This document shows, in pieces, positions 1 through 64,000 of a DNA stretch of 64,000 nt. The DNA comes from Gammaproteobacteria bacterium 54_18_T64 (GTDB lineage Bacteria > Pseudomonadota > Gammaproteobacteria > Pseudomonadales > Porticoccaceae): the NCBI GenBank assembly GCA_002162825.1, contig MAAU01000091.1:1-64000 (forward strand). The letters run 5' to 3'. The notes beneath the pieces are model-generated. The model ran no database searches and had not been told where the DNA came from. It worked only from the letters and a program-made list of their open reading frames with translations. Each line of letters starts with the position of its first letter. Position 1 is the first letter of the stretch. The position numbers were made by a program, and so were the translations under genes.

Positions 1-306
1 GCGAGTGTAGCCTTGCAAAGTGGCTGGTTCGAGAATACCGCAGCGCAGAATGATGGTTTCTTCATCGGTGAAAGGGTCGAGCACCGACGTACTGTCGTCG
101 GGCATTAAAATCATGTCCGAGTCGTTGATGCCTTTCCAGCCGGCGATAGATGAGCCGTCGAACATTTTGCCTTCTTCAAAGAAGTTCTCATCGACCTCGG
201 TTGAGGGGATGGTAACGTGCTGCTCTTTGCCCTGAGTATCGGTGAAGCGCAGGTCAACCCAGCCAGCTTCACTTTCTTTGATGAGATTTAACGTTTTTTC
301 AGACAT
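1..306 (-). CDS. glnA: Glutamine synthetase type I, N-terminal 102 residues (partial)
   Basis: Catalyses ATP-dependent amidation of glutamate, the main ammonium assimilation step. Only the first 102 codons lie in the window; the gene runs off the left edge. The N-terminus reads [20 protein letters not shown] and carries the beta-grasp segment with the FDGSSIAGW motif typical of GlnA. The ATG at 306-304 follows a strong AGGAGGAC ribosome site (complement of 311-318). It is divergent from thiI, an arrangement common in gammaproteobacteria. Nothing suggests damage in the visible part. Confidence 0.95.
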
Positions 307-713
307 TGTTGTCCTCCTGATCGAGATTCAGTGTGGGTTTTCATTCGCTCGCCAGAGGGCGATTGAAGGTGTAACAAAGTAATGGCAACGCCGCCATCGT
401 TTTTCAGACCTTTGTATTACGGACGAAACTATACACTAGCAATAGCGCAAAAGCTGTGCCGGCTGCGGTATGGGGGCTTTTGGGTCGGAAGTAGCGCGCT
501 AGCCCTCCAATGTGGTGGGCAGTATAACCTACAGGCACCAAAGGGGAGCGCCTGCCTGTGAAGTAAAGGCGTAGGTTTTCACTCTTAAAAGGTGCAATTT
601 ACCCACCAGTTTTTATGGGGCTCTACCTGGCTTCGTGTTCTGCCGAGTATCTGCCGCGTGGCGACTACTCTATAATGTGCGCCACTTTGAATTACCTGTC
701 GTGTTGCCCGCCC
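307..713. other. glnA-thiI divergent intergenic region
   Basis: About 400 bases without a credible gene. On the minus strand a TATAGT (complement of 428-433) could be a glnA -10 box, but no good -35 or clear sigma-54 GG/GC element was found. At 526-577 the heptamers AACCTAC and GTAGGTT are inverted repeats enclosing AGGC/GCCT pairs, so a folded RNA or DNA element is possible. A thiamine riboswitch was looked for and not seen. Confidence 0.5.
671..676 (+). promoter_or_regulatory. Candidate -10 box for thiI
   Basis: Perfect TATAAT followed by GTGCGCCAC, 37 bases before the thiI ATG. No convincing -35 hexamer was found at 16-18 bases upstream. It belongs to the TATAAT-plus-GC-rich discriminator pattern repeated elsewhere in this window. 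Confidence 0.5.
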
Positions 714-2174
714 ATGCATTTTGTCGTCAAGTTATTTCCCGAAATCATTATTAAAAGCCCGCCCGTGCGCAAACGCTTTATTAAGCAATTGCGCGAGAAC
801 CTGCGTCGTCTGGTCAAGGGCCGGTACCCCGATGTCAAAGTATTGAGCCAGTGGGACAAGATTGAGCTGGTGGCCGAGGGGGTGGATGCCGAGCGCTATG
901 CGTTTGTTGCCCGCGTATTGGGCAATACGCCGGGGGTGGCCAATTTCTCCCATGTCAGCACCCACCCGCTGGGTGATTTTGATGAAATGGCGGAATTACT
1001 CTGGCCCTTGTACGGCGAGGGCCTTAAAGACATGAGCTTTTGCCTGCGGGTGAAGCGCACCGGCAAGCACGATTTTAGCTCCACGGATTTTGAGCGCGAA
1101 GTGGGTGGCCGCCTGTTTCAGCGCTCCGAGGCGCGCAAGGTGCAGCTCAAGGGTGCCGATGTTGAAATACGTCTCGATATTCGCGGCCAGGTGCTCTCCG
1201 TGCTGGAAACCACAATCCAGGGTTTGGGTGGCTTTCCTCTCGGTACACAGGATGCCGTGTTGTCGTTGATTTCCGGTGGCTTCGATTCGACCGTGGCTAG
1301 TTACATGACCATCAAGCGCGGTTTGCGCACCCACTACTGTTTTTTCAACCTTGGTGGTCGCGCCCACGAGCTGGGTGTTAAAGAAGTTGCCTGGTATCTG
1401 TGGGATAAGTACGGCGCGTCTCACCGGGTGAAATTTATTACCGTGCCCTTCGAAGACGTGGTGGCGGAAATTCTCACCAAGGTCGACAACTCGCAAATGG
1501 GTGTGGTGCTCAAGCGCATGATGCTGCGCGCGGCGACAGAAGTGGCGAAAAACTGGAAAGTCGAAGCCCTGGTGACGGGCGAGGCGGTGGCTCAGGTCTC
1601 CAGCCAAACCCTGACCAACCTATCGGTAATCGATAGTGTCACCGAAACGCTGACCCTGCGCCCGCTTATCACCATGGATAAAAATGCCATTATCGATATT
1701 GCACGGGCGATTGGCACGGAGGCCTTTGCCGCCAATATGCCGGAGTATTGTGGCGTCATTTCGGTCAAGCCGACAACGCGGGCCAAGCCAGAACGGATAG
1801 AACACGAAGAGTCGAAATTTGATTTTGCCGTGCTCGACGCGGCAATTGCCGGGCGTCGCGAAGAAAATATCGATCAGATGATGGACGACTGGGTCGACCT
1901 GCCCAATGTGGAGGTATTTTCTGCCCCGCAGCCGGGGGCGATTATTCTCGATATTCGCCACCCCGATGAGGTCGAGCGCAAGCCCCTGGACGGCGGTGCC
2001 ACAGAAATACAGCTGGCACCCTTCTACGCCCTGCAAAACAGCTTCAAAAAGCTCGATCCCAGCCAGCAATATTTACTCTATTGCGACAAAGGGGTGATGA
2101 GCCAGTTACACGCGGAGCTCTTGAAAGAGCAGGGTTATGAGAATTTGGCGGTCTATCGCCCCGGGACGACTTAA
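714..2174 (+). CDS. thiI: tRNA 4-thiouridine synthase / sulfurtransferase ThiI
   Basis: Makes 4-thiouridine at position 8 of tRNA and supplies sulfur for the thiamine thiazole. The 486-residue product matches E. coli ThiI (482). An N-terminal ferredoxin-like/THUMP region is followed by the PP-loop SGGFDST near residue 186 and a C-terminal rhodanese domain. Both cysteines of the catalytic disulfide pair are visible, in MPEYCGV and LLYCDKGVMS. The start is placed at the ATG at 714 (MHFVVKLFPE) because the upstream in-frame ATG at 615 adds an unconserved tail lying over the promoter. A short hairpin follows the stop. Confidence 0.95.
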   Translation: MHFVVKLFPEIIIKSPPVRKRFIKQLRENLRRLVKGRYPDVKVLSQWDKIELVAEGVDAERYAFVARVLGNTPGVANFSHVSTHPLGDFDEMAELLWPLYGEGLKDMSFCLRVKRTGKHDFSSTDFEREVGGRLFQRSEARKVQLKGADVEIRLDIRGQVLSVLETTIQGLGGFPLGTQDAVLSLISGGFDSTVASYMTIKRGLRTHYCFFNLGGRAHELGVKEVAWYLWDKYGASHRVKFITVPFEDVVAEILTKVDNSQMGVVLKRMMLRAATEVAKNWKVEALVTGEAVAQVSSQTLTNLSVIDSVTETLTLRPLITMDKNAIIDIARAIGTEAFAANMPEYCGVISVKPTTRAKPERIEHEESKFDFAVLDAAIAGRREENIDQMMDDWVDLPNVEVFSAPQPGAIILDIRHPDEVERKPLDGGATEIQLAPFYALQNSFKKLDPSQQYLLYCDKGVMSQLHAELLKEQGYENLAVYRPGTT

Positions 2175-2184
2175 GCCGCTTTTG

Positions 2185-2210
2185 CGCTAAGTTTTAGCGG
2201 GGTTTTTATT
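2185..2210 (+). terminator. Probable terminator of thiI
   Basis: CGCTAA (2185-2190) and TTAGCG (2194-2199) form a short stem, followed by GGTTTTTATTT. The stem is small, so termination may be partial. Confidence 0.5.
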
Positions 2211-2223
2211 TGTGGGGCGTGCC

Positions 2224-2252
2224 ATGACTTCTCGCGCACTTTTCACTATAAT
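2224..2252 (+). promoter_or_regulatory. Sigma-70 promoter of typA
   Basis: ATGACT (2224-2229, 4 of 6 to TTGACA), a 17-base spacer and a perfect TATAAT (2247-2252), followed by the GC-rich discriminator GCGCCCC. It lies 33 bases before the typA ATG. Confidence 0.7.
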
Positions 2253-2285
2253 GCGCCCCACTTTTTCCCCGCGAAAACCTATCCC

Positions 2286-4100
2286 ATGTCTGATGTCGAA
2301 AAACTGCGCAATATTGCGATCATAGCCCACGTTGACCACGGTAAAACCACCCTGGTTGATAAACTCCTGCAGCAGTCCGGTACTCTCGATCGCAAAGATC
2401 AGGGCGCTGAGCGCATCATGGATTCCAACGATCAGGAACGGGAGCGGGGCATTACCATTCTGGCGAAGAACACCGCCGTGGAATGGAAGGATTATCACAT
2501 CAACATCGTTGATACCCCCGGTCACGCCGACTTCGGTGGTGAGGTGGAGCGCGTATTGTCGATGGTCGACTCGGTTCTGTTGCTGGTTGATGCGGTCGAT
2601 GGCCCCATGCCACAGACGCGCTTTGTGACCTCGAAAGCCTTCGAGCAGGGTCTCAATCCCATTGTGGTGATTAACAAGGTTGATCGCCCCGGTGCGCGTC
2701 CCGACTGGGTGATGGATCAGGTCTTTGAATTGTTTGATCGTCTCGGAGCCACTGACGAGCAGCTCGATTTCCCCGTTATTTATGCTTCGGCTTTAAACGG
2801 TGTTGCAGGGCTTGATCACAACGATCTGGCGGAAGACATGCAGCCGCTGTTTGAAATGATTGTCGATAAAGTCCCCGTCCCCGATGCAGATCGTGACGGT
2901 GCCTTCCAGATGCAGATTTCGGCTCTCGACTACGATAGCTACATCGGCGTTATCGGTATTGGCCGTATTTCTCGCGGCACTTTGAGCCCGGGTCAACAGG
3001 TGACTATCGTCAATAATATGGGCGATGAGCGCAAAGGTAAGGTGCTCAACGTTAAAGGTTATCTCGGCCTCGATCGCGTTGATACGGATCTGGCGCAAGC
3101 GGGTGACATCGTTACTATTAATGGCATCGACGGTTTGGGCATTTCCGATACCCTGTGTGATCCCGAATGTGTCGAAGCCCGTCCACCGCTCTCGGTTGAC
3201 GAGCCGACGGTGAGCATGGTCTTTCTGGTCAATAACTCCCCCTTCGCCGGTCTCGATGGTAAGTACGTGACCTCGCGTAATATTAAAGATCGCCTGCAGC
3301 AAGAGCTGATTCACAACGTGGCACTGCGTGTTGAAGATGGCGGTAGCCCCGACAAATTCCGCGTTTCCGGTCGTGGTGAATTGCACCTCTCGGTATTGAT
3401 TGAAACCATGCGCCGTGAAGGTTTTGAGATGGGTGTGTCCCGTCCCGAAGTAATTCAGCGCGAAGTCGATGGCGTGACTCAGGAGCCCTACGAGCAAGTG
3501 GTGATTGATGTTGAAGATCAGCACCAGGGTGCGGTGATGGAAGAGCTGGGCCTGCGTAAAGGTGAACTGACCAATATGGAGCCCGACGGTAAAGGCCGAG
3601 TTAAGCTCGAATTCCTGATTCCATCGCGTGGACTGATTGGTTTCCGCGGTAGCTTCCTGACCATGACCTCTGGCTCGGGCATTATGACCAGTGTTTTCGA
3701 TCATTACGGTGAAGTGAAGCAGGGTGAAGTACAGTCCCGTCAAAATGGTGTGCTGGTGTCGATGGTGAAAGGTAAGACTCTCGGTTACTCCTTGTTTAAC
3801 CTGCAGGAGCGTGGCCGCATGTTCCTCAGCCACGCTGAAGATGTCTACGAAGGTCAGGTTATTGGTATTCACTCACGGAGTAATGATCTCGCCGTGAACC
3901 CCACCAAGGGTAAGCAGCTGACCAACGTACGTGCTTCGGGTACCGACGAAGCGCTGACCCTGGTGCCGCCAATTATTTACACCCTTGAGCAGGCGCTAGA
4001 GTTTATCGAAGATGATGAGCTGGTTGAAGTTACCCCTCAGCATATTCGCATCCGTAAAAAGTTACTGACTGAAAACGAGCGTAAAAGAGCGGGTCGATAG
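2286..4100 (+). CDS. typA: Ribosome-associated GTPase TypA/BipA
   Basis: Translational GTPase that binds the ribosome and helps 50S assembly and stress or cold adaptation. The 604-residue length is standard. G motifs are AHVDHGKTT near residue 14, DTPGHADF near 76 and NKVD near 128, followed by an EF-G-like domain II and the BipA C-terminal domain. It has its own promoter and ends at a strong bidirectional terminator, so it is probably monocistronic. The glnA-thiI-typA neighbourhood is conserved in related gammaproteobacteria. Confidence 0.97.
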
Positions 4101-4135
4101 AGATAAGCCGCTAGCTCCTGTTTGACGAAACATTC

Positions 4136-4184
4136 AAAACCCCCAGTACCAGCCTGAAATAACAAGGTTGTTACTGGGGGTTTT
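4136..4184. terminator. Strong bidirectional Rho-independent terminator after typA
   Basis: A 13-base perfect inverted repeat, AAAACCCCCAGTA (4136-4148) and TACTGGGGGTTTT (4172-4184), ends in TTTTGTTTT. The A-rich left arm would serve a minus-strand transcript as well. Confidence 0.9.
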
Positions 4185-4518
4185 GTTTTATGCGCTGGTT
4201 TTTTTAAGCTGCGGTTTCCCCACCCCTGGTGGCGAAGATAGTCCCTTGTTTGAGCATCAATGATGCCTGCACCGGCATGTGTGTAGTCAACACCTGGGGC
4301 GAAACAAGACCCCCTTTTCTTCATGCCCTTGCTGGTAGCTGTAGGGGGCAGTTCATTCCTTGTCGTGCTACTGTTCACCGAGGGCGCGGGGCTCGGCCAA
4401 TTACAGCACCTGAATCTTGTTAGACATGGCGTGCCCCAGCGTGAATGCGACATATTTCAGCAGTTTTTTGAAGGCCTGCTATTTAATAAAGTGTATGCAG
4501 AAAAGGGGAGTTAGGAAA
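4185..4518. other. Intergenic region before pip
   Basis: Holds no supportable gene. Short overlapping frames exist, but none has protein-like composition or a good ribosome site. The promoter for pip probably lies here; no clear -35/-10 pair was identified. Confidence 0.5.
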
Positions 4519-5484
4519 ATGCGTTCCTTGTATCCAGCGATCAAGCCCCATAGAGCAGAGCAGCTCGATGTTGGTGACGGTCATTCTCTCTATGTTGAGG
4601 AGTGTGGCAATCCAGATGGCCTGCCCATTGTGTTTGTTCACGGTGGGCCGGGAGCGGGCTGTACGCCGCAAGACCGCTGTTTTTTCGACCCTGAGGTGTA
4701 CCGCATTGTGCTCTTTGAGCAGCGCGGCAGTGGCCGCTCCACTCCCCATGCCAGCCTTGAGAAAAACACCACCCAGGCCCTGGTGGCGGATATGGAATTA
4801 CTTCGCGAGTTTCTGGGGATTCAACAATGGCAGTTGTTTGGCGGTTCCTGGGGCTCGACTCTGAGCTTGATTTACGCCCAAGCCCATCCAGAAAAGGTAC
4901 AGGGCATGGTGTTGCGGGGTATCTTTTTATGTCGGGATGAAGATATTCATTGGTTTTACCAAAATGGTGCCAGCGCTATATTCCCCGATCATTGGCAGGA
5001 CTTTATTACACCCATTCCCGAAGAAGAGAGAGGTGATTTCCTCGCTGCCTACCACCGTCGTTTAACCGGCGACAATGAATTGGAACGCATCCGTGTTGCC
5101 AAATCCTGGTCGCTGTGGGAGGCGCGCTGTGCCACCCTCGATCCGAATCGGCGTGTCGTCGAGCGCTTGGGTAGCTCCCATGTGGCACTGGCGATGGCGC
5201 GAATTGAAGCCCACTATTTCATTAATCAATGCTTTATGGCCGGTCAGTCTATTTTAGACAATATGGATAAATTGGCGGATATTCCCGCTATTGCCGTGCA
5301 TGGGCGCTATGACATGGTTTGTCCGGTGAAGCAGGCCTTTGATTTACAGGCCGAGTGGCCGGAGTTAAGTCTTGAAATTATTCGCGATGCCGGTCACGCC
5401 TCAAGTGAGCCGGCGACGGTCGATGCCTTGGTGAAGGCCACGGATCTCATGGCGAAAATCGTTAAAAACCGTGCCGATGACTGA
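4519..5484 (+). CDS. pip: Proline iminopeptidase (alpha/beta-hydrolase, S33)
   Basis: Releases N-terminal proline from peptides in the cytoplasm. The 321-residue protein has the oxyanion loop HGGPGAG and the nucleophile elbow GGSWGS, with Ser near residue 110. The C-terminal HGRYDMVCP and DAGHASSE segments carry the catalytic Asp and His. The ATG at 4519 follows AGGA and gives the usual family N-terminus (MRSLYPAIKPHR); the longer frame from 4417 is not conserved-looking. The dtd gene follows after 15 bases, so the two are probably cotranscribed. Confidence 0.93.
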   Translation: MRSLYPAIKPHRAEQLDVGDGHSLYVEECGNPDGLPIVFVHGGPGAGCTPQDRCFFDPEVYRIVLFEQRGSGRSTPHASLEKNTTQALVADMELLREFLGIQQWQLFGGSWGSTLSLIYAQAHPEKVQGMVLRGIFLCRDEDIHWFYQNGASAIFPDHWQDFITPIPEEERGDFLAAYHRRLTGDNELERIRVAKSWSLWEARCATLDPNRRVVERLGSSHVALAMARIEAHYFINQCFMAGQSILDNMDKLADIPAIAVHGRYDMVCPVKQAFDLQAEWPELSLEIIRDAGHASSEPATVDALVKATDLMAKIVKNRADD

Positions 5485-5499
5485 TTTGGTGGGTGGCAA

Positions 5500-5937
5500 G
5501 TGCGTGGTTTAATCCAGCGAGTTAGCTCTGCCAGCGTTGTTATCAATGGGCAGTGTCATGGCCGTATAGAGCAGGGCATCTTGCTTTTACTGGGCATTGA
5601 GGCGGCTGACGGCCTTGAGCAAAGTGAAAAATTAATTAACAAGGTGCTTAACTACCGAATTTTTGCCGATGTGGATGGGCGCATGAACCGCAGCCTTAAA
5701 GATATAGGTGGCGGGCTCTTAGTGGTGTCGCAATTTACCCTGGTGGCCGATACCAAGAAGGGTTTGCGGCCGGGGTTTTCCAGGGCCGCAGCACCCGATG
5801 CCGCAGAGCGCTGCTATGAGGATTTTATCCGTCGGCTCAAAGGACAATATTCAGCCGTTGCCAGCGGCGTGTTTGGCGCCGATATGCAGGTCTCTCTCTG
5901 CAACGATGGCCCGGTGACTTTTCTACTGGAATTCTAA
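5500..5937 (+). CDS. dtd: D-aminoacyl-tRNA deacylase
   Basis: Removes mischarged D-amino acids (and glycine) from tRNA, protecting translation. It is 145 residues, exactly the E. coli length. The two family signatures SQFTL and NDGPVTF are present. It starts with GTG at 5500, 15 bases after pip; the first residues MRGLIQRVSSASV fit the family. The gene converges with the phosphofructokinase. Confidence 0.95.
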   Translation: MRGLIQRVSSASVVINGQCHGRIEQGILLLLGIEAADGLEQSEKLINKVLNYRIFADVDGRMNRSLKDIGGGLLVVSQFTLVADTKKGLRPGFSRAAAPDAAERCYEDFIRRLKGQYSAVASGVFGADMQVSLCNDGPVTFLLEF

Positions 5938-6025
5938 AGCATCATTGGGCTTGAGCGGCAGATGTCCTTGCGCGTAATGGGCTAGTCTTTTCAGCCAGGG
6001 GTCTGGAAAAACATAGGCCGGCCCT

Positions 6026-7288
6026 TTAAATATTAAAAGCGGTTTTTAGCTTTTTCGGCACCAGAATATTTTTGGTGCGCGCATAAACCGGTACGCCATT
6101 TTTATAGGGTGGATAATCCTCGCCCTGAATCAGCGGCGACAGATATGTGCGAGCGGCATCGGTAATGGCAAAACCGTCGCGACTGATAAACGAGCGCGGC
6201 ATCATTTTTTCAACATTGGCGATTTTGTCCAATGGAGCCTCGCCCAGTGACCAGCTATAGCGCTTGCCCTTGCCGCGCTCTATGCTCACCATCACGGCAT
6301 TCTTGCCCTCGAGAGCGTATTCAACAGCGGCCCTACCCACGGCGTAGGCCTGCTCGACGTCGGTAGAGGAGGCGATGTGTCGAGCGGAGCGCTGCAGGTA
6401 GTCGGCCAGTGCCCAGTGGTATTTTAAACCGAGCTCGCTTTTAATCATTTCCGCCAGAGTCGGCGCCACGCCACCCAGCTGTTTGTGGCCGAAGGCGTCG
6501 GTGTTGCCGGCATCGGCGATTAAAGTGCCGTCTTTGTAGTGGGCGCCCTCAGAGGCAACGATCACACAGTAGCCATTTTTCTTGACGGTCTGAGCAACCT
6601 TTTTGAGGAATTTTTCGCGATTAAAGGCGATTTCAGGGAATAGAATAATGTGCGGCGGGTCGCCGGCCTGATCGGCAGCGAGACCACCGGCGGCGGCTAT
6701 CCAGCCTGCGTGGCGGCCCATCACCTCGAGAATAAACACCTTGGTGGAGCTTTCGCACATCGAGGCGACATCGAGACTGGCCTCTTTGGTTGAAACGGCG
6801 ACATATTTGGCTACGGAGCCAAAGCCGGGGCAATTGTCGGTGTAGGGTAAATCGTTGTCGACCGTTTTGGGAATATGGATGGCCTGAATGGGATAGCCCA
6901 TTTTTTCGGCCAGCTGCGAGACTTTCAGGCAGGTATCGGCAGAGTCGCCACCGCCGTTATAAAAGAAGTAGCCAATATTGTGGGCCTTAAAGACTTCGAT
7001 CAGGCGTTCATATTCGGCCGGGTTGTCGTCGAAGCTTTTCAACTTATGGCGGCAGGAGCCAAAGGCGCCCGAGGGCGTATGCTTGAGGGCGGCAATGGTG
7101 CTGGGCGTTTCCTTGCTGGTGTCGATCAGTTCTTCGCGCAGGGCGCCGATAATCCCGTTGTGTCCGGCGTAGACTTTGCCAATTTTACTGCGGTTGGCAC
7201 GGGCGGTTTCGATCACGCCACAGGCGCTGGCGTTAATCACTGCCGTAACACCACCGGATTGAGCGTAAAAAGCATTTCTTTTGGCCAT
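6026..7288 (-). CDS. pfp: Pyrophosphate-dependent 6-phosphofructokinase
   Basis: Reversibly phosphorylates fructose 6-phosphate using pyrophosphate instead of ATP. The 420-residue protein has the glycine loop NGGGDS (residues 111-116) and PKTVDND (140-146). Lysine in that motif, where ATP enzymes have glycine, is the known marker for PPi use. MGRHAGW is also present. The ATG at 7288 is preferred over the upstream TTG at 7303 because MAKRNAFYAQSGG matches the family start. It is divergent from mpl across about 125 bases containing a palindrome. Donor preference is inferred from motifs. Confidence 0.88.
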   Translation of the reverse strand: MAKRNAFYAQSGGVTAVINASACGVIETARANRSKIGKVYAGHNGIIGALREELIDTSKETPSTIAALKHTPSGAFGSCRHKLKSFDDNPAEYERLIEVFKAHNIGYFFYNGGGDSADTCLKVSQLAEKMGYPIQAIHIPKTVDNDLPYTDNCPGFGSVAKYVAVSTKEASLDVASMCESSTKVFILEVMGRHAGWIAAAGGLAADQAGDPPHIILFPEIAFNREKFLKKVAQTVKKNGYCVIVASEGAHYKDGTLIADAGNTDAFGHKQLGGVAPTLAEMIKSELGLKYHWALADYLQRSARHIASSTDVEQAYAVGRAAVEYALEGKNAVMVSIERGKGKRYSWSLGEAPLDKIANVEKMMPRSFISRDGFAITDAARTYLSPLIQGEDYPPYKNGVPVYARTKNILVPKKLKTAFNI

Positions 7289-7376
7289 AAAATTCCCGCA
7301 CAAGCGACGTCGTAAAAAATGTGCGCATCATACGGGAATAGTTCTTTAAATGCATGGCGGTTGGGCACCTGTGGTG

Positions 7377-7388
7377 TGATAATTATCA
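7377..7388. promoter_or_regulatory. 12-bp palindrome between pfp and mpl, possible operator
   Basis: TGATAATTATCA is a perfect 12-base palindrome with partly matching GTGG/CCAC flanks. It sits 25 bases before the mpl ATG and about 90 bases before pfp. It resembles a shortened Fur-type or other dimer site; the binding protein is unknown. Confidence 0.35.
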
Positions 7389-7413
7389 CCACTTATCAGG
7401 GAATTATTCATTG

Positions 7414-8838
7414 ATGCATATTCACATACTCGGTATTTGCGGCACCTTTATGGGCAGTCTGGCGCAGCTGGCAAAAGCGGATGGGCACCGTGTGTCGGGT
7501 TGTGATGCCAACGTCTACCCGCCGATGAGCGAGCAGCTCGAACATGCCGGCATTGAGTTAACCCAGGGCTATGACCCGGCACAGCTAGTACCGGCCCCCG
7601 ATCTGGTGGTGGTAGGCAATGCTTTGTCGCGGGACAACCCTTGTGTGGAATACATGCTGCGCGAGCAACTGCCCTACACTTCCGGGCCGCAATGGTTGGG
7701 CGAGCACTTTTTACAGGGCAAGTGGGTATTGGCCGTCGCCGGTACCCATGGCAAAACAACCACCTCAAGCATGCTGGCCTGGATACTAGAATATGCTGGC
7801 CTGGAGCCGGGGTTTTTAATTGGTGGGGTGCCCAATAATTTCGATGTCTCGGCGCGACTCGGCGGTGAAAAATACTTTGTCGTCGAGGCCGACGAATATG
7901 ACACCGCCTTTTTTGATAAGCGTTCGAAGTTTGTGCACTACCGCCCGCGCACGGCCATATTGAATAATCTCGAATTTGATCACGCCGATATTTTTAGCGA
8001 CTTGCAGGATATTCAGCTGCAATTTCACCATATGATTCGCACCATCGCCGATGATGGTTTGATTATTCATCCCCATAGCGACAGTAATATTGGCGCTACC
8101 CTGAGTGGCAAGTTTGATCGGCGCTACAGTGCCGGTAAAAAATATGCCTGGACCCCAGTGCAAACGACGGGCGAAGGAGGGCAGTGGCAGGTTGAACTCG
8201 ATGCCGCCGACGGCAGTGTCTTTACCGTCTGCAATACTGAGAAAGATGAGCGTGGCGAGTGTGAGGGTGGCTACGAGGTGCGCTGGCAGCAAAGCGGCCT
8301 GCACAATGTCGCCAACGCCCTGGCGGCCATCGCCGCAGCCAACCATGTCGGCGTGAGTTTATCCCAGGCTTGCCAGGCGCTGAGTGCCTTTGAGGGTGTT
8401 AAGCGACGCATGGAGTGTCTGGGCCAGGTCGATGCCATCAGTATTTACGATGATTTCGCCCACCATCCAACGGCCATTGCGACGACGCTGGACGGCTTGC
8501 GCAATAAGGTGGGCGACGACAAAATCATTGCGGTGATTGAGCCCCGCTCCAACACCATGAAGCTGGGCGTGCACAAAGCCGAGTTAATCAGTGCCGTGGC
8601 ACAAGCCGATCAGGTCTTTTGGTATCAGAGCACAGGCATGTCCTGGTCTCTCGACGAAAGTGTCGACAGTCATGGGCGTAATACCGTGGTCGACGACCTA
8701 CAACAGCTGATTGAGCAAACGGCTGTTGCCGCGCAGGCATCGGGGGGATCGCCCAGCCACGTACTGATTATGAGCAATGGCGGCTTTGGCGGCTTTCACC
8801 ATCGCTTGTATGACTATTTAGAGGCGCATGCCGGGTAG
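7414..8838 (+). CDS. mpl: UDP-MurNAc:L-Ala-gamma-D-Glu-meso-DAP ligase (murein peptide recycling)
   Basis: Reattaches recycled murein tripeptide to UDP-MurNAc, bypassing the Mur ligase steps. The 474-residue Mur-ligase fold has an N-terminal Rossmann-like start MHIHILGICGTFMG, the ATP loop GTHGKTTTSS near residue 110, and the Mpl-type IYDDFAHHPTAIATTL segment. The start is the ATG at 7414; the longer frame from 7354 lies over the upstream palindrome and lacks conservation. The next gene starts 80 bases after the stop on the same strand. Confidence 0.93.
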   Translation: MHIHILGICGTFMGSLAQLAKADGHRVSGCDANVYPPMSEQLEHAGIELTQGYDPAQLVPAPDLVVVGNALSRDNPCVEYMLREQLPYTSGPQWLGEHFLQGKWVLAVAGTHGKTTTSSMLAWILEYAGLEPGFLIGGVPNNFDVSARLGGEKYFVVEADEYDTAFFDKRSKFVHYRPRTAILNNLEFDHADIFSDLQDIQLQFHHMIRTIADDGLIIHPHSDSNIGATLSGKFDRRYSAGKKYAWTPVQTTGEGGQWQVELDAADGSVFTVCNTEKDERGECEGGYEVRWQQSGLHNVANALAAIAAANHVGVSLSQACQALSAFEGVKRRMECLGQVDAISIYDDFAHHPTAIATTLDGLRNKVGDDKIIAVIEPRSNTMKLGVHKAELISAVAQADQVFWYQSTGMSWSLDESVDSHGRNTVVDDLQQLIEQTAVAAQASGGSPSHVLIMSNGGFGGFHHRLYDYLEAHAG

Positions 8839-8918
8839 CATGTGCGTGGCAGAGGCTATTGTTCGCAGGCCTGTTCTCGCCTGCTGCCAACATCCCAGCG
8901 ATAGGCGGTCACTGGCTG

Positions 8919-9779
8919 GTGGCTAAGATATTGTTGCTGGGTTGTGGCGGCCTTGGCCGCCGCTTGGCCGCGCGTTTAATCGCCGCCAAACACTCGGTTA
9001 TCGGCGTTAAACGCAGCCCCCTAAATGAGCCCCTTGCCGGTCTACAGCTGGTACTGGCCGATATAAACTGCGCACACGACGTTGCCCAAATTCCGACAGC
9101 GGTCGATCTGGTTTTATTTGTACTGTCCCCCGGTGAGCGCAATAAAGAGGCCTATCAAGACCTTTATCAAGGGGGCATCGCCAATGTACTGGCGCATTTT
9201 TCCCAGGCCACGGGCCGGGGTCCAGGACCTCGTTGTTTGATGGTGTCATCAACCAGTGTTTATGGGCAAAATGCGGGGCAATGGGTGGACGAGACGTCCC
9301 CGGCCCTGGCGACTAGTTTTAACGGCGAGGCCCTGATCGGGGCTGAGCAACAGTTGTGGGCCTACAGCGACACAAGTACGGTGGTGCGATTTAGCGGGAT
9401 TTATGGTCCGGGTCGAGAGAGCTTGCTGCGTCGCGTGCGAGAGAGTAAACCGCTGCAATACGACCCGCCCTCTTACAGCAATCGCATTCATGAAGAGGAT
9501 TGCCTGGGCATACTCGGCTTTTTAATTGACCGAGCCGTGCGGGGTTTACCCTTGGAAAAGCTGTATTTGGCTTCCGATAGTGCCCCCGTGCCACTGGCAG
9601 AAGTCGCCACGTGGTTGAGTGAAAAAATGGCCTGTAGCCCGCCGCCGGAAAAGACCAGTACTGCTTTGACGGGAGCTATGAATAAGCGTTGCCGCAATGA
9701 CCGCCTACTGAACCTTGGCTATGTATTGCGCTACCCTACTTATCGGCAGGGCTATGGGGAGTTACTTCAAGAGCTTTAG
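8919..9779 (+). CDS. NAD(P)-binding SDR-like (YeeZ-type epimerase/dehydratase family) protein
   Basis: An atypical extended SDR of about 286 residues. The nucleotide loop GCGGLGRR lies at residues 8-15, with SSTSVYG and FSGIYGPGRESL further on, as in the YeeZ group. The usual YxxxK pair is not evident, so catalysis is uncertain. The GTG at 8919 puts the glycine loop at the expected distance and has AGGCGG upstream; the TTG at 8859 would add 20 unconserved residues. It follows mpl and overlaps the next, convergent gene by four bases. Confidence 0.75.
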   Translation: MAKILLLGCGGLGRRLAARLIAAKHSVIGVKRSPLNEPLAGLQLVLADINCAHDVAQIPTAVDLVLFVLSPGERNKEAYQDLYQGGIANVLAHFSQATGRGPGPRCLMVSSTSVYGQNAGQWVDETSPALATSFNGEALIGAEQQLWAYSDTSTVVRFSGIYGPGRESLLRRVRESKPLQYDPPSYSNRIHEEDCLGILGFLIDRAVRGLPLEKLYLASDSAPVPLAEVATWLSEKMACSPPPEKTSTALTGAMNKRCRNDRLLNLGYVLRYPTYRQGYGELLQEL

Positions 9780-11446
9780 TTCAGGTCCTTGTGGGCGCTG
9801 TTGTTGACCCATTCACAGCAGGCATCGATGGGAATGGGCTTGGAAATAAAATAACCCTGGGCCAAATCACAGCCCAGGAATTGTAGCTTATCCCAAATGT
9901 CTTGAGTTTCTATGCCTTCGGCAACGGAGGTCATCTTCAGCTCTTTGGCTAATAAAATACAGATTTTGACAATCGACAGGGCTTCGTCGTCCTCCAGCAT
10001 TCTCATCACAAAGTGCTGGTCAATTTTGAGTTCGGTGAAGGGTGCCTGATAAAGCTGCACCAGCGATGAATAGCCGGTGCCAAAATCGTCAATGGACAGG
10101 GAGAAACCCTTCATTCGCAGTCTATTGAGAATGTCGAGGGAATCGGATACCGATTTCAGTATCGCCGTTTCGGTGAGCTCTATGGTGATGGCCCCGGGTG
10201 GTATGCCCTTGGTCGATGCCAGCTTGGCGAAGCGTTCTGGCATCGACAGGTCGAGTAAATCCTTGGCCGAGATGTTAATGGAAATAACGGGGTCAATACC
10301 GGCATTGTGAAAGGTTAAATAGTCCTCGGTGGCGAGCCTGAAAACTTCGTTGGTGAGGTCTGAAATCAAATCGTTCTGCTCGGCCATGGCAATAAACTGA
10401 TCGGGGAAAATCAGGCCCAGCTCGGGGTGCTGGAGGCGAACGAGAGCTTCAAAGCCAATGATTTTCGAACTCTTCATGTCCAGCTTGGGCTGATAGAAAA
10501 GTTGCAGTTGCTTGCTGGTAATGGCCGTTTTCAACTGTTGTAGAGAAAGTACGGGCTTGGTGCTTATACTTTGTGGGCGTTGGCTTTGGTGTTGTGTGAG
10601 AGCTACCCTAACTTCGGTATGCAACTGGCTGATGTAGTGGATAAACTTTTTGGTGTTAATTGGTTTGCTGAGCTTATTGGCAACGCGGATATTCTTGGCG
10701 TCGGCAAATTGCTTGGCGGAGTGCAATACACGCTCGTCAAAGCCGCTGACCAGGATATAGGTTGGCATGCAGGCCTTGTCGTAGAGGGTGCGCATCACCT
10801 CGATACCGTCCATGTCGGGCATGTTGAGGTCGAGTAAAATAATATCGGTATTGGCAATGGGCTGCTCGACAAAATGGTTGGCCGAAGTAAAACCGGTGGC
10901 CGATAGCCCGGCGATATTGGTCATTTCCACCATCAAGTCGACATGCTGCTGTTCGTCATCGACGATATAAATATTCACTGCCTGGGTGGCGCTCAGGGCT
11001 TCGGCGCAGGACAGAGCTTCTTCAATCTGAAGGCTCAGGGCGGGGTTGACCGTCGTAAAATTGTTTTCCTGTGCTTTAAAATGTGCGATTAGGCAGTCTT
11101 TGAGAAAAAGAATAAACTCCGCTATGGAGGCGCTACTAAAAGAACGCGAATGAAAATCAAGTTGCAAGGTCTGTAAAATTTCAGCCTGGGTGACACGCGC
11201 AGCTTCAAGCGAGGGATGGTTCATGGCATGCATAGCTTTCTCTTCACGCCGGAAGTACGAGGCCGTGTACACGATGAGATCGCGTGCCTGCGCGAGTAAC
11301 TGGGCGCTATCTACACCCTGTTCTACAGCGAGGTGAGCCTGGTAAATTAGACCCAATAACTCTTGGTGTTCGTTATCAATGGCGGCGACGCCAGTATTTA
11401 AGTTACTTGCCCAGGGCCCGGTTACACGGATCGCTTTAGCGGGCAT
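9776..11446 (-). CDS. Hemerythrin-like / receiver / EAL c-di-GMP phosphodiesterase response regulator
   Basis: A 556-residue cytoplasmic output protein. Residues 1-130 resemble bacteriohemerythrin (AAIDNEHQELL, FRREEKAM, AHFKAQE), but several iron-ligand histidines are replaced. Residues 157-275 are a receiver domain with VDDE, phospho-acceptor Asp206 (LLDLNMPDMDG) and Lys261. Residues 300-550 are an EAL domain with FEALVRL, ELTE, IDDFGTGYSS, LKID and EGIE, so it should be an active c-di-GMP phosphodiesterase. Its start overlaps the end of the upstream histidine kinase by 11 bases, so the kinase is the likely phosphodonor. Confidence 0.88.
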   Translation of the reverse strand: MPAKAIRVTGPWASNLNTGVAAIDNEHQELLGLIYQAHLAVEQGVDSAQLLAQARDLIVYTASYFRREEKAMHAMNHPSLEAARVTQAEILQTLQLDFHSRSFSSASIAEFILFLKDCLIAHFKAQENNFTTVNPALSLQIEEALSCAEALSATQAVNIYIVDDEQQHVDLMVEMTNIAGLSATGFTSANHFVEQPIANTDIILLDLNMPDMDGIEVMRTLYDKACMPTYILVSGFDERVLHSAKQFADAKNIRVANKLSKPINTKKFIHYISQLHTEVRVALTQHQSQRPQSISTKPVLSLQQLKTAITSKQLQLFYQPKLDMKSSKIIGFEALVRLQHPELGLIFPDQFIAMAEQNDLISDLTNEVFRLATEDYLTFHNAGIDPVISINISAKDLLDLSMPERFAKLASTKGIPPGAITIELTETAILKSVSDSLDILNRLRMKGFSLSIDDFGTGYSSLVQLYQAPFTELKIDQHFVMRMLEDDEALSIVKICILLAKELKMTSVAEGIETQDIWDKLQFLGCDLAQGYFISKPIPIDACCEWVNNSAHKDLN

Positions 11447-14400
11447 GAGCTCGCACCTCTAGTAGGCTGGCGACGCTGTTGAGAAGCTCTGTTGAGCGAA
11501 AGGGTTTACGTAAAATATTGTTATGCAATAGCTCTTGATCCTCTTCCAGGGTTTGTTCACCACTGTAGCCACTGGCCAATTGTATTTTGATATGGGGGTA
11601 TTTCTGTTTGACGACCTTCGCCAGGTCGTAGCCGTTCATCTGCGGCATAATAATATCGCTGATCATCAAGTCGACAGGCTCACGTGCCAGTATCTTCAAG
11701 GCTGAGTCAGCATTGTCGGCGACCCAGACCTGATAGCCGGCGATGGTGAGTATTTCCTGAGTCAAGTTACGCAGCCCCGGCTCATCATCGACGATAAGAA
11801 TTTTTTCGGCATTGCTCGGTACCTGCAGTTTTGCTTTATTTTCGACACTCTGGGGCACCAGCGTACCCTCGTAGCGGGGGAAGAAGAGGGAGAACTTACT
11901 GCCCTGGCCGACTGTAGACTGCACTCGTATGGTACCACCGCAGCGATCCATAAAGCTGTAGGCCTGACTCAAGCCCAGACCCGTGCCATTACTGCCCTTG
12001 GTGGTGAAAAAGGGGTCAAAAATTTGGCTGTGCAAGGCTTCTTCAATACCGCAGCCATTGTCCTCGATACTCAATTCCATATAGTCGCCATCGGCAAGAC
12101 CCAGGGCGCGAGCCTCGGCAAAGGAGAAGCTGCGCTTGTCAGTTGCCACGCTGAGTACCCCGCCGTTGGGCATGGCGTGTCTGGCGTTAATGGCTAGATT
12201 TAATAGTATTTCCTCCAGCTCATTGGGGTTGAGCCAGACCAGCCAGGGGGATTCACAGAGCTGGTATTCGAGTTTAATCACCGCGGTGATGGATTTGCCG
12301 AGTAGAGCGCTCTGGGTGTTGAGAACGCTGTGCAGGGCAATTGCCTCGGGTGCGGAGCTGCGGTGTTTGGAGAAGGCGAGCATGCGTTGGGTCAAGTCGC
12401 GGCCGCGCTCGCCGGCCAGGGATATTTGCTCAATATATTTATCGAGGCCGACAATATCCTTATATTTGATGGCTATTAAATCTGCATAACCGAGAATAAC
12501 CCCGAGGGTATTATTGTAATCGTGGGCGAGGCCACCGACGATTTGCCCCAGTGCATCCATTTTTTGGGTGCGCTGCAGGTGCTCCTGTTGTTGTCTTGTC
12601 TGCGTTAGATCGTTGCAGGAGCCGATAAAGCGGCGGCTGCCATCGGCTGCTGGAGGCAGCTCGGCGGCGGTAACTTGTAGTGGAAAGGTACTGCGGTCTT
12701 TACGCTGTCCGGTGATCTCGCGAAGCCCGTCGAAGACATCGGCTTCGCCGTCTCTGACTAGGTGCTTGAGGTATTGATCAGCTCGGTCGATGTCAAAATG
12801 CGGCATGATGGTGCACAGGTCTTTCTGGTTGAGGTCTTCACTAGTGTAGCCAAAGATTTTCTCAGCTGCCGGGTTGATGCTGAGGATGAAGCCCTTCTCG
12901 TCAATAGTAATAATGCCTTCAACCAGTGTGTTGAGAATTTCCCGTTGCTCTTGTTCCTTGGCAATCAGGGCTTGCTTGGCCTCGTGCTCGGCGCTGACAT
13001 CGAGTACCTGGGATGTCACGCCGACGACTTTGCCGGTGGGGTCAACAATGGCACTGTTATGCCATTCACAAAGAATGCTGCGACCATCTTTGGTGATATT
13101 TTGATTGGTGTTTATCTTGCCACCCCTGTGCTGGAGAAGATTACCCCTGACGCTATCTACTTCGGCGGCAAGGGCGCTGGGGACGATGATGCTGGCATCG
13201 CAGCCGATGGCCTCCTCAGCGGAGTAGCCAAAAAGTCGGGTGGCGGCGTCATTCCAGCCGAGGATTTTAAGATCGGTACTCCACTCAATGGTTGCCAGTG
13301 GTGTTTGTTCTCGATAAAGCTGCACCTGTTGCAGCGAGGCATTGAGCTCCTCCTCGGCTTTTTTCCGTTCACTGATATCGTGGCCCTCGGCGAGTAATTG
13401 CATCACCTGGCCGTTCTCGTCGAATACCGGATGGACGCTGAACTGCACCCAGGAGAATTGTCCCGCTCTGGTCCCCACCAGAATATCGCGACTCACTTGC
13501 TCACCTGCCGCCGCGTGCTTGCAGTCTGCTGCAATGGTCTTTTGCAGCTCGGCTGAGTGGCTAAACCAGGGGCACTCCCAAAGTTTATTGTCGGCGACAT
13601 CGGCAAAGCTTATTCCCGACATTTTTAAGGGCGTGTTGTTGATAAAAATAATATTGCCATCGGGTGCCATGATGACGGCCATGGCCTGCATATCGTTAAA
13701 CAGACCCTCTATTTGTCGTTGTATATTCCGTGCCGCCTGGCGCAATTGATATTCCTGGGTGACGTCATTGAAGACCAGGATCATGCCAATAATATCGTCA
13801 TTGCTATCGCGAATCGGAGCGGCGGAATCCGCTATCTGGTGCTCCTTGCCGTCTCTGGCCACGAGGGTGGTGTGGTGGCTCAAGAACACGGTTTGCCCCG
13901 TATTGAGTACCCTGTCGATGGGATTGGCAATGGGCGCGCGGCTAGTGGCATCAATAATGGGGAATATTTCCGCCAGCGGCAGTCCCCTGGCTTCATAGGC
14001 GTACCAGCCGGTGAGTTGCTCCGCGACGGGGTTCATGCGCGTAACCAGCCCGCTGGCATCGGTGGTGACAACAGCGTCGCCGATGGACTGCAGGGTGACT
14101 TCGAGATTCTCCTGTTGCGTGTTGAGGTCGCGGACCGTGTGGGCGACCTTGTTACTCATGGTATTGAGGGCCTGGTTGAGCGCGGCAATTTCACCCAGAT
14201 ACAGCTCGGGGTTTTGCAGGCCCGAATAATCCTGGGCGAGTTGCTGGGAGAATTCGAGTAGTTTGACCAGGGGGCGGGTGATCAAACGCTCCAGTACCAG
14301 GGCCAGTCCAAGTACCAGTAGAGAGGTGATTATCCAGGTGGCCTGGTAATCGTTGCGCACCTGTTGCCACAGTGCCGCTTTGCTGGCGCTCAAATCAATA

Positions 14401-14894
14401 GAACCGAAGAGCAGAGCTGGCTGGGCCGCGATGGGCTCTGCGGAGGGCGTGCCGGTTGCCAGCGTTATATAGGCCTGCAGAGATTGGCCGTCGGCGGCAA
14501 GATTGATGCTGGAACCATTGGCGCCGAACAGGACCTGCGGGCCTGTGGTGAAATCGGGCAGTGCCGTTTGTCGCGCTTGCTGACTGTTCGCAAAGCGATC
14601 TGCCAGCACTTGCCCGGAGGTGCTAATCAGTGCCAGCGCTTCAATGCTCGCATCAATATTGGCGGATTGCAGGAGACGCAGGGCATTGCTGACCCGCTCG
14701 GCGGCGGAGGTCCGGTATTCAATTTCTTGCTGCAGAAAACTCAGTAATTGTTGAACCCGCTCAGTGGCACTGTTTTCCAGGCGCTGCTCCGCCACTCGGT
14801 AGTCGTGGCGTGCAGAAAACAACAGGAAGGCACTGGCCATCAACAAGACAATGGCGGGCATGAGAATACGTAACTGAATTTTGGCTCGGGACAT
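11436..14894 (-). CDS. Membrane-bound PAS-rich hybrid sensor histidine kinase
   Basis: A 1152-residue inner-membrane sensor. A first membrane helix (residues 8-27) and a second (187-205) bracket a periplasmic domain of about 160 residues. A HAMP-like linker follows, then about four PAS domains (roughly 262-385, 395-510, 522-638, 650-765). The HisKA box GGLAHDYNN holds His791. ATPase motifs are NLAINARHAM, EDNGCGI and GTGLGLS, and a C-terminal receiver domain carries Asp1080 and Lys1130. It lacks a DNA-binding output. The overlapping downstream REC-EAL gene implies signalling to c-di-GMP turnover. The signal is unknown. Confidence 0.9.
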   Translation of the reverse strand: MSRAKIQLRILMPAIVLLMASAFLLFSARHDYRVAEQRLENSATERVQQLLSFLQQEIEYRTSAAERVSNALRLLQSANIDASIEALALISTSGQVLADRFANSQQARQTALPDFTTGPQVLFGANGSSINLAADGQSLQAYITLATGTPSAEPIAAQPALLFGSIDLSASKAALWQQVRNDYQATWIITSLLVLGLALVLERLITRPLVKLLEFSQQLAQDYSGLQNPELYLGEIAALNQALNTMSNKVAHTVRDLNTQQENLEVTLQSIGDAVVTTDASGLVTRMNPVAEQLTGWYAYEARGLPLAEIFPIIDATSRAPIANPIDRVLNTGQTVFLSHHTTLVARDGKEHQIADSAAPIRDSNDDIIGMILVFNDVTQEYQLRQAARNIQRQIEGLFNDMQAMAVIMAPDGNIIFINNTPLKMSGISFADVADNKLWECPWFSHSAELQKTIAADCKHAAAGEQVSRDILVGTRAGQFSWVQFSVHPVFDENGQVMQLLAEGHDISERKKAEEELNASLQQVQLYREQTPLATIEWSTDLKILGWNDAATRLFGYSAEEAIGCDASIIVPSALAAEVDSVRGNLLQHRGGKINTNQNITKDGRSILCEWHNSAIVDPTGKVVGVTSQVLDVSAEHEAKQALIAKEQEQREILNTLVEGIITIDEKGFILSINPAAEKIFGYTSEDLNQKDLCTIMPHFDIDRADQYLKHLVRDGEADVFDGLREITGQRKDRSTFPLQVTAAELPPAADGSRRFIGSCNDLTQTRQQQEHLQRTQKMDALGQIVGGLAHDYNNTLGVILGYADLIAIKYKDIVGLDKYIEQISLAGERGRDLTQRMLAFSKHRSSAPEAIALHSVLNTQSALLGKSITAVIKLEYQLCESPWLVWLNPNELEEILLNLAINARHAMPNGGVLSVATDKRSFSFAEARALGLADGDYMELSIEDNGCGIEEALHSQIFDPFFTTKGSNGTGLGLSQAYSFMDRCGGTIRVQSTVGQGSKFSLFFPRYEGTLVPQSVENKAKLQVPSNAEKILIVDDEPGLRNLTQEILTIAGYQVWVADNADSALKILAREPVDLMISDIIMPQMNGYDLAKVVKQKYPHIKIQLASGYSGEQTLEEDQELLHNNILRKPFRSTELLNSVASLLEVRAHAR

Positions 14895-15037
14895 TAGGCT
14901 GGCTTCCCCGTGGCCATGTGCAGCGCTAAGGCTTCACACATTAATGCCCTTATTGCGTATCGCATGTTATTTATTTGCATTGCGCCGTCCCTGTGTTCTG
15001 TCCTTGATCTGGCCCTAGGGTAAGTATTTTCTTCACC

Positions 15038-16303
15038 CTAGGCTACACCCTTGGGCTTTTGCTGCTTCATAAAGCCAAACATATAGCCGGCGATACGGCG
15101 CATTTGAATTTCATCGGCGCCCTCGGTGATACGGTAGCGACGGTGGTGGCGGTAAATATGCTCGAAGTGTTTGTGGCGTGAATAGCCCAGCCCACCGTGC
15201 ACCTGCATGGCCTGGTCCGCGGCATCACAGCACAGGCGATTGGCGGTGTAATTGCACATCGAGACCTTGTCGGAGACCGAAAAGGCGCCATAGGTATCCA
15301 TCTTCCAGGCCGTTTGACGAATCAGTGCACGCAGCATTTCGGCTCGGGTTTGCAGGTCGACCAGGGGAAACTGTATGCCCTGGTTGACTGCCAGTGGTTT
15401 GCCGAAGGGCTTGCGCTCTTGAGCGTAGGCGATGGACTGGTCGATACAAAACTGCGCGGCGCCAAGACTCGATGCGGCCTGGCGAATGCGGTTTTCGTTG
15501 AAGAAGTGCTGCACCACCTGCAGGCCATTGCCCTCGCCGGCTAGTATGGCGGAGTCGTCGACCCGCACATTCTTCAGCGATACCCGGCCGTGGTCGGTGG
15601 GCATGTTAAAGGTCCAGAGCATTTCTTCAATCTTTAAACCCTCGGCCTGCATCGGCACCAGGAAAGCCGTAATGCCCGAGGCATCGCCCGCCTTGCCACT
15701 GGTGCGGGCCAATATCATGTCGTAGGGCGAGGTGTGAATGCCGGTGTTCCAGGTTTTCTCGCCGTTGATGACCCAGTGCTCGCCGTCACGTACTGCTGTC
15801 GTTTCCATGTGGGTGGCATCGGAGCCGTGCTCGGGTTCGGTAATGCCAAAGGCAAAGCGCCGGGTGCCGGCTAACATTGGCTCCAGCCATTCGGCTTTCT
15901 GCGCCTCGGTGCCGTAGGCGATCATCAGCAAGATGCCGACATTGTTGCCGACAATGGAGTGTTCGTTTTGCAGATCGTTGTGCAGGCCCAGGCCTTTGCG
16001 GGCGAAGTGCTCGCGGATAATGGCCATGCCCAGATTAGTGCCGTCCTGGCCGCCGTATTCCCTGGGCAGGGAGTAGCGATAGTGACCGGCCCTATCGGCG
16101 GCGAGCCTCGACTCTTCCAGTAGGGCCTCCCACTCCTCGTTGGGCAGGCCGTCGCGCTCCCAGTCGGTGCGGGCGTCTTCGCGGCGGTGGTCGAAGAAGC
16201 GAATATTGTCGTCACGATTTTCTATTGGCTTGATGACCTCGTCGATAAAACTATCGAGCTCGACGAGATAGGCGGTGATTTCCTCGGGAATATCAAAATT
16301 CAT
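15038..16303 (-). CDS. Acyl-CoA dehydrogenase family protein
   Basis: A flavin-dependent dehydrogenase that introduces a 2,3-double bond into an acyl-CoA. At 421 residues it has the usual helix/beta/helix layout, with FGITEPEHGSDATHM for flavin contact, QVHGGLGYSR and RITEGADEIQMRRIAG. Glu394 in TEGADE occupies the catalytic-base position of medium-chain-type enzymes. The chain-length preference cannot be read from the sequence. The ATG follows AGGAAG and lies 17 bases downstream of the giant membrane-protein gene, suggesting one transcript. Confidence 0.88.
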   Translation of the reverse strand: MNFDIPEEITAYLVELDSFIDEVIKPIENRDDNIRFFDHRREDARTDWERDGLPNEEWEALLEESRLAADRAGHYRYSLPREYGGQDGTNLGMAIIREHFARKGLGLHNDLQNEHSIVGNNVGILLMIAYGTEAQKAEWLEPMLAGTRRFAFGITEPEHGSDATHMETTAVRDGEHWVINGEKTWNTGIHTSPYDMILARTSGKAGDASGITAFLVPMQAEGLKIEEMLWTFNMPTDHGRVSLKNVRVDDSAILAGEGNGLQVVQHFFNENRIRQAASSLGAAQFCIDQSIAYAQERKPFGKPLAVNQGIQFPLVDLQTRAEMLRALIRQTAWKMDTYGAFSVSDKVSMCNYTANRLCCDAADQAMQVHGGLGYSRHKHFEHIYRHHRRYRITEGADEIQMRRIAGYMFGFMKQQKPKGVA

Positions 16304-16320
16304 AGGTACTTCCTGCTCAT

Positions 16321-19300
16321 TTATTGTTTTTCTTCATCGGAATCTTTTTGAGTCGATTTCCTGACGGTTTTTTTGCGCGGCTGCCGCGGCGGTGGGTTGT
16401 CCCATAGCTTGCCGGCCGAGAGGCATTGCCAACCCCATTTGATCCAGTTCAACAGGGCGAAAACCAGCCACATGGACCACAGCAACATGGTGAGGCGAAA
16501 GACCCACAGCGGCAGGCTAAAGACCCAGGCATTGGGCAGGCTATCGCTGCTGTGGTCTTGATACCACTGGTAGAGATAGGCACCGGAGCCATTGCCCGTT
16601 ATCTGCATGTTGGGTGAGGACAGCAGGCTTTGCGGGATGGTGAAAAACAGACTCAGCAGCGCCACCAGCGAGAGCCCAATTAAGCCTATTTGCATCAGGT
16701 TAAAGAGCTTTGATGGGGCGGCAGGGTTGTAGCGACGGCGGGCCTCCATGGCAAAAAACCAGGCGACAACGGGCAGGCTGCCGACCATGTTGACCGTGCT
16801 CATGCCGATGGCCAACAACAACCAATGCCAGGTTTTTAGAGGTATCGATAACTGCAGGTGCTGCACACAGGTGCCGAGAGCAATGGCGATGCCGATAATC
16901 ACCGCCAGTACACCCCAGTAGAGCATGGCGGGGCCGATGTCCGGACCACTGAGTAACAGGGGCCAGCGGCCTCGGGGTAGGTGAATTTTCAAATTGATAT
17001 TATTGGCCGCTGTTGGCAGCGTAAAACTCGGTGTCAGGGTGCGCAGGGAGATGCCGCTGGGCAGCTGCCATTTGAGGTCGATAGTTTGCAGGCCGGGGTG
17101 TAGGGGTATCACCACATATTGCTCTTTCCTGGGACGGGTTTGTTCGATGCCATCGATGTGCATACTCTGCAATTCACCACCGGGGGGCTGCTTAAAGCGG
17201 TAGTCGCCGCCGAGGCTGGTGCGGATTTTCAGCTTTAGCTCTACATCCGCATTGCGCTTGCCGGGTCTGTAGTCGAGGGCAATACTCTCAATGGTGGTGT
17301 TGGGGCCGGGTACGGGTTGGGGCTCTACGGCTTGCAGGCCGAGAGTCTCGCCGGGCCAGGGCCACCAGCGTTGGTTAGCCTGCCGAGTCGTCGCTTCAGC
17401 TTTCAGGTTGGGGATGCCCTCACCGGTGATATGCCAGCGCGGGGAGGCGACCACGGACCAGCGCTCGACCCACTGCGTAGTTTGGGGGGCACTTAAACTC
17501 AATTTTTCAGTGGGCTCAAGCACGGAGCGCCACTGTATTTGTCGCTGTTTGGATTTGAAAGATAGCACCACGTGGTGGTCTTCGATGAGCATATTTTGGC
17601 TCACCACCGATTCGCCGGGTAGCAGGGGGATGCGCAAATTGATACTGCCCTGTTGCGGGGCAATACGTCGCACAGTAGTGATTAACTCCCAGTCGACGTC
17701 GGCATTGAGCTGGCGCTCGACCCGCACAAAGGGTTCGATGGGCGCGGGTATCAAAGTGTCGGCAATAAGCTGCTTTTGCTCTTTTTCGAGCTCTACACTG
17801 CCGCCACTGACCCGGCCCTTATTTAAGCCGTGAACTCGCCAGCCCGGGGCCCTTACTCGGGTGTTGTGGGGTGACAGGGCAAAGGGGATGCTGATGTTGT
17901 CGCCATGGGCGAGGCCGCGCAACAGCACCTTATGAACTCCCGCTTCCAGTAGCACCCAGAGCTTGCCCTGATCCCGTGCCAGTGTTGCCGCGCGATTGTC
18001 GACGCTAATACTCTGTGCCTGCCAGCTTTTATCCAGTGGTAGGGGGAAGGCGATCTGAGTGGCCGCACTGGCGGTAAATTGCAGGCGCAAACGCTGTTGG
18101 TCGACCTTGATGTCGACGTTTTGCAGGGCCACACAGTGGGGTGCGCACAGCGGTGCCTTGAGTAGTTCTGCCTTGAGTTCCTGTAGTAGTTGAGCCGAGG
18201 GGAAGCCGTGACTTTGAGTAGAGCCTTGCACTGCTTGTTGGGCTTGAACCTGGGGCGTGTGTAGCCCGAGCCCGGCGAGTAGTAACAGTGCCGGTAATAG
18301 GCAGGAGGTGATGCCAGGCGGAAGGGTCGTTTCATCCCTGCGCCCAAACAGGCGGTGTTCGCGCAGCAGGGGTCCCGCCAGTCCGTAAAACAGCAGGGCG
18401 ACCAGGGCCACCTGTACAAATTTGAGCAGGCGAGTCAGCAGCGGTGGTGATAGATAGAGCTTGAGGGCTTCGCCGGCACTCACCGGGCCGCTCCAGCGAA
18501 TACTTATCTCCTGCCATTGCCAGTCGGGCTCACCGGGCCCGGTTTGGACATTGTCACTGGGGCGATAGCGCTTGCGCGCGAGCCTTTCTTCAAGCGCCGG
18601 CGCGGCGGCTGAATCCAAGATGTGCATGGCACCTGCTTCCTTGGCCTTGTTAACGCGGCTTTTGGCCAGCCTTGCCGGGGCTTGAGAATAGCCATAGTGG
18701 GAGGCATTGATGGCGCGATTTTGTTCCAGCTGGGGGTAGAGGCCACGGCGTATTTGCTGCACCGCAAAGGCGAGAATGAAAATCAGCAGGGCACTGAGAG
18801 CCAGGTAGGCGCAGCTGGTGATCAGTCGTTTGAACTTGCCGCTGGGTAAGACCTGCAAGAGCGGTAGCGCGGCGACGAGAATTACCCAGGCCACCAGTGG
18901 GGGGGCATTGGCCTCGTGATAGGTCAGAGCCAACGTGGCTGCGCCGACTAATGCCCAGCGCCAGCTCAGAGTGCGCAGCAGGGCGCCAACAATGAACAGG
19001 CAGATAAACAGATCCCATAAATCCCAGCGCGACAGCCAGGATTGTCGCACGCTGTCGGGGCCGCCGGCGTGCCACAGTTGCCATCCGGGGGGCAACTGTA
19101 GGGTGAGTTCGACAGTGTCGAAGTCGTGGAGCCAGCCATTGGCAGAAATTGCCGCCAGGGAGTCGATGCGGTTAATGGCTTCGACATCGACCTGAGACTG
19201 GCGGATTTCAATGCCGGCACCGGCCTCGTCGGCCATTTTTGTCACCAGCTGGGGTATGCCGTTGGCGACAACGCGGCCCAGTTGCAACTCCGGTGAGGTA

Positions 19301-20430
19301 TGCAGGCGCCAGCCGTGAGTCATGGTGCCGCGAATAATATCCTTGCTGGTGGCGCCAGCACCATCAAAATCGAGCCACAGGGTGCGTTGTAAACTGAGTC
19401 GGTTGGCGGCGGGACTGGCGTCGCCCCGGTATTGCTCCTGTAGCTCGAGACTGGCACCCGGGCTCATCAAAAAGGTGGGCAGTTTGGCGAAGCGCGGGGG
19501 GATGTCGATCTGCGCTGGGTCGATGGCCGGTAGCCCCACGGGCTTCACACCGCGTAGGTGGGGGGCGGCGCGGAAGCTCCAGACTTCCTGTGCCGGCCAG
19601 TCTTCATCCAACTTTGCCATGGTGAACTGGCTGGGTTGGTCGAGATAGCGGGCGCGCAGCCTGATCACCCATTGGCCGGCGCGGGCCTGTATTTTCAGGC
19701 GGCCATCGGCCTCGATACGGGCGGGCAGGGGCGACTCGAAATATAGGGCCTCGGCATTGCTGGGCAGCAATTGGCCGAGTGTGATTTCCCTGGGTTTGCC
19801 GGCGACGCTGAGGCGCAACTCTGTCTCCAGATGCATGGGGATGGCGTCATTGAGGGCGCGAAAGACGGTCAGTTTGATGGTGTTTTCGAGGTTCTTTTGC
19901 GCCGTGGCGCCATCCTGACTGCGCAGCCATAAGCGCCCCTGGGCGTCGATATTACTCTTGATTTCATGGCCCACATTACTCAGTTTAATGAGTGCAGTGT
20001 CTGTTGGCACCAGCAGATACTGCGGGGTTTTCTGCCAGTGCCAGCGGCCCTTAATCGTGTAGTTGCCGGCCTTTAGGTGCAAGGCCGGGTTGCCCTTAAA
20101 TTCAAGTACGGCCGCCGCTTTGTTGTTGACGGTCACGGACTGAGGCCAGTGCTTATTGTCACCGGGCAAGGTCAACCAGCTGTCGCTGAGTACCTGCCAC
20201 TGTTGTGAGAAGTCAGCGCCACGAGGATGTATATTGATCGTCAACTGGTCGGGCCAGACACAGCGTCGCTGCTCTATTTGTTGGGCTATTCTTGGGCAGG
20301 GGTGCTGTACCTGGTCACGTAATACCCAGGATTGCCACTGCGCCAGTTCGGGTGGGATCGTTTGTTCGCTGCCATGGCTGAGGGCTGTAGCGCAGAGCAG
20401 TAGCAGTGTGGCGAGCAGGCGCATAGACAT
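16321..20430 (-). CDS. Giant internally duplicated membrane protein, function unknown
   Basis: I do not recognise a named family for this 1369-residue protein. It has an N-terminal signal peptide (residues 1-20) and two homologous halves. Each half has a long beta-rich, presumably periplasmic region (about 25-465 and 735-1165) followed by a membrane bundle (about 472-560 plus 663-688, and 1169-1270 plus 1303-1332). Matching landmarks keep an offset of about 705-709: WPQSVTVNN/WQAQSISVDN, EVWSF/ERWSV and VELTLQLPPG/INLKIHLPRG. A second signal-like stretch with a VQA end (707-730) opens half two. The C-terminal tail is highly charged. The acyl-CoA dehydrogenase gene follows after 17 bases. Confidence 0.85.
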   Translation of the reverse strand: MSMRLLATLLLLCATALSHGSEQTIPPELAQWQSWVLRDQVQHPCPRIAQQIEQRRCVWPDQLTINIHPRGADFSQQWQVLSDSWLTLPGDNKHWPQSVTVNNKAAAVLEFKGNPALHLKAGNYTIKGRWHWQKTPQYLLVPTDTALIKLSNVGHEIKSNIDAQGRLWLRSQDGATAQKNLENTIKLTVFRALNDAIPMHLETELRLSVAGKPREITLGQLLPSNAEALYFESPLPARIEADGRLKIQARAGQWVIRLRARYLDQPSQFTMAKLDEDWPAQEVWSFRAAPHLRGVKPVGLPAIDPAQIDIPPRFAKLPTFLMSPGASLELQEQYRGDASPAANRLSLQRTLWLDFDGAGATSKDIIRGTMTHGWRLHTSPELQLGRVVANGIPQLVTKMADEAGAGIEIRQSQVDVEAINRIDSLAAISANGWLHDFDTVELTLQLPPGWQLWHAGGPDSVRQSWLSRWDLWDLFICLFIVGALLRTLSWRWALVGAATLALTYHEANAPPLVAWVILVAALPLLQVLPSGKFKRLITSCAYLALSALLIFILAFAVQQIRRGLYPQLEQNRAINASHYGYSQAPARLAKSRVNKAKEAGAMHILDSAAAPALEERLARKRYRPSDNVQTGPGEPDWQWQEISIRWSGPVSAGEALKLYLSPPLLTRLLKFVQVALVALLFYGLAGPLLREHRLFGRRDETTLPPGITSCLLPALLLLAGLGLHTPQVQAQQAVQGSTQSHGFPSAQLLQELKAELLKAPLCAPHCVALQNVDIKVDQQRLRLQFTASAATQIAFPLPLDKSWQAQSISVDNRAATLARDQGKLWVLLEAGVHKVLLRGLAHGDNISIPFALSPHNTRVRAPGWRVHGLNKGRVSGGSVELEKEQKQLIADTLIPAPIEPFVRVERQLNADVDWELITTVRRIAPQQGSINLRIPLLPGESVVSQNMLIEDHHVVLSFKSKQRQIQWRSVLEPTEKLSLSAPQTTQWVERWSVVASPRWHITGEGIPNLKAEATTRQANQRWWPWPGETLGLQAVEPQPVPGPNTTIESIALDYRPGKRNADVELKLKIRTSLGGDYRFKQPPGGELQSMHIDGIEQTRPRKEQYVVIPLHPGLQTIDLKWQLPSGISLRTLTPSFTLPTAANNINLKIHLPRGRWPLLLSGPDIGPAMLYWGVLAVIIGIAIALGTCVQHLQLSIPLKTWHWLLLAIGMSTVNMVGSLPVVAWFFAMEARRRYNPAAPSKLFNLMQIGLIGLSLVALLSLFFTIPQSLLSSPNMQITGNGSGAYLYQWYQDHSSDSLPNAWVFSLPLWVFRLTMLLWSMWLVFALLNWIKWGWQCLSAGKLWDNPPPRQPRKKTVRKSTQKDSDEEKQ

Positions 20431-20512
20431 GATGTCATCCTTGGCAATTATTCTTGTACTTATAACGAGAGGGGATTATGTCAGGTGATTAACGATAAAC
20501 CATGGGGTTTTT

Positions 20513-20995
20513 ATGAGCGAGATCTCGTCTGTGGCTATTAAGGCCTGTGTCGAAGGTCTTTTTATCGCCAGTCGTGCCCGCGAACCCTTGGTGAGCCGGC
20601 GTGAGGTCACGGCGCTGACAGGCCGGGGCCTTGAGGGCGATCGCTATTGTTACCGGCGCGGCAGTTTTTCCCACTGGCCGGGACGAGGGCGAGATGTCAC
20701 TTTGATTGAAGCCGAAGTGCTGGCCTCTCTACCCGCTCGTTGTGCCATTGGTGGGGCTCAAGCGCGGCGCAATATTGTCACTCGCGGGCTCGAGTTGAAC
20801 GCCCTGGTGGGGCAGTTCTTGCAACTGGGGGAGGTGGTTTTATACGGTGTACGACGGTGTGAGCCCTGCCCCCATCTCGATCAACTAACAGGCCCCGGGG
20901 TAATGGCGGCCCTCGTCGGCAGGGGTGGCTTAAGGGCGGATATTGTTGAAGGTGGGGTGATTCGCGTTGGCGACGGGATTGCGCTGTTGACCTGA
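20513..20995 (+). CDS. MOSC domain protein
   Basis: A 160-residue stand-alone MOSC domain, the C-terminal fold of molybdenum-cofactor sulfurases and of YiiM/YcbX-type oxime reductases. Visible features are GRGLEGDRY, RRNIVTRGLEL, LYGVRRCEPCPHLDQL with the conserved cysteine region, and GRGGLRADIVEGGVIRVGD. It probably binds molybdopterin or a sulfur carrier cysteine, but the substrate is unknown. It is divergent from the giant membrane protein and convergent with the HDOD gene. Confidence 0.88.
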   Translation: MSEISSVAIKACVEGLFIASRAREPLVSRREVTALTGRGLEGDRYCYRRGSFSHWPGRGRDVTLIEAEVLASLPARCAIGGAQARRNIVTRGLELNALVGQFLQLGEVVLYGVRRCEPCPHLDQLTGPGVMAALVGRGGLRADIVEGGVIRVGDGIALLT

Positions 20996-21072
20996 CGATA
21001 TGGGCTAGATCTCAGAACCGCTGGCAATAAAATATTGATTGGCGGCTCGAGTGAGCAATGGTGTCGGCCGTG

Positions 21073-21975
21073 TTAGCCGAGGGCAGAAACAATAGAGTCT
21101 ATTTCTTCCCTGGAGCTATCTTTGATCTCGCTAATGGCTTCGGCGTCCAAACCGAGACGTTCAAAGGCGGGAATTTGTAGCCATTCGGCAAGATGTTCCT
21201 CCTCGTTGCCCTCCTCGCCCTCTTCAATAAGGTGGGCCATTAGGTTGGCAGTCAGAACGACATCGGTGAGGTCGGTGGCATGACCCGCTATAAAGGGTTC
21301 GCGGTCGTACAGTTCGTGCTCATCGGCGACATTCATCATCGCCTCATCAAACTCCCAGTTTTCAATAATGGCGCTGCCGATGCCGGTGTGCCAGTCGTAC
21401 ATCACTTGCTCGAGGGCCTCGGGGTCCTCAATCAATGCCGGATAGCCCTCGGCACGGGTCAGTATGTAGGTCTTGCCGATATCGTGCATCAGCCCGGCGA
21501 GCATGGCCTCATCGGGGTTGATTCTGTTTTTCTTGAGGTTGGGGTGGCGCGACTGTTTCTTGCTGATGACAAAGCACAGGGCTGCGACAGTGACGCTGTG
21601 CTGCCACAGCTTATGGAATTGCGTGGCCAGGACGGGGTTTGCCGGTGCGTTCATGACCTGGTCCATGGCGATGGAGACGGCGATACTGTGGGCCATTTTG
21701 AAGCCCATACGGGTAATGGCAGTGGGAATGTCTTTGATCTGATTACCGCTGACATTGAGGGCCGCAGAATTGGCAACCTTCAATAAACGTGCCGAAAAAA
21801 CCGGGTCGGAAACCACCAGTTTGGCAATTTGCTGGGTCGACATGTTGGGGTCTTCGAGGGCGCTCTTGATGCGCATCGCCACCTCGGGGAAGGCCGGTAG
21901 TTTGACCTGGCCCTTGGAGAGTTCATCGCTCAGTGTTTGAATAAACTCAAAACCAATTGCGTTGGCGTCGGACAT
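21073..21975 (-). CDS. HDOD domain signalling protein
   Basis: A 300-residue HDOD protein. The N-terminal part has LPAFPEVAMRI and the VSDPVFSARLLKVANSA signature. The central part has GLMHDIGKTYILT, and the C-terminus is acidic (EEGEEGNEEEH). HDOD proteins usually act as scaffolds in motility, c-di-GMP and stress control and often lack hydrolase activity. The His-Asp pair is retained here, so hydrolysis cannot be excluded. The ATG at 21975 follows AAGGAAAG. Confidence 0.9.
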   Translation of the reverse strand: MSDANAIGFEFIQTLSDELSKGQVKLPAFPEVAMRIKSALEDPNMSTQQIAKLVVSDPVFSARLLKVANSAALNVSGNQIKDIPTAITRMGFKMAHSIAVSIAMDQVMNAPANPVLATQFHKLWQHSVTVAALCFVISKKQSRHPNLKKNRINPDEAMLAGLMHDIGKTYILTRAEGYPALIEDPEALEQVMYDWHTGIGSAIIENWEFDEAMMNVADEHELYDREPFIAGHATDLTDVVLTANLMAHLIEEGEEGNEEEHLAEWLQIPAFERLGLDAEAISEIKDSSREEIDSIVSALG

Positions 21976-22127
21976 GCGGCTCTTTCCTTAAAAATTTATT
22001 CGCGAGGCCATTTGGCTCGGGTTTTTATCAGTGGCTATGGTTACAAAATCGCCCCACTGAATACAGGATCGAAGGTGAATTTTTAGTGGCTTGTCGCAAA
22101 AACTAGCGGCGTTTAATTTTATTGAGT

Positions 22128-23090
22128 TTACCTCTGGACAGCCCCAATAAATGCCCCGAGTTTGTCCGCTGCCTGCACGACCAGGCGCTGGCGGGCCTCC
22201 CGGGAGCCCCAGGCGCAATGGGGGGTGATAATAAGGTTGGGGATGTCGGGTGCCAGTAGTGCGTTGCCATCGCGCGGCGGTTCGCGTGTCAGTACATCGA
22301 CGCCGGCGCCGGCGATGCTGCCCTGGCGCAGTGCCTGGGCCAGGGCGGTCTCGTTGACGATGCCGCCTCGGGCACAGTTGATCAACAGGGCGCTGGCTTT
22401 CATTTGCTGGAGCTCCTGCCTATCGATCAGGTTGTGAGTCTGCTCGCTCAGGGGGCAGTGAATACTCACCACATCGGCGCTGGCTAAAAATTGCGCCAGG
22501 GGCAGGCGTGGTGTTGTCCTGTGACTGGCCGACTGCCAGCCCGGAATCGCTGCGCTAACAATGTTCATGCCGAAGGCGCGACCCACAGCGGCGACGCCAC
22601 GACCCAGTTCGCCGTAACCAATAATGCCCAGGGTCTTGCCCGCCAGTTCGCTGATGGGGTGGTCGAGTACGGAAAAAAACGGGCTCTGACTCCAGGCTTC
22701 CTGGGCCACCCGATGATAGGCCTGCAGCTGAGTGCTGAGTGAGAGGATCAGGGCCCAGGTGTGTTGCACCACCGACGCCGTGCCGTAGGCCACGCAATTA
22801 TTGACCGTGATATGTCGCTGTTGAGCCGCGCGGTGATCGACAACATTGGTGCCGGTGGCCAGCACGCCGATGTACTTTAGTTGACTAGCGGCGCCGATTT
22901 CTGCTGCGCCGAGTAGCACCTTGTTGGTCAGGACAATGTCGGCGCGGGCTATGCGCTGCGCGGTTTGACTGGCGGAGGTGTTGGCGTAGCTGTGCCAGTC
23001 GACGGCGGCGATATTCAGTAGCGGGCGCAAGTCGAGGTCGTCGGGGTGCAGTGAGTCGCGATCGAGAATAACGCCCTTCAAGGCTGCCAT
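22128..23090 (-). CDS. D-isomer-specific 2-hydroxyacid dehydrogenase (hydroxypyruvate/glycerate type)
   Basis: An NAD(P)-dependent reductase of 2-oxoacids, 320 residues. It has the Rossmann motif GIIGYGELGRGVA, catalytic Arg in NCARGGIVNE, Glu in LTREPPRDG and His in ITPHCAWGS. The N-terminal form and overall sequence resemble hydroxypyruvate reductases such as HprA, but substrate identity is inference. The start is placed at the ATG at 23090 (MAALKGVILDRDSL); the longer frame to 23216 overlaps the promoter region of the divergent RND gene. Confidence 0.85.
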   Translation of the reverse strand: MAALKGVILDRDSLHPDDLDLRPLLNIAAVDWHSYANTSASQTAQRIARADIVLTNKVLLGAAEIGAASQLKYIGVLATGTNVVDHRAAQQRHITVNNCVAYGTASVVQHTWALILSLSTQLQAYHRVAQEAWSQSPFFSVLDHPISELAGKTLGIIGYGELGRGVAAVGRAFGMNIVSAAIPGWQSASHRTTPRLPLAQFLASADVVSIHCPLSEQTHNLIDRQELQQMKASALLINCARGGIVNETALAQALRQGSIAGAGVDVLTREPPRDGNALLAPDIPNLIITPHCAWGSREARQRLVVQAADKLGAFIGAVQR

Positions 23091-23213
23091 GGCTGGGCTC
23101 TGAGCTGTCAACAAGGGCTTGGTACTGTACCCGAGTGCCACGAAAAGGGAATGACTGTTGTAACCGGTCGCTGGCCTAGCGCGTAGAAGAAGGCAGTTTC
23201 TTGACAGCTTAGG

Positions 23214-23219
23214 CATAAT
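23214..23219 (+). promoter_or_regulatory. Candidate -10 box of the RND exporter gene
   Basis: CATAAT followed by GGCGGC, matching the GC-discriminator pattern seen at other promoters here. The TTGACA at 23201-23206 is only 7 bases away and cannot be its -35; the true -35 is not clear. Confidence 0.35.
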
Positions 23220-23277
23220 GGCGGCTTTTGTTGAATGCGCCGAGCTGCAAACCTGCCAGGGAAAATAAGGGAAAGAT

Positions 23278-25818
23278 ATGTCTGAACGCCTACTTCACGC
23301 CTACGAGCGCATTGTCTTACTGCACCCAAAGCGGGTGCTGTTGCTGGTATTGCTGGTTACCGTGGCATTAGCCTTGGGTCTGCCCAATTTCAAGCTGGAC
23401 GCCTCTGCCGATTCCCTGACACTGGAAAACGATAGCGACCTCGACTACTTTCGAGAAATTAACGAGCGCTATGGCAGTGGCGACTTTTTGGTGGTGACCT
23501 ATAGCCCGCTGCCGGGTGAGGACTTGTTCTCCGATCAAAGCCTGGCCACCCTTACCGAGCTAACGGAAGACCTTACGCGCATCGACGAAGTGGTTAATGT
23601 CCTGTCGATGATCAATGTGCCCCTGCTGTACAGCCCGAAAGTTCCGGTCAGCCAGTTGCATGAGACGCCGCGTACCCTATTGACCAAGGGTGTCGATCGC
23701 GAGATGGCGAAGCGGGAATTTCTCAACAGCCCGGTGTTTCGCAAACTGATTCTCGGCCCCGAGGGTCAGACCACCGCACTGCTGGCGGCCATTAAGGTCG
23801 ACGAGCGTTATATCGAATTGGTGCGTGGCCGCGATGCCCTGCGCTATAAGCGCAAGAGCGAGGGTTTGAGTGAGGCGGAAAGCCTTCAACTGGCGACAGT
23901 CAGCCAGGAATTTCTCGATTACCGTACACAGCGGGCTCAGGTCGAAAAAGATCGCGTCAAGGCGGTGCGAGCGCTGATGGATAATTACCGGGGCCGCGCG
24001 CAAATTTTCCTCGGTGGCCCGAGTATGATTACCGCCGATATGGTGGACTTTATCCGCAGTGATCTCGAGGTCTTTGGTGTCGGCATCACCCTCTTTATTG
24101 TACTGACCCTATCGGTGATTTTTCGCCAGTTGCGCTGGGTGGTACTCCCCCTCGCCACCTGTGCCTTTGCCATTGTCATGATGCTCGGTTGGCTGAGCTG
24201 GATTGACTGGCGCCTAACGATTATTTCATCGAACTTTGTCGCCCTGCTGCTGGTTTTGACCATGGCGCTGACCATTCACCTCATCGTGCGCTATCGTGAA
24301 TTACACCATGACAAGCCCGAGGCCAGTCAGCTCGAATTGGTGCGCGAGATGGTCAACTTTATGGCGCGGCCCTGTATTTACACGGTGTTGACGACGATAG
24401 TGGCCTTCGCCTCACTGGTGGTGAGTGGCATTCGTCCGGTGATCGATTTTGGCTGGATGATGACCATTGGTCTGAGCGTCTCGCTGGTGCTGGGTTTTTT
24501 GGTGATTCCCGCCGGTATGTTGGTGCTGGGCAAGGCCAGGGTTGTACAGAGGGGCAGTCAGGGTGGACAGTTGCCGGCTCATTTTTCTAACTTTACCGAG
24601 CGCCACGGCAATCTGGTATTGCTGCTGTCACTGGTGGTCAGTGTTATCTCGGTGCTGGGTATCACTAAGCTGCAGGTTGATAATCGCTTTATCGACTATT
24701 TCAAAGAGCACACCGAAATCTACCAGGGCCTGTCGATTATTGATCAGAAACTGGGTGGTACCACACCGCTGGATATTATTATTCAGGCCCCGGCCAGCGC
24801 CGCCATTCCCTTGACCCTCAGTGTACCCGAGGGAGATGACCCCTTTGGCGAAGAAGACCCTTTCGAAAGCGATCCCTTTGCAGACGATCCCTTTGGCGAT
24901 GATGTCTTTGGTGAGGAGGACCCCAACCAGCAAAAGCCCAGTTACTGGTTTAGTCGCAGTGGGCTAGAAGAGCTGGAGCAAATCACTACCTATCTCGATG
25001 ACATGGACGAGATTGGGCGCATCGATTCCCTGGTCACCGCCTTTCACGTTGCCAATGACCTCACCGGTCACCGCATGAATGATTTTGAACTGGCGGTGAT
25101 GCGCAAGGGCCTGTCGCCGGAGATGAACAGTTTTCTACTGGCGCCCTATCTCAACGACGCGACCGATGAAGCCCGCCTCACCATGCGCACCGTGGAAAGC
25201 GGTGCCACTCTCAATCGCCAGCAATTACTCGAGGAGATCAACAGCTTTTTGATCGATGAGGTGGGTTTGGCGCCCGAGCAATTTCGCCTGTCGGGTTTGA
25301 TGGTGCTCTACAACAATATGCTGCAAAGCCTGTTTCACTCGCAAATTGTGACCCTGGGCGCGGTATTTCTCGGCATTATGCTGATGTTTGTGGTCTTGTT
25401 TCGCTCGCTGCTGATTGCCTTTATCGCTATTTTTCCGAATATACTCGCGGCTTGCGTGGTGCTGGGGGTGATGGGCTGGGCCGGTATTCCCCTCGATATG
25501 ATGACCATTACCATTGCCTCCATCACCGTCGGCATCGGCGTTGATGACACCCTGCACTATATTTATCGCTTCCGTGAGGAGTTTGCCAAAGACCGAGACT
25601 ACGTTGCCAGTATGCACCGCAGTCACAAGTCCATTGGCGTGGCCATGTACTACACCTCGATCGTGATTATCGTCGGTTTTTCAATTCTTGCGCTGTCCAA
25701 CTTTATGCCCTCGGTGTACTTTGGTTTTTTGACCGGTCTGGCCATGTTGACGGCCTTGCTGGCCTCGCAAACCCTGTTGCCGAAGTTAATCTTGCTGACC
25801 CGGCCCCTGGGTAAATAG
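23278..25818 (+). CDS. RND/MMPL-superfamily exporter with an acidic DPF-repeat insertion
   Basis: An 846-residue inner-membrane transporter with the duplicated RND plan. It has a first helix (about 19-36), a periplasmic loop, a helix block (about 265-415), another single helix (about 445-462), a second loop and a final block (about 675-845). The GVDDTLHYIYRFREE segment is typical of the MMPL/HpnN-like lineage. No fusion or outer-membrane partner lies nearby, so a lipid-like substrate is possible but inferred. Residues 520-549 contain DPF repeated four times in an acidic context, an unusual insertion. It overlaps no neighbour and converges with the GGDEF-EAL gene. Confidence 0.87.
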   Translation: MSERLLHAYERIVLLHPKRVLLLVLLVTVALALGLPNFKLDASADSLTLENDSDLDYFREINERYGSGDFLVVTYSPLPGEDLFSDQSLATLTELTEDLTRIDEVVNVLSMINVPLLYSPKVPVSQLHETPRTLLTKGVDREMAKREFLNSPVFRKLILGPEGQTTALLAAIKVDERYIELVRGRDALRYKRKSEGLSEAESLQLATVSQEFLDYRTQRAQVEKDRVKAVRALMDNYRGRAQIFLGGPSMITADMVDFIRSDLEVFGVGITLFIVLTLSVIFRQLRWVVLPLATCAFAIVMMLGWLSWIDWRLTIISSNFVALLLVLTMALTIHLIVRYRELHHDKPEASQLELVREMVNFMARPCIYTVLTTIVAFASLVVSGIRPVIDFGWMMTIGLSVSLVLGFLVIPAGMLVLGKARVVQRGSQGGQLPAHFSNFTERHGNLVLLLSLVVSVISVLGITKLQVDNRFIDYFKEHTEIYQGLSIIDQKLGGTTPLDIIIQAPASAAIPLTLSVPEGDDPFGEEDPFESDPFADDPFGDDVFGEEDPNQQKPSYWFSRSGLEELEQITTYLDDMDEIGRIDSLVTAFHVANDLTGHRMNDFELAVMRKGLSPEMNSFLLAPYLNDATDEARLTMRTVESGATLNRQQLLEEINSFLIDEVGLAPEQFRLSGLMVLYNNMLQSLFHSQIVTLGAVFLGIMLMFVVLFRSLLIAFIAIFPNILAACVVLGVMGWAGIPLDMMTITIASITVGIGVDDTLHYIYRFREEFAKDRDYVASMHRSHKSIGVAMYYTSIVIIVGFSILALSNFMPSVYFGFLTGLAMLTALLASQTLLPKLILLTRPLGK

Positions 25819-25849
25819 ATTGATTACCACGGACGCGGCCTTAGTTGAG

Positions 25850-28177
25850 CTACTTTCCGGGGCTTGGCTTATCGTAATAAAAGCCCTGCACCTGATCACA
25901 GGAGCTATCCAGTAGAAACTTGGCCTGTTCCTGGGTTTCTACACCCTCGGCGACAATGGTGATGGCCATGGCTCTGCCAACGGCGATGATGGCCTCGGTA
26001 AGTTTGCGATCAGAGTCCTCCCGGGTGACATCGCGAATCACCGAACCATCAATTTTCAGGGTGTCAAAGTGGAATTTTTCCAGCGTCGACAGCGAGGTGT
26101 AGCCGGTACCAAAGTTGCCAATGGCAATACGCACGCCGAGTGCTTTGATGCGGTGCAGAATTTCCAGCCCCCGCTCAAAATCACTGAGCAGTAGGCCCTC
26201 GCTGATTTCCAGTTCGAGCAGCGCGGGGTCGAGGCCGGTGCTTTGTAGGATCTCGTCAATATCGCCCAGCAAGTGGGCATCGGTAAACTGGCGCGGCGTC
26301 AGATTGACCGAGACACAGCGCGGAGTCAGCCCCTGAGCAAGCCAGTCGAGGGCCTGGTTACAGGCGGTCTCAAGCACCCACTTGCCGATGGGCACAATGA
26401 GCCCGGTTTCCTCCGCCAGGGGTAGAAATTGATGGGGTAGTACAAGGCCAAGGTTGGGGTGTTGCCAGCGCAGTAGTGCTTCGGCACCGGTGATTTCGTT
26501 GCTGTGAATGTCGTATTTATCCTGATAAAACAAGAGGAATTCACCGCCATCGAGGGCCTGGCGCAGGCTGGATTCCAGGGCCAGTCTTTCCAGCGAATCG
26601 GCATTGAGCTCTTCGCAGTAAAAGGCATAATTGTTTTTACCGCCCTCTTTGGCGTGGTACATGGCAATGTCGGCATTTTTCAGTAGGGTTTGTTCGTCCT
26701 CACCATCGCCGGGGAAGACGCTGATACCAATGCTCACCGTAATGCGTAAATCCTGCTCGGCCAATCGAAAGGGTTGGCTCACTGCGCTGAGGACCTTCCT
26801 GGCCACGGCACTCAGTTGCGCCTCATCATTCATTTCCGGCAATAGCACGACGAATTCGTCGCCACCGAGTCGGGCCACGGTATCGGTTTCGCGCAGGGCC
26901 TCGTTTAAGCGTTTCGCCACTTCGATCAGTAATTCATCGCCGGCGTCGTGGCCGAGGGTATCGTTAATGATTTTGAAGCGGTCGAGGTCGAGAAACAACA
27001 GGGCAAAGCGTCGGTTATAGCGCTTCGCTTCGGCAATGCCACGGCTGAGCAGTTGACTAAAATAACTGCGGTTGGGTAGGCCGGTGAGGCTGTCGTGGTA
27101 GGCCAGGTATTCGACGCGCTGGGCATGGCTGAGTTGCTCAGCGAGGATGCGTTGTCGGCTGCGCTGTAGTTGCCGGCTGAGGTAAAACACCAGGCCGGCA
27201 ATTAGTAAGATAAGGGCGGTGGTAGCCCCCGCGCGCTGCAGATAGAGCCGGCGCAGTACCTCGCTGGCCTGTAATTGTTCTTGCTCGGAGAGCCCGAGGA
27301 TCATGGCCAGTGGGAATTCATAGAGTTGGGTGGCCAGGGTATAGCGCTTAACCTGATCCCAGCTGTTGTTATAGAGGCGCACCTCCTGCTCTTCCATTTC
27401 AGCAGTATCGGGGATTAGCTGGCGGTAGTCCGCCTTTTCCCCGGTGACAATTTTGTCACCGCTGCGCCGCACGCGAAATACGCCGTCGGTACCAATAAGA
27501 CCGAGCACGCCGCGCCGACCCATTTGCGCGTCTTCGTAGCCACTGACAAAGTAGCTGGCGTCAACCGAGGTGAAGGCGATGCCGGCGAAGGCCCCGCTGG
27601 GGCTGTTAATTCTACGGCTGAAGGTGAGTTTCCAGGTTTTGCTCGCTGGATTTAGCCAGGCCTGGCTAATGGCCAGTTGGTCGCCCTCCACTTGGGCGCG
27701 AAAGTAATCCTGGTTGGCAATGTTAGTGTCTTCGATGGCTCGGGTGCTACTGGTGATATGACCCTTGGCATCGGCAATGCTGGTGACAAAGAGGAAGTCG
27801 GTGAGTAGTAGTCCCCAGTCGTCTACCAGCGCTAGCATCTCTTCACCGGTATTAAACTCATAGCCGCGTTTGAGAACATTTAAGGACTGGTCAATTTCTC
27901 GCACCGCCCGCACCACCTGTGCCTCATAAGTGTGGGCCAGGGCATCGGTGGAGTGGGAGGCGTTGACCCGGGCATTGGCAAAATCATTTTCGATTAATTG
28001 CAAGGTGGTGAGCCAAAGGGCAATTAAAATGACGCTAACCATGGCCAGGAAAATACCCTGCACCACGCTGAGCTTAGTGGCCACGAGTTTTGTTATCGAG
28101 GGCAGCTCTTCGTCGTCTGGGGTCGGTGTCACGCTGGGTGGCTGCTGGCGCTTATCATTCTCAGTTTGCGTTGCCAT
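25850..28177 (-). CDS. Cache-GGDEF-EAL protein, probable diguanylate cyclase with degenerate EAL
   Basis: A 775-residue inner-membrane protein. Helices at 38-60 and 317-334 flank a periplasmic PDC/cache sensor. The cyclase domain (about 350-520) has an intact GGDEF at 438-442 and an RETD inhibitory site five residues before it. The EAL domain (about 535-775) keeps EAL (566-568), VNLTPRQ, LEIS and EGVET, but the DDFGTGYSS motif reads GNFGTGYTS, losing both metal-binding aspartates. Cyclase activity is therefore more likely than phosphodiesterase. Its ATG overlaps the stop of the upstream binding-protein gene (TAATG), so they are translationally coupled. Confidence 0.88.
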   Translation of the reverse strand: MATQTENDKRQQPPSVTPTPDDEELPSITKLVATKLSVVQGIFLAMVSVILIALWLTTLQLIENDFANARVNASHSTDALAHTYEAQVVRAVREIDQSLNVLKRGYEFNTGEEMLALVDDWGLLLTDFLFVTSIADAKGHITSSTRAIEDTNIANQDYFRAQVEGDQLAISQAWLNPASKTWKLTFSRRINSPSGAFAGIAFTSVDASYFVSGYEDAQMGRRGVLGLIGTDGVFRVRRSGDKIVTGEKADYRQLIPDTAEMEEQEVRLYNNSWDQVKRYTLATQLYEFPLAMILGLSEQEQLQASEVLRRLYLQRAGATTALILLIAGLVFYLSRQLQRSRQRILAEQLSHAQRVEYLAYHDSLTGLPNRSYFSQLLSRGIAEAKRYNRRFALLFLDLDRFKIINDTLGHDAGDELLIEVAKRLNEALRETDTVARLGGDEFVVLLPEMNDEAQLSAVARKVLSAVSQPFRLAEQDLRITVSIGISVFPGDGEDEQTLLKNADIAMYHAKEGGKNNYAFYCEELNADSLERLALESSLRQALDGGEFLLFYQDKYDIHSNEITGAEALLRWQHPNLGLVLPHQFLPLAEETGLIVPIGKWVLETACNQALDWLAQGLTPRCVSVNLTPRQFTDAHLLGDIDEILQSTGLDPALLELEISEGLLLSDFERGLEILHRIKALGVRIAIGNFGTGYTSLSTLEKFHFDTLKIDGSVIRDVTREDSDRKLTEAIIAVGRAMAITIVAEGVETQEQAKFLLDSSCDQVQGFYYDKPSPGK

Positions 28178-28614
28178 TATTTCAAGGGCACCACTTTCAC
28201 GGAGTCATCCACCGAGGCGAGGTCGATATAGGCAATATTGGCGGTGTTTTTATTGAGGAGGCGCTTAACTTTGTCGTCATTCGAGGTTTCTTTGGGCGGT
28301 TGCCCACGGCCGGTAAAAATCAGCTTGGCCCAGTGGGCCTTGACCTGCGCCGCTGATTTGCCGCTGATCTGGCGATAAAAAGCCTTGCGGATCGCGTTAC
28401 CCTCGCTCTGATTCAGGGGGATGGCCCGCGAACCATCGGGAAAGCGGCGGGTTTTGCCGAGGAATATTTTTGCGACCTCATTCCTGGTGAGGCTGTGTAT
28501 TGGGCTATTGGCTGTGACCACGACAACCATCTCGGCCCGTATATTGGCGACGACAACACAGACCGCTAGTAGAGCGAGTCGGAGGAGTTTTTTGTAGGCC
28601 TGGGTGCTTGTCAT
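28177..28614 (-). CDS. PstS-like periplasmic phosphate-binding-type protein
   Basis: A small (145-residue) secreted protein with a signal peptide (about residues 1-27) and a type-2 periplasmic binding fold. Family landmarks are SLTRNEVAKIFLGKTRRFPDG, LNQSEGNAIRKAFYR and NTANIAYIDL. It is half the size of a transport-grade PstS, as in the small binding proteins paired with signalling proteins. It starts 10 bases after the porin and is coupled to the downstream cyclase, so it may present a ligand to the cache domain. The ligand (phosphate or other anion) is inferred. Confidence 0.85.
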   Translation of the reverse strand: MTSTQAYKKLLRLALLAVCVVVANIRAEMVVVVTANSPIHSLTRNEVAKIFLGKTRRFPDGSRAIPLNQSEGNAIRKAFYRQISGKSAAQVKAHWAKLIFTGRGQPPKETSNDDKVKRLLNKNTANIAYIDLASVDDSVKVVPLK

Positions 28615-28624
28615 GTCGATATCT

Positions 28625-29938
28625 TTAAAAGACAAAGTCGATGACGGCGCTGAAGACATTAACCGTACCACCGGGCGTGAAGTCGGGCTGGATATTGCCG
28701 AGGCGGCCGGGTGAGTGATCATCAATTTCGATGTGTTGATATTGTAGCTTGATGGCGGTGCCCGGATAGCAGTCCCAGCGCAGCCCGGCCGTAATTGACT
28801 TTTGGGCGGTAGAGGCTTGAAACAACAGCAGGTTAAGGCCTTGATTAAGAGCGTCTATTTCCCCGGCCAGAGATGCAGGCATACCCGTGGTGGCGACACC
28901 GGGTTCGTTGGGGGTATCGCCGTTGATCTCGGCAAGAGTGATAAAAGGCATGAAGGTGGGGAAGTGGTAGCCCAGGGTGGCGTAGCCCGCCCAGACATTG
29001 GCCAGCGCCCCGGTTTCAGGTACTTGGCCCCATTCGCCCATCAGTAGCCAGTTGCCGGGTTCGAGCTTGATACCGGCACTGTAGAGCTCAACGGCATTAT
29101 CGGCTATGTCATAGCGGGTGCCCAAGGACATGGCGGTAGCGGCATTGTTCTCCTGACCGGGGATTGTACTCAGCGTCTCGCCAAGGCTGGTGTAGGCGCC
29201 GTAAATAATGTCGGTTTGCTCTATGCCCAGGTCAAGCTTGGCGCGCATGTACATCAGGCGTAAGGTCGCAAATTTATATTCGAAGGTATTACTGATCACC
29301 AGACCATTGCGAGCGCGAACTTGGCCGTTTTGTACAACATCTCTATCGGTTTGGCCGAAACTAAGGTGCAAGGTGTTGCGGGCATTGTCGAATTCCCGGG
29401 CGTAAGCTAGGTCAAGGCCATCGAGATTGGTGAGGGGATTGAGCTGATACAGCTCCTGTGGGGGGCGTATCCAGGGGTTGGCGTAGCCGACCAGGCGGGT
29501 ATCGGAGACCATGAAGCTTGGTAGCACCGTGCGGCCCAGGCGCAGGCTAAACTGGTCATTGAAGCGATATTGGACATTGGCCCACTCGAGCTCGGGTGTC
29601 CAGGCATTGTCCTCCTGGCGCTGTACCACCACTTGCACAACCGCTGAAAAGGCTTCGCTAAACTCTATATTCACTTGCCCGCCTAGCTTGCTGTCAATAC
29701 CGCCATGCCACTCACTGGTGTGGCCGGCACCATTGGGTTGCAGTAGCCAGCTGGAGACGTAATCCGCCTTGCCTTCGTCGGAATAAATAGCACCCAGGGT
29801 GCCAAAGCCATTAAAAGTGTAGGTGGGGTCGAAGGCCTCGAGAGCGAATGCAGGTGTTCCACATAGGCAAGCTGTCGCAATAAAAGCGGCCAGGCCTGGT
29901 GGTTGGGTGGTGACTGTCAGTTTGTCACTCATATTCAT
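28625..29938 (-). CDS. Outer-membrane beta-barrel (porin-like) protein
   Basis: A 437-residue exported barrel. The N-terminal signal ends near ACLCGTPAFALEAF, alternating strands run throughout, and the protein ends in the aromatic IDFVF, the usual outer-membrane signature. The two ATGs at 29938 and 29932 compete; the first has CAGGAG seven bases upstream. It is the first gene of a three-gene operon with the binding protein and the cyclase. The substrate is unknown. An upstream region of over 600 bases contains operator-like palindromes. Confidence 0.82.
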   Translation of the reverse strand: MNMSDKLTVTTQPPGLAAFIATACLCGTPAFALEAFDPTYTFNGFGTLGAIYSDEGKADYVSSWLLQPNGAGHTSEWHGGIDSKLGGQVNIEFSEAFSAVVQVVVQRQEDNAWTPELEWANVQYRFNDQFSLRLGRTVLPSFMVSDTRLVGYANPWIRPPQELYQLNPLTNLDGLDLAYAREFDNARNTLHLSFGQTDRDVVQNGQVRARNGLVISNTFEYKFATLRLMYMRAKLDLGIEQTDIIYGAYTSLGETLSTIPGQENNAATAMSLGTRYDIADNAVELYSAGIKLEPGNWLLMGEWGQVPETGALANVWAGYATLGYHFPTFMPFITLAEINGDTPNEPGVATTGMPASLAGEIDALNQGLNLLLFQASTAQKSITAGLRWDCYPGTAIKLQYQHIEIDDHSPGRLGNIQPDFTPGGTVNVFSAVIDFVF

Positions 29939-30059
29939 GATGTGACTCCTGTACTACGTTACTGCTCATGGGCTTGATCCGATATCTTGCGTAAAACTAC
30001 TTATTGTCTAAGCGCGGGTGTGCACTTTTTTGTGCCATAGAGGCGATTTGATTGATTTT

Positions 30060-30069
30060 CATTATAATG
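30060..30069. promoter_or_regulatory. AT-rich palindrome, -10 box and/or weak Fur-like site
   Basis: CATTATAATG is self-complementary, so TATAAT reads on both strands. On the minus strand the -10 would lie about 120 bases before the porin ATG. The surrounding CATAATCATTATAATGAAA matches about 11 of 19 positions of the Fur consensus by my alignment. Confidence 0.35.
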
Positions 30070-30146
30070 ATTATGGTCGGAAACTAAGATTTTGCCCCTC
30101 GTCTTGCAAGCGCTGTTTTGTCAAAAAGCTTAATCGCTGTAAAAGG

Positions 30147-30162
30147 TGTTAACCGGTTAACA
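30147..30162. promoter_or_regulatory. 16-bp perfect palindrome, LacI-family-like operator
   Basis: TGTTAACCGGTTAACA is perfectly symmetric with a central CCGG, the general form of LacI/GalR-type operators. It lies about 210 bases upstream of the porin. No LacI-type regulator gene is present in the window. Confidence 0.45.
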
Positions 30163-30546
30163 GGCTGCGCACCTGTTTTCTCGCTTCTCATCGAGGGTCT
30201 GTGGCGAAGATAGGAGTGATGTGATCGCCGATCTCACGTTGAATTTGGCAATTATTCCGGCAAAGGACGAACTTGCGCGCGGGTATTGGCAAGCTAAGGC
30301 TTAGGGCGACCGGGCATTGCAACAGTTAGCTAAGCGTCGATGAAGCGGAAACGCTGCTGTAGGTTGCAAATATTTTGAGCGTAGAGCGTGAAATATTGGT
30401 ATTTGAATGGCATGGAAGTGGTGCAAGCAACAGGCGATAACGAAAAGGGGATAACATTTTGGGGCTCGCAAAAGGGCCTTTTGTTAAGTTTTTCTGAGTA
30501 GCGCTTCCAGCCCGGTTGTTAATAATCAGTAATTCGAAAATCATGA

Positions 30547-30586
30547 AAGGCTGTGCCGGCAAGGTCGTTTTTGTCAGCACAGCCTT
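30547..30586 (-). terminator. Terminator hairpin after the MAPEG gene
   Basis: AAGGCTGTGC (30547-30556) and GCACAGCCTT (30577-30586) form a 10-base perfect stem 20 bases beyond the MAPEG stop. The minus-strand run-out is TTTCATGATTTT; the plus side has AATTTTATT. Confidence 0.65.
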
Positions 30587-30605
30587 AATTTTATTGGGCA
30601 GCTTT

Positions 30606-31034
30606 TTAGAAAACCAGCTGAATGGCATACCAGGCCATCAACAAAACCTGCACAAAGAAAAAGCTCGCTCGCACCCAAACCACCATGGGGGCAGTGGAAA
30701 TCATATGGGCAAGTGCCTGGCCGATGCGCGCGTAGAGCACATACATTACCGTGCTCTCCATAATTGAAAGTTGTCCGGAGAGACCTGCGGCGGCAACCAG
30801 TGCGGCAAAAACCGGTAAATTTTCGACACAGTTGAGATGGGCGCGAGTTACGCGTTGACCAAAGCCTGGAAGGTCTTCGCCGGTGGGGGAAAAGGCATTA
30901 ATGGCTTTTTTTCCGGTAAAGAAATTGAGCATGCGTAGATTGGCGACGGTTAATAACAGCAATAGTGTCACACCGGCAAAGCCTGCGAGGGCAACAAGAG
31001 CGGGATTCATGGAGAGGGTTTCTGGCAGGTTCAT
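30606..31034 (-). CDS. MAPEG-family integral membrane protein
   Basis: A 142-residue four-helix membrane protein of the glutathione/eicosanoid metabolism superfamily. It has the diagnostic RVTRAHLNCVENLPVFAAL segment and hydrophobic stretches at about 12-35, 75-90, 92-110 and 120-140. Bacterial members may use glutathione against lipid peroxides; the activity here is inferred. It has its own terminator. The ATG at 31034 has no strong Shine-Dalgarno sequence. Confidence 0.85.
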   Translation of the reverse strand: MNLPETLSMNPALVALAGFAGVTLLLLLTVANLRMLNFFTGKKAINAFSPTGEDLPGFGQRVTRAHLNCVENLPVFAALVAAAGLSGQLSIMESTVMYVLYARIGQALAHMISTAPMVVWVRASFFFVQVLLMAWYAIQLVF

Positions 31035-31093
31035 TCTTATTATCTCTAATTAATTGAAGGCAATATGCTACGGCAAGGGCCGGTGGTGGTAAA

Positions 31094-31303
31094 TCACGAA
31101 AAGTGCATTGCCGGTGTGCAGTCGTGCCAGGGAGGAGTACAAGATGGTTTTTTAAGGCGATCCTGTTCAAAATAGCGAAGCACGGGCTTAAGCGTCGTAC
31201 CCTGCACCAGCAGACTAAATAAGACCAGGGCAAAGACGATGGACTGTATGGCCCACCAGTAGGGGAGGGTGGCCGGTAGCGCTGAGCAATAGGGTTTGGC
31301 CAA
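31094..31303 (-). pseudogene. C-terminal remnant of a CPA1 (NhaP-type) Na+/H+ antiporter
   Basis: About 70 codons. The core IVFALVLFSLLVQGTTLKPV is the characteristic last transmembrane segment of CPA1 cation/proton antiporters, followed by the usual LRYFE. The preceding ten or so helices are missing in every frame upstream, and the N-terminal part shows no match. I read it as decay of a full antiporter gene. A real small membrane protein is less likely. Confidence 0.5.
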
Positions 31304-31550
31304 TAATGTTGGGGGTCATGGTACTGACTCCAGTGCGCCTGTTGGATGTATTGTCGTTATATGCAGCGCAGATATCCTTGCCTACGGGCTCCGCATTAAA
31401 GGCAGAAGAAAGCAATGTTGCCGCGCTTGGGGGATACTCTGGAGCGAGTTTTAGCGAAGTGTGCGATCTTATGTGAAAATAGCACTCGCCCCATCGGGTA
31501 GGCAGCAGCTGCATCCGAAAATTTATAATACCTTCAACGAGTCCGTCAAA

Positions 31551-32156
31551 ATGTCCAGACAAGAAGAGATCGCTCTTTTCCCACTGCAAGTTATTTTGTA
31601 TCCAACCATTGGCAGTCGCATGCAGATTTTTGAGCAGCGCTACCTACGCCTGGTGCGTGACTCGATGGCCAATGAGCAGCCTTTTGGCATTTTGCCAATC
31701 GTAGAGGGTAAAGAAGTCGGCACCACGCCCGAGATTTTTCCCTGGGGTACGCTGGTGACGATCCGCGACTTTGAGCAATTGCCCAATGGCTTATTGTCTA
31801 TTGCGGTGCAGGGCGAACAGCGCATTCATATTGGCACCACTCGTGTTGAGGACGACGGTTTGATGTTTGGTGATGCCGAGATTTTTGCCGCCGATAATGA
31901 CGAGCCCATCGGTTTTGACGAGGATGACCTGGTCGATATGCTCGAAAGCCTGGCCACGCACATGGGTGTCGATAAGTCGGTATTCCTGGCCGGTTTGACC
32001 AAGGCGACGCTGGTTTGGCGTTTGGCGGGGGTGCTGCCCGTCGATCCCGAGCGCAAGCGCTCGTTGCTGGCCATGGCGACCGTTGAGGAGCGCCTGCTGG
32101 AAATTAAAAAGTGGGTCATCGAATTGCGCATGCGTGCCGCTAAGCCCGCTCCCTAG
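31551..32156 (+). CDS. Lon N-terminal (LON substrate-binding) domain protein
   Basis: A 201-residue protein made of the Lon substrate-recognition domain without the ATPase or protease. Signature segments are IALFPLQVILYPT, MQIFEQRYLRLV and FGILPI. Such stand-alone proteins are widespread and of unknown role, perhaps binding peptides or acting as adaptors. The start at 31551 (MSRQEEIALFPL) is chosen from family conservation; a TATAAT at 31524-31529 upstream may be its -10 box. A bidirectional terminator separates it from the convergent MaoC gene. Confidence 0.88.
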   Translation: MSRQEEIALFPLQVILYPTIGSRMQIFEQRYLRLVRDSMANEQPFGILPIVEGKEVGTTPEIFPWGTLVTIRDFEQLPNGLLSIAVQGEQRIHIGTTRVEDDGLMFGDAEIFAADNDEPIGFDEDDLVDMLESLATHMGVDKSVFLAGLTKATLVWRLAGVLPVDPERKRSLLAMATVEERLLEIKKWVIELRMRAAKPAP

Positions 32157-32174
32157 TCGATGCGGGCCGATAAA

Positions 32175-32206
32175 AAAGGCAGGGCTTGTGAGAAAAGCCT
32201 GCCTTT
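32175..32206. terminator. Bidirectional terminator between the Lon-domain and MaoC genes
   Basis: AAAGGCAGGGCTT and AAGCCTGCCTTT pair with one bulged G, flanked by A6 on the left and a T-run on the right. It serves both convergent genes. Confidence 0.75.
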
Positions 32207-32230
32207 GTGCCGTTTGATCTAGCGCTCTGT

Positions 32231-32695
32231 TTATTCTTCGTCGGCGGGTCGACCCTTGAGCATGCGCAGGGGGTTATAGGTCAGTACTATGTCGCCGTTT
32301 TGATTAACGACCTTATTAAAGGTGCGTACCAGGCCGCGATTGCCCTTGCTGGTCTCGCGTACTTCAATAATTTCCAGCTCGACGTGAATGGTGTCGCCCG
32401 CCAGGCAGGGGCGTTTCATGTCCAGTTCCATATTCAGAAAGGCCATGCCGGTGCCCTGCATGGTGGGTAGCAGCAGACCTTCGGCAAAGCTGTAAACCAG
32501 AGCGCCGGGGGCGAAGGGCTCTTTAATCACCGATTTTTCACGCAGGAATTCTCGGTCGCTAAACACCACTTCGTGGAGGCCGATCAGATTCACGAAGGCG
32601 CAGATATCCGCTTCCAGTACCGTTCTGCCCCAGGATTTGTAGGTATCTCCGACCTGTAAGTCCTGCCAGTAAAAACCACGACCGAGTTGTTTCAC
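32231..32695 (-). CDS. MaoC-like hot-dog-fold acyl dehydratase
   Basis: A 154-residue hot-dog protein of the MaoC/(R)-enoyl-CoA hydratase type. The N-terminus RGFYWQDLQVGDTYKSWGRTV and the AGDTIHVELEIIEVRETSKGNRGLV segment are typical. The D..H dyad region DICAFVNLIGLHE is partly conserved, so hydratase activity is plausible but the substrate is unknown. It stands alone, converging with the Lon-domain gene and divergent from proA. Confidence 0.85.
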   Translation of the reverse strand: MKQLGRGFYWQDLQVGDTYKSWGRTVLEADICAFVNLIGLHEVVFSDREFLREKSVIKEPFAPGALVYSFAEGLLLPTMQGTGMAFLNMELDMKRPCLAGDTIHVELEIIEVRETSKGNRGLVRTFNKVVNQNGDIVLTYNPLRMLKGRPADEE

Positions 32696-32838
32696 GTTTA
32701 TCCCCTGTTTTTTAAGAAGTCATTAATTTTATGTGGCGCTGATAGTGCAGAAAATTTTGTGTGTCTGCAAACGACTCTGGCGTCAGGAGACCGCGATAGA
32801 TCTGCCTTTGTCTCTCGCGGTGGGCACGGGCCTCGCGC

Positions 32839-32844
32839 TATAAT
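32839..32844 (+). promoter_or_regulatory. -10 box of proA
   Basis: Perfect TATAAT followed by GCGCGCC, 63 bases before the proA ATG. No good -35 at the right distance; TTGTCT at 32808 would leave 25 bases. Confidence 0.5.
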
Positions 32845-32907
32845 GCGCGCCATGGTGAGCCTGCCTTGAGTAAGGTAGAGCGTAGAGAAATAGCATAGAG
32901 AATTTGA

Positions 32908-34176
32908 ATGGATATTAAAGCGTATATGCAAGTCCTGGGCGTCAGTGCCCGTGCTGCCGGCCGGGTGATGGCGCGCTCCGACAGTGGGGTGAAGAACCGG
33001 GCTTTGCTGGCGATTGCCGAGGCCCTCGATACAGACCGGACGCTGTTGATCGAAGCCAATGTGAAAGATATGGACAATGGCCGCAATAATGATCTCGAAG
33101 CGGCGCTGCTTGATCGACTCGAATTAACATCTAAACGCATCGACGGCATGATGGAGGGTCTACGCCAGGTGGCGGCATTGCCCGACCCCATCGGTGAAGT
33201 CACCGCCATGAACTATCGGCCCAGCGGTATTCAGGTCGGCAAGATGCGTGTGCCCCTGGGGGTGATTGGTATTATTTATGAGTCGCGGCCCAATGTGACG
33301 GTCGAGGCGGCGAGCCTGTGTTTGAAGTCTGGCAATGCGACGATTTTGCGGGGTGGCAGTGAGGCCATTCACTCCAATCAGGCCATTGCCGCCTGTATTC
33401 GCAAGGGCTTGGCGGCCGAGGGTTTACCCGATACGGCGGTGCAGGTGGTGGAAACCACCGATCGTAGCGCGGTGGGTGAGTTGGTGACCCTGTCAGATTA
33501 TGTTGACGTGATTGTGCCCCGCGGCGGCAAGGGTTTAATTGAGCGCATTAGTCGCGAGGCGACGATTCCCGTTATCAAGCACCTGGACGGTGTCTGCCAC
33601 GTTTATATCGACGATAAGGCCGATCTCGAAAAGGCCTTCAATATCGCCTTTAATGCCAAGACACACCGTTACGGTGTGTGTAATGCCATGGAAACCCTGT
33701 TGGTTGCCGAGGGTGTGGCCGAGCAAGTTTTGCCCCGTTTGGCGGCAGCCTATGCCGCTGAGGGTGTTGAGATGCGTGCCTGTGAACGCGGGCGTGGCAT
33801 CATCGCCGCCGCCAAACAGCCCTGCTCGGCGGCGACCGAGGAAGACTGGCAGGCGGAGTATTTGGCACCGATTTTGGCGATTCGCGTGGTGGCGGATATG
33901 GATGCAGCGATGGATCATATCGAGACCTATAGCTCGCGACACACCGAGGCCATCGTCAGCGAAGATTACACTCGGGGGCGGCGCTTTTTGAACGAGGTTG
34001 ACTCCAGTTCGGTAATGATTAATGCCTCCACCCGCTTTGCCGATGGCTTTGAATACGGCCTCGGCGCGGAGATTGGTATTTCCACTGACAAGATTCACGC
34101 CCGTGGCCCGGTGGGTCTCGAGGGCCTGACCAGTCAGAAATATATTGTCCTGGGTGATGGCCACATTCGTGATTAA
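32908..34176 (+). CDS. proA: Gamma-glutamyl phosphate reductase
   Basis: Second enzyme of proline synthesis, reducing glutamyl-5-phosphate with NADPH. The 422-residue ALDH-fold protein has the catalytic cysteine in [12 protein letters not shown], the cofactor region [12 protein letters not shown] and the C-terminal [13 protein letters not shown]. It precedes nadD, as in Pseudomonas, and heads the large wall/lipoate cluster. The ATG at 32908 is well placed. Confidence 0.97.
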
Positions 34177-34260
34177 TTCTCGCGCGTTTGCTACCTCTGT
34201 GCTTACTACAGTCGTGCCTAGAATAGGCGCGCACAGACTTTGTTCGGGAAAGACGGGGTT

Positions 34261-34932
34261 TTGAAAGCCGTCGGTATTTTTGGTGGCACCTTCGACCCCG
34301 TACATATCGGCCATTTGCGCACCGCCGTCGAGTTGCGCGAGCACCTCGGCCTCGATGAGTTGCACCTAATGCCTTCGGCCCGCCCGCCCCATCGCGAGCA
34401 GCCGGGTGTCAGCGCCAAGCATCGCCTCGCCATGTTGAGGCTTGCGGTGGGTGGTGAGCTGCAGGGCAAGGGTTTTACCGCCAGTGGTCTGGTTGCCGAC
34501 GATAGGGAGCTGCGCCGCGAAGGCCTGTCCTATACTGTCGAAACCCTGGCGCAGCTGAGAGCAGAGTTGGGCGCCGATGTCGCCCTCTGCCTTTGCATCG
34601 GCATGGATTCGCTGGTGAACTTACACACCTGGCAGCGCTGGCGTGAACTGAGCGACTACGCTCATATTGTCGTTGCCGCCCGGCCCGGTTGGCACTTGCC
34701 AGAAACGGGCCCGGTGGCTCAGTGGCTAGCGGGGCGTAGCACAGATGATCCACAGTTGTTGTCGCAGTCACCGAGCGGTCGAGTCCTGGTTGAGGCCATG
34801 ACTCTGCTGCCGGTGTCGGCAACGAAAATCCGCGAGGACCTCGCCGCCGGCAGTTCGGTGCGCTACCTGGTACCCGATGCGGTCATTCAATATATCCACC
34901 AACACGGCTTATATAAGCAGGAAAGTTCATGA
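34261..34932 (+). CDS. nadD: Nicotinate-mononucleotide adenylyltransferase
   Basis: Makes nicotinate adenine dinucleotide from NaMN and ATP, the penultimate NAD step. The 223-residue protein starts KAVGIFGGTFDPVHIGHL, with the nucleotidyltransferase HxGH motif, and ends with the SATKIRE motif. I chose the TTG at 34261 because it gives the normal family start and has GGGAAAGACGGGG upstream; a TTG at 34240 would add seven residues. It overlaps rsfS by ATGA. Confidence 0.93.
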   Translation: MKAVGIFGGTFDPVHIGHLRTAVELREHLGLDELHLMPSARPPHREQPGVSAKHRLAMLRLAVGGELQGKGFTASGLVADDRELRREGLSYTVETLAQLRAELGADVALCLCIGMDSLVNLHTWQRWRELSDYAHIVVAARPGWHLPETGPVAQWLAGRSTDDPQLLSQSPSGRVLVEAMTLLPVSATKIREDLAAGSSVRYLVPDAVIQYIHQHGLYKQESS

Positions 34933-35303
34933 GTAGTGATATTTATAAGATTGTTATTGCAGCACTGGAAGACATTAAGGGGCAGGATCTCGTCACTATT
35001 GATGTGCGCGAGCTCAGCGATATAACCGACACCATGATTGTCGTTAGCGGCGCTAGTAATAGACAGGTCAAGGCGCTGGCGCAAAACACCGTGGAAGAGG
35101 GCAAGAAAGCGGGCTTCCAACCCATCGGTGTCGAGGGCATGGATGAGGGCGAGTGGGTGCTGGTTGATTTCGGTGACCTTATTGTCCACGTCATGCAACC
35201 CACCACGCGGGCATTTTACGAGCTGGAAAAGCTCTGGTCGCTGCGCCCCAGCTCCGCGGCCCCTGAAAACGAAGTCGATGTCGACCTGGATGAAAATGAT
35301 TAA
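34929..35303 (+). CDS. rsfS: Ribosomal silencing factor RsfS
   Basis: Binds uL14 on the 50S subunit and blocks subunit joining in starvation. The 124-residue protein has the DUF143 core VRELSDITDTMIVVSGASNRQV and GEWVLVDFGDLIVHVM. The ATG overlaps the nadD stop by four bases (ATGA), so translation is coupled. The C-terminal acidic tail is variable in the family. Confidence 0.95.
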   Translation: MSSDIYKIVIAALEDIKGQDLVTIDVRELSDITDTMIVVSGASNRQVKALAQNTVEEGKKAGFQPIGVEGMDEGEWVLVDFGDLIVHVMQPTTRAFYELEKLWSLRPSSAAPENEVDVDLDEND

Positions 35304-35336
35304 TCATTTTCGGCCGCTAGCAGCGGGTAGCGCCGT

Positions 35337-35804
35337 TTGAGGCTGCGCATTATTGCCGTCGGTAGCAAGATGCCGGACTGGGTGCAAAGCGGTTATGGGG
35401 AGTATGCCAAGCGCCTGCCGGGTGAGCTTCACCTCGAGCTGGTCGAAGTCCCGCTCGGTGCGCGGCGTAAAAATGAAGCCCCAGATCGCGCCATTGCCAG
35501 TGAGGGCGAGGCCATGGTCAAGGCCATTGGCCAGGGCGACCGAGTGATTGCCCTGGAAGTGAAGGGCAAGCCCTGGGGTACCGATCAGCTGGCGCGCAAT
35601 CTACGCGACTGGCAGGGCAGTGGTGACAACTTCAGTTTGTTGATAGGTGGCCCCGATGGACTGGCTCAGCCCTGTATAGAGCGGGCCAATATTAGTTGGT
35701 CCCTATCGGCGCTGACCTTGCCCCACCCGCTGGTACGTATTATTTTGATAGAGCAACTCTATCGAGCCTGGTCGATAAATGCGGGTCACCCCTATCATCG
35801 TTAG
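35337..35804 (+). CDS. rlmH: 23S rRNA pseudouridine(1915) N3-methyltransferase
   Basis: SPOUT methyltransferase acting on pseudouridine 1915 of assembled 70S ribosomes. It is 155 residues, as in E. coli. The IGGPDGL motif and C-terminal [23 protein letters not shown] knot are conserved. A TTG start (35337) gives the normal N-terminus ([15 protein letters not shown]). It follows rsfS by 33 bases. Confidence 0.95.
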
Positions 35805-35951
35805 AGAGTCATCGCTGTGGAGTCACTACTAGTAGAGACAGTCTTGGATAAGAACAATAAAAACATATTGCCGCGGGTGCGTTTGGCACCATAAGCGGCA
35901 TCAATTTCCACACGAAAATTATTTTTTGCTCAGGAGCTCATTCAGCTAAAA

Positions 35952-37859
35952 ATGGCAGACTTCAGCACTCTGAAAAACCCTCAGTGGGAGTCGCGACTGT
36001 ATGTCGCGCGCGCCAGTTTTATGCTCTTGGTGGTAGCGCTGATGCTGAGTATTTTACTTTGGCGCTACCACGATCTACAAATTAATCGGCACCAGGACTT
36101 TGCCACTCTGGCCGACAATAACCGTATTCATGTGCGCGCTCTGCCGCCGGCGCGGGGTTTGATTTATGATCGCAATGGCGTGCTATTGGCCGATAACCGC
36201 CCCGGTTTTACCCTCTCCATTGTCGCCGAGCGCACTAAAAATCTTGAGCAATTATTGGCCGATGTCGGTGAGCTGCTGGCATTTAAAGACAGCGAATTAG
36301 CGCGCTTTGACAAACTCGTCAAACGCCGCCGCCCCTATGAGTCGGTACCCTTGCGCTTTAACCTCAGTGAAGCCGAGCAAGCATTGATCGCCGTTAATGA
36401 GCACCGTTTACCGGGGGTCGAGGTTTCCGCACAACTGATCCGCGACTACCCGCTGGGCGCCGAGCTGGCCCACGTGGTCGGCTATGTCGGGCGCATTAAT
36501 GAGCGCGAGCTGAAACGGTTCGACCCCAAGCGCTACAAGGGCTCGCATATGACCGGTAAAACCGGTCTGGAAAAGTACTACGAAGACCAACTCCTGGGAG
36601 AGGTGGGCTACGAGCATGTCGAAACCAATGCCCGAGGCCGAGTGATGCGGGTGTTGGAGCGCACCGACCCGGTGCCGGGGGCCGATTTACAGTTGTTTCT
36701 CGACAGTCGTCTGCAAAAAATCGCCATCACAGCCCTGGGTGAAGAGCGCGGTGCGGTGGTCGCCCTCGATACGGCGAGCGGTGGCGTACTCGCCCTGGCC
36801 AGTACGCCATCTTTCGACCCCAATCTCTTTGTCACGGGTATTTCTACCAAGGCTTATAAGGCTTTGACGGGCTCGCTCGCTCAACCGCTGTTTGATCGGG
36901 CCCTGCGGGGGCAGTACCCGCCGGGCTCCACCGTCAAACCGGTGTTTGGCCTGGCCGCCCTCGATTCGGGTGCGGTGACCATGGGCTACCGTATTTATGA
37001 CCCGGGTTATTATCAGCTGGAGGGTGATAAGCATAAGTACCGCGACTGGAAGCGCGGCGGCCACGGCAGCAAAATTAGCCTCTATGACGCCATTGTGCAG
37101 TCCTGCGATATCTTCTTTTACGATATTGGTTTTCGCTCCGGCATCGATGTTCTCCACGACTACGGCTTGCGTTTTGGCTATGGAGATCAAACCGGCATCG
37201 ACCTGCCCGCCGAGGCGCGGGGCATCATGCCCTCGCGAGATTGGAAACAGGGTGCTCGTGGCCGGGTCTGGTATCCGGGTGATACCGTCAACGTCAGCAT
37301 CGGCCAGGGTTTTATGCTGGCCACGCCGCTGCAAATGGCGGTGGCGGTTAGTCGCCTGGCGACACGGGGTGAGGTGAGTCAGCCAAAGTTGGTGAGCCAC
37401 GTCGGCAACGAATTGCTGACCCCGGTGTCGGAATCTGCAAGCATTGAAATTCCCGCACGCTACTGGGACTTGGTGCTCGATGCCATGGCCGGCGTGGTGC
37501 GGGATGTGCGCGGTACGGCGCGCCGTGCAATTGGTAAGATTGACTACACCATGGCCGGTAAAACCGGTACCGCCCAGGTGGTGGGTATTAAACAGGATGA
37601 AAAATACGATGCCAGCAAGCTCGCCAAACTACAGCTCGACCACGCCCTGTTTATCGCTTACGCACCCATTGAAAAGCCCCGTATAGCGGTGGCGGTAATT
37701 GTCGAAAATGGTGAGCACGGCAGTTCTACGGCGGCGCCGGTGGCGCGAGCGGTGATCGATGCCTACCTTCAGCACTACCCCCTGGGACTCGAGGTAGAGC
37801 CCGCCACTGGGGTACTAGCCCCTTCTCACCCCGTAGAGAGCGCTAATGAGCCAGGGTGA
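35952..37859 (+). CDS. mrdA: Penicillin-binding protein 2, elongasome transpeptidase
   Basis: Cross-links peptidoglycan during rod elongation together with RodA. The 635-residue protein has one membrane helix (about 20-42), the dimerisation domain, and the transpeptidase motifs SxxK (PPGSTVKP), SxN-like SCD (IVQSCDIFF) and KTG (AGKTGTAQV). About 150 bases separate it from rlmH, which may contain a promoter. It overlaps rodA by 14 bases. Confidence 0.97.
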   Translation: MADFSTLKNPQWESRLYVARASFMLLVVALMLSILLWRYHDLQINRHQDFATLADNNRIHVRALPPARGLIYDRNGVLLADNRPGFTLSIVAERTKNLEQLLADVGELLAFKDSELARFDKLVKRRRPYESVPLRFNLSEAEQALIAVNEHRLPGVEVSAQLIRDYPLGAELAHVVGYVGRINERELKRFDPKRYKGSHMTGKTGLEKYYEDQLLGEVGYEHVETNARGRVMRVLERTDPVPGADLQLFLDSRLQKIAITALGEERGAVVALDTASGGVLALASTPSFDPNLFVTGISTKAYKALTGSLAQPLFDRALRGQYPPGSTVKPVFGLAALDSGAVTMGYRIYDPGYYQLEGDKHKYRDWKRGGHGSKISLYDAIVQSCDIFFYDIGFRSGIDVLHDYGLRFGYGDQTGIDLPAEARGIMPSRDWKQGARGRVWYPGDTVNVSIGQGFMLATPLQMAVAVSRLATRGEVSQPKLVSHVGNELLTPVSESASIEIPARYWDLVLDAMAGVVRDVRGTARRAIGKIDYTMAGKTGTAQVVGIKQDEKYDASKLAKLQLDHALFIAYAPIEKPRIAVAVIVENGEHGSSTAAPVARAVIDAYLQHYPLGLEVEPATGVLAPSHPVESANEPG

Positions 37860-38997
37860 TTTTGAACGCAGCCTGAAGGAGCACGGCTCCAGCGTCTATG
37901 GTGAGCACAAGAGCTGGTTGGCCCTGCGCATTGACTTTCCCCTGTTGATATTACTGCTGGTGTTGATGGCGCTCGGTATTTTTGTGCTCTACAGCGCCAG
38001 CGGTCAGAACCTCAACTACGTGAAGCGCCAGGGTGTGTTTATGGGCATTGGCCTTGTGGTGATGCTCACGGTGGCTCAGTTCGAGCCACGGTTTATGCAG
38101 CGCTGGGCAATTTTGCTCTATGGCGGGGGTATAGGCCTGCTCATTGCGGTAATTTTTGTCGGCGTCGGTGCCAAGGGGGCTCAGCGTTGGCTGGACCTTG
38201 GCTTCTTTCGCTTCCAGCCCTCCGAAGTACTCAAGGTGGGTGTGCCCTTGATGCTCTCCAGTTATCTCGGGCAGCGGGTGTTGCCACCGCGCTTCAAGCA
38301 TGTCTTTGTGGCGCTGCTGTTGATTGTCACGCCGGCCATCCTGGTGGGCGTGCAACCGGATTTGGGCACCGCATTGCTGATTTTCGCCGCTGGGTTTTTT
38401 GTGCTTTTTCTCGCCGGTCTGGGCAAGAGCTATTTACTTGGGGCATTGTTTTTTGTCCTCGGTGCGGCGCCATTGTTCTGGTTTTATCTATTGCGTGACT
38501 ATCAGAAAACCCGCATTTTGACCCTCCTCGATCCCCAGTCAGACAAGCTGGGAGCGGGCTGGAATATTATTCAATCGACCACCGCCATTGGCGCCGGGGG
38601 TAGTTCCGGCAAGGGCTGGATGCAGGGCACCCAGTCGCAGCTGGATTTTCTGCCCGAGAGTCACACCGATTTTATTATTGCCGTGCTTTCGGAAGAGTTT
38701 GGTTTTAGCGGAGTGCTATGTCTGCTATTGGTTTACGCCTTAATTATTCTCAGGGGTATGCTGATCAGTATTAATGCACAAAGCATGTTTAGCCGTCTGC
38801 TCGCCGGTAGCATCACCCTGACATTTTTTGTCTATATCTTTGTCAATATGGGCATGGTTTCCGGCATCCTGCCGGTGGTGGGTGTACCCCTGCCGATGGT
38901 GAGTTATGGCGGTACGTCGATTGTGACCCTGATGTTGGGGTTTGGTATGCTGATGGCAGTCAGCAGGGAGAAAAAACGCATGGGTGAACAACTGTGA
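37846..38997 (+). CDS. rodA: SEDS-family peptidoglycan polymerase RodA
   Basis: Glycosyltransferase of the elongasome with about ten membrane helices. The 383-residue protein has FRFQPSEVLKVGVPL, LVGVQPDLGTAL and AVLSEEFGFSG, as in RodA/FtsW. The C-terminal GVPLPMVSYGGTSIVTLM is diagnostic. It overlaps mrdA at the start and mltB by four bases (ATGA-type), indicating coupled translation. Confidence 0.97.
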   Translation: MSQGDFERSLKEHGSSVYGEHKSWLALRIDFPLLILLLVLMALGIFVLYSASGQNLNYVKRQGVFMGIGLVVMLTVAQFEPRFMQRWAILLYGGGIGLLIAVIFVGVGAKGAQRWLDLGFFRFQPSEVLKVGVPLMLSSYLGQRVLPPRFKHVFVALLLIVTPAILVGVQPDLGTALLIFAAGFFVLFLAGLGKSYLLGALFFVLGAAPLFWFYLLRDYQKTRILTLLDPQSDKLGAGWNIIQSTTAIGAGGSSGKGWMQGTQSQLDFLPESHTDFIIAVLSEEFGFSGVLCLLLVYALIILRGMLISINAQSMFSRLLAGSITLTFFVYIFVNMGMVSGILPVVGVPLPMVSYGGTSIVTLMLGFGMLMAVSREKKRMGEQL

Positions 38998-40004
38998 AGT
39001 TATTGGTAAAAACAGGCTTAATCGCTTTATTCATTACGCTGCTGGCGGGGGTTAGCCAGGTCAGCGCCGAGTCTGAAAAAAATTACTCAGATAATGCCGG
39101 GGCGCAGGCCTTTATTGAGCGCATGGTGGTCCAGCACGGTGCCGATCGCGCCGCATTGCAGAAGCTGTTTGCCGGCGCCCATTATAAGCAGTCTATTATT
39201 GACGCCATGACCAGGCCTGCGGAAAAGGTCAAGTTGTGGAAAGACTACCGGCAAATTTTCATTACCGAAAAACGCCTGCGCCAGGGTTTACAGTTCTGGC
39301 GTGAGCAGCGCCCCTGGTTGGAAAAGGCCGAGGCCGAATACGGTGTGCCCATCGAATACGTGGTGGCCATTATCGGGGTAGAGACCTATTACGGTCGCTA
39401 CGCCGGAAATTACCGGGTGCTCGATGCCCTCTCGACTCTGGCCTTCGACTACCCGGCGCGCAGTGCTTTTTTTACCAAGGAGCTGGAGCACTTTTTGCTG
39501 CTGAGCAAAGAGCAAAAGCTCGAGCCCAGTGAGTTGAAAGGTTCCTATGCTGGCGCCATGGGCTACGGCCAGTTTATGCCCTCCAGCTACCGCGCCTATG
39601 CCGTCGACTTCAATGGTGACGGGGTGGCCGATATTTGGGCCGATCCGGCGGATGCCATCGGTAGTGTCGCCAACTACTTTGTGCGACACGGCTGGCAGCG
39701 TGGAGAGGGCGTGGTGGTGGGCGCGAGCATTGCGGCCGATTACAACAGTGAACTGGTCAATAAGCTGGTAAAGCCTAAATTAACACTGGCGCAATTGGCC
39801 GAGCAGGGCTTTACCCCGCTGGTGAATATGAGCCCTGAGCTGAAAGCAATTCCCCTGCGCCTGCAGGGCCAGGCCGGTGTCGAGTTTTGGCTCGGTCTGC
39901 AAAACTACTACACCATTACCCGCTACAACCACAGCTTCCGCTACGCCATGGCGGTCGTGCAGCTGGCCGAGCAAATCGCCGAGGCGCGGGCCAGGGGTGA
40001 GTGA
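38994..40004 (+). CDS. mltB: Membrane-bound lytic murein transglycosylase B
   Basis: Cleaves glycan strands with formation of 1,6-anhydro-MurNAc. The 336-residue protein has a signal peptide (about 1-25), without a clear lipobox cysteine. The catalytic glutamate sits in AIIGVETYYGR. The MltB substrate groove region GAMGYGQFMPSSYRAYAVDF is conserved. It overlaps rodA by GTGA-type bases and rlpA by eight bases. Confidence 0.93.
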   Translation: MKLLVKTGLIALFITLLAGVSQVSAESEKNYSDNAGAQAFIERMVVQHGADRAALQKLFAGAHYKQSIIDAMTRPAEKVKLWKDYRQIFITEKRLRQGLQFWREQRPWLEKAEAEYGVPIEYVVAIIGVETYYGRYAGNYRVLDALSTLAFDYPARSAFFTKELEHFLLLSKEQKLEPSELKGSYAGAMGYGQFMPSSYRAYAVDFNGDGVADIWADPADAIGSVANYFVRHGWQRGEGVVVGASIAADYNSELVNKLVKPKLTLAQLAEQGFTPLVNMSPELKAIPLRLQGQAGVEFWLGLQNYYTITRYNHSFRYAMAVVQLAEQIAEARARGE

Positions 40005-40974
40005 GCGGCTCAGCCGGTTGCTTTATCCGGTGATAACAGAAGGGCTAGTGCTGTCGCCTTCGCGCCTGGCGGGTATTGCCGCCTGGCTGATGGCGGCGAT
40101 ACTGCTCTCCAGTTTGGGGGCTTGCCAAAGTGGCGATGCCTTTGCGCGCTTAAAGGACAGTGGCCCCAGCCATGAGGTCGATGTTAGCCAGCTGGCCGAT
40201 GCGGTGCCGCGCGTCGATCCGATCACTATCGCCGGCAATAAAAACCCCTACACCGTCAATGGCGTCACCTATCAGCTGTTGCCGGCCGCCAAAGGTTACA
40301 GCGAAGAGGGCATGGCCTCCTGGTACGGCAATAAGTTTCATGGTCGCAAAACCTCCAATGGTGAAACCTACAGCATGTACGGCATGACAGCCGCCCATAA
40401 AACCCTGCCCATTCCGGCCTATGTGCGTGTCACTAATCTGGCCAATGGGCGGCAGATTATCGTCCGTGTCAACGACCGGGGGCCCTTTCACAGTGAGCGA
40501 ATTATCGATTTGTCCTATGCCGGCGCCAAAAAACTGGGTTATGCCAACAACGGCACGGCACGGGTCAGGGTGGAGGTGATAGATCCGCTCGACTTTCAGC
40601 GCAATGCGGTAGCGACGCCAGTGGTGAGTGAGCAGGTCGCCAGAGCTGTAAAAAAGCCGGACCAAGTTGCGTCCCTTCGCCCCCCCCTCGCCGCGGTGCC
40701 GTCATCTTCGCTCGCGACCAAGCCCCAGGCTCAGCCCTTTCTGCAGGTGGGCGTCTATAGCTCAATGACCTCGGCAAGACAGCTGCAAGAGCAACTCTCT
40801 TTGCTAACCAGCTACCCGGTTTCTGTGCGCCGCTTTGGCGCGGTGCAGCCCCCCGTTTACAAGGTTTGGATTGGTCCCATTGCCGACCCCTTGCAGTTGT
40901 TGGCACTGCGCGAGCGCTTGATGCAGCAGGGACGGCACAGGCCCTTTGTGGTCAATAGCGAGCAAGATATTTAG
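39997..40974 (+). CDS. rlpA: Septal/lateral wall lipoprotein RlpA with SPOR domain
   Basis: Lytic transglycosylase-like lipoprotein acting on naked glycan strands. The lipobox is SLGAC. It has the double-psi barrel ASWYGNKFHGRKTSNGE, NGRQIIVRVNDRGPF and a C-terminal SPOR domain (QPFLQVGVYSSMTSARQLQ). I give the GTG at 39997, overlapping mltB by eight bases; the GTG at 40048 with AGAAGGG upstream would leave a shorter, more typical signal peptide and may be the true start. It is in operon with mltB and dacA. Confidence 0.9.
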   Translation: MSERLSRLLYPVITEGLVLSPSRLAGIAAWLMAAILLSSLGACQSGDAFARLKDSGPSHEVDVSQLADAVPRVDPITIAGNKNPYTVNGVTYQLLPAAKGYSEEGMASWYGNKFHGRKTSNGETYSMYGMTAAHKTLPIPAYVRVTNLANGRQIIVRVNDRGPFHSERIIDLSYAGAKKLGYANNGTARVRVEVIDPLDFQRNAVATPVVSEQVARAVKKPDQVASLRPPLAAVPSSSLATKPQAQPFLQVGVYSSMTSARQLQEQLSLLTSYPVSVRRFGAVQPPVYKVWIGPIADPLQLLALRERLMQQGRHRPFVVNSEQDI

Positions 40975-41107
40975 CGCTTTGGGAGCCGGTTGGAGGCTTG
41001 CCCCGTGCTAATATGGCGCCCGTTGTCGACGGCCGCCAGTTTTTTGAATGCGGCTTTGAAGCGGCCCTCTGACAACCCATAATATATTGAAAATAAGGTT
41101 TAAACTT

Positions 41108-42268
41108 ATGCTGAAAGCCCTTCCTATACAGCTTATCTCGCTGCTCATCGTCGCCATGAGTGTGTTTGCGAACGCGCAGGCTCAGACCTTAATTCCAGCG
41201 GCGCCGCAGCTGGCCGCCAAGTCGTGGATATTAATTGACGCCAATACCGGGCGCGTCCTGGTTGAGGACAATGCCGACCTGCCATTGCCACCGGCCAGCC
41301 TGACAAAAATGATGAGCTCTTATGTGTTGGCCGGGGAAATGGCCAGCGGCAAGTTTAGCCACACCGATAAAGTGCCGATCAGTGTCACCGCCTGGAAAAT
41401 GGGTGGCTCTAAAATGTTCGTCCGCGAGGGTACGGAAGTCCTCCTCGGCGATTTACTGAAGGGTATTATTATCCAGTCGGGCAATGACGCCACTGTGGCC
41501 ATGGCGGAGTTTTTAGCCGGCAGTGAAAGCGCCTTTGCCGATGTTATGAATCAGCAAGCGGTGTTGCTGGGCATGAATAGCAGCTACTTTGTCAATGCTA
41601 CCGGTTGGCCCGCCGAGGGGCACATCACCACCGCCCGTGACCTCTCGCTGTTGGCCCAGGCCTTGATTCTCGAGCACCCCAGCCACTACGCCCTGTATTC
41701 CGAAAAATACTATGAATACAACGGCATTAAGCAGCCCAACCGCAACCGCCTGTTGTGGCGCGATAAGTCCGTCGATGGCATGAAAACCGGTCACACCGAA
41801 GAGGCGGGTTATTGCCTGGTGGCCTCCGCCGAGCGCAACGGCATGCGTTTGATCTCCGTGGTCATGGGCACCAATAGTGAGGAAGCGCGGGCCCGGGAAT
41901 CGCAGAAATTATTGACCTACGGTTTCCGCTACTACGAAACGGCGAAGGTATTTAGCGCCGGCGATGTGCTGCAGGCCGACAATCGGGTCTGGTTTGGCGA
42001 GCGCGATAGCGTTGACTTGGTGCTGGCAGAGGATGTGTACTTGACCTTCCCACGAGGCGCAAAGGCTCAGCTCGACAGTAATATTCATGTCGACGCCATC
42101 CTCGAGGCACCGTTGACCGAGCAGCAGGAATTGGGTCGTCTGGTGGTGAGCTATAAGGATGAAGTCCTGGCGGATAAAAAGCTGATCGCCGCCCAGCCCA
42201 TTGCCGAGGCGGGGTTTTTCTCCCGCCTGTGGGATAGTCTGGTGCTGTTTGTGATGAGTCTTTTATGA
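41108..42268 (+). CDS. dacA: D-alanyl-D-alanine carboxypeptidase (PBP5/6 type)
   Basis: Trims pentapeptide side chains. The 386-residue precursor has a signal peptide ending near ANAQAQ. Active-site motifs are SxxK (PASLTKMM), SGN (IQSGNDATV) and KTG (GMKTGHTEEAG). The C-terminal domain ends in the amphipathic anchor RLWDSLVLFVMSLL. The ATG at 41108 follows AAGG; a TTG at 41087 is less likely. A TAATAT with a GGCGCC discriminator (41009-41014) may be its own promoter. Confidence 0.95.
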   Translation: MLKALPIQLISLLIVAMSVFANAQAQTLIPAAPQLAAKSWILIDANTGRVLVEDNADLPLPPASLTKMMSSYVLAGEMASGKFSHTDKVPISVTAWKMGGSKMFVREGTEVLLGDLLKGIIIQSGNDATVAMAEFLAGSESAFADVMNQQAVLLGMNSSYFVNATGWPAEGHITTARDLSLLAQALILEHPSHYALYSEKYYEYNGIKQPNRNRLLWRDKSVDGMKTGHTEEAGYCLVASAERNGMRLISVVMGTNSEEARARESQKLLTYGFRYYETAKVFSAGDVLQADNRVWFGERDSVDLVLAEDVYLTFPRGAKAQLDSNIHVDAILEAPLTEQQELGRLVVSYKDEVLADKKLIAAQPIAEAGFFSRLWDSLVLFVMSLL

Positions 42269-42333
42269 GTTTGTTCTGGGATGAGCTCAAAGCTATGAAG
42301 CCAAGAATATGAGATCAAGAGATTGGAGCCGAG

Positions 42334-42603
42334 ATGACTGAAGCCGAAGCGCCACGGATTGAATTCCCCTGCGACTACCCGATCAAGGTCATGGGTGAAG
42401 CGGGTGAAGAGTTGCGTCAACATGTCTTGAGCGTGATGGAGCGCCATGCCCCCGGTTTCGACAGAGCCAAGGTCAGCATTCGCGATAGTCGCAAGTCAAC
42501 CTTTCAGGCGGTGACGGTGATTATTACCGCCACCGGCAAGCCCCAGTTAGAGGCCATATTTACCGATCTAAAAAGCAGTTCCCGAGTGCGGATGGTGTTG
42601 TAG
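42334..42603 (+). CDS. ybeD: UPF0250/DUF493 family protein YbeD
   Basis: An 89-residue ACT-like small protein. FPCDYPIKVMG near the start and RDSRKSTFQAVTVIITATGKPQLEAIF are typical. It is nearly always encoded between dacA and lipB and is thought to be linked to lipoate metabolism, but the biochemical role is unknown. Confidence 0.92.
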   Translation: MTEAEAPRIEFPCDYPIKVMGEAGEELRQHVLSVMERHAPGFDRAKVSIRDSRKSTFQAVTVIITATGKPQLEAIFTDLKSSSRVRMVL

Positions 42604-42615
42604 TGAGGCGCGGGA

Positions 42616-43320
42616 GTGGCTGTTGTGTCATCTTTAACTGAAGCGTCTATCATCGTTTGCCAGTTGGGCCTACAGCCCTATCAGCGGGTGTTTGCGGCGA
42701 TGAAGGATTACACCGAGTCGCGCACCGACAGCTGCCCCGACCAGCTCTGGCTGGTACAACACCCCTCTGTCTTTACTCAGGGCCAGGCCGGCAAGGCCGA
42801 ACACCTGTTGATGCCCGGTGACATTCCCGTTATCAAGGTCGACCGCGGCGGCCAGGTGACCTATCACGGCCCGGGGCAGTTAGTGATTTATACCTTGATC
42901 GATTTAAAACGTGCCGGGCTCAATGTGCGAGAGCTGGTGTGTGCCATTGAGTTGAGTTTAAAAGCCCTGTTGGCAAACTATGGGATTGTGGCGGAAACCC
43001 GCGACAAGGCACCGGGTGTCTACGTCGGCGCCGACAAAATTGCCTCGCTGGGCTTGCGCATTCGACGTGGGCGCAGCTACCACGGTCTGGCATTAAATGT
43101 TGATGGCGACCTGGAGCCCTTTCAGCGCATCAATCCCTGCGGTTATCGGGGCCTGCAGATGACACGCTTGCAAGATTTATTAGCCAGTGGGGATATGCCG
43201 AGTTGGCAGGTACTTGAAGAGCAGTTAATTGAGGAGCTGGTACAACGTTTCGCCGCTGGGCGGGGCGAGTGTCAGGGCGGGCAAAGCCCGCAGTGGCAGT
43301 ATCGGGATTGGGCCTATTAA
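42616..43320 (+). CDS. lipB: Octanoyl-[acyl carrier protein]:protein N-octanoyltransferase
   Basis: Transfers octanoate from ACP to lipoyl domains. The 234-residue protein has [33 protein letters not shown] (catalytic lysine) and [12 protein letters not shown] (acyl-thioester cysteine). The start is GTG at 42616; GTG at 42625 with GGGAG upstream is a close alternative. It follows ybeD and precedes lipA. Confidence 0.96.
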
Positions 43321-43350
43321 GCTGGCCGCTCTAGAATTAGTGGTATTAGA

Positions 43351-43425
43351 ATGAATAGCACGAGAATTATCAGTACGGTGAGCCTGCGACAGGCTGCCCG
43401 TGATGAAGCATTGAGGCGAGTTTGA
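43351..43425 (+). CDS. Possible 24-codon leader ORF upstream of lipA
   Basis: ATG at 43351 opens a 24-residue frame ([20 protein letters not shown]...) whose TGA overlaps the lipA ATG as TGATG. This would couple translation. There is no strong ribosome site, and the 6-base stem AGCCTG/CAGGCT lies within it. It may be chance. Confidence 0.25.
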
Positions 43426-44450
43426 TGGACACTAATTGCGGCGACGATGACAACAAGACCCCCACTACTGTGAGTGCAGCTGGCAATGCTCCGGTAAAAC
43501 GCACCCGGCGGCTCCGCCAGGGCGAGAAACTGCGCAGTGCCGACAAGGTGGAGCGCATCCCCGTCAAGGTGATCCCCACCGAGACCTTCCAGCGCAAACC
43601 GCCGTGGTTGAAAATTCGTCTATCGAGTTCGCCCGATGTGGCGCGTATTAAAAAAATTCTGCGCAAAAATAAATTGTCGACCGTCTGCGAGGAGGCTGCC
43701 TGCCCCAACCTCAGTGAGTGTTTTAGCGGCGGCACCGCGACCTTTATGATAATGGGCGACATCTGTACCCGCCGCTGTCCCTTTTGCGACGTCGGCCACG
43801 GCAAGCCCAACGCCCTGGACCTTGAAGAGCCGGCCCACCTGGCCCAGGCCATTGCCGAGATGCAGCTGAAATACGTGGTCATCACCTCGGTCGACCGCGA
43901 TGACCTACGCGACGGTGGTGCCCAGCACTTCGCCGACTGCATACGGGAGTCTCGCGTGCACAATCCGGCGCTGGAAATCGAGGTGCTGGTGCCCGACTTT
44001 CGCGGTCGCATGGAACCCGCCCTCGATATTCTCAGCGCCACGCCGCCCGATGTCTTCAATCACAATATTGAAACCGTGCCGAGCCTCTATCGCCAGGCGC
44101 GCCCCGGTGCCAACTACGCTTGGTCACTGAAATTATTACAGCAATACAAGGCGCGCAATGCTGCTGTGCCGACCAAGTCGGGCCTGATGGTGGGCCTGGG
44201 TGAGACCAAAGAAGAGCTGTTCGCCACCCTCGACGACCTGCGCGCCCACGATGTCGAAATGCTCACGGTGGGGCAGTATTTACAGCCCTCAAAAAACCAC
44301 CTGCCGGTCGAGCGCTTTGTTCACCCCGACGAATTTCAGGAATATCGAGACTACGCCGAGTCCATCGGCTTTATACATATTGCCTCTGGCCCTCTGGTGC
44401 GCTCCTCGTACCACGCGGACAAACAGGCTCACGGAGAGGAAGTGAAATAA
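43425..44450 (+). CDS. lipA: Lipoyl synthase
   Basis: Radical-SAM enzyme inserting two sulfurs into octanoyl groups. The 341-residue protein has the auxiliary cluster motif [12 protein letters not shown] and the radical-SAM motif CTRRCPFC. The C-terminal VRSSYHADK has the conserved RSSY motif. The ATG at 43425 follows GAGGCGAG. Its stop overlaps the next ATG by one base (TAATG). Confidence 0.97.
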
Positions 44451-44740
44451 TGAGTAAAACAACAGAGATTGAAGCCGCAGTTTTTCGGCGCTTTTTAAAG
44501 CATTTAGACGAGCATAAAGAAGTGCAGAATATTGAGCTGATGAATCTCGCCGACTTTTGTCGCAACTGCCTGTCAAAATGGTATGTCGCCGAGGCGGAGG
44601 AGCGCGATGAGAGCATCGACTATGAAAGTGCCCGCGAGCGGGTCTACGGCATGCCCTACAGCGAGTGGAAGGAAAAGCACCAGCTACCCGCCACGCCCGA
44701 ACAGTTGGCCATATTTAATGCCAAACAGGACAAGAGTTAG
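44450..44740 (+). CDS. DUF1244 family small protein
   Basis: A 96-residue protein with EAAVFRRFLKHLDEHKEVQNIELMNL and FCRNCLSKWY, the latter with the two conserved cysteines of DUF1244. Its role is unknown. One-base overlap with lipA suggests coexpression with lipoyl synthesis, and the CxxC could bind metal. This is inference from context. Confidence 0.9.
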   Translation: MSKTTEIEAAVFRRFLKHLDEHKEVQNIELMNLADFCRNCLSKWYVAEAEERDESIDYESARERVYGMPYSEWKEKHQLPATPEQLAIFNAKQDKS

Positions 44741-44783
44741 TTTGTCTTTAGCCAATTCTACCGACAGGGCGAACTAAAGCCCT

Positions 44784-45440
44784 GTGCTTACCTTTGTTGC
44801 GTCGCGGCAGTTGTCACTTGCGCGCGTGTCTAAAGCCCTCTGTTTAGTGGTCTTGCTCGGTTCCACCCTTCTGGTGGCGGGCTGTGCCTCGCCACCGGCT
44901 CAGCCCAATAATATTTGCGATATCTTTACCGAGAAACGCAGTTGGTATAAGGCGGCGCGATCCTCCAGTAAACGCTGGGGTGGCCCGCTGACCGTGCCGA
45001 TGGCGATCATGTACCAGGAGTCAGGTTTTCGCCACGACGCCAAACCCCCGATGCGCTTTTTTCTGGGCATTATTCCCTACGGCAGAGCGAGTTCGGCCTA
45101 TGGCTATGCCCAGGTGAAGACTGGTACCTGGGGCGACTATCAGAAAGATGGCGGCTCGATGTTTAGCGACAGGGATGACTTCGGTGACGCCATCGACTTT
45201 GTCTTCTGGTATATGGATAAAAGTCAGAAACGCAATGGGGTCTCGAAGTGGGACGCCTACAATCAGTACCTGAATTACCACGAGGGTCATGGCGGTTTCG
45301 CTCGGGGCAGCTATAAAAACAAAGCCTGGCTCAAGGGCGTGGCCCGCAAGGTGGAGCGTCGTTCTAAAACCTATGGCGCCCAGTACAGCCAATGTAAAAA
45401 ACGTCTAGAGGGCGGTTGGTTGCGCCGTTTGTTTTTCTGA
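44784..45440 (+). CDS. Lipoprotein with SLT-like (lytic transglycosylase) domain
   Basis: A 218-residue lipoprotein with lipobox LLVAGC. It shows VPMAIMYQESGFRHDAKPP, where the glutamate fits a transglycosylase catalytic residue, and SSAYGYAQVKTGTWGDYQ. The family is common in gammaproteobacteria and annotated as SLT-like; lytic activity is inferred. GTG start at 44784. Confidence 0.82.
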   Translation: MLTFVASRQLSLARVSKALCLVVLLGSTLLVAGCASPPAQPNNICDIFTEKRSWYKAARSSSKRWGGPLTVPMAIMYQESGFRHDAKPPMRFFLGIIPYGRASSAYGYAQVKTGTWGDYQKDGGSMFSDRDDFGDAIDFVFWYMDKSQKRNGVSKWDAYNQYLNYHEGHGGFARGSYKNKAWLKGVARKVERRSKTYGAQYSQCKKRLEGGWLRRLFF

Positions 45441-45504
45441 GCCGCAGTTTTTCCATCGAACTCGGTGCTTTATGTCCCTATCTAATAAAACCTGTGGAAG
45501 GCTT

Positions 45505-45978
45505 TTAAAGTAATAAACCTGCGTCAATTGGGTGGTAAATACTCGCTGCATCCATTAGCGAGCGGGCCGTCAGCGAAGGCACGCCGTAGACCTCCGCGCT
45601 CACTCCATACTTAGTTATTGCCTTTTTAAGCAGTAAATCAAAATCACCGTCGCCCGACAGTAAGATAACGATATCGACTTCTTTAGCCGTTTCCAGCACA
45701 TCAATGGTAATACCCACGTCCCAGTCGCCCTTGGCGGAGCCGTCGCTGCGCTGGATATAGGGCTTTAGTTTTAGGGTAAAGCCGATGTGTTTCAGGGCGT
45801 CGTGGAAGCGGGTTTGCTGGTCGTCGCTGCGCTGGGTGGCGTAGGCGGTGGCGCAGGTGATTTCGCCCTGGGCAGCGATCAGTTGCCACAACTTGCGGTA
45901 GTTAAACTGGCGACCGTAGGCATCGCGGGTGGTGTAGTAGATATTTTGTACGTCGACAAAAATCGCGATTTTTTTCAC
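45505..45978 (-). CDS. NYN domain protein (LabA/PIN-like RNase)
   Basis: A 157-residue NYN fold. Acidic metal residues appear in IAIFVDVQNIYY, KGDWDVGITIDVLE and LLSGDGDFDLLLKKA. Such proteins are candidate single-strand endoribonucleases. The GTG at 45978 with AGGGAG six bases upstream is preferred over the TTG at 45996. It lies downstream of a porin gene on the same strand, separated by a hairpin. Confidence 0.88.
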   Translation of the reverse strand: MKKIAIFVDVQNIYYTTRDAYGRQFNYRKLWQLIAAQGEITCATAYATQRSDDQQTRFHDALKHIGFTLKLKPYIQRSDGSAKGDWDVGITIDVLETAKEVDIVILLSGDGDFDLLLKKAITKYGVSAEVYGVPSLTARSLMDAASIYHPIDAGLLL

Positions 45979-46070
45979 GCAGTGCTCCCTTGCCAAAACG
46001 CTGTCGGTCCCTGTTGGCTAAGCCCTGCCTGCTAAGTCTGCCTCTTGGCAGGCAGGGCCTGGCACGTGGT

Positions 46071-47366
46071 TTAGTATTTTAGCTTTAGGTCCATTTGCAG
46101 ACGGTCGAAGTCGTCTTCTTGATCGCCCTTCTCGTTGATAAAGTAATTGATGGCCAGCACGGCATTTTTATCCAGGGCGTAGGCTGCCTTGAGGATGTGC
46201 CCCTTGCCGTTGGTGCCGCCACCGGCAAAGTCGGAGTCGGTGGTGAGGCCGAAGACGGCATCGGCTTCCAAGTCTTGATAAATATAGCCGAACTGCCAGC
46301 TGCCGGGTGTTTTGGCGGCGCCAAGCTTGAAGCCCGTGGCCCAACCGGTCTCATTGGCGTCGGCGTCCTGGTTTTCAACCCAGTCGACAAAAAGACTGGC
46401 GGGCAGCTGGCCCACCTGGAATTTTAATTCGCCGAATAATTCCAGTTCTTCATAGTTATGTTGGTAGACCAGCTCGCCATTTTCCATCACCAGGGTGTTG
46501 CCGAAGCTGTCGTCGGGGTCGCCGTAAAAGGTGGTGCTGCCAGCGACGGGCAAGTTGTAGTAGCTGAGGCCGATGATGACTTGCGTGCTCTCACTGAGTT
46601 CGCTGTTAAAGCCGAACTGCAGACCCCAAATACTTTCCTCGTCCTGTGCCCCGGCCTTGTCGTCACTTTCTAAATAGAGGTAGGCGGCGTTGGCAAATAT
46701 GCTGCCGTTGTCATATTTAAAGGCCAGTCCCTCGGGGCGATAGTCGCCATCCCATATCAAGCTGTGCTTGCCGGGTGTATGGAAGGGGTTTTTAAATTTG
46801 CCGCCAATAACGTGGCTGTTGTCGAGCCCAGACCAGTCAAAATAGGCGAGGTCGAGATTGATATCTTTTGAGCTGCCAGCGCCGCCCAGGCTTTGGTTGC
46901 TGGACACCGGGTCGTCACTGCCAGAGGCCAGGCCGAGGCCAATTTTCCAGGCATCGTTAATTTGTGCCTGAGCCTCAATGCGAGCGCGCAGACGACTGCG
47001 ATTGCGGTCCTGGCTCTTGCCCTCGTCGTCAATATTTTCGTAGCGATAGCGCAGGTCGCCTTTCACTTTGAGGCGCTCCGTCCAGGCCAGTTTGCGGTTG
47101 TCGGTAGTCGCTCGTGCGCCGGCCGTGGGCAGTGTTTTGCGCAGGCTCATATTTTCCTCGCGCAGTTCTTGGTCGGCGGCTTCGAGTCTGTCGACCTTCT
47201 CGGTGAGCGCGGCCACCTGGGCTATAAGCTTTTCCAGGGTGGCTTCATCGACGGCGGCAGACACCGGATGGCTGAGGGCTATCGAGGCGATTAGTAAGGC
47301 TGTGGCTTTTGGCTGACGGGAGAGCAGGGGCAGACTTGGTGTGAGGCTGGCAAAGCGGTGCTTCAT
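46071..47366 (-). CDS. Putative outer-membrane porin with N-terminal coiled coil
   Basis: A 431-residue secreted protein. A long signal region (about 1-37) is followed by a coiled coil (LIAQVAALTEKVDRLEAA...) and a beta-barrel region rich in aromatic girdle strands, ending MDLKLKY. It matches the putative-porin layout seen in marine gammaproteobacteria. The pore substrate is unknown. The ATG at 47366 has GGAGAA upstream. Confidence 0.83.
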   Translation of the reverse strand: MKHRFASLTPSLPLLSRQPKATALLIASIALSHPVSAAVDEATLEKLIAQVAALTEKVDRLEAADQELREENMSLRKTLPTAGARATTDNRKLAWTERLKVKGDLRYRYENIDDEGKSQDRNRSRLRARIEAQAQINDAWKIGLGLASGSDDPVSSNQSLGGAGSSKDINLDLAYFDWSGLDNSHVIGGKFKNPFHTPGKHSLIWDGDYRPEGLAFKYDNGSIFANAAYLYLESDDKAGAQDEESIWGLQFGFNSELSESTQVIIGLSYYNLPVAGSTTFYGDPDDSFGNTLVMENGELVYQHNYEELELFGELKFQVGQLPASLFVDWVENQDADANETGWATGFKLGAAKTPGSWQFGYIYQDLEADAVFGLTTDSDFAGGGTNGKGHILKAAYALDKNAVLAINYFINEKGDQEDDFDRLQMDLKLKY

Positions 47367-47520
47367 GGCGCAATTCTCCAGGTTCGAAGGCGGGCGGCAA
47401 TATCGCATATTTAGCGGTTGTTTGCAGCGCCTGGGGATGTTTTTTATTGGCGATGGCCACGTTAGAGGGGTTTGGAGAGAGCGACCCTACTTTGCGCCGG
47501 GTGGTAGGGGTTTAGGCAAT

Positions 47521-47553
47521 AAAAAGGCCCGCTTGCGATGGCAGAGCGGGCCT
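47521..47553 (-). terminator. Terminator of the parvulin gene
   Basis: AGGCCCGCT and AGCGGGCCT form a 9-base stem (47525-47533 with 47545-47553). On the minus strand it is followed by TTTTATTGCC. It lies 19 bases beyond the stop of the minus-strand parvulin gene. Confidence 0.85.
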
Positions 47554-47571
47554 CGATTTGAGCGCTAGTGC

Positions 47572-47853
47572 CTATTCACTGCGCGCGGTAACTTCCAGCA
47601 GGTGATAGCCAAACTGGGTTTTCACCGGGCCCTGTACGGTGTTGATGTCGGCACTGAATACCACCTGGTCAAACTCGGGTACCATCATGCCAGGGCCGAA
47701 TTCACCCAGGTCGCCACCCTTACTGCCGGAGGGGCAGGAGGAGTGTTGCTTGGCGAGTTCGGCAAAGTCGGCGCCGCCTTCAATATCGGTTTTCAGTTGT
47801 TGGCACTGCTCTTCGCTGTTTACCAGGATGTGTCTTGCGCTTGCTGTGGCCAT
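47572..47853 (-). CDS. ppiC: Parvulin-type peptidyl-prolyl isomerase (PpiC)
   Basis: Cytoplasmic peptidyl-prolyl cis-trans isomerase. It is 93 residues, the same length as E. coli PpiC. Motifs are ASARHILVNSEEQC, CPSGSKGGDLGEFGPGMMVPEF and VKTQFGYHLLEV. The ATG at 47853 follows GAGGAG; the longer frame to 48045 overlaps the upstream gene and is not conserved. Confidence 0.95.
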   Translation of the reverse strand: MATASARHILVNSEEQCQQLKTDIEGGADFAELAKQHSSCPSGSKGGDLGEFGPGMMVPEFDQVVFSADINTVQGPVKTQFGYHLLEVTARSE

Positions 47854-47879
47854 GTTATGACTCCTCAGTGGGTGGTAGT

Positions 47880-48575
47880 TTACTGTAGTTCGAGTGCCGG
47901 CAATTGTACCAGTCCCGGACGTGCATCGAGCCAAAGCTGGGCCAGGCGTTTGCCTTCGCTGATTTGCAGGGGTGTCATTTCTTCGGCGATGGAGTCGCGG
48001 TTGTGAATGGCGTGGGGGTGGCCCGCGGCGGCAATTTGCCACCACTTATAGGCTTCAGTGAGATCTTTGTCGACGCTGAGGCCCTTGTCGTACATGAGAC
48101 CAATGGCAAACTGCGCTGCGGCCTCACCCTGTTCGGCCGCTTTGTGGTAAAGCTCCATGGCCAGGACAGGGTCTTCATCAACGGTCTGTCCGTATTCGTA
48201 CATAATGCCCAGATTGTACTGGGCGGTGGAGTAGCCGAGATCGGCGGCCTTGCGATACCACTTGCCGGCTTCTTTATAGTCCTTTTTTAGGCCCAGGCCT
48301 TTGTCGTGTAGTACGCCAATATTGTAGGTGGCAATGGCATGGTTTTGCGCCGCGGCCAGGGAGAACCAATGGAGTGCCTGTGCATAGCTTTGTTGTACCC
48401 CCTGCCCGATAAAATAGAGGCTGCCGAGGGATTTTTGGGCACCGGCATCGCCGCCTTCGGCGACGATAGAGCAGTTTTTGAAGTTTTGTTCGGGACTGGC
48501 GTTTTCAATGTCGCAGGCGGCCCAGCTAATGGGGCTCAACAGCAGTGTGGCGATAAATAGAAGTCGTGCTCTCAT
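47880..48575 (-). CDS. Secreted Sel1-repeat protein
   Basis: A 231-residue protein with a signal peptide (MRARLLFIATLLLSPISWA) followed by about five Sel1/TPR-like repeats (for example SLGSLYFIGQGVQQSYAQAL, NLGIMYEYGQTVDEDPVLAM). These solenoids mediate protein binding. The partner is unknown. It lies 26 bases upstream of ppiC and may be cotranscribed. Confidence 0.88.
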   Translation of the reverse strand: MRARLLFIATLLLSPISWAACDIENASPEQNFKNCSIVAEGGDAGAQKSLGSLYFIGQGVQQSYAQALHWFSLAAAQNHAIATYNIGVLHDKGLGLKKDYKEAGKWYRKAADLGYSTAQYNLGIMYEYGQTVDEDPVLAMELYHKAAEQGEAAAQFAIGLMYDKGLSVDKDLTEAYKWWQIAAAGHPHAIHNRDSIAEEMTPLQISEGKRLAQLWLDARPGLVQLPALELQ

Positions 48576-48759
48576 GATTATAGTTATTACCTTGTAGGGG
48601 GGAGGGGGTGCATAGGCCAATATTTTGTCGTGTCTATGGCCTTCTTCTTTGTCAGTCAGACCGCGAGGCTTGGTGGGTGTTCCTATTTGATTTGCGTTGG
48701 GGGCAGTGTAAACGAATTTCGCGGTCGATCAATTCAGGCAAGCTTTGGGCTCGGCAGCG

Positions 48760-48788
48760 TTATCAGCATCGATGAAATTTGCTAGAAT
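48760..48788 (+). promoter_or_regulatory. Candidate promoter of the histidine phosphatase gene
   Basis: TTATCA (48760-48765), 17 bases, TAGAAT (48783-48788). It ends 40 bases before the ATG at 48829. Confidence 0.45.
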
Positions 48789-48828
48789 TAGGCTTTTCGT
48801 AAAAACATTCATCTAGATGAGGTGCTCA

Positions 48829-49434
48829 ATGCAGTCAAAGGGCCGCTTGTTACTGGTTCGCCACGGCCAGACATCCGCCAATGTCGACCAGGTGTGGCAC
48901 GGCCATACCGATACACCGTTGACGGACCTGGGCCTGGAACAGGCCAATCGCCTGGGTGATTATTTCCATAATTACCTGCCGGACATTCACGCCATTTATT
49001 CCAGCCCCCTACAGCGGGCCAAATACACCGCCGAACAAATCGCCCGTGGTGGTGAACACGAGGTGAATTTCGATCCCCGCTTGATGGAATTTGGCGCCGG
49101 TGATTTTGAAGGCAAAAGTTTTGATGAACTCAAGGGTGAGCACGGTTTTATTAAGAAAGTGATCAACGACGAGCACCATCGCCCCCCCGGCGGTGAGACC
49201 CGTGCCGAAGTGACCGAGCGCTTTGTCGGGGCTGTCGACGGCTTTGTAGCCAATCATCCGGGGCAGAATCTGGTGGTAGTTGCCCACGGTCTGGCCATCG
49301 CCTTTGCCCTGTCACACTGGATTGACCAAGATCGTTCCAAGTGGGTGAACTATCAAATTAGCAATACCTCGGTGACGGAAATTTGCACGGCCAATGCCGA
49401 GATTAAATTTTTTGACCAAACCGACCACCTGTAA
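48829..49434 (+). CDS. Histidine phosphatase family protein (phosphoglycerate mutase-like)
   Basis: A 201-residue phosphatase with the RHG signature LLLVRHGQTSANV, SSPLQRAKYTAEQI and the second catalytic histidine in LVVVAHGLAIAF. The substrate (phosphosugar, ribazole phosphate or other) cannot be told from sequence. The ATG at 48829 has GAGG six bases upstream and is preferred over the ATG at 48817. Confidence 0.9.
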   Translation: MQSKGRLLLVRHGQTSANVDQVWHGHTDTPLTDLGLEQANRLGDYFHNYLPDIHAIYSSPLQRAKYTAEQIARGGEHEVNFDPRLMEFGAGDFEGKSFDELKGEHGFIKKVINDEHHRPPGGETRAEVTERFVGAVDGFVANHPGQNLVVVAHGLAIAFALSHWIDQDRSKWVNYQISNTSVTEICTANAEIKFFDQTDHL

Positions 49435-49474
49435 ACGATCATCAACAGCACGGTTATTGTGCAATAGGTAAAAA

Positions 49475-49756
49475 ATGTTAGCAGTCAACGAATATTTTGA
49501 TGGCAAAGTGAAATCCATTGGTTTTGCGACAGATACCCTGCCCGCGACGGTGGGTGTTATGGCCCCCGGTGATTATGAATTTGCCACCAGTGAGCGGGAG
49601 GTGATGACCGTGGTCAGTGGTGCACTGAGCGTCAAATTGCCGGGTCGGGACGAGTGGCAAACTTTTGCGGCCGGTGATTCCTTTGAGGTGGCCGCCGACA
49701 ACAGCTTTCTGCTCCAGGTGGCGGTGGCCACGGCCTACCTTTGCGTCTATGGTTAA
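49475..49756 (+). CDS. ppnP: Pyrimidine/purine nucleoside phosphorylase PpnP
   Basis: A 93-residue cupin that phosphorolyses various nucleosides. [13 protein letters not shown] and [20 protein letters not shown] are diagnostic. Full length. It sits between a phosphatase and glpE genes with 40- and 96-base gaps. Confidence 0.93.
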
Positions 49757-49852
49757 GAGCGCCCTGCGTTAGTCTTGTCACATTTGAAGAGCGTCGTGCC
49801 GGTCCGGAATTCGATGCTATTGTCCGTTATCCAGCCAATAGGGGAGGCGCAA

Positions 49853-50155
49853 ATGGCGTTTAAACATTTGTCGGTGTCACAATTAAAAAAATTACTCGTT
49901 GAGCAGGAAGTGGTGTTGCTCGATACCCGCGATGAGGCCTCCTTTCAGACCGGCCATATTGATGGTGCTATGCGTTTAGATGATCGCAACGTCTCGGCTT
50001 TTATCAGTGAAACGGTGAAAACGAGTACGGTGGTGGTGGTTTGTTATCACGGCCACTCCAGCCAGGGAGCGGCAAATTTTTTGGCCGATCAGGGCTTTTC
50101 CGACGTCTACAGTCTCGATGGTGGCTACACTGCGTGGGCGAGTAGTACTAATTAA
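49853..50155 (+). CDS. glpE: Thiosulfate sulfurtransferase GlpE
   Basis: Single-domain rhodanese, 100 residues. The active-site loop CYHGHSSQGAA has the catalytic cysteine and matches the E. coli GlpE loop (CYHGNSSKGAA). The ATG at 49853 follows GGGGAGG; the upstream frame from 49775 is not conserved. Confidence 0.93.
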   Translation: MAFKHLSVSQLKKLLVEQEVVLLDTRDEASFQTGHIDGAMRLDDRNVSAFISETVKTSTVVVVCYHGHSSQGAANFLADQGFSDVYSLDGGYTAWASSTN

Positions 50156-50248
50156 TATGTGCTGAATATAGCCGTCGCAGTTTTGGTGAAAATGGCGGTG
50201 GGGATGTGCTGAGATAAAACAACAACAATTAACTCAAAGAGTCGCCTA

Positions 50249-51037
50249 ATGGATTTAAAACTGCAGGGTAAGACAGCACTGATTACCGGAGCCTCGAAGG
50301 GCATTGGTAGGGCCATCGCCGCGCGTCTGGCCGAAGAGGGTTGTGATTTGCACCTTGCCGCCCGCAATGCCGACGACCTCGAGGCCTGCGCGGTGGAATT
50401 TCGTGCCGAATACCAGGTCGCTGTCAGCGTCCACCCCATGGATCTCAGCATCGGTGACAACGCCGTTGCTCTGGTTGCGGCCTGTACCGAGGTTGATATC
50501 CTGGTGAATAATGCGGGGGCGATAGCCGCCGGCTCGATTGCCGATATTGACGAGGCTACCTGGCGCGGTGGCTGGGATTTGAAGGTCTACGGCTTCGTCA
50601 ATTTGGCCCGTGAAATGTACCAGGCGATGAAGCTAAGGGGGCACGGTGTGGTGCTCAACGTCATCGGCATCGCCGGTGGCGAGGTCACCGAGTTCAACTA
50701 TATCGCCGGTACTACCGGCAATGCGGGTTTGGCCGCCTTCACTCGCGCTATGGGCGGTGCCAGTGGCGCTGACAATATCCGCGTGCTGGGTATCAACCCG
50801 GGAATGACGGCGACGGATAGACTGGTGAGTCTAATGCGTCAGAATGCCGTAAAAAATGGCATCGACCCCGATAACTGGCACTTGCTCACTACCGGCATGC
50901 CCTTTGGTCGCCTCGCTGAACCCGAGGAGGTGGCCGACCTTTGTGCCTTTCTCGTCTCCGAACGCGCGGCCTATATTTCCGGTACCGTGGTGACCATCGA
51001 TGGTGGCTTGTCGTCGCGGGGCCACCTGTTTTCGTAA
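50249..51037 (+). CDS. Non-canonical SDR-family oxidoreductase
   Basis: A 262-residue Rossmann protein with ITGASKGIG near residue 13 and NNAGAIAAG near 87. The usual catalytic Ser and YxxxK are altered: Ser is absent at NVIGIAG (137-143), and YIAGT (151-155) has Thr instead of Lys. Such SDRs with the GTTGNAGLAAFTRAMGG segment form a known divergent subgroup; activity is uncertain. It may be regulated with the following AhpD-like gene, 85 bases away. Confidence 0.85.
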   Translation: MDLKLQGKTALITGASKGIGRAIAARLAEEGCDLHLAARNADDLEACAVEFRAEYQVAVSVHPMDLSIGDNAVALVAACTEVDILVNNAGAIAAGSIADIDEATWRGGWDLKVYGFVNLAREMYQAMKLRGHGVVLNVIGIAGGEVTEFNYIAGTTGNAGLAAFTRAMGGASGADNIRVLGINPGMTATDRLVSLMRQNAVKNGIDPDNWHLLTTGMPFGRLAEPEEVADLCAFLVSERAAYISGTVVTIDGGLSSRGHLFS

Positions 51038-51122
51038 TAACTTATGTCTGAAGCCGGCTGTTAAGCTGCGAGTTCTGCTGTTTTAAGTATTGGTTTAAAG
51101 AGTCTAATAAAGGAGTGTTTGG

Positions 51123-51704
51123 GTGAGTAACAGCGAAAATAATAGCCCGGTGAGTCGCTTTCCTGTGCCGGAGCTCAATGAACTACCCGATGACCTGCAC
51201 ACGTTAATATTGGAGGTGCAGGAAAAAACCGGCTTCATCCCCAATGTATTTTTGACGCTGGCCCATCGGCCGGATGAATGCCGGGCCTTCTTTGCCATGC
51301 ACGATGCCCTGATGTTGCGTAAGGGCAATCTCAGCAAGGCCGAAAAAGAGATGATTGTGGTCACGGTGAGTGGTGGCAATGAGTGCCACTATTGTGTGGT
51401 CGCCCACGGCGCGATACTGCGTATTGTGGCGAAAAACTCATTGCTGGCGGACCAGTTAGCGATCAATTACCGCAAGGCGGATATCAGTCCACGGCAGCGG
51501 GCCATGCTCGATTTTGCCGTGCATGTGAGTCAGGCCTCCGCCACTATTGGCGAGGATGATTTTATACGGCTCCACGACCACGGTTTTGATGATGAGGATA
51601 TTTGGGACATCGGTGCGATCAGCGCATTCTTCTGTTTATCCAATCGCATGGCCAACCTGACCAGCATGCGTCCCAATGAAGAGTTTTACGGCATGGCGCG
51701 ATAG
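51123..51704 (+). CDS. AhpD-like peroxidase-related protein
   Basis: A 193-residue alkylhydroperoxidase-superfamily protein. The redox motif CHYCVVAHG (CxxC plus His) is present, preceded by SKAEKEMIVVTVSGGNE. It probably reduces peroxides with a lipoyl or thioredoxin-like partner, which is inferred. GTG start at 51123. Confidence 0.87.
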   Translation: MSNSENNSPVSRFPVPELNELPDDLHTLILEVQEKTGFIPNVFLTLAHRPDECRAFFAMHDALMLRKGNLSKAEKEMIVVTVSGGNECHYCVVAHGAILRIVAKNSLLADQLAINYRKADISPRQRAMLDFAVHVSQASATIGEDDFIRLHDHGFDDEDIWDIGAISAFFCLSNRMANLTSMRPNEEFYGMAR

Positions 51705-51746
51705 CGTAGAATGTAAAGTTGATAATATTAGATCGGGCAGAGAACA

Positions 51747-52001
51747 GTGAGTGAGCAAGAGAGCGCCATCGTGCATCAACCGGAGGAACAACGCTTCCTA
51801 TTGGTTATTGATGGACATAAATCGGTGGCCGATTATCGTTTGATTGGCAACAGCGTCGATTTTAGTCATACCTATGTACCGGACGCCCTGCGTGGCCGCG
51901 GCGTTGCCGAGGTGCTAGTACGCACCGGTTTATCCTGGGCCAAGGGTGAGGGCTACGATGTGCGCGCCAGTTGCTGGTATGCGCGCAAATTTATCCGTTA
52001 G
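51747..52001 (+). CDS. Short GNAT-like N-acetyltransferase (YjdJ type)
   Basis: An 84-residue minimal GNAT domain with SVDFSHTYVPDALRGRGVAEVLVRTGLSWA. The RGRGVA loop binds the pantetheine of acetyl-CoA. The substrate is unknown. GTG start at 51747, converging with the amidotransferase gene. Confidence 0.85.
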   Translation: MSEQESAIVHQPEEQRFLLVIDGHKSVADYRLIGNSVDFSHTYVPDALRGRGVAEVLVRTGLSWAKGEGYDVRASCWYARKFIR

Positions 52002-52020
52002 AGGCTCTACTTCCCGTCAC

Positions 52021-52722
52021 CTAGCCCTCGTTTTTTCGATAGATGAAATCCAGTAAATAATGTCCGACCCGTTCGTGGTCGGTGGCTGTGGCCAGTGAGG
52101 CCAATGCTCGTTCCATCACTTCGCTGTCAATTCGACCCTTGCGTTGCATTAGTAGACGCTGCAAATAAGCGGGGCTGAATTCCGGGTGGCCCTGAAAAGT
52201 CAGCACGTTATCGTCGATGGCCAGTGCCGCATAGGGGCAGAAGGTATTGCCGGCCAGGCGTGTCGCACCGGGTGGTAATGTCACCACCTGGTCCTGGTGG
52301 CTATGGATTAAACGCAATTTTGAGTCGTTTGCGAATAAGTCTTGCTCGCAGTGGAGCACGCCCAGCCCCCAGCCCTTATCGCTTTTGGCCGCCGTGCCAC
52401 CGAGACTGTGGGCAATCATCTGATGGCCAAAGCAGATGCCGATAATGGCTGCACCGCGTTGATGGAAGTCGACGATCCAGTGTTGCAAAGGGCTTATCCA
52501 GGGCAGGGAATCGTAGACCCCGGCCTTCGACCCGGTAATTAAATAGGCGTCGCACTCACCGGGACCCTGGGGCAGTTCGCCCATCTGTACCTGATAGTGG
52601 CGATAGCTGAGTCGGCCATTTAAGGCATCGAAAAAAGCGGCAAACATCTTTCCGTAGGAGCCGTAATCGTCAATTAAACCATCGTATAGGGTGTCTGTTT
52701 CAAGCAGGCCGAGTCGTGGCAT
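52021..52722 (-). CDS. Class I glutamine amidotransferase-like protein
   Basis: A 233-residue GATase1 domain of the GMP-synthase-like type. The catalytic cysteine is in GICFGHQMIA and the His-Glu pair in QGHPEFS. The ATG at 52722 has AAGGATG upstream. It is divergent from rapA. Related proteins act on gamma-glutamyl compounds; the substrate is unknown. Confidence 0.87.
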   Translation of the reverse strand: MPRLGLLETDTLYDGLIDDYGSYGKMFAAFFDALNGRLSYRHYQVQMGELPQGPGECDAYLITGSKAGVYDSLPWISPLQHWIVDFHQRGAAIIGICFGHQMIAHSLGGTAAKSDKGWGLGVLHCEQDLFANDSKLRLIHSHQDQVVTLPPGATRLAGNTFCPYAALAIDDNVLTFQGHPEFSPAYLQRLLMQRKGRIDSEVMERALASLATATDHERVGHYLLDFIYRKNEG

Positions 52723-52785
52723 GGATATTTCATCCTTCGCAGCATTTTTTATAGTGACTAAAATGGTGAGAATCATACATATATT

Positions 52786-52814
52786 TTGTCCCCGGCTACC
52801 GTAACAACTACAAT
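52786..52814 (+). promoter_or_regulatory. Promoter of rapA
   Basis: TTGTCC (52786-52791), 17 bases, TACAAT (52809-52814) followed by GCGCGCCG. It lies 66 bases before the rapA start. Confidence 0.6.
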
Positions 52815-52880
52815 GCGCGCCGTTTAGACAAAGCTAGTTAGCCCGCTTTCCGCCATTTTTTTTAAATTAAGAGGCCGCCC

Positions 52881-55850
52881 TTGTCCCGTAGTTTTGAGCC
52901 CCAAGCCGAATTTGTTTCAGGCCAGCGTTGGATCAGTCACACCGAAGCCGAATTAGGCCTCGGCATCGTTATCGAAGTTGCCAATCGCCGGGTGGAGCTG
53001 AGCTTTCCCTCGGCGGCTGAGCGCCGAGTTTACGCCACCGATAATGCGCCGCTGGGCCGGGTGATTTACCCCGTCGACGATAAGGTAAAAAACTGTGAAG
53101 GCGATGAGTTGACGATCATCGATCGGCAGGAGGGCAATGGCTGCGTTATTTACCTGTGTAAGAATGCCGCTGGAGAGGAGGTGGTACTGCACGAGATGGA
53201 TCTCGATAGCTTCGTGCATTTCTCGAAACCCCAGGATCGCTTGTTTGCCGGCCAGGTCGACAAGGTCGCGCGCTTTGAGCTGCGCCAACAAACGCTGCAG
53301 TTTTTGCACCAGCACCAACAGTCCCCGGCCTGTGGCTTACTCGGCGGCCGTGTGCAACTACTGCCCCACCAGCTCTACATTGCCAGTCGCTTGGGGGTGC
53401 GTCATGCGCCACGCGTGCTGCTCGCCGACGAGGTGGGTCTGGGCAAAACCATCGAAGCCGGTTTGATTTTGCATCAGCAACTCTATACCGGTCGCGCCAG
53501 TCGAATATTGATCACCGTGCCCGACAGTCTGGTGCACCAGTGGCTGGTTGAAATGCTGCGTCGTTTCAACCTGCACTTCACCATTCTCGATCAGGAGCGC
53601 TGCGAAGCACTGGAGCAAACAGAGGACGAGGTCGACGATGGCTATGCCGATGAGCTGGACGACGGCCACGATGATGAGCAAACGCTAACGCCGAGCGGCG
53701 ATATTAACCCCTTTGAAAGTGCTCAGCTGGTGCTTTGCAGCACCTCTTTTTTGAGTAATAACCAGCGCCGTCACAGCCAGGCATTAGCGGCGGGCTGGGA
53801 TATGCTGGTCGTCGACGAGGCCCATCATTTGGCCTGGGATGAGGCGCAAGCCAGTCCCGCTTACGAATGCATCGAGACCCTGGCGGCGTGTATTCCCAGT
53901 CTCTTGCTGTTAACGGCAACACCGGAGCAGTTGGGTGTGGCCGGTCACTTTGCCCGCCTGCGCCTGCTCGATCCGGATCGCTACTACGATCTGCCCACCT
54001 TTATCGAGGAGGAGAGTCGTTATCAGGGTGTGAGTGAGTTGGTGCAAGCGCTGCAAGATGGCGATGCCCTGGTCCTCGATACCGACCTTATCGCCCAGGT
54101 CAGTACTTATCTGGGCGCTAGCGCGGCCGATGAATTACAGCTGGCGCTGCAAGGTGGTGATACAGAGGCCTTGAATGCACTGAGCGAGGGCCTGGTGCAA
54201 GACCTGCTCGACCGCCACGGCACCGGACGAGTGCTCTTTCGCAATACCCGCGAAGCCGTTGAAGGTTTTCCCCAGCGCTATGTGCAGGGTTACGCCCTGC
54301 CCAACCCCGTCGGCCGCCATAATGACGAGGATGAGACCGAACTAAACGCAGACGAAATACGCACTTATCTACAGCCCGAAAGCTCCATCGGTGAGGACTG
54401 GTTATCCCTCGACCCTCGCGTGGCATGGCTGGCCGACTGGTTGGCCGAGCATCGCCAGGACAAGGTTTTGGTCATCTGTGCCCAGTCGACGACGGCTCGG
54501 GAGCTCGAAGAATACTTGCGTCTGCGCGAGGGGGTGCGCTCGGGTGTCTTTCACGAGGGTATGAGCTTGATTGCCCGCGACCGTGCGGCGGCCTACTTTG
54601 CCGATGAGCAGGACAGCGCGCAAACGCTGATTTGTTCCGAGATTGGCAGCGAGGGCCGCAATTTTCAGTTTGCCCACCACCTGGTGTTGTTTGATTTGCC
54701 GCTGAACCCCGACCTGCTCGAGCAGCGCATAGGCCGTCTCGACCGCATAGGCCAGCGCCAGGATGTGCAAATTCATGTGCCCTACCACGAGGACAGTGCG
54801 CAGGAGGTGATGCTGCGTTGGTACAGTGAGGGCCTGGGTGCCTTCCAACGGGTTTGTCCGGTGGGCCTGAGTATTTATCAACAGGTGGCGGAGCAATTGC
54901 ACCACTGTTTGCGTTGTCCCAGTGATGCCGCCGCCCTGTCTAATCTAGTGGAAGAGACCTATCAGCTCACCGAGGCCGCACTGGAGGCTTTACAGAAGGG
55001 TCGCGACCGTTTGCTGGAAATGAATTCCTGTAATACCGAGGTCGCCAATGGGGTGATCGATGCCATGCTCGAGGCTGAGCAGAGCGGTGAGCTGGAAGAT
55101 TATTTGAGCAAGGTCTTCGATGAGTTTGGCATCGAACAGAGTCACCACAGTGCCGATAGCATCGTTGTCACGCCCAGTGACCATATGCTGGCTCAGAACT
55201 TGCCGGGCCTACCGGAAGATGGTCTCACCGCGACCTATTCGCGCCGCAGAGCCTTGAGCCGCGAGGACATGCGTTTTTTAACCTGGGAGCACCCCCTGGT
55301 CGTCGCCGCCATGGAGCAAATTGCCGGTGGCGATTTTGGCAGCACCGCGGTGTGTACCCTGAAACTGCCGCCCCTGAAACCGGGAACACTGCTGTTTGAA
55401 GGCATGTTTACGGTCTACTGCCCGGCACCGAAGGTGATGCAGCTGGGGCGTTATATTCCCCAGTCGGTGGTGCGGGTGGTGGTGGATGAGAGTGGTAAGG
55501 ATTTCAGCCATATTCTCACCGAGGCCCATTTTGCCAAGCTCTGCCAGCGCGTGAAGCGGCGCACCGCCGTCGACATGGTGAAGCATGTGCGCACCCAGGT
55601 GGATGCCCTGGTGGGCCATGCCGAGAGCATTGCCGAGGCCCAGCAGGCGGAACTCATCGCCGAGGCTCAGCGCCGTATGGCCGCGGGGCAGAATGCCGAA
55701 CTTGAACGCTTGCAGGCCCTGGCTGCCGTTAATTCGAGTATTCGCGCCGAGGAAATTGACTACCTGCGCGAATCGATGGCCCTGTCTCAGAACTATCTTT
55801 CACATGCGCAATTAAAACTCGATGCCCTGCGTTTGATTGTGGTGGTTTAA
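52881..55850 (+). CDS. rapA: RNA polymerase-associated Swi2/Snf2 ATPase RapA
   Basis: Recycles stalled RNA polymerase after transcription. The 989-residue protein starts with TTG at 52881. It has the N-terminal Tudor-like region (FVSGQRWISHTEAELGLG), Walker A DEVGLGKTIEAG, DEAH box VVDEAHHL, LTATP, and motif VI QRIGRLDRIGQ. It is about 20 residues longer than E. coli RapA; an acidic insertion occurs near residues 244-272 (VDDGYADELDDGHDDE). Confidence 0.95.
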   Translation: MSRSFEPQAEFVSGQRWISHTEAELGLGIVIEVANRRVELSFPSAAERRVYATDNAPLGRVIYPVDDKVKNCEGDELTIIDRQEGNGCVIYLCKNAAGEEVVLHEMDLDSFVHFSKPQDRLFAGQVDKVARFELRQQTLQFLHQHQQSPACGLLGGRVQLLPHQLYIASRLGVRHAPRVLLADEVGLGKTIEAGLILHQQLYTGRASRILITVPDSLVHQWLVEMLRRFNLHFTILDQERCEALEQTEDEVDDGYADELDDGHDDEQTLTPSGDINPFESAQLVLCSTSFLSNNQRRHSQALAAGWDMLVVDEAHHLAWDEAQASPAYECIETLAACIPSLLLLTATPEQLGVAGHFARLRLLDPDRYYDLPTFIEEESRYQGVSELVQALQDGDALVLDTDLIAQVSTYLGASAADELQLALQGGDTEALNALSEGLVQDLLDRHGTGRVLFRNTREAVEGFPQRYVQGYALPNPVGRHNDEDETELNADEIRTYLQPESSIGEDWLSLDPRVAWLADWLAEHRQDKVLVICAQSTTARELEEYLRLREGVRSGVFHEGMSLIARDRAAAYFADEQDSAQTLICSEIGSEGRNFQFAHHLVLFDLPLNPDLLEQRIGRLDRIGQRQDVQIHVPYHEDSAQEVMLRWYSEGLGAFQRVCPVGLSIYQQVAEQLHHCLRCPSDAAALSNLVEETYQLTEAALEALQKGRDRLLEMNSCNTEVANGVIDAMLEAEQSGELEDYLSKVFDEFGIEQSHHSADSIVVTPSDHMLAQNLPGLPEDGLTATYSRRRALSREDMRFLTWEHPLVVAAMEQIAGGDFGSTAVCTLKLPPLKPGTLLFEGMFTVYCPAPKVMQLGRYIPQSVVRVVVDESGKDFSHILTEAHFAKLCQRVKRRTAVDMVKHVRTQVDALVGHAESIAEAQQAELIAEAQRRMAAGQNAELERLQALAAVNSSIRAEEIDYLRESMALSQNYLSHAQLKLDALRLIVVV

Positions 55851-55889
55851 TCCGCTGTTACTGCATTGAGATGATTACTGCGCATAGGG

Positions 55890-56780
55890 GTGAGGTTTGA
55901 GGCGCTGGGTTTAATGCTCAGGGGCGAGCCCATCTTTAAAGCCGCGCTGTGGATGCTGGTCGCCCTGGCGTCCTTTTCACTCATGGCGGTGGCGGCGAAA
56001 GAGTTGTCGGTGAGCCTGGGTACCGCGCAAATACTGTTTTTTCGCAGCGTTATTGGTCTCCTACTGATCTTGGCCTTTGTCTCTGTGCGGGGTTGGGATC
56101 TTGGCAGGTTCAAAACACGGTGTTTTAAAAGGCACCTGTTCAGAAACCTGGCCCACTTTGTTGGTCAATATGGCTGGATTTATGGTCTGGGCTTTATTCC
56201 CCTGGCCGAGGTGTTTGCCCTGGAGTTTACCGTGCCGATCTGGACGGCCCTTGCCGCGACACTCTTGCTCAATGAGAGGATGAACAAGTCGCGTGTGATC
56301 GCTATCGCCTTAGGTCTGGTTGGGGTGCTGATCATCTTGCGCCCGACAATGCTCATCATCCATCCCGCGGCGCTGGCAGTACTGGTGAGTGCCGTAGCCT
56401 TTGGTTTGTCCCACACCTTGACGCGCTCACTGGTTCAGCAAGACGCACCCCTCGCCATTATTTTTTATATGTGCCTTATCCAGCTACCCATGGCTCTGGG
56501 GCTGTCGCTGGGCAATTGGCAGATGCCCACGGGCAATCTGTGGTTTTGGCTCTTGCTGATTGGTACCACCGCCATGTCGGCCCACTACAGCGTATCGAAA
56601 GCCCTGAGCTACGCCGATGCCATGGTGGTCATCCCCATGGATTTCCTGCGCCTGCCATTGATTATGCTGGTCGGCTATTTCTTCTATGAGGAAGCGATTG
56701 ATGGCTTCCTGCTGCTCGGGGCGGCACTGATGTTGCTGGGCAATTATTGGGGCTTGAAGCGTGAGCGCCCGACGCGGTAA
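55890..56780 (+). CDS. DMT-superfamily (EamA) transporter
   Basis: A 296-residue inner-membrane protein with ten predicted helices in two EamA repeats. Landmarks include FRSVIGLLLILAF and PLAEVFALEFTVPIWTALAATLLLNERMN. The substrate is unknown; members export amino acids or metabolites. GTG at 55890 is used; the ATG at 55914 is an alternative. No operon partner. Confidence 0.87.
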   Translation: MRFEALGLMLRGEPIFKAALWMLVALASFSLMAVAAKELSVSLGTAQILFFRSVIGLLLILAFVSVRGWDLGRFKTRCFKRHLFRNLAHFVGQYGWIYGLGFIPLAEVFALEFTVPIWTALAATLLLNERMNKSRVIAIALGLVGVLIILRPTMLIIHPAALAVLVSAVAFGLSHTLTRSLVQQDAPLAIIFYMCLIQLPMALGLSLGNWQMPTGNLWFWLLLIGTTAMSAHYSVSKALSYADAMVVIPMDFLRLPLIMLVGYFFYEEAIDGFLLLGAALMLLGNYWGLKRERPTR

Positions 56781-56843
56781 GTGTCATCGGCCGGGCCTTG
56801 GACTTTACCTGTCACCATGACCTTCATTGCCGGAAACTTTGCG

Positions 56844-56890
56844 AGGGGCTTGTAAGAGCGGCCCCTTGCTAGGCAAGCTCAGGTTTTTTC
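56844..56890 (+). terminator. Probable terminator of the EamA gene
   Basis: AGGGGC/GCCCCT (56844-56849 with 56861-56866) is followed by CTTGC-TAG-GCAAG (56865-56877) and then GGTTTTTT. The two stems are overlapping alternatives. Confidence 0.45.
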
Positions 56891-56909
56891 AGACCCCAGC
56901 TTTCAAACT

Positions 56910-57683
56910 TTAGCTTTCAACAAAGGCCCGTTCAATCACGTACTGGCCCTTCTCGCCCTGTCGCGACTCCACGAAACCACGCTCGTCTAAGAGCGCGCAG
57001 CAATCTTTGAGCATGGCGGGGCTGCCGCAAATCATAAAGCGATCGGTTTCGACATTAAAAGAGGGTAGGCCAATGTCGCTGAACAGCTTGCCACTTTTGA
57101 ATAGGTCGGTAAGCCGCCCCTGGTTTTTATAGGGCTCTCGGGTCACGGTGGGGTAGTAAATTAACTGCCGACTGATGGCCTCACCGAGAAACTCATCCTT
57201 GGGCAATTCATTGCAAATGGTTTCGCTGTAAGCCAGCTCCGAAACGTAGCGCACACCGTGGGTGAGAATGACTTTGTCAAAATTTTCGTAGATCTCGGGG
57301 TCTTTAATAATGCTCATAAAGGGCGCCAGGCCGGTGCCGGTGCTGAGTAGGTAGAGGTTTTTACCGGGTAATAAATTGTCCTGCAAGAGGGTGCCGGTGG
57401 GCTTTTTACTGAGCAATATAGTGTCGCCGACGACCACGTTTTTTAATTGTGAGGTCAGCGCGCCATCGGGGACTTTGATGCTGAAAAACTCCAGTTCATC
57501 TTCGTAATTGGCGCTGGCAATACTATAGGCTCGCATTAGGGGTTTATCTTCCTGGGGCAGGCCCATCATAATAAAGTGACCATTTTTAAAGCGAAATGAG
57601 GCATCGCGATTGGTTCTGAAGCTGAATAAAGTGTCGTTCCAGTGCTGTACGCTGGTCACCTGTGCTTCGATAAATCCCGCCAT
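56910..57683 (-). CDS. fpr: Ferredoxin/flavodoxin-NADP+ reductase
   Basis: FAD enzyme of about 257 residues exchanging electrons between NADPH and ferredoxin. It has FAD-binding MRAYSIASANY, STGTGLAPFMSII for NADP and C-terminal FMICGSPAML and YVIERAFVES. The start at 57683 matches the family. It is divergent from a LysR gene, as is the finR/fprA pair of Pseudomonas, where fprA responds to oxidative stress. Confidence 0.95.
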   Translation of the reverse strand: MAGFIEAQVTSVQHWNDTLFSFRTNRDASFRFKNGHFIMMGLPQEDKPLMRAYSIASANYEDELEFFSIKVPDGALTSQLKNVVVGDTILLSKKPTGTLLQDNLLPGKNLYLLSTGTGLAPFMSIIKDPEIYENFDKVILTHGVRYVSELAYSETICNELPKDEFLGEAISRQLIYYPTVTREPYKNQGRLTDLFKSGKLFSDIGLPSFNVETDRFMICGSPAMLKDCCALLDERGFVESRQGEKGQYVIERAFVES

Positions 57684-57719
57684 GTAGAGCTCCAAACTTG
57701 CGCAGTAAAAAGTATGGGC

Positions 57720-57790
57720 AGAACTATACAAGGGGAGCCTATATCGGCAAAATGGGTATTATTGATATAGATATTCGGTAATTCCGATAT
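57720..57790. promoter_or_regulatory. fpr/LysR divergent control region
   Basis: The region holds TTCGG-TAATT-CCGAT (57774-57788) and the wider inverted pair ATATCGG/CCGATAT (57741-57747 and 57784-57790). The form fits LysR-type dimer sites. A minus-strand TATAGT (complement of 57723-57728) with TTGCCG 16 bases upstream could be the fpr promoter. Confidence 0.45.
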
Positions 57791-58673
57791 GCGCTACAGT
57801 CTCAAGCAGGTCCAGGTGTTTCTCAAGGTCGCCCACTATGAAAATATTAGCAAGGCGGCGCTGGATCTGGCGATGTCGCAATCGGCCGTTAGCAGCGCCC
57901 TCTCCGATTTCGAGAGGCACTATGACATCCGGCTCTTTGACCGCAATGGTAAAAAGCTGCAGCTCAATGAGCTGGGTCGGGCCCTGCGCCCGCAAGCCCA
58001 GGCCCTGTATGAACAGGCTCAGGCCTTTGAGCAGCGACTGCAGCAGCGCAACACTGTGCCGGCACTGCGGGTCGGGGCGACACTAACCATCGGCAACTAT
58101 CTCGCGGTCGGCATTATGGCCCAGTACATGAGGCAACATGCCGGTGCCCAGGTGCAGCTGCATGTCGCCAATACCGCCAGTATTGGTGAGCAGGTGAGAA
58201 ACTTTGAGCTGGATATTGGCCTCATTGAAGGCGAGCTACAGAGTCCCGAGTTGCAGGTCATCCCCTGGCTGGATGACGAATTAGTGGTTTTTTGCTCGCC
58301 CACTCACCCCCTGGCGGGGTGTCAGTCGCTCAGTGATAAGGACCTGCTGAGTGCGGCGTGGATACTTCGTGAAAGTGGTTCCGGCACGCGGCAAACCTTT
58401 GACCGCGCCATGACGGGCCTGCTCAGCCAAATCAATGTCAGCCTGGAGTTGGAACACACCGAGGCCATAAAGCGCGCCGTAGAAGCGGATTTAGGCATTA
58501 GTTGTTTATCTCGGGTCGCTCTCAACGAGGCCTTTGCACGCGGTAGTTTAGTGCCGCTAGAGGTGCCGCAGCGAGATTTGCGCCGCCGTTTTTATTTTAT
58601 TCTGCACCGGCAAAAATACCTTAGCTCGGCCATTGAGAGCTGGATGGGGCTTTGTCAAAAAGAGCAGGGCTAG
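57789..58673 (+). CDS. LysR-family regulator adjacent to fpr (FinR-like)
   Basis: A 294-residue regulator. The N-terminal wHTH (MRYSLKQVQVFLKVAHYENISKAA) is followed by a substrate-binding domain with ELDIGLIEGEL and EADLGISCLSRVAL. It starts at the palindrome between the genes. By position it is probably the FinR-type activator of fpr under oxidative stress; this is inference from conserved arrangement. Confidence 0.88.
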   Translation: MRYSLKQVQVFLKVAHYENISKAALDLAMSQSAVSSALSDFERHYDIRLFDRNGKKLQLNELGRALRPQAQALYEQAQAFEQRLQQRNTVPALRVGATLTIGNYLAVGIMAQYMRQHAGAQVQLHVANTASIGEQVRNFELDIGLIEGELQSPELQVIPWLDDELVVFCSPTHPLAGCQSLSDKDLLSAAWILRESGSGTRQTFDRAMTGLLSQINVSLELEHTEAIKRAVEADLGISCLSRVALNEAFARGSLVPLEVPQRDLRRRFYFILHRQKYLSSAIESWMGLCQKEQG

Positions 58674-58739
58674 TAAAGTGGGTATCAATACACGGCTTAA
58701 CGAGTCGATAAACACAGGGCTTGATTCGGGCCGCGGTCT

Positions 58740-59561
58740 CTACCAGTGTTCCCACACCGGGGTGCACTCTTCGGGCAGGGGTGAATGCTGACCGAGTTCG
58801 GCCCAGAATTTACCGGGTTGATGGAAGTCGGAACCGCAGGAGGCCAGCAGTTTTTTCTCGATACACAGTTTTGCCAGTTCTCGGGTCCTGACTTTGTCCT
58901 GTTTACCGGAGACCACCTCGATGGCCTCGCCGCCAGCTGCGATAAAGTCGTCCGTCAAGCGATGCAGCTTGCTGCGGGTGAGGTGGTATTTGTCGGGGTG
59001 GGCGAGCACGGCGGTGCCACCGGCATCGCGGATCCAGCCGACCACTTCATCTAGTTGTGGCCAGATTTGTTTTACATCGCCGACTTTTCCGGTGCCGAGG
59101 TATTTCTTAAAGGCTTCAGCGAGACTTTTTACCGCGCCGATTTCCACTAGCTGCTGGGCGAAATGGGGGCGGCCAATGGAGCCCTTGCCGGCTTTCTCGA
59201 GAACCCCGGGTAAGATGTCAGGGAAACCTTTCTTTGCCAGCTTATCGGCAATAATGCTGGCGCGTTCAATGCGTGAGCGCTGCTGGCTGGCGATGGCGTC
59301 GGCAAAGACGCTGCAGTCGAGGGGCACATTTAGCCCGACGATATGCACGTTGTTTTTCTGCCACTGGGTGGAGAGTTCGGTACCGGTGACTAGCCTTAAT
59401 GTGCCCAGTACCGAGGCATCAATTTCTCGGTAGGCGGCGAGTGTGTCGTGGTCGGTAATGGCCAGTACATCAATATCGGCGGCGATGGCGCGAGCGATAA
59501 GAGCATTGGGGCTAAGTTCGCCATCTGAGGCGGTGGTATGGCTGTGTAAGTCGTATTTCAT
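58740..59561 (-). CDS. rnm: PHP-domain 5'-3' exoribonuclease RNase AM (YciV/TrpH)
   Basis: A 273-residue PHP phosphoesterase. Metal residues are seen in DLHSHTTASDG, AITDHDT, GRPHFAQQL, VLAHPDKY and SCGSDFHQPG. Enzymes of this family trim 5' ends of 5S rRNA and small RNAs and hydrolyse pAp. It stands alone. Confidence 0.92.
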   Translation of the reverse strand: MKYDLHSHTTASDGELSPNALIARAIAADIDVLAITDHDTLAAYREIDASVLGTLRLVTGTELSTQWQKNNVHIVGLNVPLDCSVFADAIASQQRSRIERASIIADKLAKKGFPDILPGVLEKAGKGSIGRPHFAQQLVEIGAVKSLAEAFKKYLGTGKVGDVKQIWPQLDEVVGWIRDAGGTAVLAHPDKYHLTRSKLHRLTDDFIAAGGEAIEVVSGKQDKVRTRELAKLCIEKKLLASCGSDFHQPGKFWAELGQHSPLPEECTPVWEHW

Positions 59562-59856
59562 AGTCGGGCTATTGTAACAATTATGAAGGTTTTTAGAGGG
59601 ATTTATAGCTGTGGGCGGAATAGGGCTGCCCTCAACTCATGGCCGTCGGAGGCGGGGGTGTCGACATCGACGATTTCATGGGTGCAGGAGCTAGAGTGGC
59701 GCAGGATGCCAAAGCCGAGCGTACAGGGCTGTATTCACGGCGCGTCATGTGTGAACAATATCCCTGGCCACTATTTTTTCAGTTTTAGTGGCAGTGGTGA
59801 GGGTGCTCTCTGGTAAAATGCGCGACTTTCTGACCCGCAGTTTTACTGAGTAAGCA
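59562..59856. other. rnm-dbpA intergenic region with -10 box
   Basis: No gene of note. TAAAATGCGCGAC at 59814-59826 gives a TAAAAT -10 with GC discriminator, 37 bases before dbpA. A 77-codon frame in the middle has no family likeness. Confidence 0.45.
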
Positions 59857-61248
59857 ATGGCTATGAGCAAGCAACTGGCATTTTCCACCCTGCAACTTCC
59901 CGATGGCATGCACGATAACCTCTCGACACTGGGTTATGAGCAGATGACCCAGGTGCAGGCCGACAGTTTGCCCGCCATGCTCGCCGGTCGCGATATGCTG
60001 GCCCAGGCGAAAACAGGCAGCGGCAAGACGGCGGCCTTTGGCATTAGCCTGCTGGCAAAGTTGCAGTTGAATAAATACCGGGTGCAGGTACTGGTGTTGT
60101 GCCCCACCCGCGAGCTGGCCGATCAGGTCAGCAAGGAGCTGCGTCGCCTGGCGCGCTTCACGCAAAACATTAAGATTTTGACCCTCTGTGGCGGCAAGCC
60201 TTTCGGCCCCCAACTCGGTTCACTGGAGCATGGCGCCCACATTGTGGTCGGCACCCCAGGGCGTATCGCCGAGCATTTGCGCAAGGGCTCATTGAAGCTA
60301 GTTGATGTGCATACCCTGGTGCTGGATGAGGCGGACCGCATGCTCGATATGGGCTTTCGCGAGGCCATTGCCGGCATTGTTGAAACCATCCCCCCCGGGC
60401 GCCAAACCCTGATGTTCTCCGCGACCTATCCCGATGACGTGCTGGCGATTAGCCGGAAATTTCAGCAGGATCCGCTGCAGGTGAGGGTTGAGGGGGTGCA
60501 CAGCGAGGAGGTGATTAGCCAGCATTTCTATAAGGTGAAGGCTGCCGATAAACCGGCCTTGCTCGCGACCTTGCTCGGCAAACACTACCCCGATTCAACG
60601 GTGGTTTTCTGCAATACCAAGCGCGATTGTCAGAGTGTGGCCGATGCCTTGAATGCGGAGGGCTTTGTCGCCCGCGCCCTACACGGCGATATGGATCAGC
60701 GCGATCGCGATTTGGTGCTAGTGCAATTTTCCAACAGCTCCTGCCCGGTACTGGTGGCGACGGACGTCGCCGCTCGTGGCCTGGATGTTAAATCTCTGAA
60801 AGTGGTGGTTAATTACGATTTGGCCCGCGATCCCGAGGTGCACGTGCACCGCATTGGTCGCACCGGCCGCGCGGGCGAAGAGGGCAGGGCAATCAATTTT
60901 TACGAGCCCAGTGAAACCTTCCGGCTGGAGGCCATTGAATCCTATTCCGGTATTACTCCTCGTTTGGCAAGTACACCGGTTGCTGAGGCGTGGATGGGTG
61001 AACCGGCCCCGGCACCGATGGTGACTCTGTGCATTGATGGGGGTCGCAAAGACCGGCTACGCCCCGGCGATATTCTCGGTGCCTTAACCGGTGACGGTGG
61101 CTTGCCCGGCAAGGATATTGGCAAGATCGATATCTTTGATTTCCGCGCCTACGTAGCGGTGGCACGCAAGTCTTCGGGCATTGCCTACCGGAGTTTGAAA
61201 GAGGGCAAAATCAAGGGTCGCAGCTTTAAAGTGCGCAAACTGTCTTAA
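59857..61248 (+). CDS. dbpA: ATP-dependent RNA helicase DbpA
   Basis: DEAD-box helicase with a C-terminal RNA-binding DbpA domain that targets 23S rRNA helix 92. The 463-residue protein has AKTGSGKT, PTRELA, VLDEADRMLDMGF, SAT, HRIGRTGRAG and the tail (GDILGALTGDGGLPGKDIGKIDIFDF). ATG at 59857 or 59863. Confidence 0.96.
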   Translation: MAMSKQLAFSTLQLPDGMHDNLSTLGYEQMTQVQADSLPAMLAGRDMLAQAKTGSGKTAAFGISLLAKLQLNKYRVQVLVLCPTRELADQVSKELRRLARFTQNIKILTLCGGKPFGPQLGSLEHGAHIVVGTPGRIAEHLRKGSLKLVDVHTLVLDEADRMLDMGFREAIAGIVETIPPGRQTLMFSATYPDDVLAISRKFQQDPLQVRVEGVHSEEVISQHFYKVKAADKPALLATLLGKHYPDSTVVFCNTKRDCQSVADALNAEGFVARALHGDMDQRDRDLVLVQFSNSSCPVLVATDVAARGLDVKSLKVVVNYDLARDPEVHVHRIGRTGRAGEEGRAINFYEPSETFRLEAIESYSGITPRLASTPVAEAWMGEPAPAPMVTLCIDGGRKDRLRPGDILGALTGDGGLPGKDIGKIDIFDFRAYVAVARKSSGIAYRSLKEGKIKGRSFKVRKLS

Positions 61249-61283
61249 TGCTCTGCCACAACAGCCTGGCTTGAGGCTCGGGT

Positions 61284-61838
61284 ATGACCGCTATTATTGC
61301 GCCGACCATTGCACCGATTAATGCCGAGCAGCAAGCGCAGGTGCTAGATAAAACACAGGCAACGTTGGCACTGGCCGAGCGAGAATACGGTCGAGAATTT
61401 CCGGCCATTCCCGTGTTTTTCGATTTGCGTGGCCGCTGCAGCGGCATGTATCGGGTCAAGGGTAGAGAGCGGGTGATTCGCTACAACCCCCATATATTTG
61501 CCAAGTATTTCGAAGATAGCCTGGTAACCACGGTGCCTCACGAAGTGGCCCACTACGTGAGTGATTGTCTCTATGGACTGAGGTCGATTCGGCCCCATGG
61601 TGACGAGTGGCGTAGCATTATGGAGGTTTTTAAGGCCGACGCTAGTCGTACCGCCGACTATGACCTGAGCGGTATTCCGACTCGGCGTCAGCGTTATTTC
61701 GATTACCGTTGCCCGTGTCAAAATCATCGCCTGTCGAGCCGCCGCCACAATAAACTGGCCCGCGGTGAGGTCATATATAACTGCCGCCAGTGCGGCGAAA
61801 GTCTGGGCTTTGTTGCGGCTTGCCAAGTGGGGGCTTAA
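61284..61838 (+). CDS. sprT: SprT-family zinc metalloprotease-like protein
   Basis: A 184-residue protein. Zinc motif HEVAHYVSD and a C-terminal zinc ribbon (DYRCPCQNH ... NCRQCGESLG) are present, as in SprT/Spartan-type proteases. In vivo targets are unknown for bacteria. It follows dbpA by 35 bases. Confidence 0.92.
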   Translation: MTAIIAPTIAPINAEQQAQVLDKTQATLALAEREYGREFPAIPVFFDLRGRCSGMYRVKGRERVIRYNPHIFAKYFEDSLVTTVPHEVAHYVSDCLYGLRSIRPHGDEWRSIMEVFKADASRTADYDLSGIPTRRQRYFDYRCPCQNHRLSSRRHNKLARGEVIYNCRQCGESLGFVAACQVGA

Positions 61839-61910
61839 TCAAGATACTGCGCGTTTGAATTTATTGGGCCTGTCGGGCTTGTTAGTTTTACATTGAGTGG
61901 AAAGGTAACT

Positions 61911-62390
61911 ATGAAAATTACGAAAGACAGCGTTGTCGAGTTTGATTACAGCCTGAAAGACGGTGAGGGCAAGGTGCTGGAAAATTCTGATGGTGGTGAG
62001 GCAACTGTTTATTTGCACGGTCACGGTGGCATGCTACCGGCGCTTGAACAGGAGCTTGAGGGTAAAGAAGTTGGCGATCATATCGCCGTTGATTTAAAAC
62101 AGCCCTATGGTCCCAATCATCCCGACAGTGTGCAGCGCGTGCCACTGAAACATTTGCGTGCAAAAAAGCGTCCCGAGCCAGGCACCATTGTCGTGGTACA
62201 GGGCAAGGAAGGGCCGCGTCAGGTCACCGTCGTCAAGGTCGGTAAGTTTTCCGTCGATGTCGACACCAATCACCCCTTTGCCGGGCTCGATTTAACCTTT
62301 GATATTACGATTAAAACCGTGCGCGAGGCGACGCGGGAAGAACTGTCCCACGGCCATTCCCACGGTGCCGACGGCACTCATAGTCACTAG
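61911..62390 (+). CDS. slyD: FKBP-type peptidyl-prolyl isomerase SlyD
   Basis: Folding catalyst and chaperone. The 159-residue protein has FKBP strands, an IF chaperone loop (RVPLKHLRA...GTIVVVQ) and a short histidine-rich C-terminus (HGHSHGADGTHSH) for metal. It starts at 61911 (MKITKDSVVEFDY) after GGAAAGG. Confidence 0.93.
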   Translation: MKITKDSVVEFDYSLKDGEGKVLENSDGGEATVYLHGHGGMLPALEQELEGKEVGDHIAVDLKQPYGPNHPDSVQRVPLKHLRAKKRPEPGTIVVVQGKEGPRQVTVVKVGKFSVDVDTNHPFAGLDLTFDITIKTVREATREELSHGHSHGADGTHSH

Positions 62391-62428
62391 CGTAGTAGGA
62401 GCCGAGTTAAAACTCTGGCGGGCCTGCC

Positions 62429-62719
62429 ATGACCGTTGACTGGAGCGTGTATATAATCCGAGCCAGTGATTGCTCTCTTTACACGGGTATCAGTACCGAT
62501 GTTGAGCGGCGCTTTCTGCAGCATCAGCGTGGTGCAGGAGCCAAGTACTTTCATGCCGGGCGTCGGCCCGAGCAGGTGGTTTTTCGCGAGGCGGGTCACG
62601 ACCGTTCCAGCGCCAGTCGCCGCGAGGCGGCGATCAAAAAACTGCCGCGTAGCGAAAAGCTGCGCATGGCTGAAACTTTTACCGACATGGCCAGCGAAAA
62701 CTCGAGAGTAGAAAAATGA
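62429..62719 (+). CDS. GIY-YIG nuclease family protein (YhbQ-like)
   Basis: A 96-residue GIY-YIG domain with WSVYIIRASDCSLYTGISTDVERRFLQH. The Tyr-Ile pair and TGIS replace the typical motif, and EAAIKKLPRSEKL is conserved. DNA repair or end processing is likely. It overlaps the next gene by ATGA. Confidence 0.92.
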   Translation: MTVDWSVYIIRASDCSLYTGISTDVERRFLQHQRGAGAKYFHAGRRPEQVVFREAGHDRSSASRREAAIKKLPRSEKLRMAETFTDMASENSRVEK

Positions 62720-63027
62720 CCACAAGCGATCCAGAGCTACTACTGCGCGCCAAGTTGGAGGGCGAGACGGCAAAAATGCCCTGGCGCGAGCTACAGCGTT
62801 TTTTCGCCAACGGCACGGCAATTTATGTGGCGCCGGCTCTCGATTTGGTCGAGGTTGCGGCGCAGATGTCGAGCAATAATAAAACTCAGGTTGAGGCCTG
62901 GCAGGCCAGTGGTGAGCTCGGCCAAATTAGCGATGCTCTAGCCTTGGAGTGGTTCGAAGCCAACGCACTGATGTGGTCGGTGGTGGTGCGGCCCTGGGTG
63001 CTAGTTCAGCCTATTTTACAGGACTAA
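62716..63027 (+). CDS. DUF2288 family protein
   Basis: A 103-residue protein with KLEGETAKMPWRELQRFFANGTAIYVAPALDLVEVA, characteristic of DUF2288. Its role is unknown. It overlaps the GIY-YIG gene by four bases, so translation is coupled. Confidence 0.88.
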   Translation: MTTSDPELLLRAKLEGETAKMPWRELQRFFANGTAIYVAPALDLVEVAAQMSSNNKTQVEAWQASGELGQISDALALEWFEANALMWSVVVRPWVLVQPILQD

Positions 63028-63203
63028 AAATGCTTTCTCGGCTATCGTCAGTGGCGCAGCGATAGAGATTAAGCCTTGCTCTGTAGTGATTTGAGTATAT
63101 TGAAATGATCGCTGGCTTGGTGCAAATATGCGGTGAACTAATGTTCGCTTATCGGGCTTAAGTAGAGAGTATAAGTACTATTTAATATATAGTGTCGTGA
63201 TCG

Positions 63204-63247
63204 GCAGTCGGAGTACGGGGCAGTACCCTCGTTGCGGGAGCGACTGC
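63204..63247 (+). other. Possible structured leader upstream of pomA
   Basis: GCAGTCG (63204-63210) pairs with CGACTGC (63241-63247), closing a 30-base loop with smaller GTAC/GTAC and CCC/GGG pairs. It ends 31 bases before pomA. No match to the c-di-GMP riboswitch core was seen. Confidence 0.3.
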
Positions 63248-63278
63248 AGCTTTAGCTACTTTCTAAAGGGGAAGTCAA

Positions 63279-64000
63279 TTGGATCTAGCTACGCTCATAG
63301 GTTTTGTTGTTGCCGTGGGTATTATTATTGCCGCCATGATCATGGGGGGCGGAGTGATGCCCTTTGTCGACCTGCCCTCCATAGCGGTGGTTGTCGGCGG
63401 TACGCTTGGCGCGGTAATGATGCAGTACAACTTTAGCCAGTTTGTCGACGCCATCAAGGCGGGTATGAAGGCCCTGCTCTACAAGGCCCAGGTACCGGGT
63501 GAAGTGATCATGGAAATCGTCGATATGGCCAAGGAAACCCGCACCGGGGGGCTGCTTATTCTCGAGGAAAAAGAACCCAGCAGTGAGTTTCTGGCCAAGG
63601 GTGTGGGCATGCTGGTCGACGGCATGGAGGCGGAGGTCGTTTCCGAAACACTCACCGCGGAAAGAAATAGGGCGGCGGTGCGCCACGATGATGGAGCGGC
63701 AATTTTTGAAAAAATTGCCGAAGTGGCACCGGCCATGGGCATGATCGGCACGCTGGTTGGCCTGGTATTGATGCTCGGCAATATGGACGACCCGAAAAGT
63801 ATTGGCCCCGCCATGGCGGTGGCCCTGTTGACGACCCTCTACGGTGCCTTAATCGCCAATGTAGTCGCCTCACCCCTTGCAGGTAAGCTGGGCCTGCGCC
63901 GCAATGAAGAATTCCTGCTGCAATCAATTATTATCGACGGTATTTCCGGTATGCAGGAGGGTCGCAACCCGCGGGTTATCGACGACATGCTGCGCACCTA
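63279..64000 (+). CDS. pomA: Flagellar motor stator protein PomA/MotA type (partial)
   Basis: Ion-channel stator subunit. The visible 240 residues start MDLATLIGFVVAVGIIIAAMIMGGG with TTG at 63279 after AAAGGGGAAG. The helices and cytoplasmic loop match PomA (Na+-type) more than proton-type MotA; the loop shows EVAPAMGMIGTLVGLVLML. It runs off the right edge. A motB-type partner is expected downstream. Confidence 0.93.
   Translation, partial: MDLATLIGFVVAVGIIIAAMIMGGGVMPFVDLPSIAVVVGGTLGAVMMQYNFSQFVDAIKAGMKALLYKAQVPGEVIMEIVDMAKETRTGGLLILEEKEPSSEFLAKGVGMLVDGMEAEVVSETLTAERNRAAVRHDDGAAIFEKIAEVAPAMGMIGTLVGLVLMLGNMDDPKSIGPAMAVALLTTLYGALIANVVASPLAGKLGLRRNEEFLLQSIIIDGISGMQEGRNPRVIDDMLRT

Follow-up and report, generated by a model that had tools for sequence, protein, structure and literature searches.

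The gene under study occupies positions 16321..20430 (stop codon included) on the reverse strand of the window, by which we mean the whole 64,000-nucleotide stretch of DNA that was analyzed; the ORF listing gives the frame, its length (1369 aa, protein P0001) and its strand just as the preliminary description had them. The whole-gene ORF is held in 17 of 58 relatives.

Each half of the protein is predicted to consist of three beta domains followed by five membrane helices, in low-confidence models made half by half (pLDDT 54 and 60, pTM 0.34 and 0.29, both poor). Predicted strands and helices, together with hydropathy, agree with the order first described for both halves, a beta-rich exported region and then a membrane bundle. 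All features lie on the reverse strand. A hydrophobic N-terminus, seen also in the family average, points to a signal peptide at about residues 1–22 (20365..20430). The beta domains of half 1 are D1 (about 55–170; 19921..20268; predicted strands and a D1–D1 match between the halves), D2 (about 185–280; 19591..19878; model and a D2–D2 match) and D3 (about 336–456; 19063..19425), the last resembling the N-terminal domain of M1 aminopeptidases (M1-N) in the model, with a fold match to 3q7j. Hydropathy and predicted helices place membrane helices 1–4 at about 471–564 (18739..19020), the second (about 490–505) being taken from the model and not from the hydropathy cut-off. A long loop modeled at 566–661 (18448..18735), predicted to be periplasmic, leads to helix 5 (about 663–691; 18358..18444; hydropathy and model); the model packs the final two strands of this loop onto D3, and the D3 alignment reaches model residue 641. 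A putative internal signal peptide (692–730; 18241..18357) then comprises a basic n-region (692–706), a hydrophobic core (707–725) and a VQA site, with a predicted cut after residue 730. In half 2, D1 (about 764–887; 17770..18141; M1-N-like, fold match to 4pw4), D2 (about 900–994; 17449..17733; model and D2–D2 match) and D3 (about 1043–1160; 16951..17304; M1-N-like, fold match to 8ez2) precede five membrane helices at about 1168–1338 (16417..16929; hydropathy and model).

A topology signal is present in the charges of 119 aligned rows. Six inside loops or tails carry a mean of 1.7–3.5 Lys+Arg versus 0.1–1.1 Asp+Glu, and the stretch before the second hydrophobic core 3.2 versus 0.8; the corresponding values for two outside loops are 0.1 versus 1.2, and 1.6 versus 2.9. 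Charges in the long half 1 loop balance out (12.6 versus 11.9), so this loop speaks for neither side of the membrane.

Members of the family were present in 38 of 274 sampled genomes of the window's class, and a contig scan with the window protein alone as query gave five close relatives. The family alignment holds 88 distinct full-length members, window included, and 31 further members form a second set; since the members are related and most of those 31 come from one genome family (f78), counts over them are not independent events. One copy lies on a plasmid (pAZKH of Azoarcus sp. KH32C, annotated 'hypothetical protein'), and no member was found on viral contigs. A 2060-aa frame in one genome (G546, L069), considered as a fusion partner, was judged by eye to be a spurious upstream extension in high-GC sequence.

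The window protein had no family match in Pfam, NCBIfam, PHROG or PADLOC, and 36 diverse members matched no named family in Pfam and NCBIfam, so the early impression that no named family has this plan holds for those libraries; a search of solved structures by sequence (E up to 1) gave no match. A large and conserved protein of this class is thus without a family name in the libraries searched. DUF2846 was matched by 5 of 17 members (best E 6.3e-5), by 2 of 36 in a set omitting most close relatives of the window (best E 0.082) and by 1 of 33 for half 2, and was judged to be a short shared beta motif or chance. No title among the literature matches listed dealt recognizably with this protein, which lacks a searchable name.

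Internal duplication

Profile comparison confirms that the 1369-residue protein is internally duplicated. Single sequences gave a marginal half-to-half match (BLASTP E 0.003–0.006 with composition statistics off; HHalign probability 2.9%). Profiles of 17 sequences gave an HHalign E of 8.4e-12 over 426 columns, and those of 88 sequences (85 retained for half 1) a probability of 99.3% and an E of 5e-20 over 477 columns, aligning residues 53–565 to 762–1270 and thus most of each half. One reversed and 15 column-shuffled templates scored 14.4–25.2 versus 173.4 for the real one. This comparison was the check proposed in the preliminary description, with significance over more than 500 residues as its mark: the family profiles provide the significance, and the span in half 1 is 513 residues, but the aligned columns fall just under that length.

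Three of the four landmark pairs originally placed at offsets of 705–709 hold, as the profile alignment maps 95 to 803, 105 to 814, 282 to 989, 290 to 997, 440 to 1145 and 450 to 1155, values equal to the earlier ones or at most one residue off. The fourth pair, 655–690 with 1297–1332, lies outside the significant alignment and has an offset of 642, because the loop before the last helix is longer in half 1 (about 110 residues) than in half 2 (about 42). Eight family-conserved positions coincide, all identical between the halves (C57/C766, G122/G831, R191/R906, E282/E989, W284/W991, G357/G1057, G457/G1162 and W469/W1172), with about 3 expected by chance.

Domain-level HHalign between the halves gave E values of 2.1e-12 for D1 against D1, 2.5e-7 for D2 against D2 and 2.7e-6 for D3 against D3, and D1 matched D3 within half 2 (E 3e-8); the reversed and shuffled controls cover the whole-half comparison, and these domain-level values stand without shuffled controls. 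Compared alone, the membrane bundles were not significantly similar (probability 9.5%, E 0.0034), so the case for their duplication rests on colinearity and equal topology.

A putative internal signal peptide and the separate halves

Under a strict rule (small residue at −3, Ala at −1, no Pro at +1), a signal-peptidase-I-type site follows the second hydrophobic stretch in 80 of 88 members (81 on recount), versus 12–28 of 88 for eight other helices; in the further members, the figures are 28 of 31 and 2–6 of 31. The rule is rough, since it recovers just 56 of 88 true N-terminal signals. The three exceptions among the 31 have LQA or VQA close by. When the rule was widened (Leu, Ile or Cys also accepted at −3, plus a broader window), the internal site was found in 118 of 119 rows and sites after the other helices in 11–60 of 119 (helix 1 being the 60), and in 103 of those 118 a Pro or Gly is present as well at positions −4 to −7. 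A first, lenient rule gave no discrimination (internal stretch 87/88, other helices 38–88/88). The core varies in sequence and length among members while the site stays. A Met lies ahead of the second core in 21 of 119 rows, so internal initiation is no general alternative.

One genome, G444, encodes the halves in separate genes, and this is the only clean split. The half 1 gene (L171 5443-7584) ends just past its last helix, and the half 2 gene (L172 5852-7909) has its own start codon with GGAGAAA in front, and its own signal peptide. The two lie on different contigs of a draft genome (360 contigs), with other ORFs flanking each on both sides. Judged from sequence, the conserved internal site and the occurrence of the halves as separate genes are new here; they bear out the earlier observation that a second signal-like stretch with a VQA end opens half 2, as if two secreted proteins had been fused.

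Twenty partial-match stretches were fetched, two of which hold the full frame (G801, G833). Most of the 18 others, which were examined, meet a contig end or a frame-shift, L185 and L189 are short remnants, and G444 accounts for two; G967, G973, G978, G979, G981 and G798 were judged by match coordinates only. A search for single halves with the half 2 profile (E up to 0.01) matched 39 of 274 class genomes, adding G418 (E 3.4e-4), G450 (0.0015) and G530 (0.0017). The G530 protein, a glycosyltransferase family 9 match, was judged false. The G418 protein (1025 aa, with a signal peptide, beta repeats and C-terminal hydrophobic stretches) and the G450 protein (639 aa, ahead of a CreD gene) are possible distant relatives of D3; half 1 matched neither.

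We assign no function to the protein, and we read its gene, with a probability of about 0.6, as a precursor with two signal peptides that is cut into paired, paralogous five-helix inner-membrane proteins with scaffold beta arms. The first signal peptide would send half 1 across the inner membrane, placing its three beta domains outside, followed by five membrane helices ending inside. Next along the chain would come the basic stretch inside, the second hydrophobic core and, outside, a site for signal peptidase I, so that half 2 would follow the same export route. Cleavage by this enzyme would most likely fall after about residue 730 and release two paralogous inner-membrane proteins of five helices each in a 1:1 ratio, and these products would probably pair. 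Their beta arms, as non-catalytic M1-N-like sandwiches of the kind found in Ost1/ribophorin I, may bind or position a periplasmic partner or substrate.

The fused gene could also work uncut. A single eleven-helix chain, with 707–725 as a permanent helix returning the chain outside and the halves paired as a pseudo-dimer within it, an arrangement shared by many duplicated transporters, is a possible but somewhat doubtful reading. The topology requires exactly such a helix, the strict site is absent in 8/88 and 3/31 members, the fused form is the predominant one, a split being seen in one genome only, and under the lenient rule this helix does not stand out. A plain helix, however, would have no reason to keep small-x-Ala far oftener than eight other helices, nor to have so freely varying a core; and G444, where the genes are separate, must function with two chains, provided that these genes are in use. 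Should cleavage at the internal signal occur as in the precursor reading, the family would be a widespread bacterial polyprotein yielding two paralogous products at a constant ratio, and annotation of these genes would have to list two proteins instead of one. The literature matches listed included no comparable bacterial polyprotein.

Neighborhood, fold likeness and known systems

We compared gene neighborhoods in 60 stretches (59 fetched plus the window; gene recognized in 57), using ORFs of at least 80 aa and BLASTP linkage, and found no conserved neighbor that would hint at a role, the commonest cluster occurring in 7 of 60 stretches at scattered positions. The adjacent gene is on the same strand upstream in 32 and downstream in 31 of the 57. 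Same-strand neighbors within 100 bases and of at least 100 aa, window left out, numbered 17 upstream and 13 downstream; Pfam showed nothing recurrent in these 30 among the best 25 of 39 families, which included HAD (3), FGE-sulfatase (2) and Peptidase_M23 (2). Exosortase (PF09721) occurs in 19 of 38 genomes with the family versus 73 of 236 without it (Fisher p 0.026, uncorrected for kinship or for choice of test), and was rejected as an obligate partner because half of the family's genomes lack it.

In the models, and among the fold matches listed, D1 and D3 of each half resemble the N-domain fold of M1 aminopeptidases (PF17900), in tandem as in ribophorin I/Ost1. Half 1 D3 superposed on 3q7j (VIA-align; Z 10.5, rmsd 3.0, 139 aligned), half 2 D1 on 4pw4 (Z 9.8, rmsd 2.8, 120 aligned) and half 2 D3 on 8ez2 (Z 8.8, rmsd 2.7, 115 aligned), all from models of low pLDDT. 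The architecture had been called unrecognized, which stands as regards a family name but not as regards D1 and D3, whose M1-N-type fold is recognizable in these weak models. PF17900 was not reported in Pfam scans of 17 and 36 members.

A diverged, duplicated CreD-like inner-membrane protein is improbable. On L303, a CreD-family gene (PF06123, E 5.2e-16) immediately follows a frame (1512-3428) weakly related to half 2 D3. The CreD-family protein there shows a single N-terminal helix, then a polar region, and five hydrophobic stretches toward its C-terminus. A profile of five CreD proteins, however, aligned with neither half (probability no higher than 0.5%), and PF06123 was unreported for 17 and 36 members in Pfam scans. 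Less probable still is a membrane-bound peptidase related to M1 aminopeptidases: D1 and D3 match the N-terminal domain of these enzymes by fold and half 2 D3 weakly matched 29 aligned M1 enzymes (probability 43%, E 2.5e-4), but the half 1 profile did not match that alignment (probability 0.2%), the part matched is the non-catalytic domain of M1 enzymes, and the zinc motif HExxH, present in 1 of 119 rows, is not conserved.

The general plan of the CreD family, a periplasmic part and a C-terminal helix bundle, is similar, but CreD is a single unit (open frames of 449–489 aa), whereas here the unit is doubled. A close precedent for the proposed processing is FbcH, the cytochrome b/c1 precursor of Bradyrhizobium: signal peptidase splits this product of a single gene at an internal signal, giving two membrane proteins; those products are unrelated to each other, whereas the two halves here are paralogues. 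No paper on FbcH processing was among the literature matches listed.

Ribophorin I/Ost1 of the eukaryotic oligosaccharyltransferase (OST) carries tandem M1-N-like beta-sandwiches outside the membrane, followed by membrane anchoring, and the models suggest the same order here. The top structure matches of the half 2 model were 8b6l_O (E 3.5e-7) and 6s7o_E (E 5.1e-7). The ribophorin I/Ost1 family (PF04597) was absent from Pfam reports for 17, 36 and 33 members (E up to 1, 0.1 and 1, respectively). Each domain fits on its own, but the assembly does not fit as a rigid body: the tandem pair gave an rmsd of 22–23 against Ost1 structures (6ezn_A, 242 aligned, rmsd 22.7), and whole-model TM-scores were 0.14–0.18 for OST matches up to rank 8. 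Ost1 is given a single membrane helix in passages of PMC7226087, which make no mention of aminopeptidases, in contrast to the five per half predicted here, with an extra D2 domain and the whole unit doubled. Speculatively, a bacterial membrane scaffold bearing M1-N-like domains in tandem would offer a lead on the origin of the Ost1 plan. At its furthest, and as a long shot, the precursor reading would describe an unnamed family across Pseudomonadota in which one gene yields a matched paralogous inner-membrane pair through an internal signal-peptidase cut, its Ost1-like arms holding a periplasmic peptide or glycan substrate, which would give bacteria a scaffold analogous in plan to ribophorin.

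Internal duplication and predicted anatomy

The family gene (16321-20430, minus strand) is a 1369-aa open reading frame whose product, at an E-value threshold of 0.1, matched nothing in Pfam, NCBIfam, PHROGs or PADLOC, consistent with the preliminary description, which knew no named family of this plan; 36 diverse members searched against NCBIfam and Pfam gave scattered weak matches only. A single sequence was insufficient to establish similarity between the two halves of the window protein. Profile-profile comparison of half 1 with half 2 yielded E 8.4e-12 from 17 sequences and E 5e-20 over 477 columns from 88 (window included; residues 53-565 against 762-1270), with the true alignment scoring 173.4 and 16 reversed or shuffled control profiles 14.4-25.2. 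These computed results bear out the full internal duplication proposed earlier. Profile comparisons of the three predicted beta domains of each half (D1-D3) and of the helix bundles, run without shuffled controls, gave E 2.1e-12 for D1, 2.5e-7 for D2 and 2.7e-6 for D3, and 0.0034 for the bundles alone, a value unconvincing by itself. In eight places a position conserved across the family is matched by one in the other half, each time (8/8) with the identical residue. Within half 2, moreover, D1 is related to D3 (E 3e-8), so the duplication looks nested, with a beta domain doubled within the unit and the unit doubled afterwards.

Structure models, one per half from six-sequence alignments, were weak (mean pLDDT 54 and 60, pTM 0.34 and 0.29); both suggest three beta domains followed by five helices, the shared order of beta-rich region and membrane bundle that had been noted from the sequence. 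In a survey of loops other than the short one joining helices 2 and 3 in half 2, most have charges that fit five helices per half with the beta part outside and the C-terminus inside; half 1's long loop is neutral. In this computed topology, residues 692-706 are inside, the second hydrophobic core (707-725) spans outward, and the VQA site (predicted cut after residue 730) is outside, as in a signal peptide.

The internal signal and its proposed processing

Behind the second core, 80/88 members have a small-x-Ala site by a strict rule, compared with 12-28/88 after eight other helices; the rule is rough, finding 56/88 at the N-terminal signal. Among 31 further members outside the set on which the idea was formed, mainly from one family of genomes, the counts were 28/31 and 2-6/31 elsewhere. 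The conserved site lies at the VQA end of the second signal-like stretch remarked on in the preliminary description. Over all members combined, a rule also admitting Leu, Ile or Cys at -3 found the site in 118/119; additionally requiring a Pro or Gly between -4 and -7 gave 103/119 against 11-60 elsewhere, the upper figure belonging to helix 1. A lenient rule found 87/88 at the internal stretch, yet was uninformative because it also found 38-88/88 elsewhere. The core differs between members in both sequence and length, and since Met precedes it in only 21/119 members, most lack a second start codon there.

One genome, G444, carries the halves as separate genes: the half 1 protein, 713 aa counted from its Met, stops shortly after its last helix, and the half 2 protein (685 aa) starts with a signal peptide of its own, with a GGAGAAA sequence ahead. 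The two genes sit on separate contigs (20.1 and 15.3 kb), each flanked by other ORFs on both sides. No second clean split appeared among the genomes searched; the remaining partial matches examined ran into contig ends, carried frame shifts or were short remnants, six additional ones being assessed by coordinates alone.

Most likely, we infer, the precursor is cut by signal peptidase I at the internal site, which would yield two paralogous inner-membrane proteins in equal amounts. We propose that these would act as a pair, whose beta arms may form a periplasmic scaffold for a partner or substrate. The chief alternative is a single uncut chain of eleven helices, in which the duplicated halves would form an internal pseudo-dimer. 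An M1 enzyme is unlikely because HExxH is present in just 1/119 members.

Distribution and gene neighbourhood

The window's genome (2.28 Mb, 98 contigs, 83% complete) holds one copy. One scan named five relatives: three Porticoccaceae, one Pseudomonadales and one unclassified gammaproteobacterium; we accordingly assume the phylum to be Pseudomonadota. In overlapping genome samples, matches at E up to 0.001 occurred in 17/58 relatives, 37/390 genomes of the order, 38/274 of the class, 25/299 of the phylum, 33/42 in G444's family and 19/48 in the class of another genome, G710. Complete members have frames of ~1,310-1,500 aa, one being longer owing to an upstream frame. An Azoarcus member lies on a 738-kb plasmid (NC_020548.1 448951-453045; stretch L219), overlapping an isoaspartyl peptidase/L-asparaginase gene by 4 bases. 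Another (G979:C11:798044-803322) is apparently interrupted near profile position 470-486 by ~1.1 kb, possibly an insertion element, and four are frame-shifted through assembly error or decay (G126:C126, G440:C193, G643:C212, G590:C164).

Neither the gene neighbourhood nor a single co-occurrence test (exosortase) names a pathway. The window's genome encodes an exosortase (G000:C4:12208-12960; PF09721, E 7.9e-72). In the window itself, at 9776-14894 (minus strand), a hemerythrin-receiver-EAL protein adjoins a hybrid kinase that has several PAS domains; the two apparently form a c-di-GMP module sensing oxygen or redox state.

Comparison with known systems

In VIA-align comparisons, the modelled D1 of half 2 matched PepN (4pw4; Z 9.8, rmsd 2.8, 120 aligned) and D3 of half 1 matched F3 factor (3q7j; Z 10.5, rmsd 3.0, 139 aligned). 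Both may share the fold of the M1 aminopeptidase N-terminal domain; because model confidence is low, we treat this resemblance and the one to Ost1 below as a lead. The top Foldseek matches of half 2 were ribophorin I/Ost1 chains (8b6l_O, E 3.5e-7), which contain two M1-N-like domains; these fit singly, whereas both together gave rmsd 22-23 and low TM-scores. In G450, a 639-aa frame encoding an exported, beta-rich protein with weak likeness to D3 of half 2 directly precedes the gene of a CreD-family membrane protein (PF06123, E 5.2e-16); the pair (L303:1512-4842; G450:C216) is possibly a two-gene system of similar plan. G418 encodes a 1025-aa exported protein with repeated beta-like segments and C-terminal hydrophobic stretches, weakly like D3; an 869-aa frame beside it matched nothing in Pfam at E up to 1 (both within L302:250-5934; G418:C99).

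We know of no broadly kept gene combining an internal-signal polyprotein with a duplicated membrane protein and paralogous products, and in a limited literature search none of the papers listed showed one joining internal-signal cutting with paralogous membrane products. Each element has its counterpart: FbcH is reportedly a bacterial polyprotein cut at an internal signal, and duplicated membrane proteins are common.
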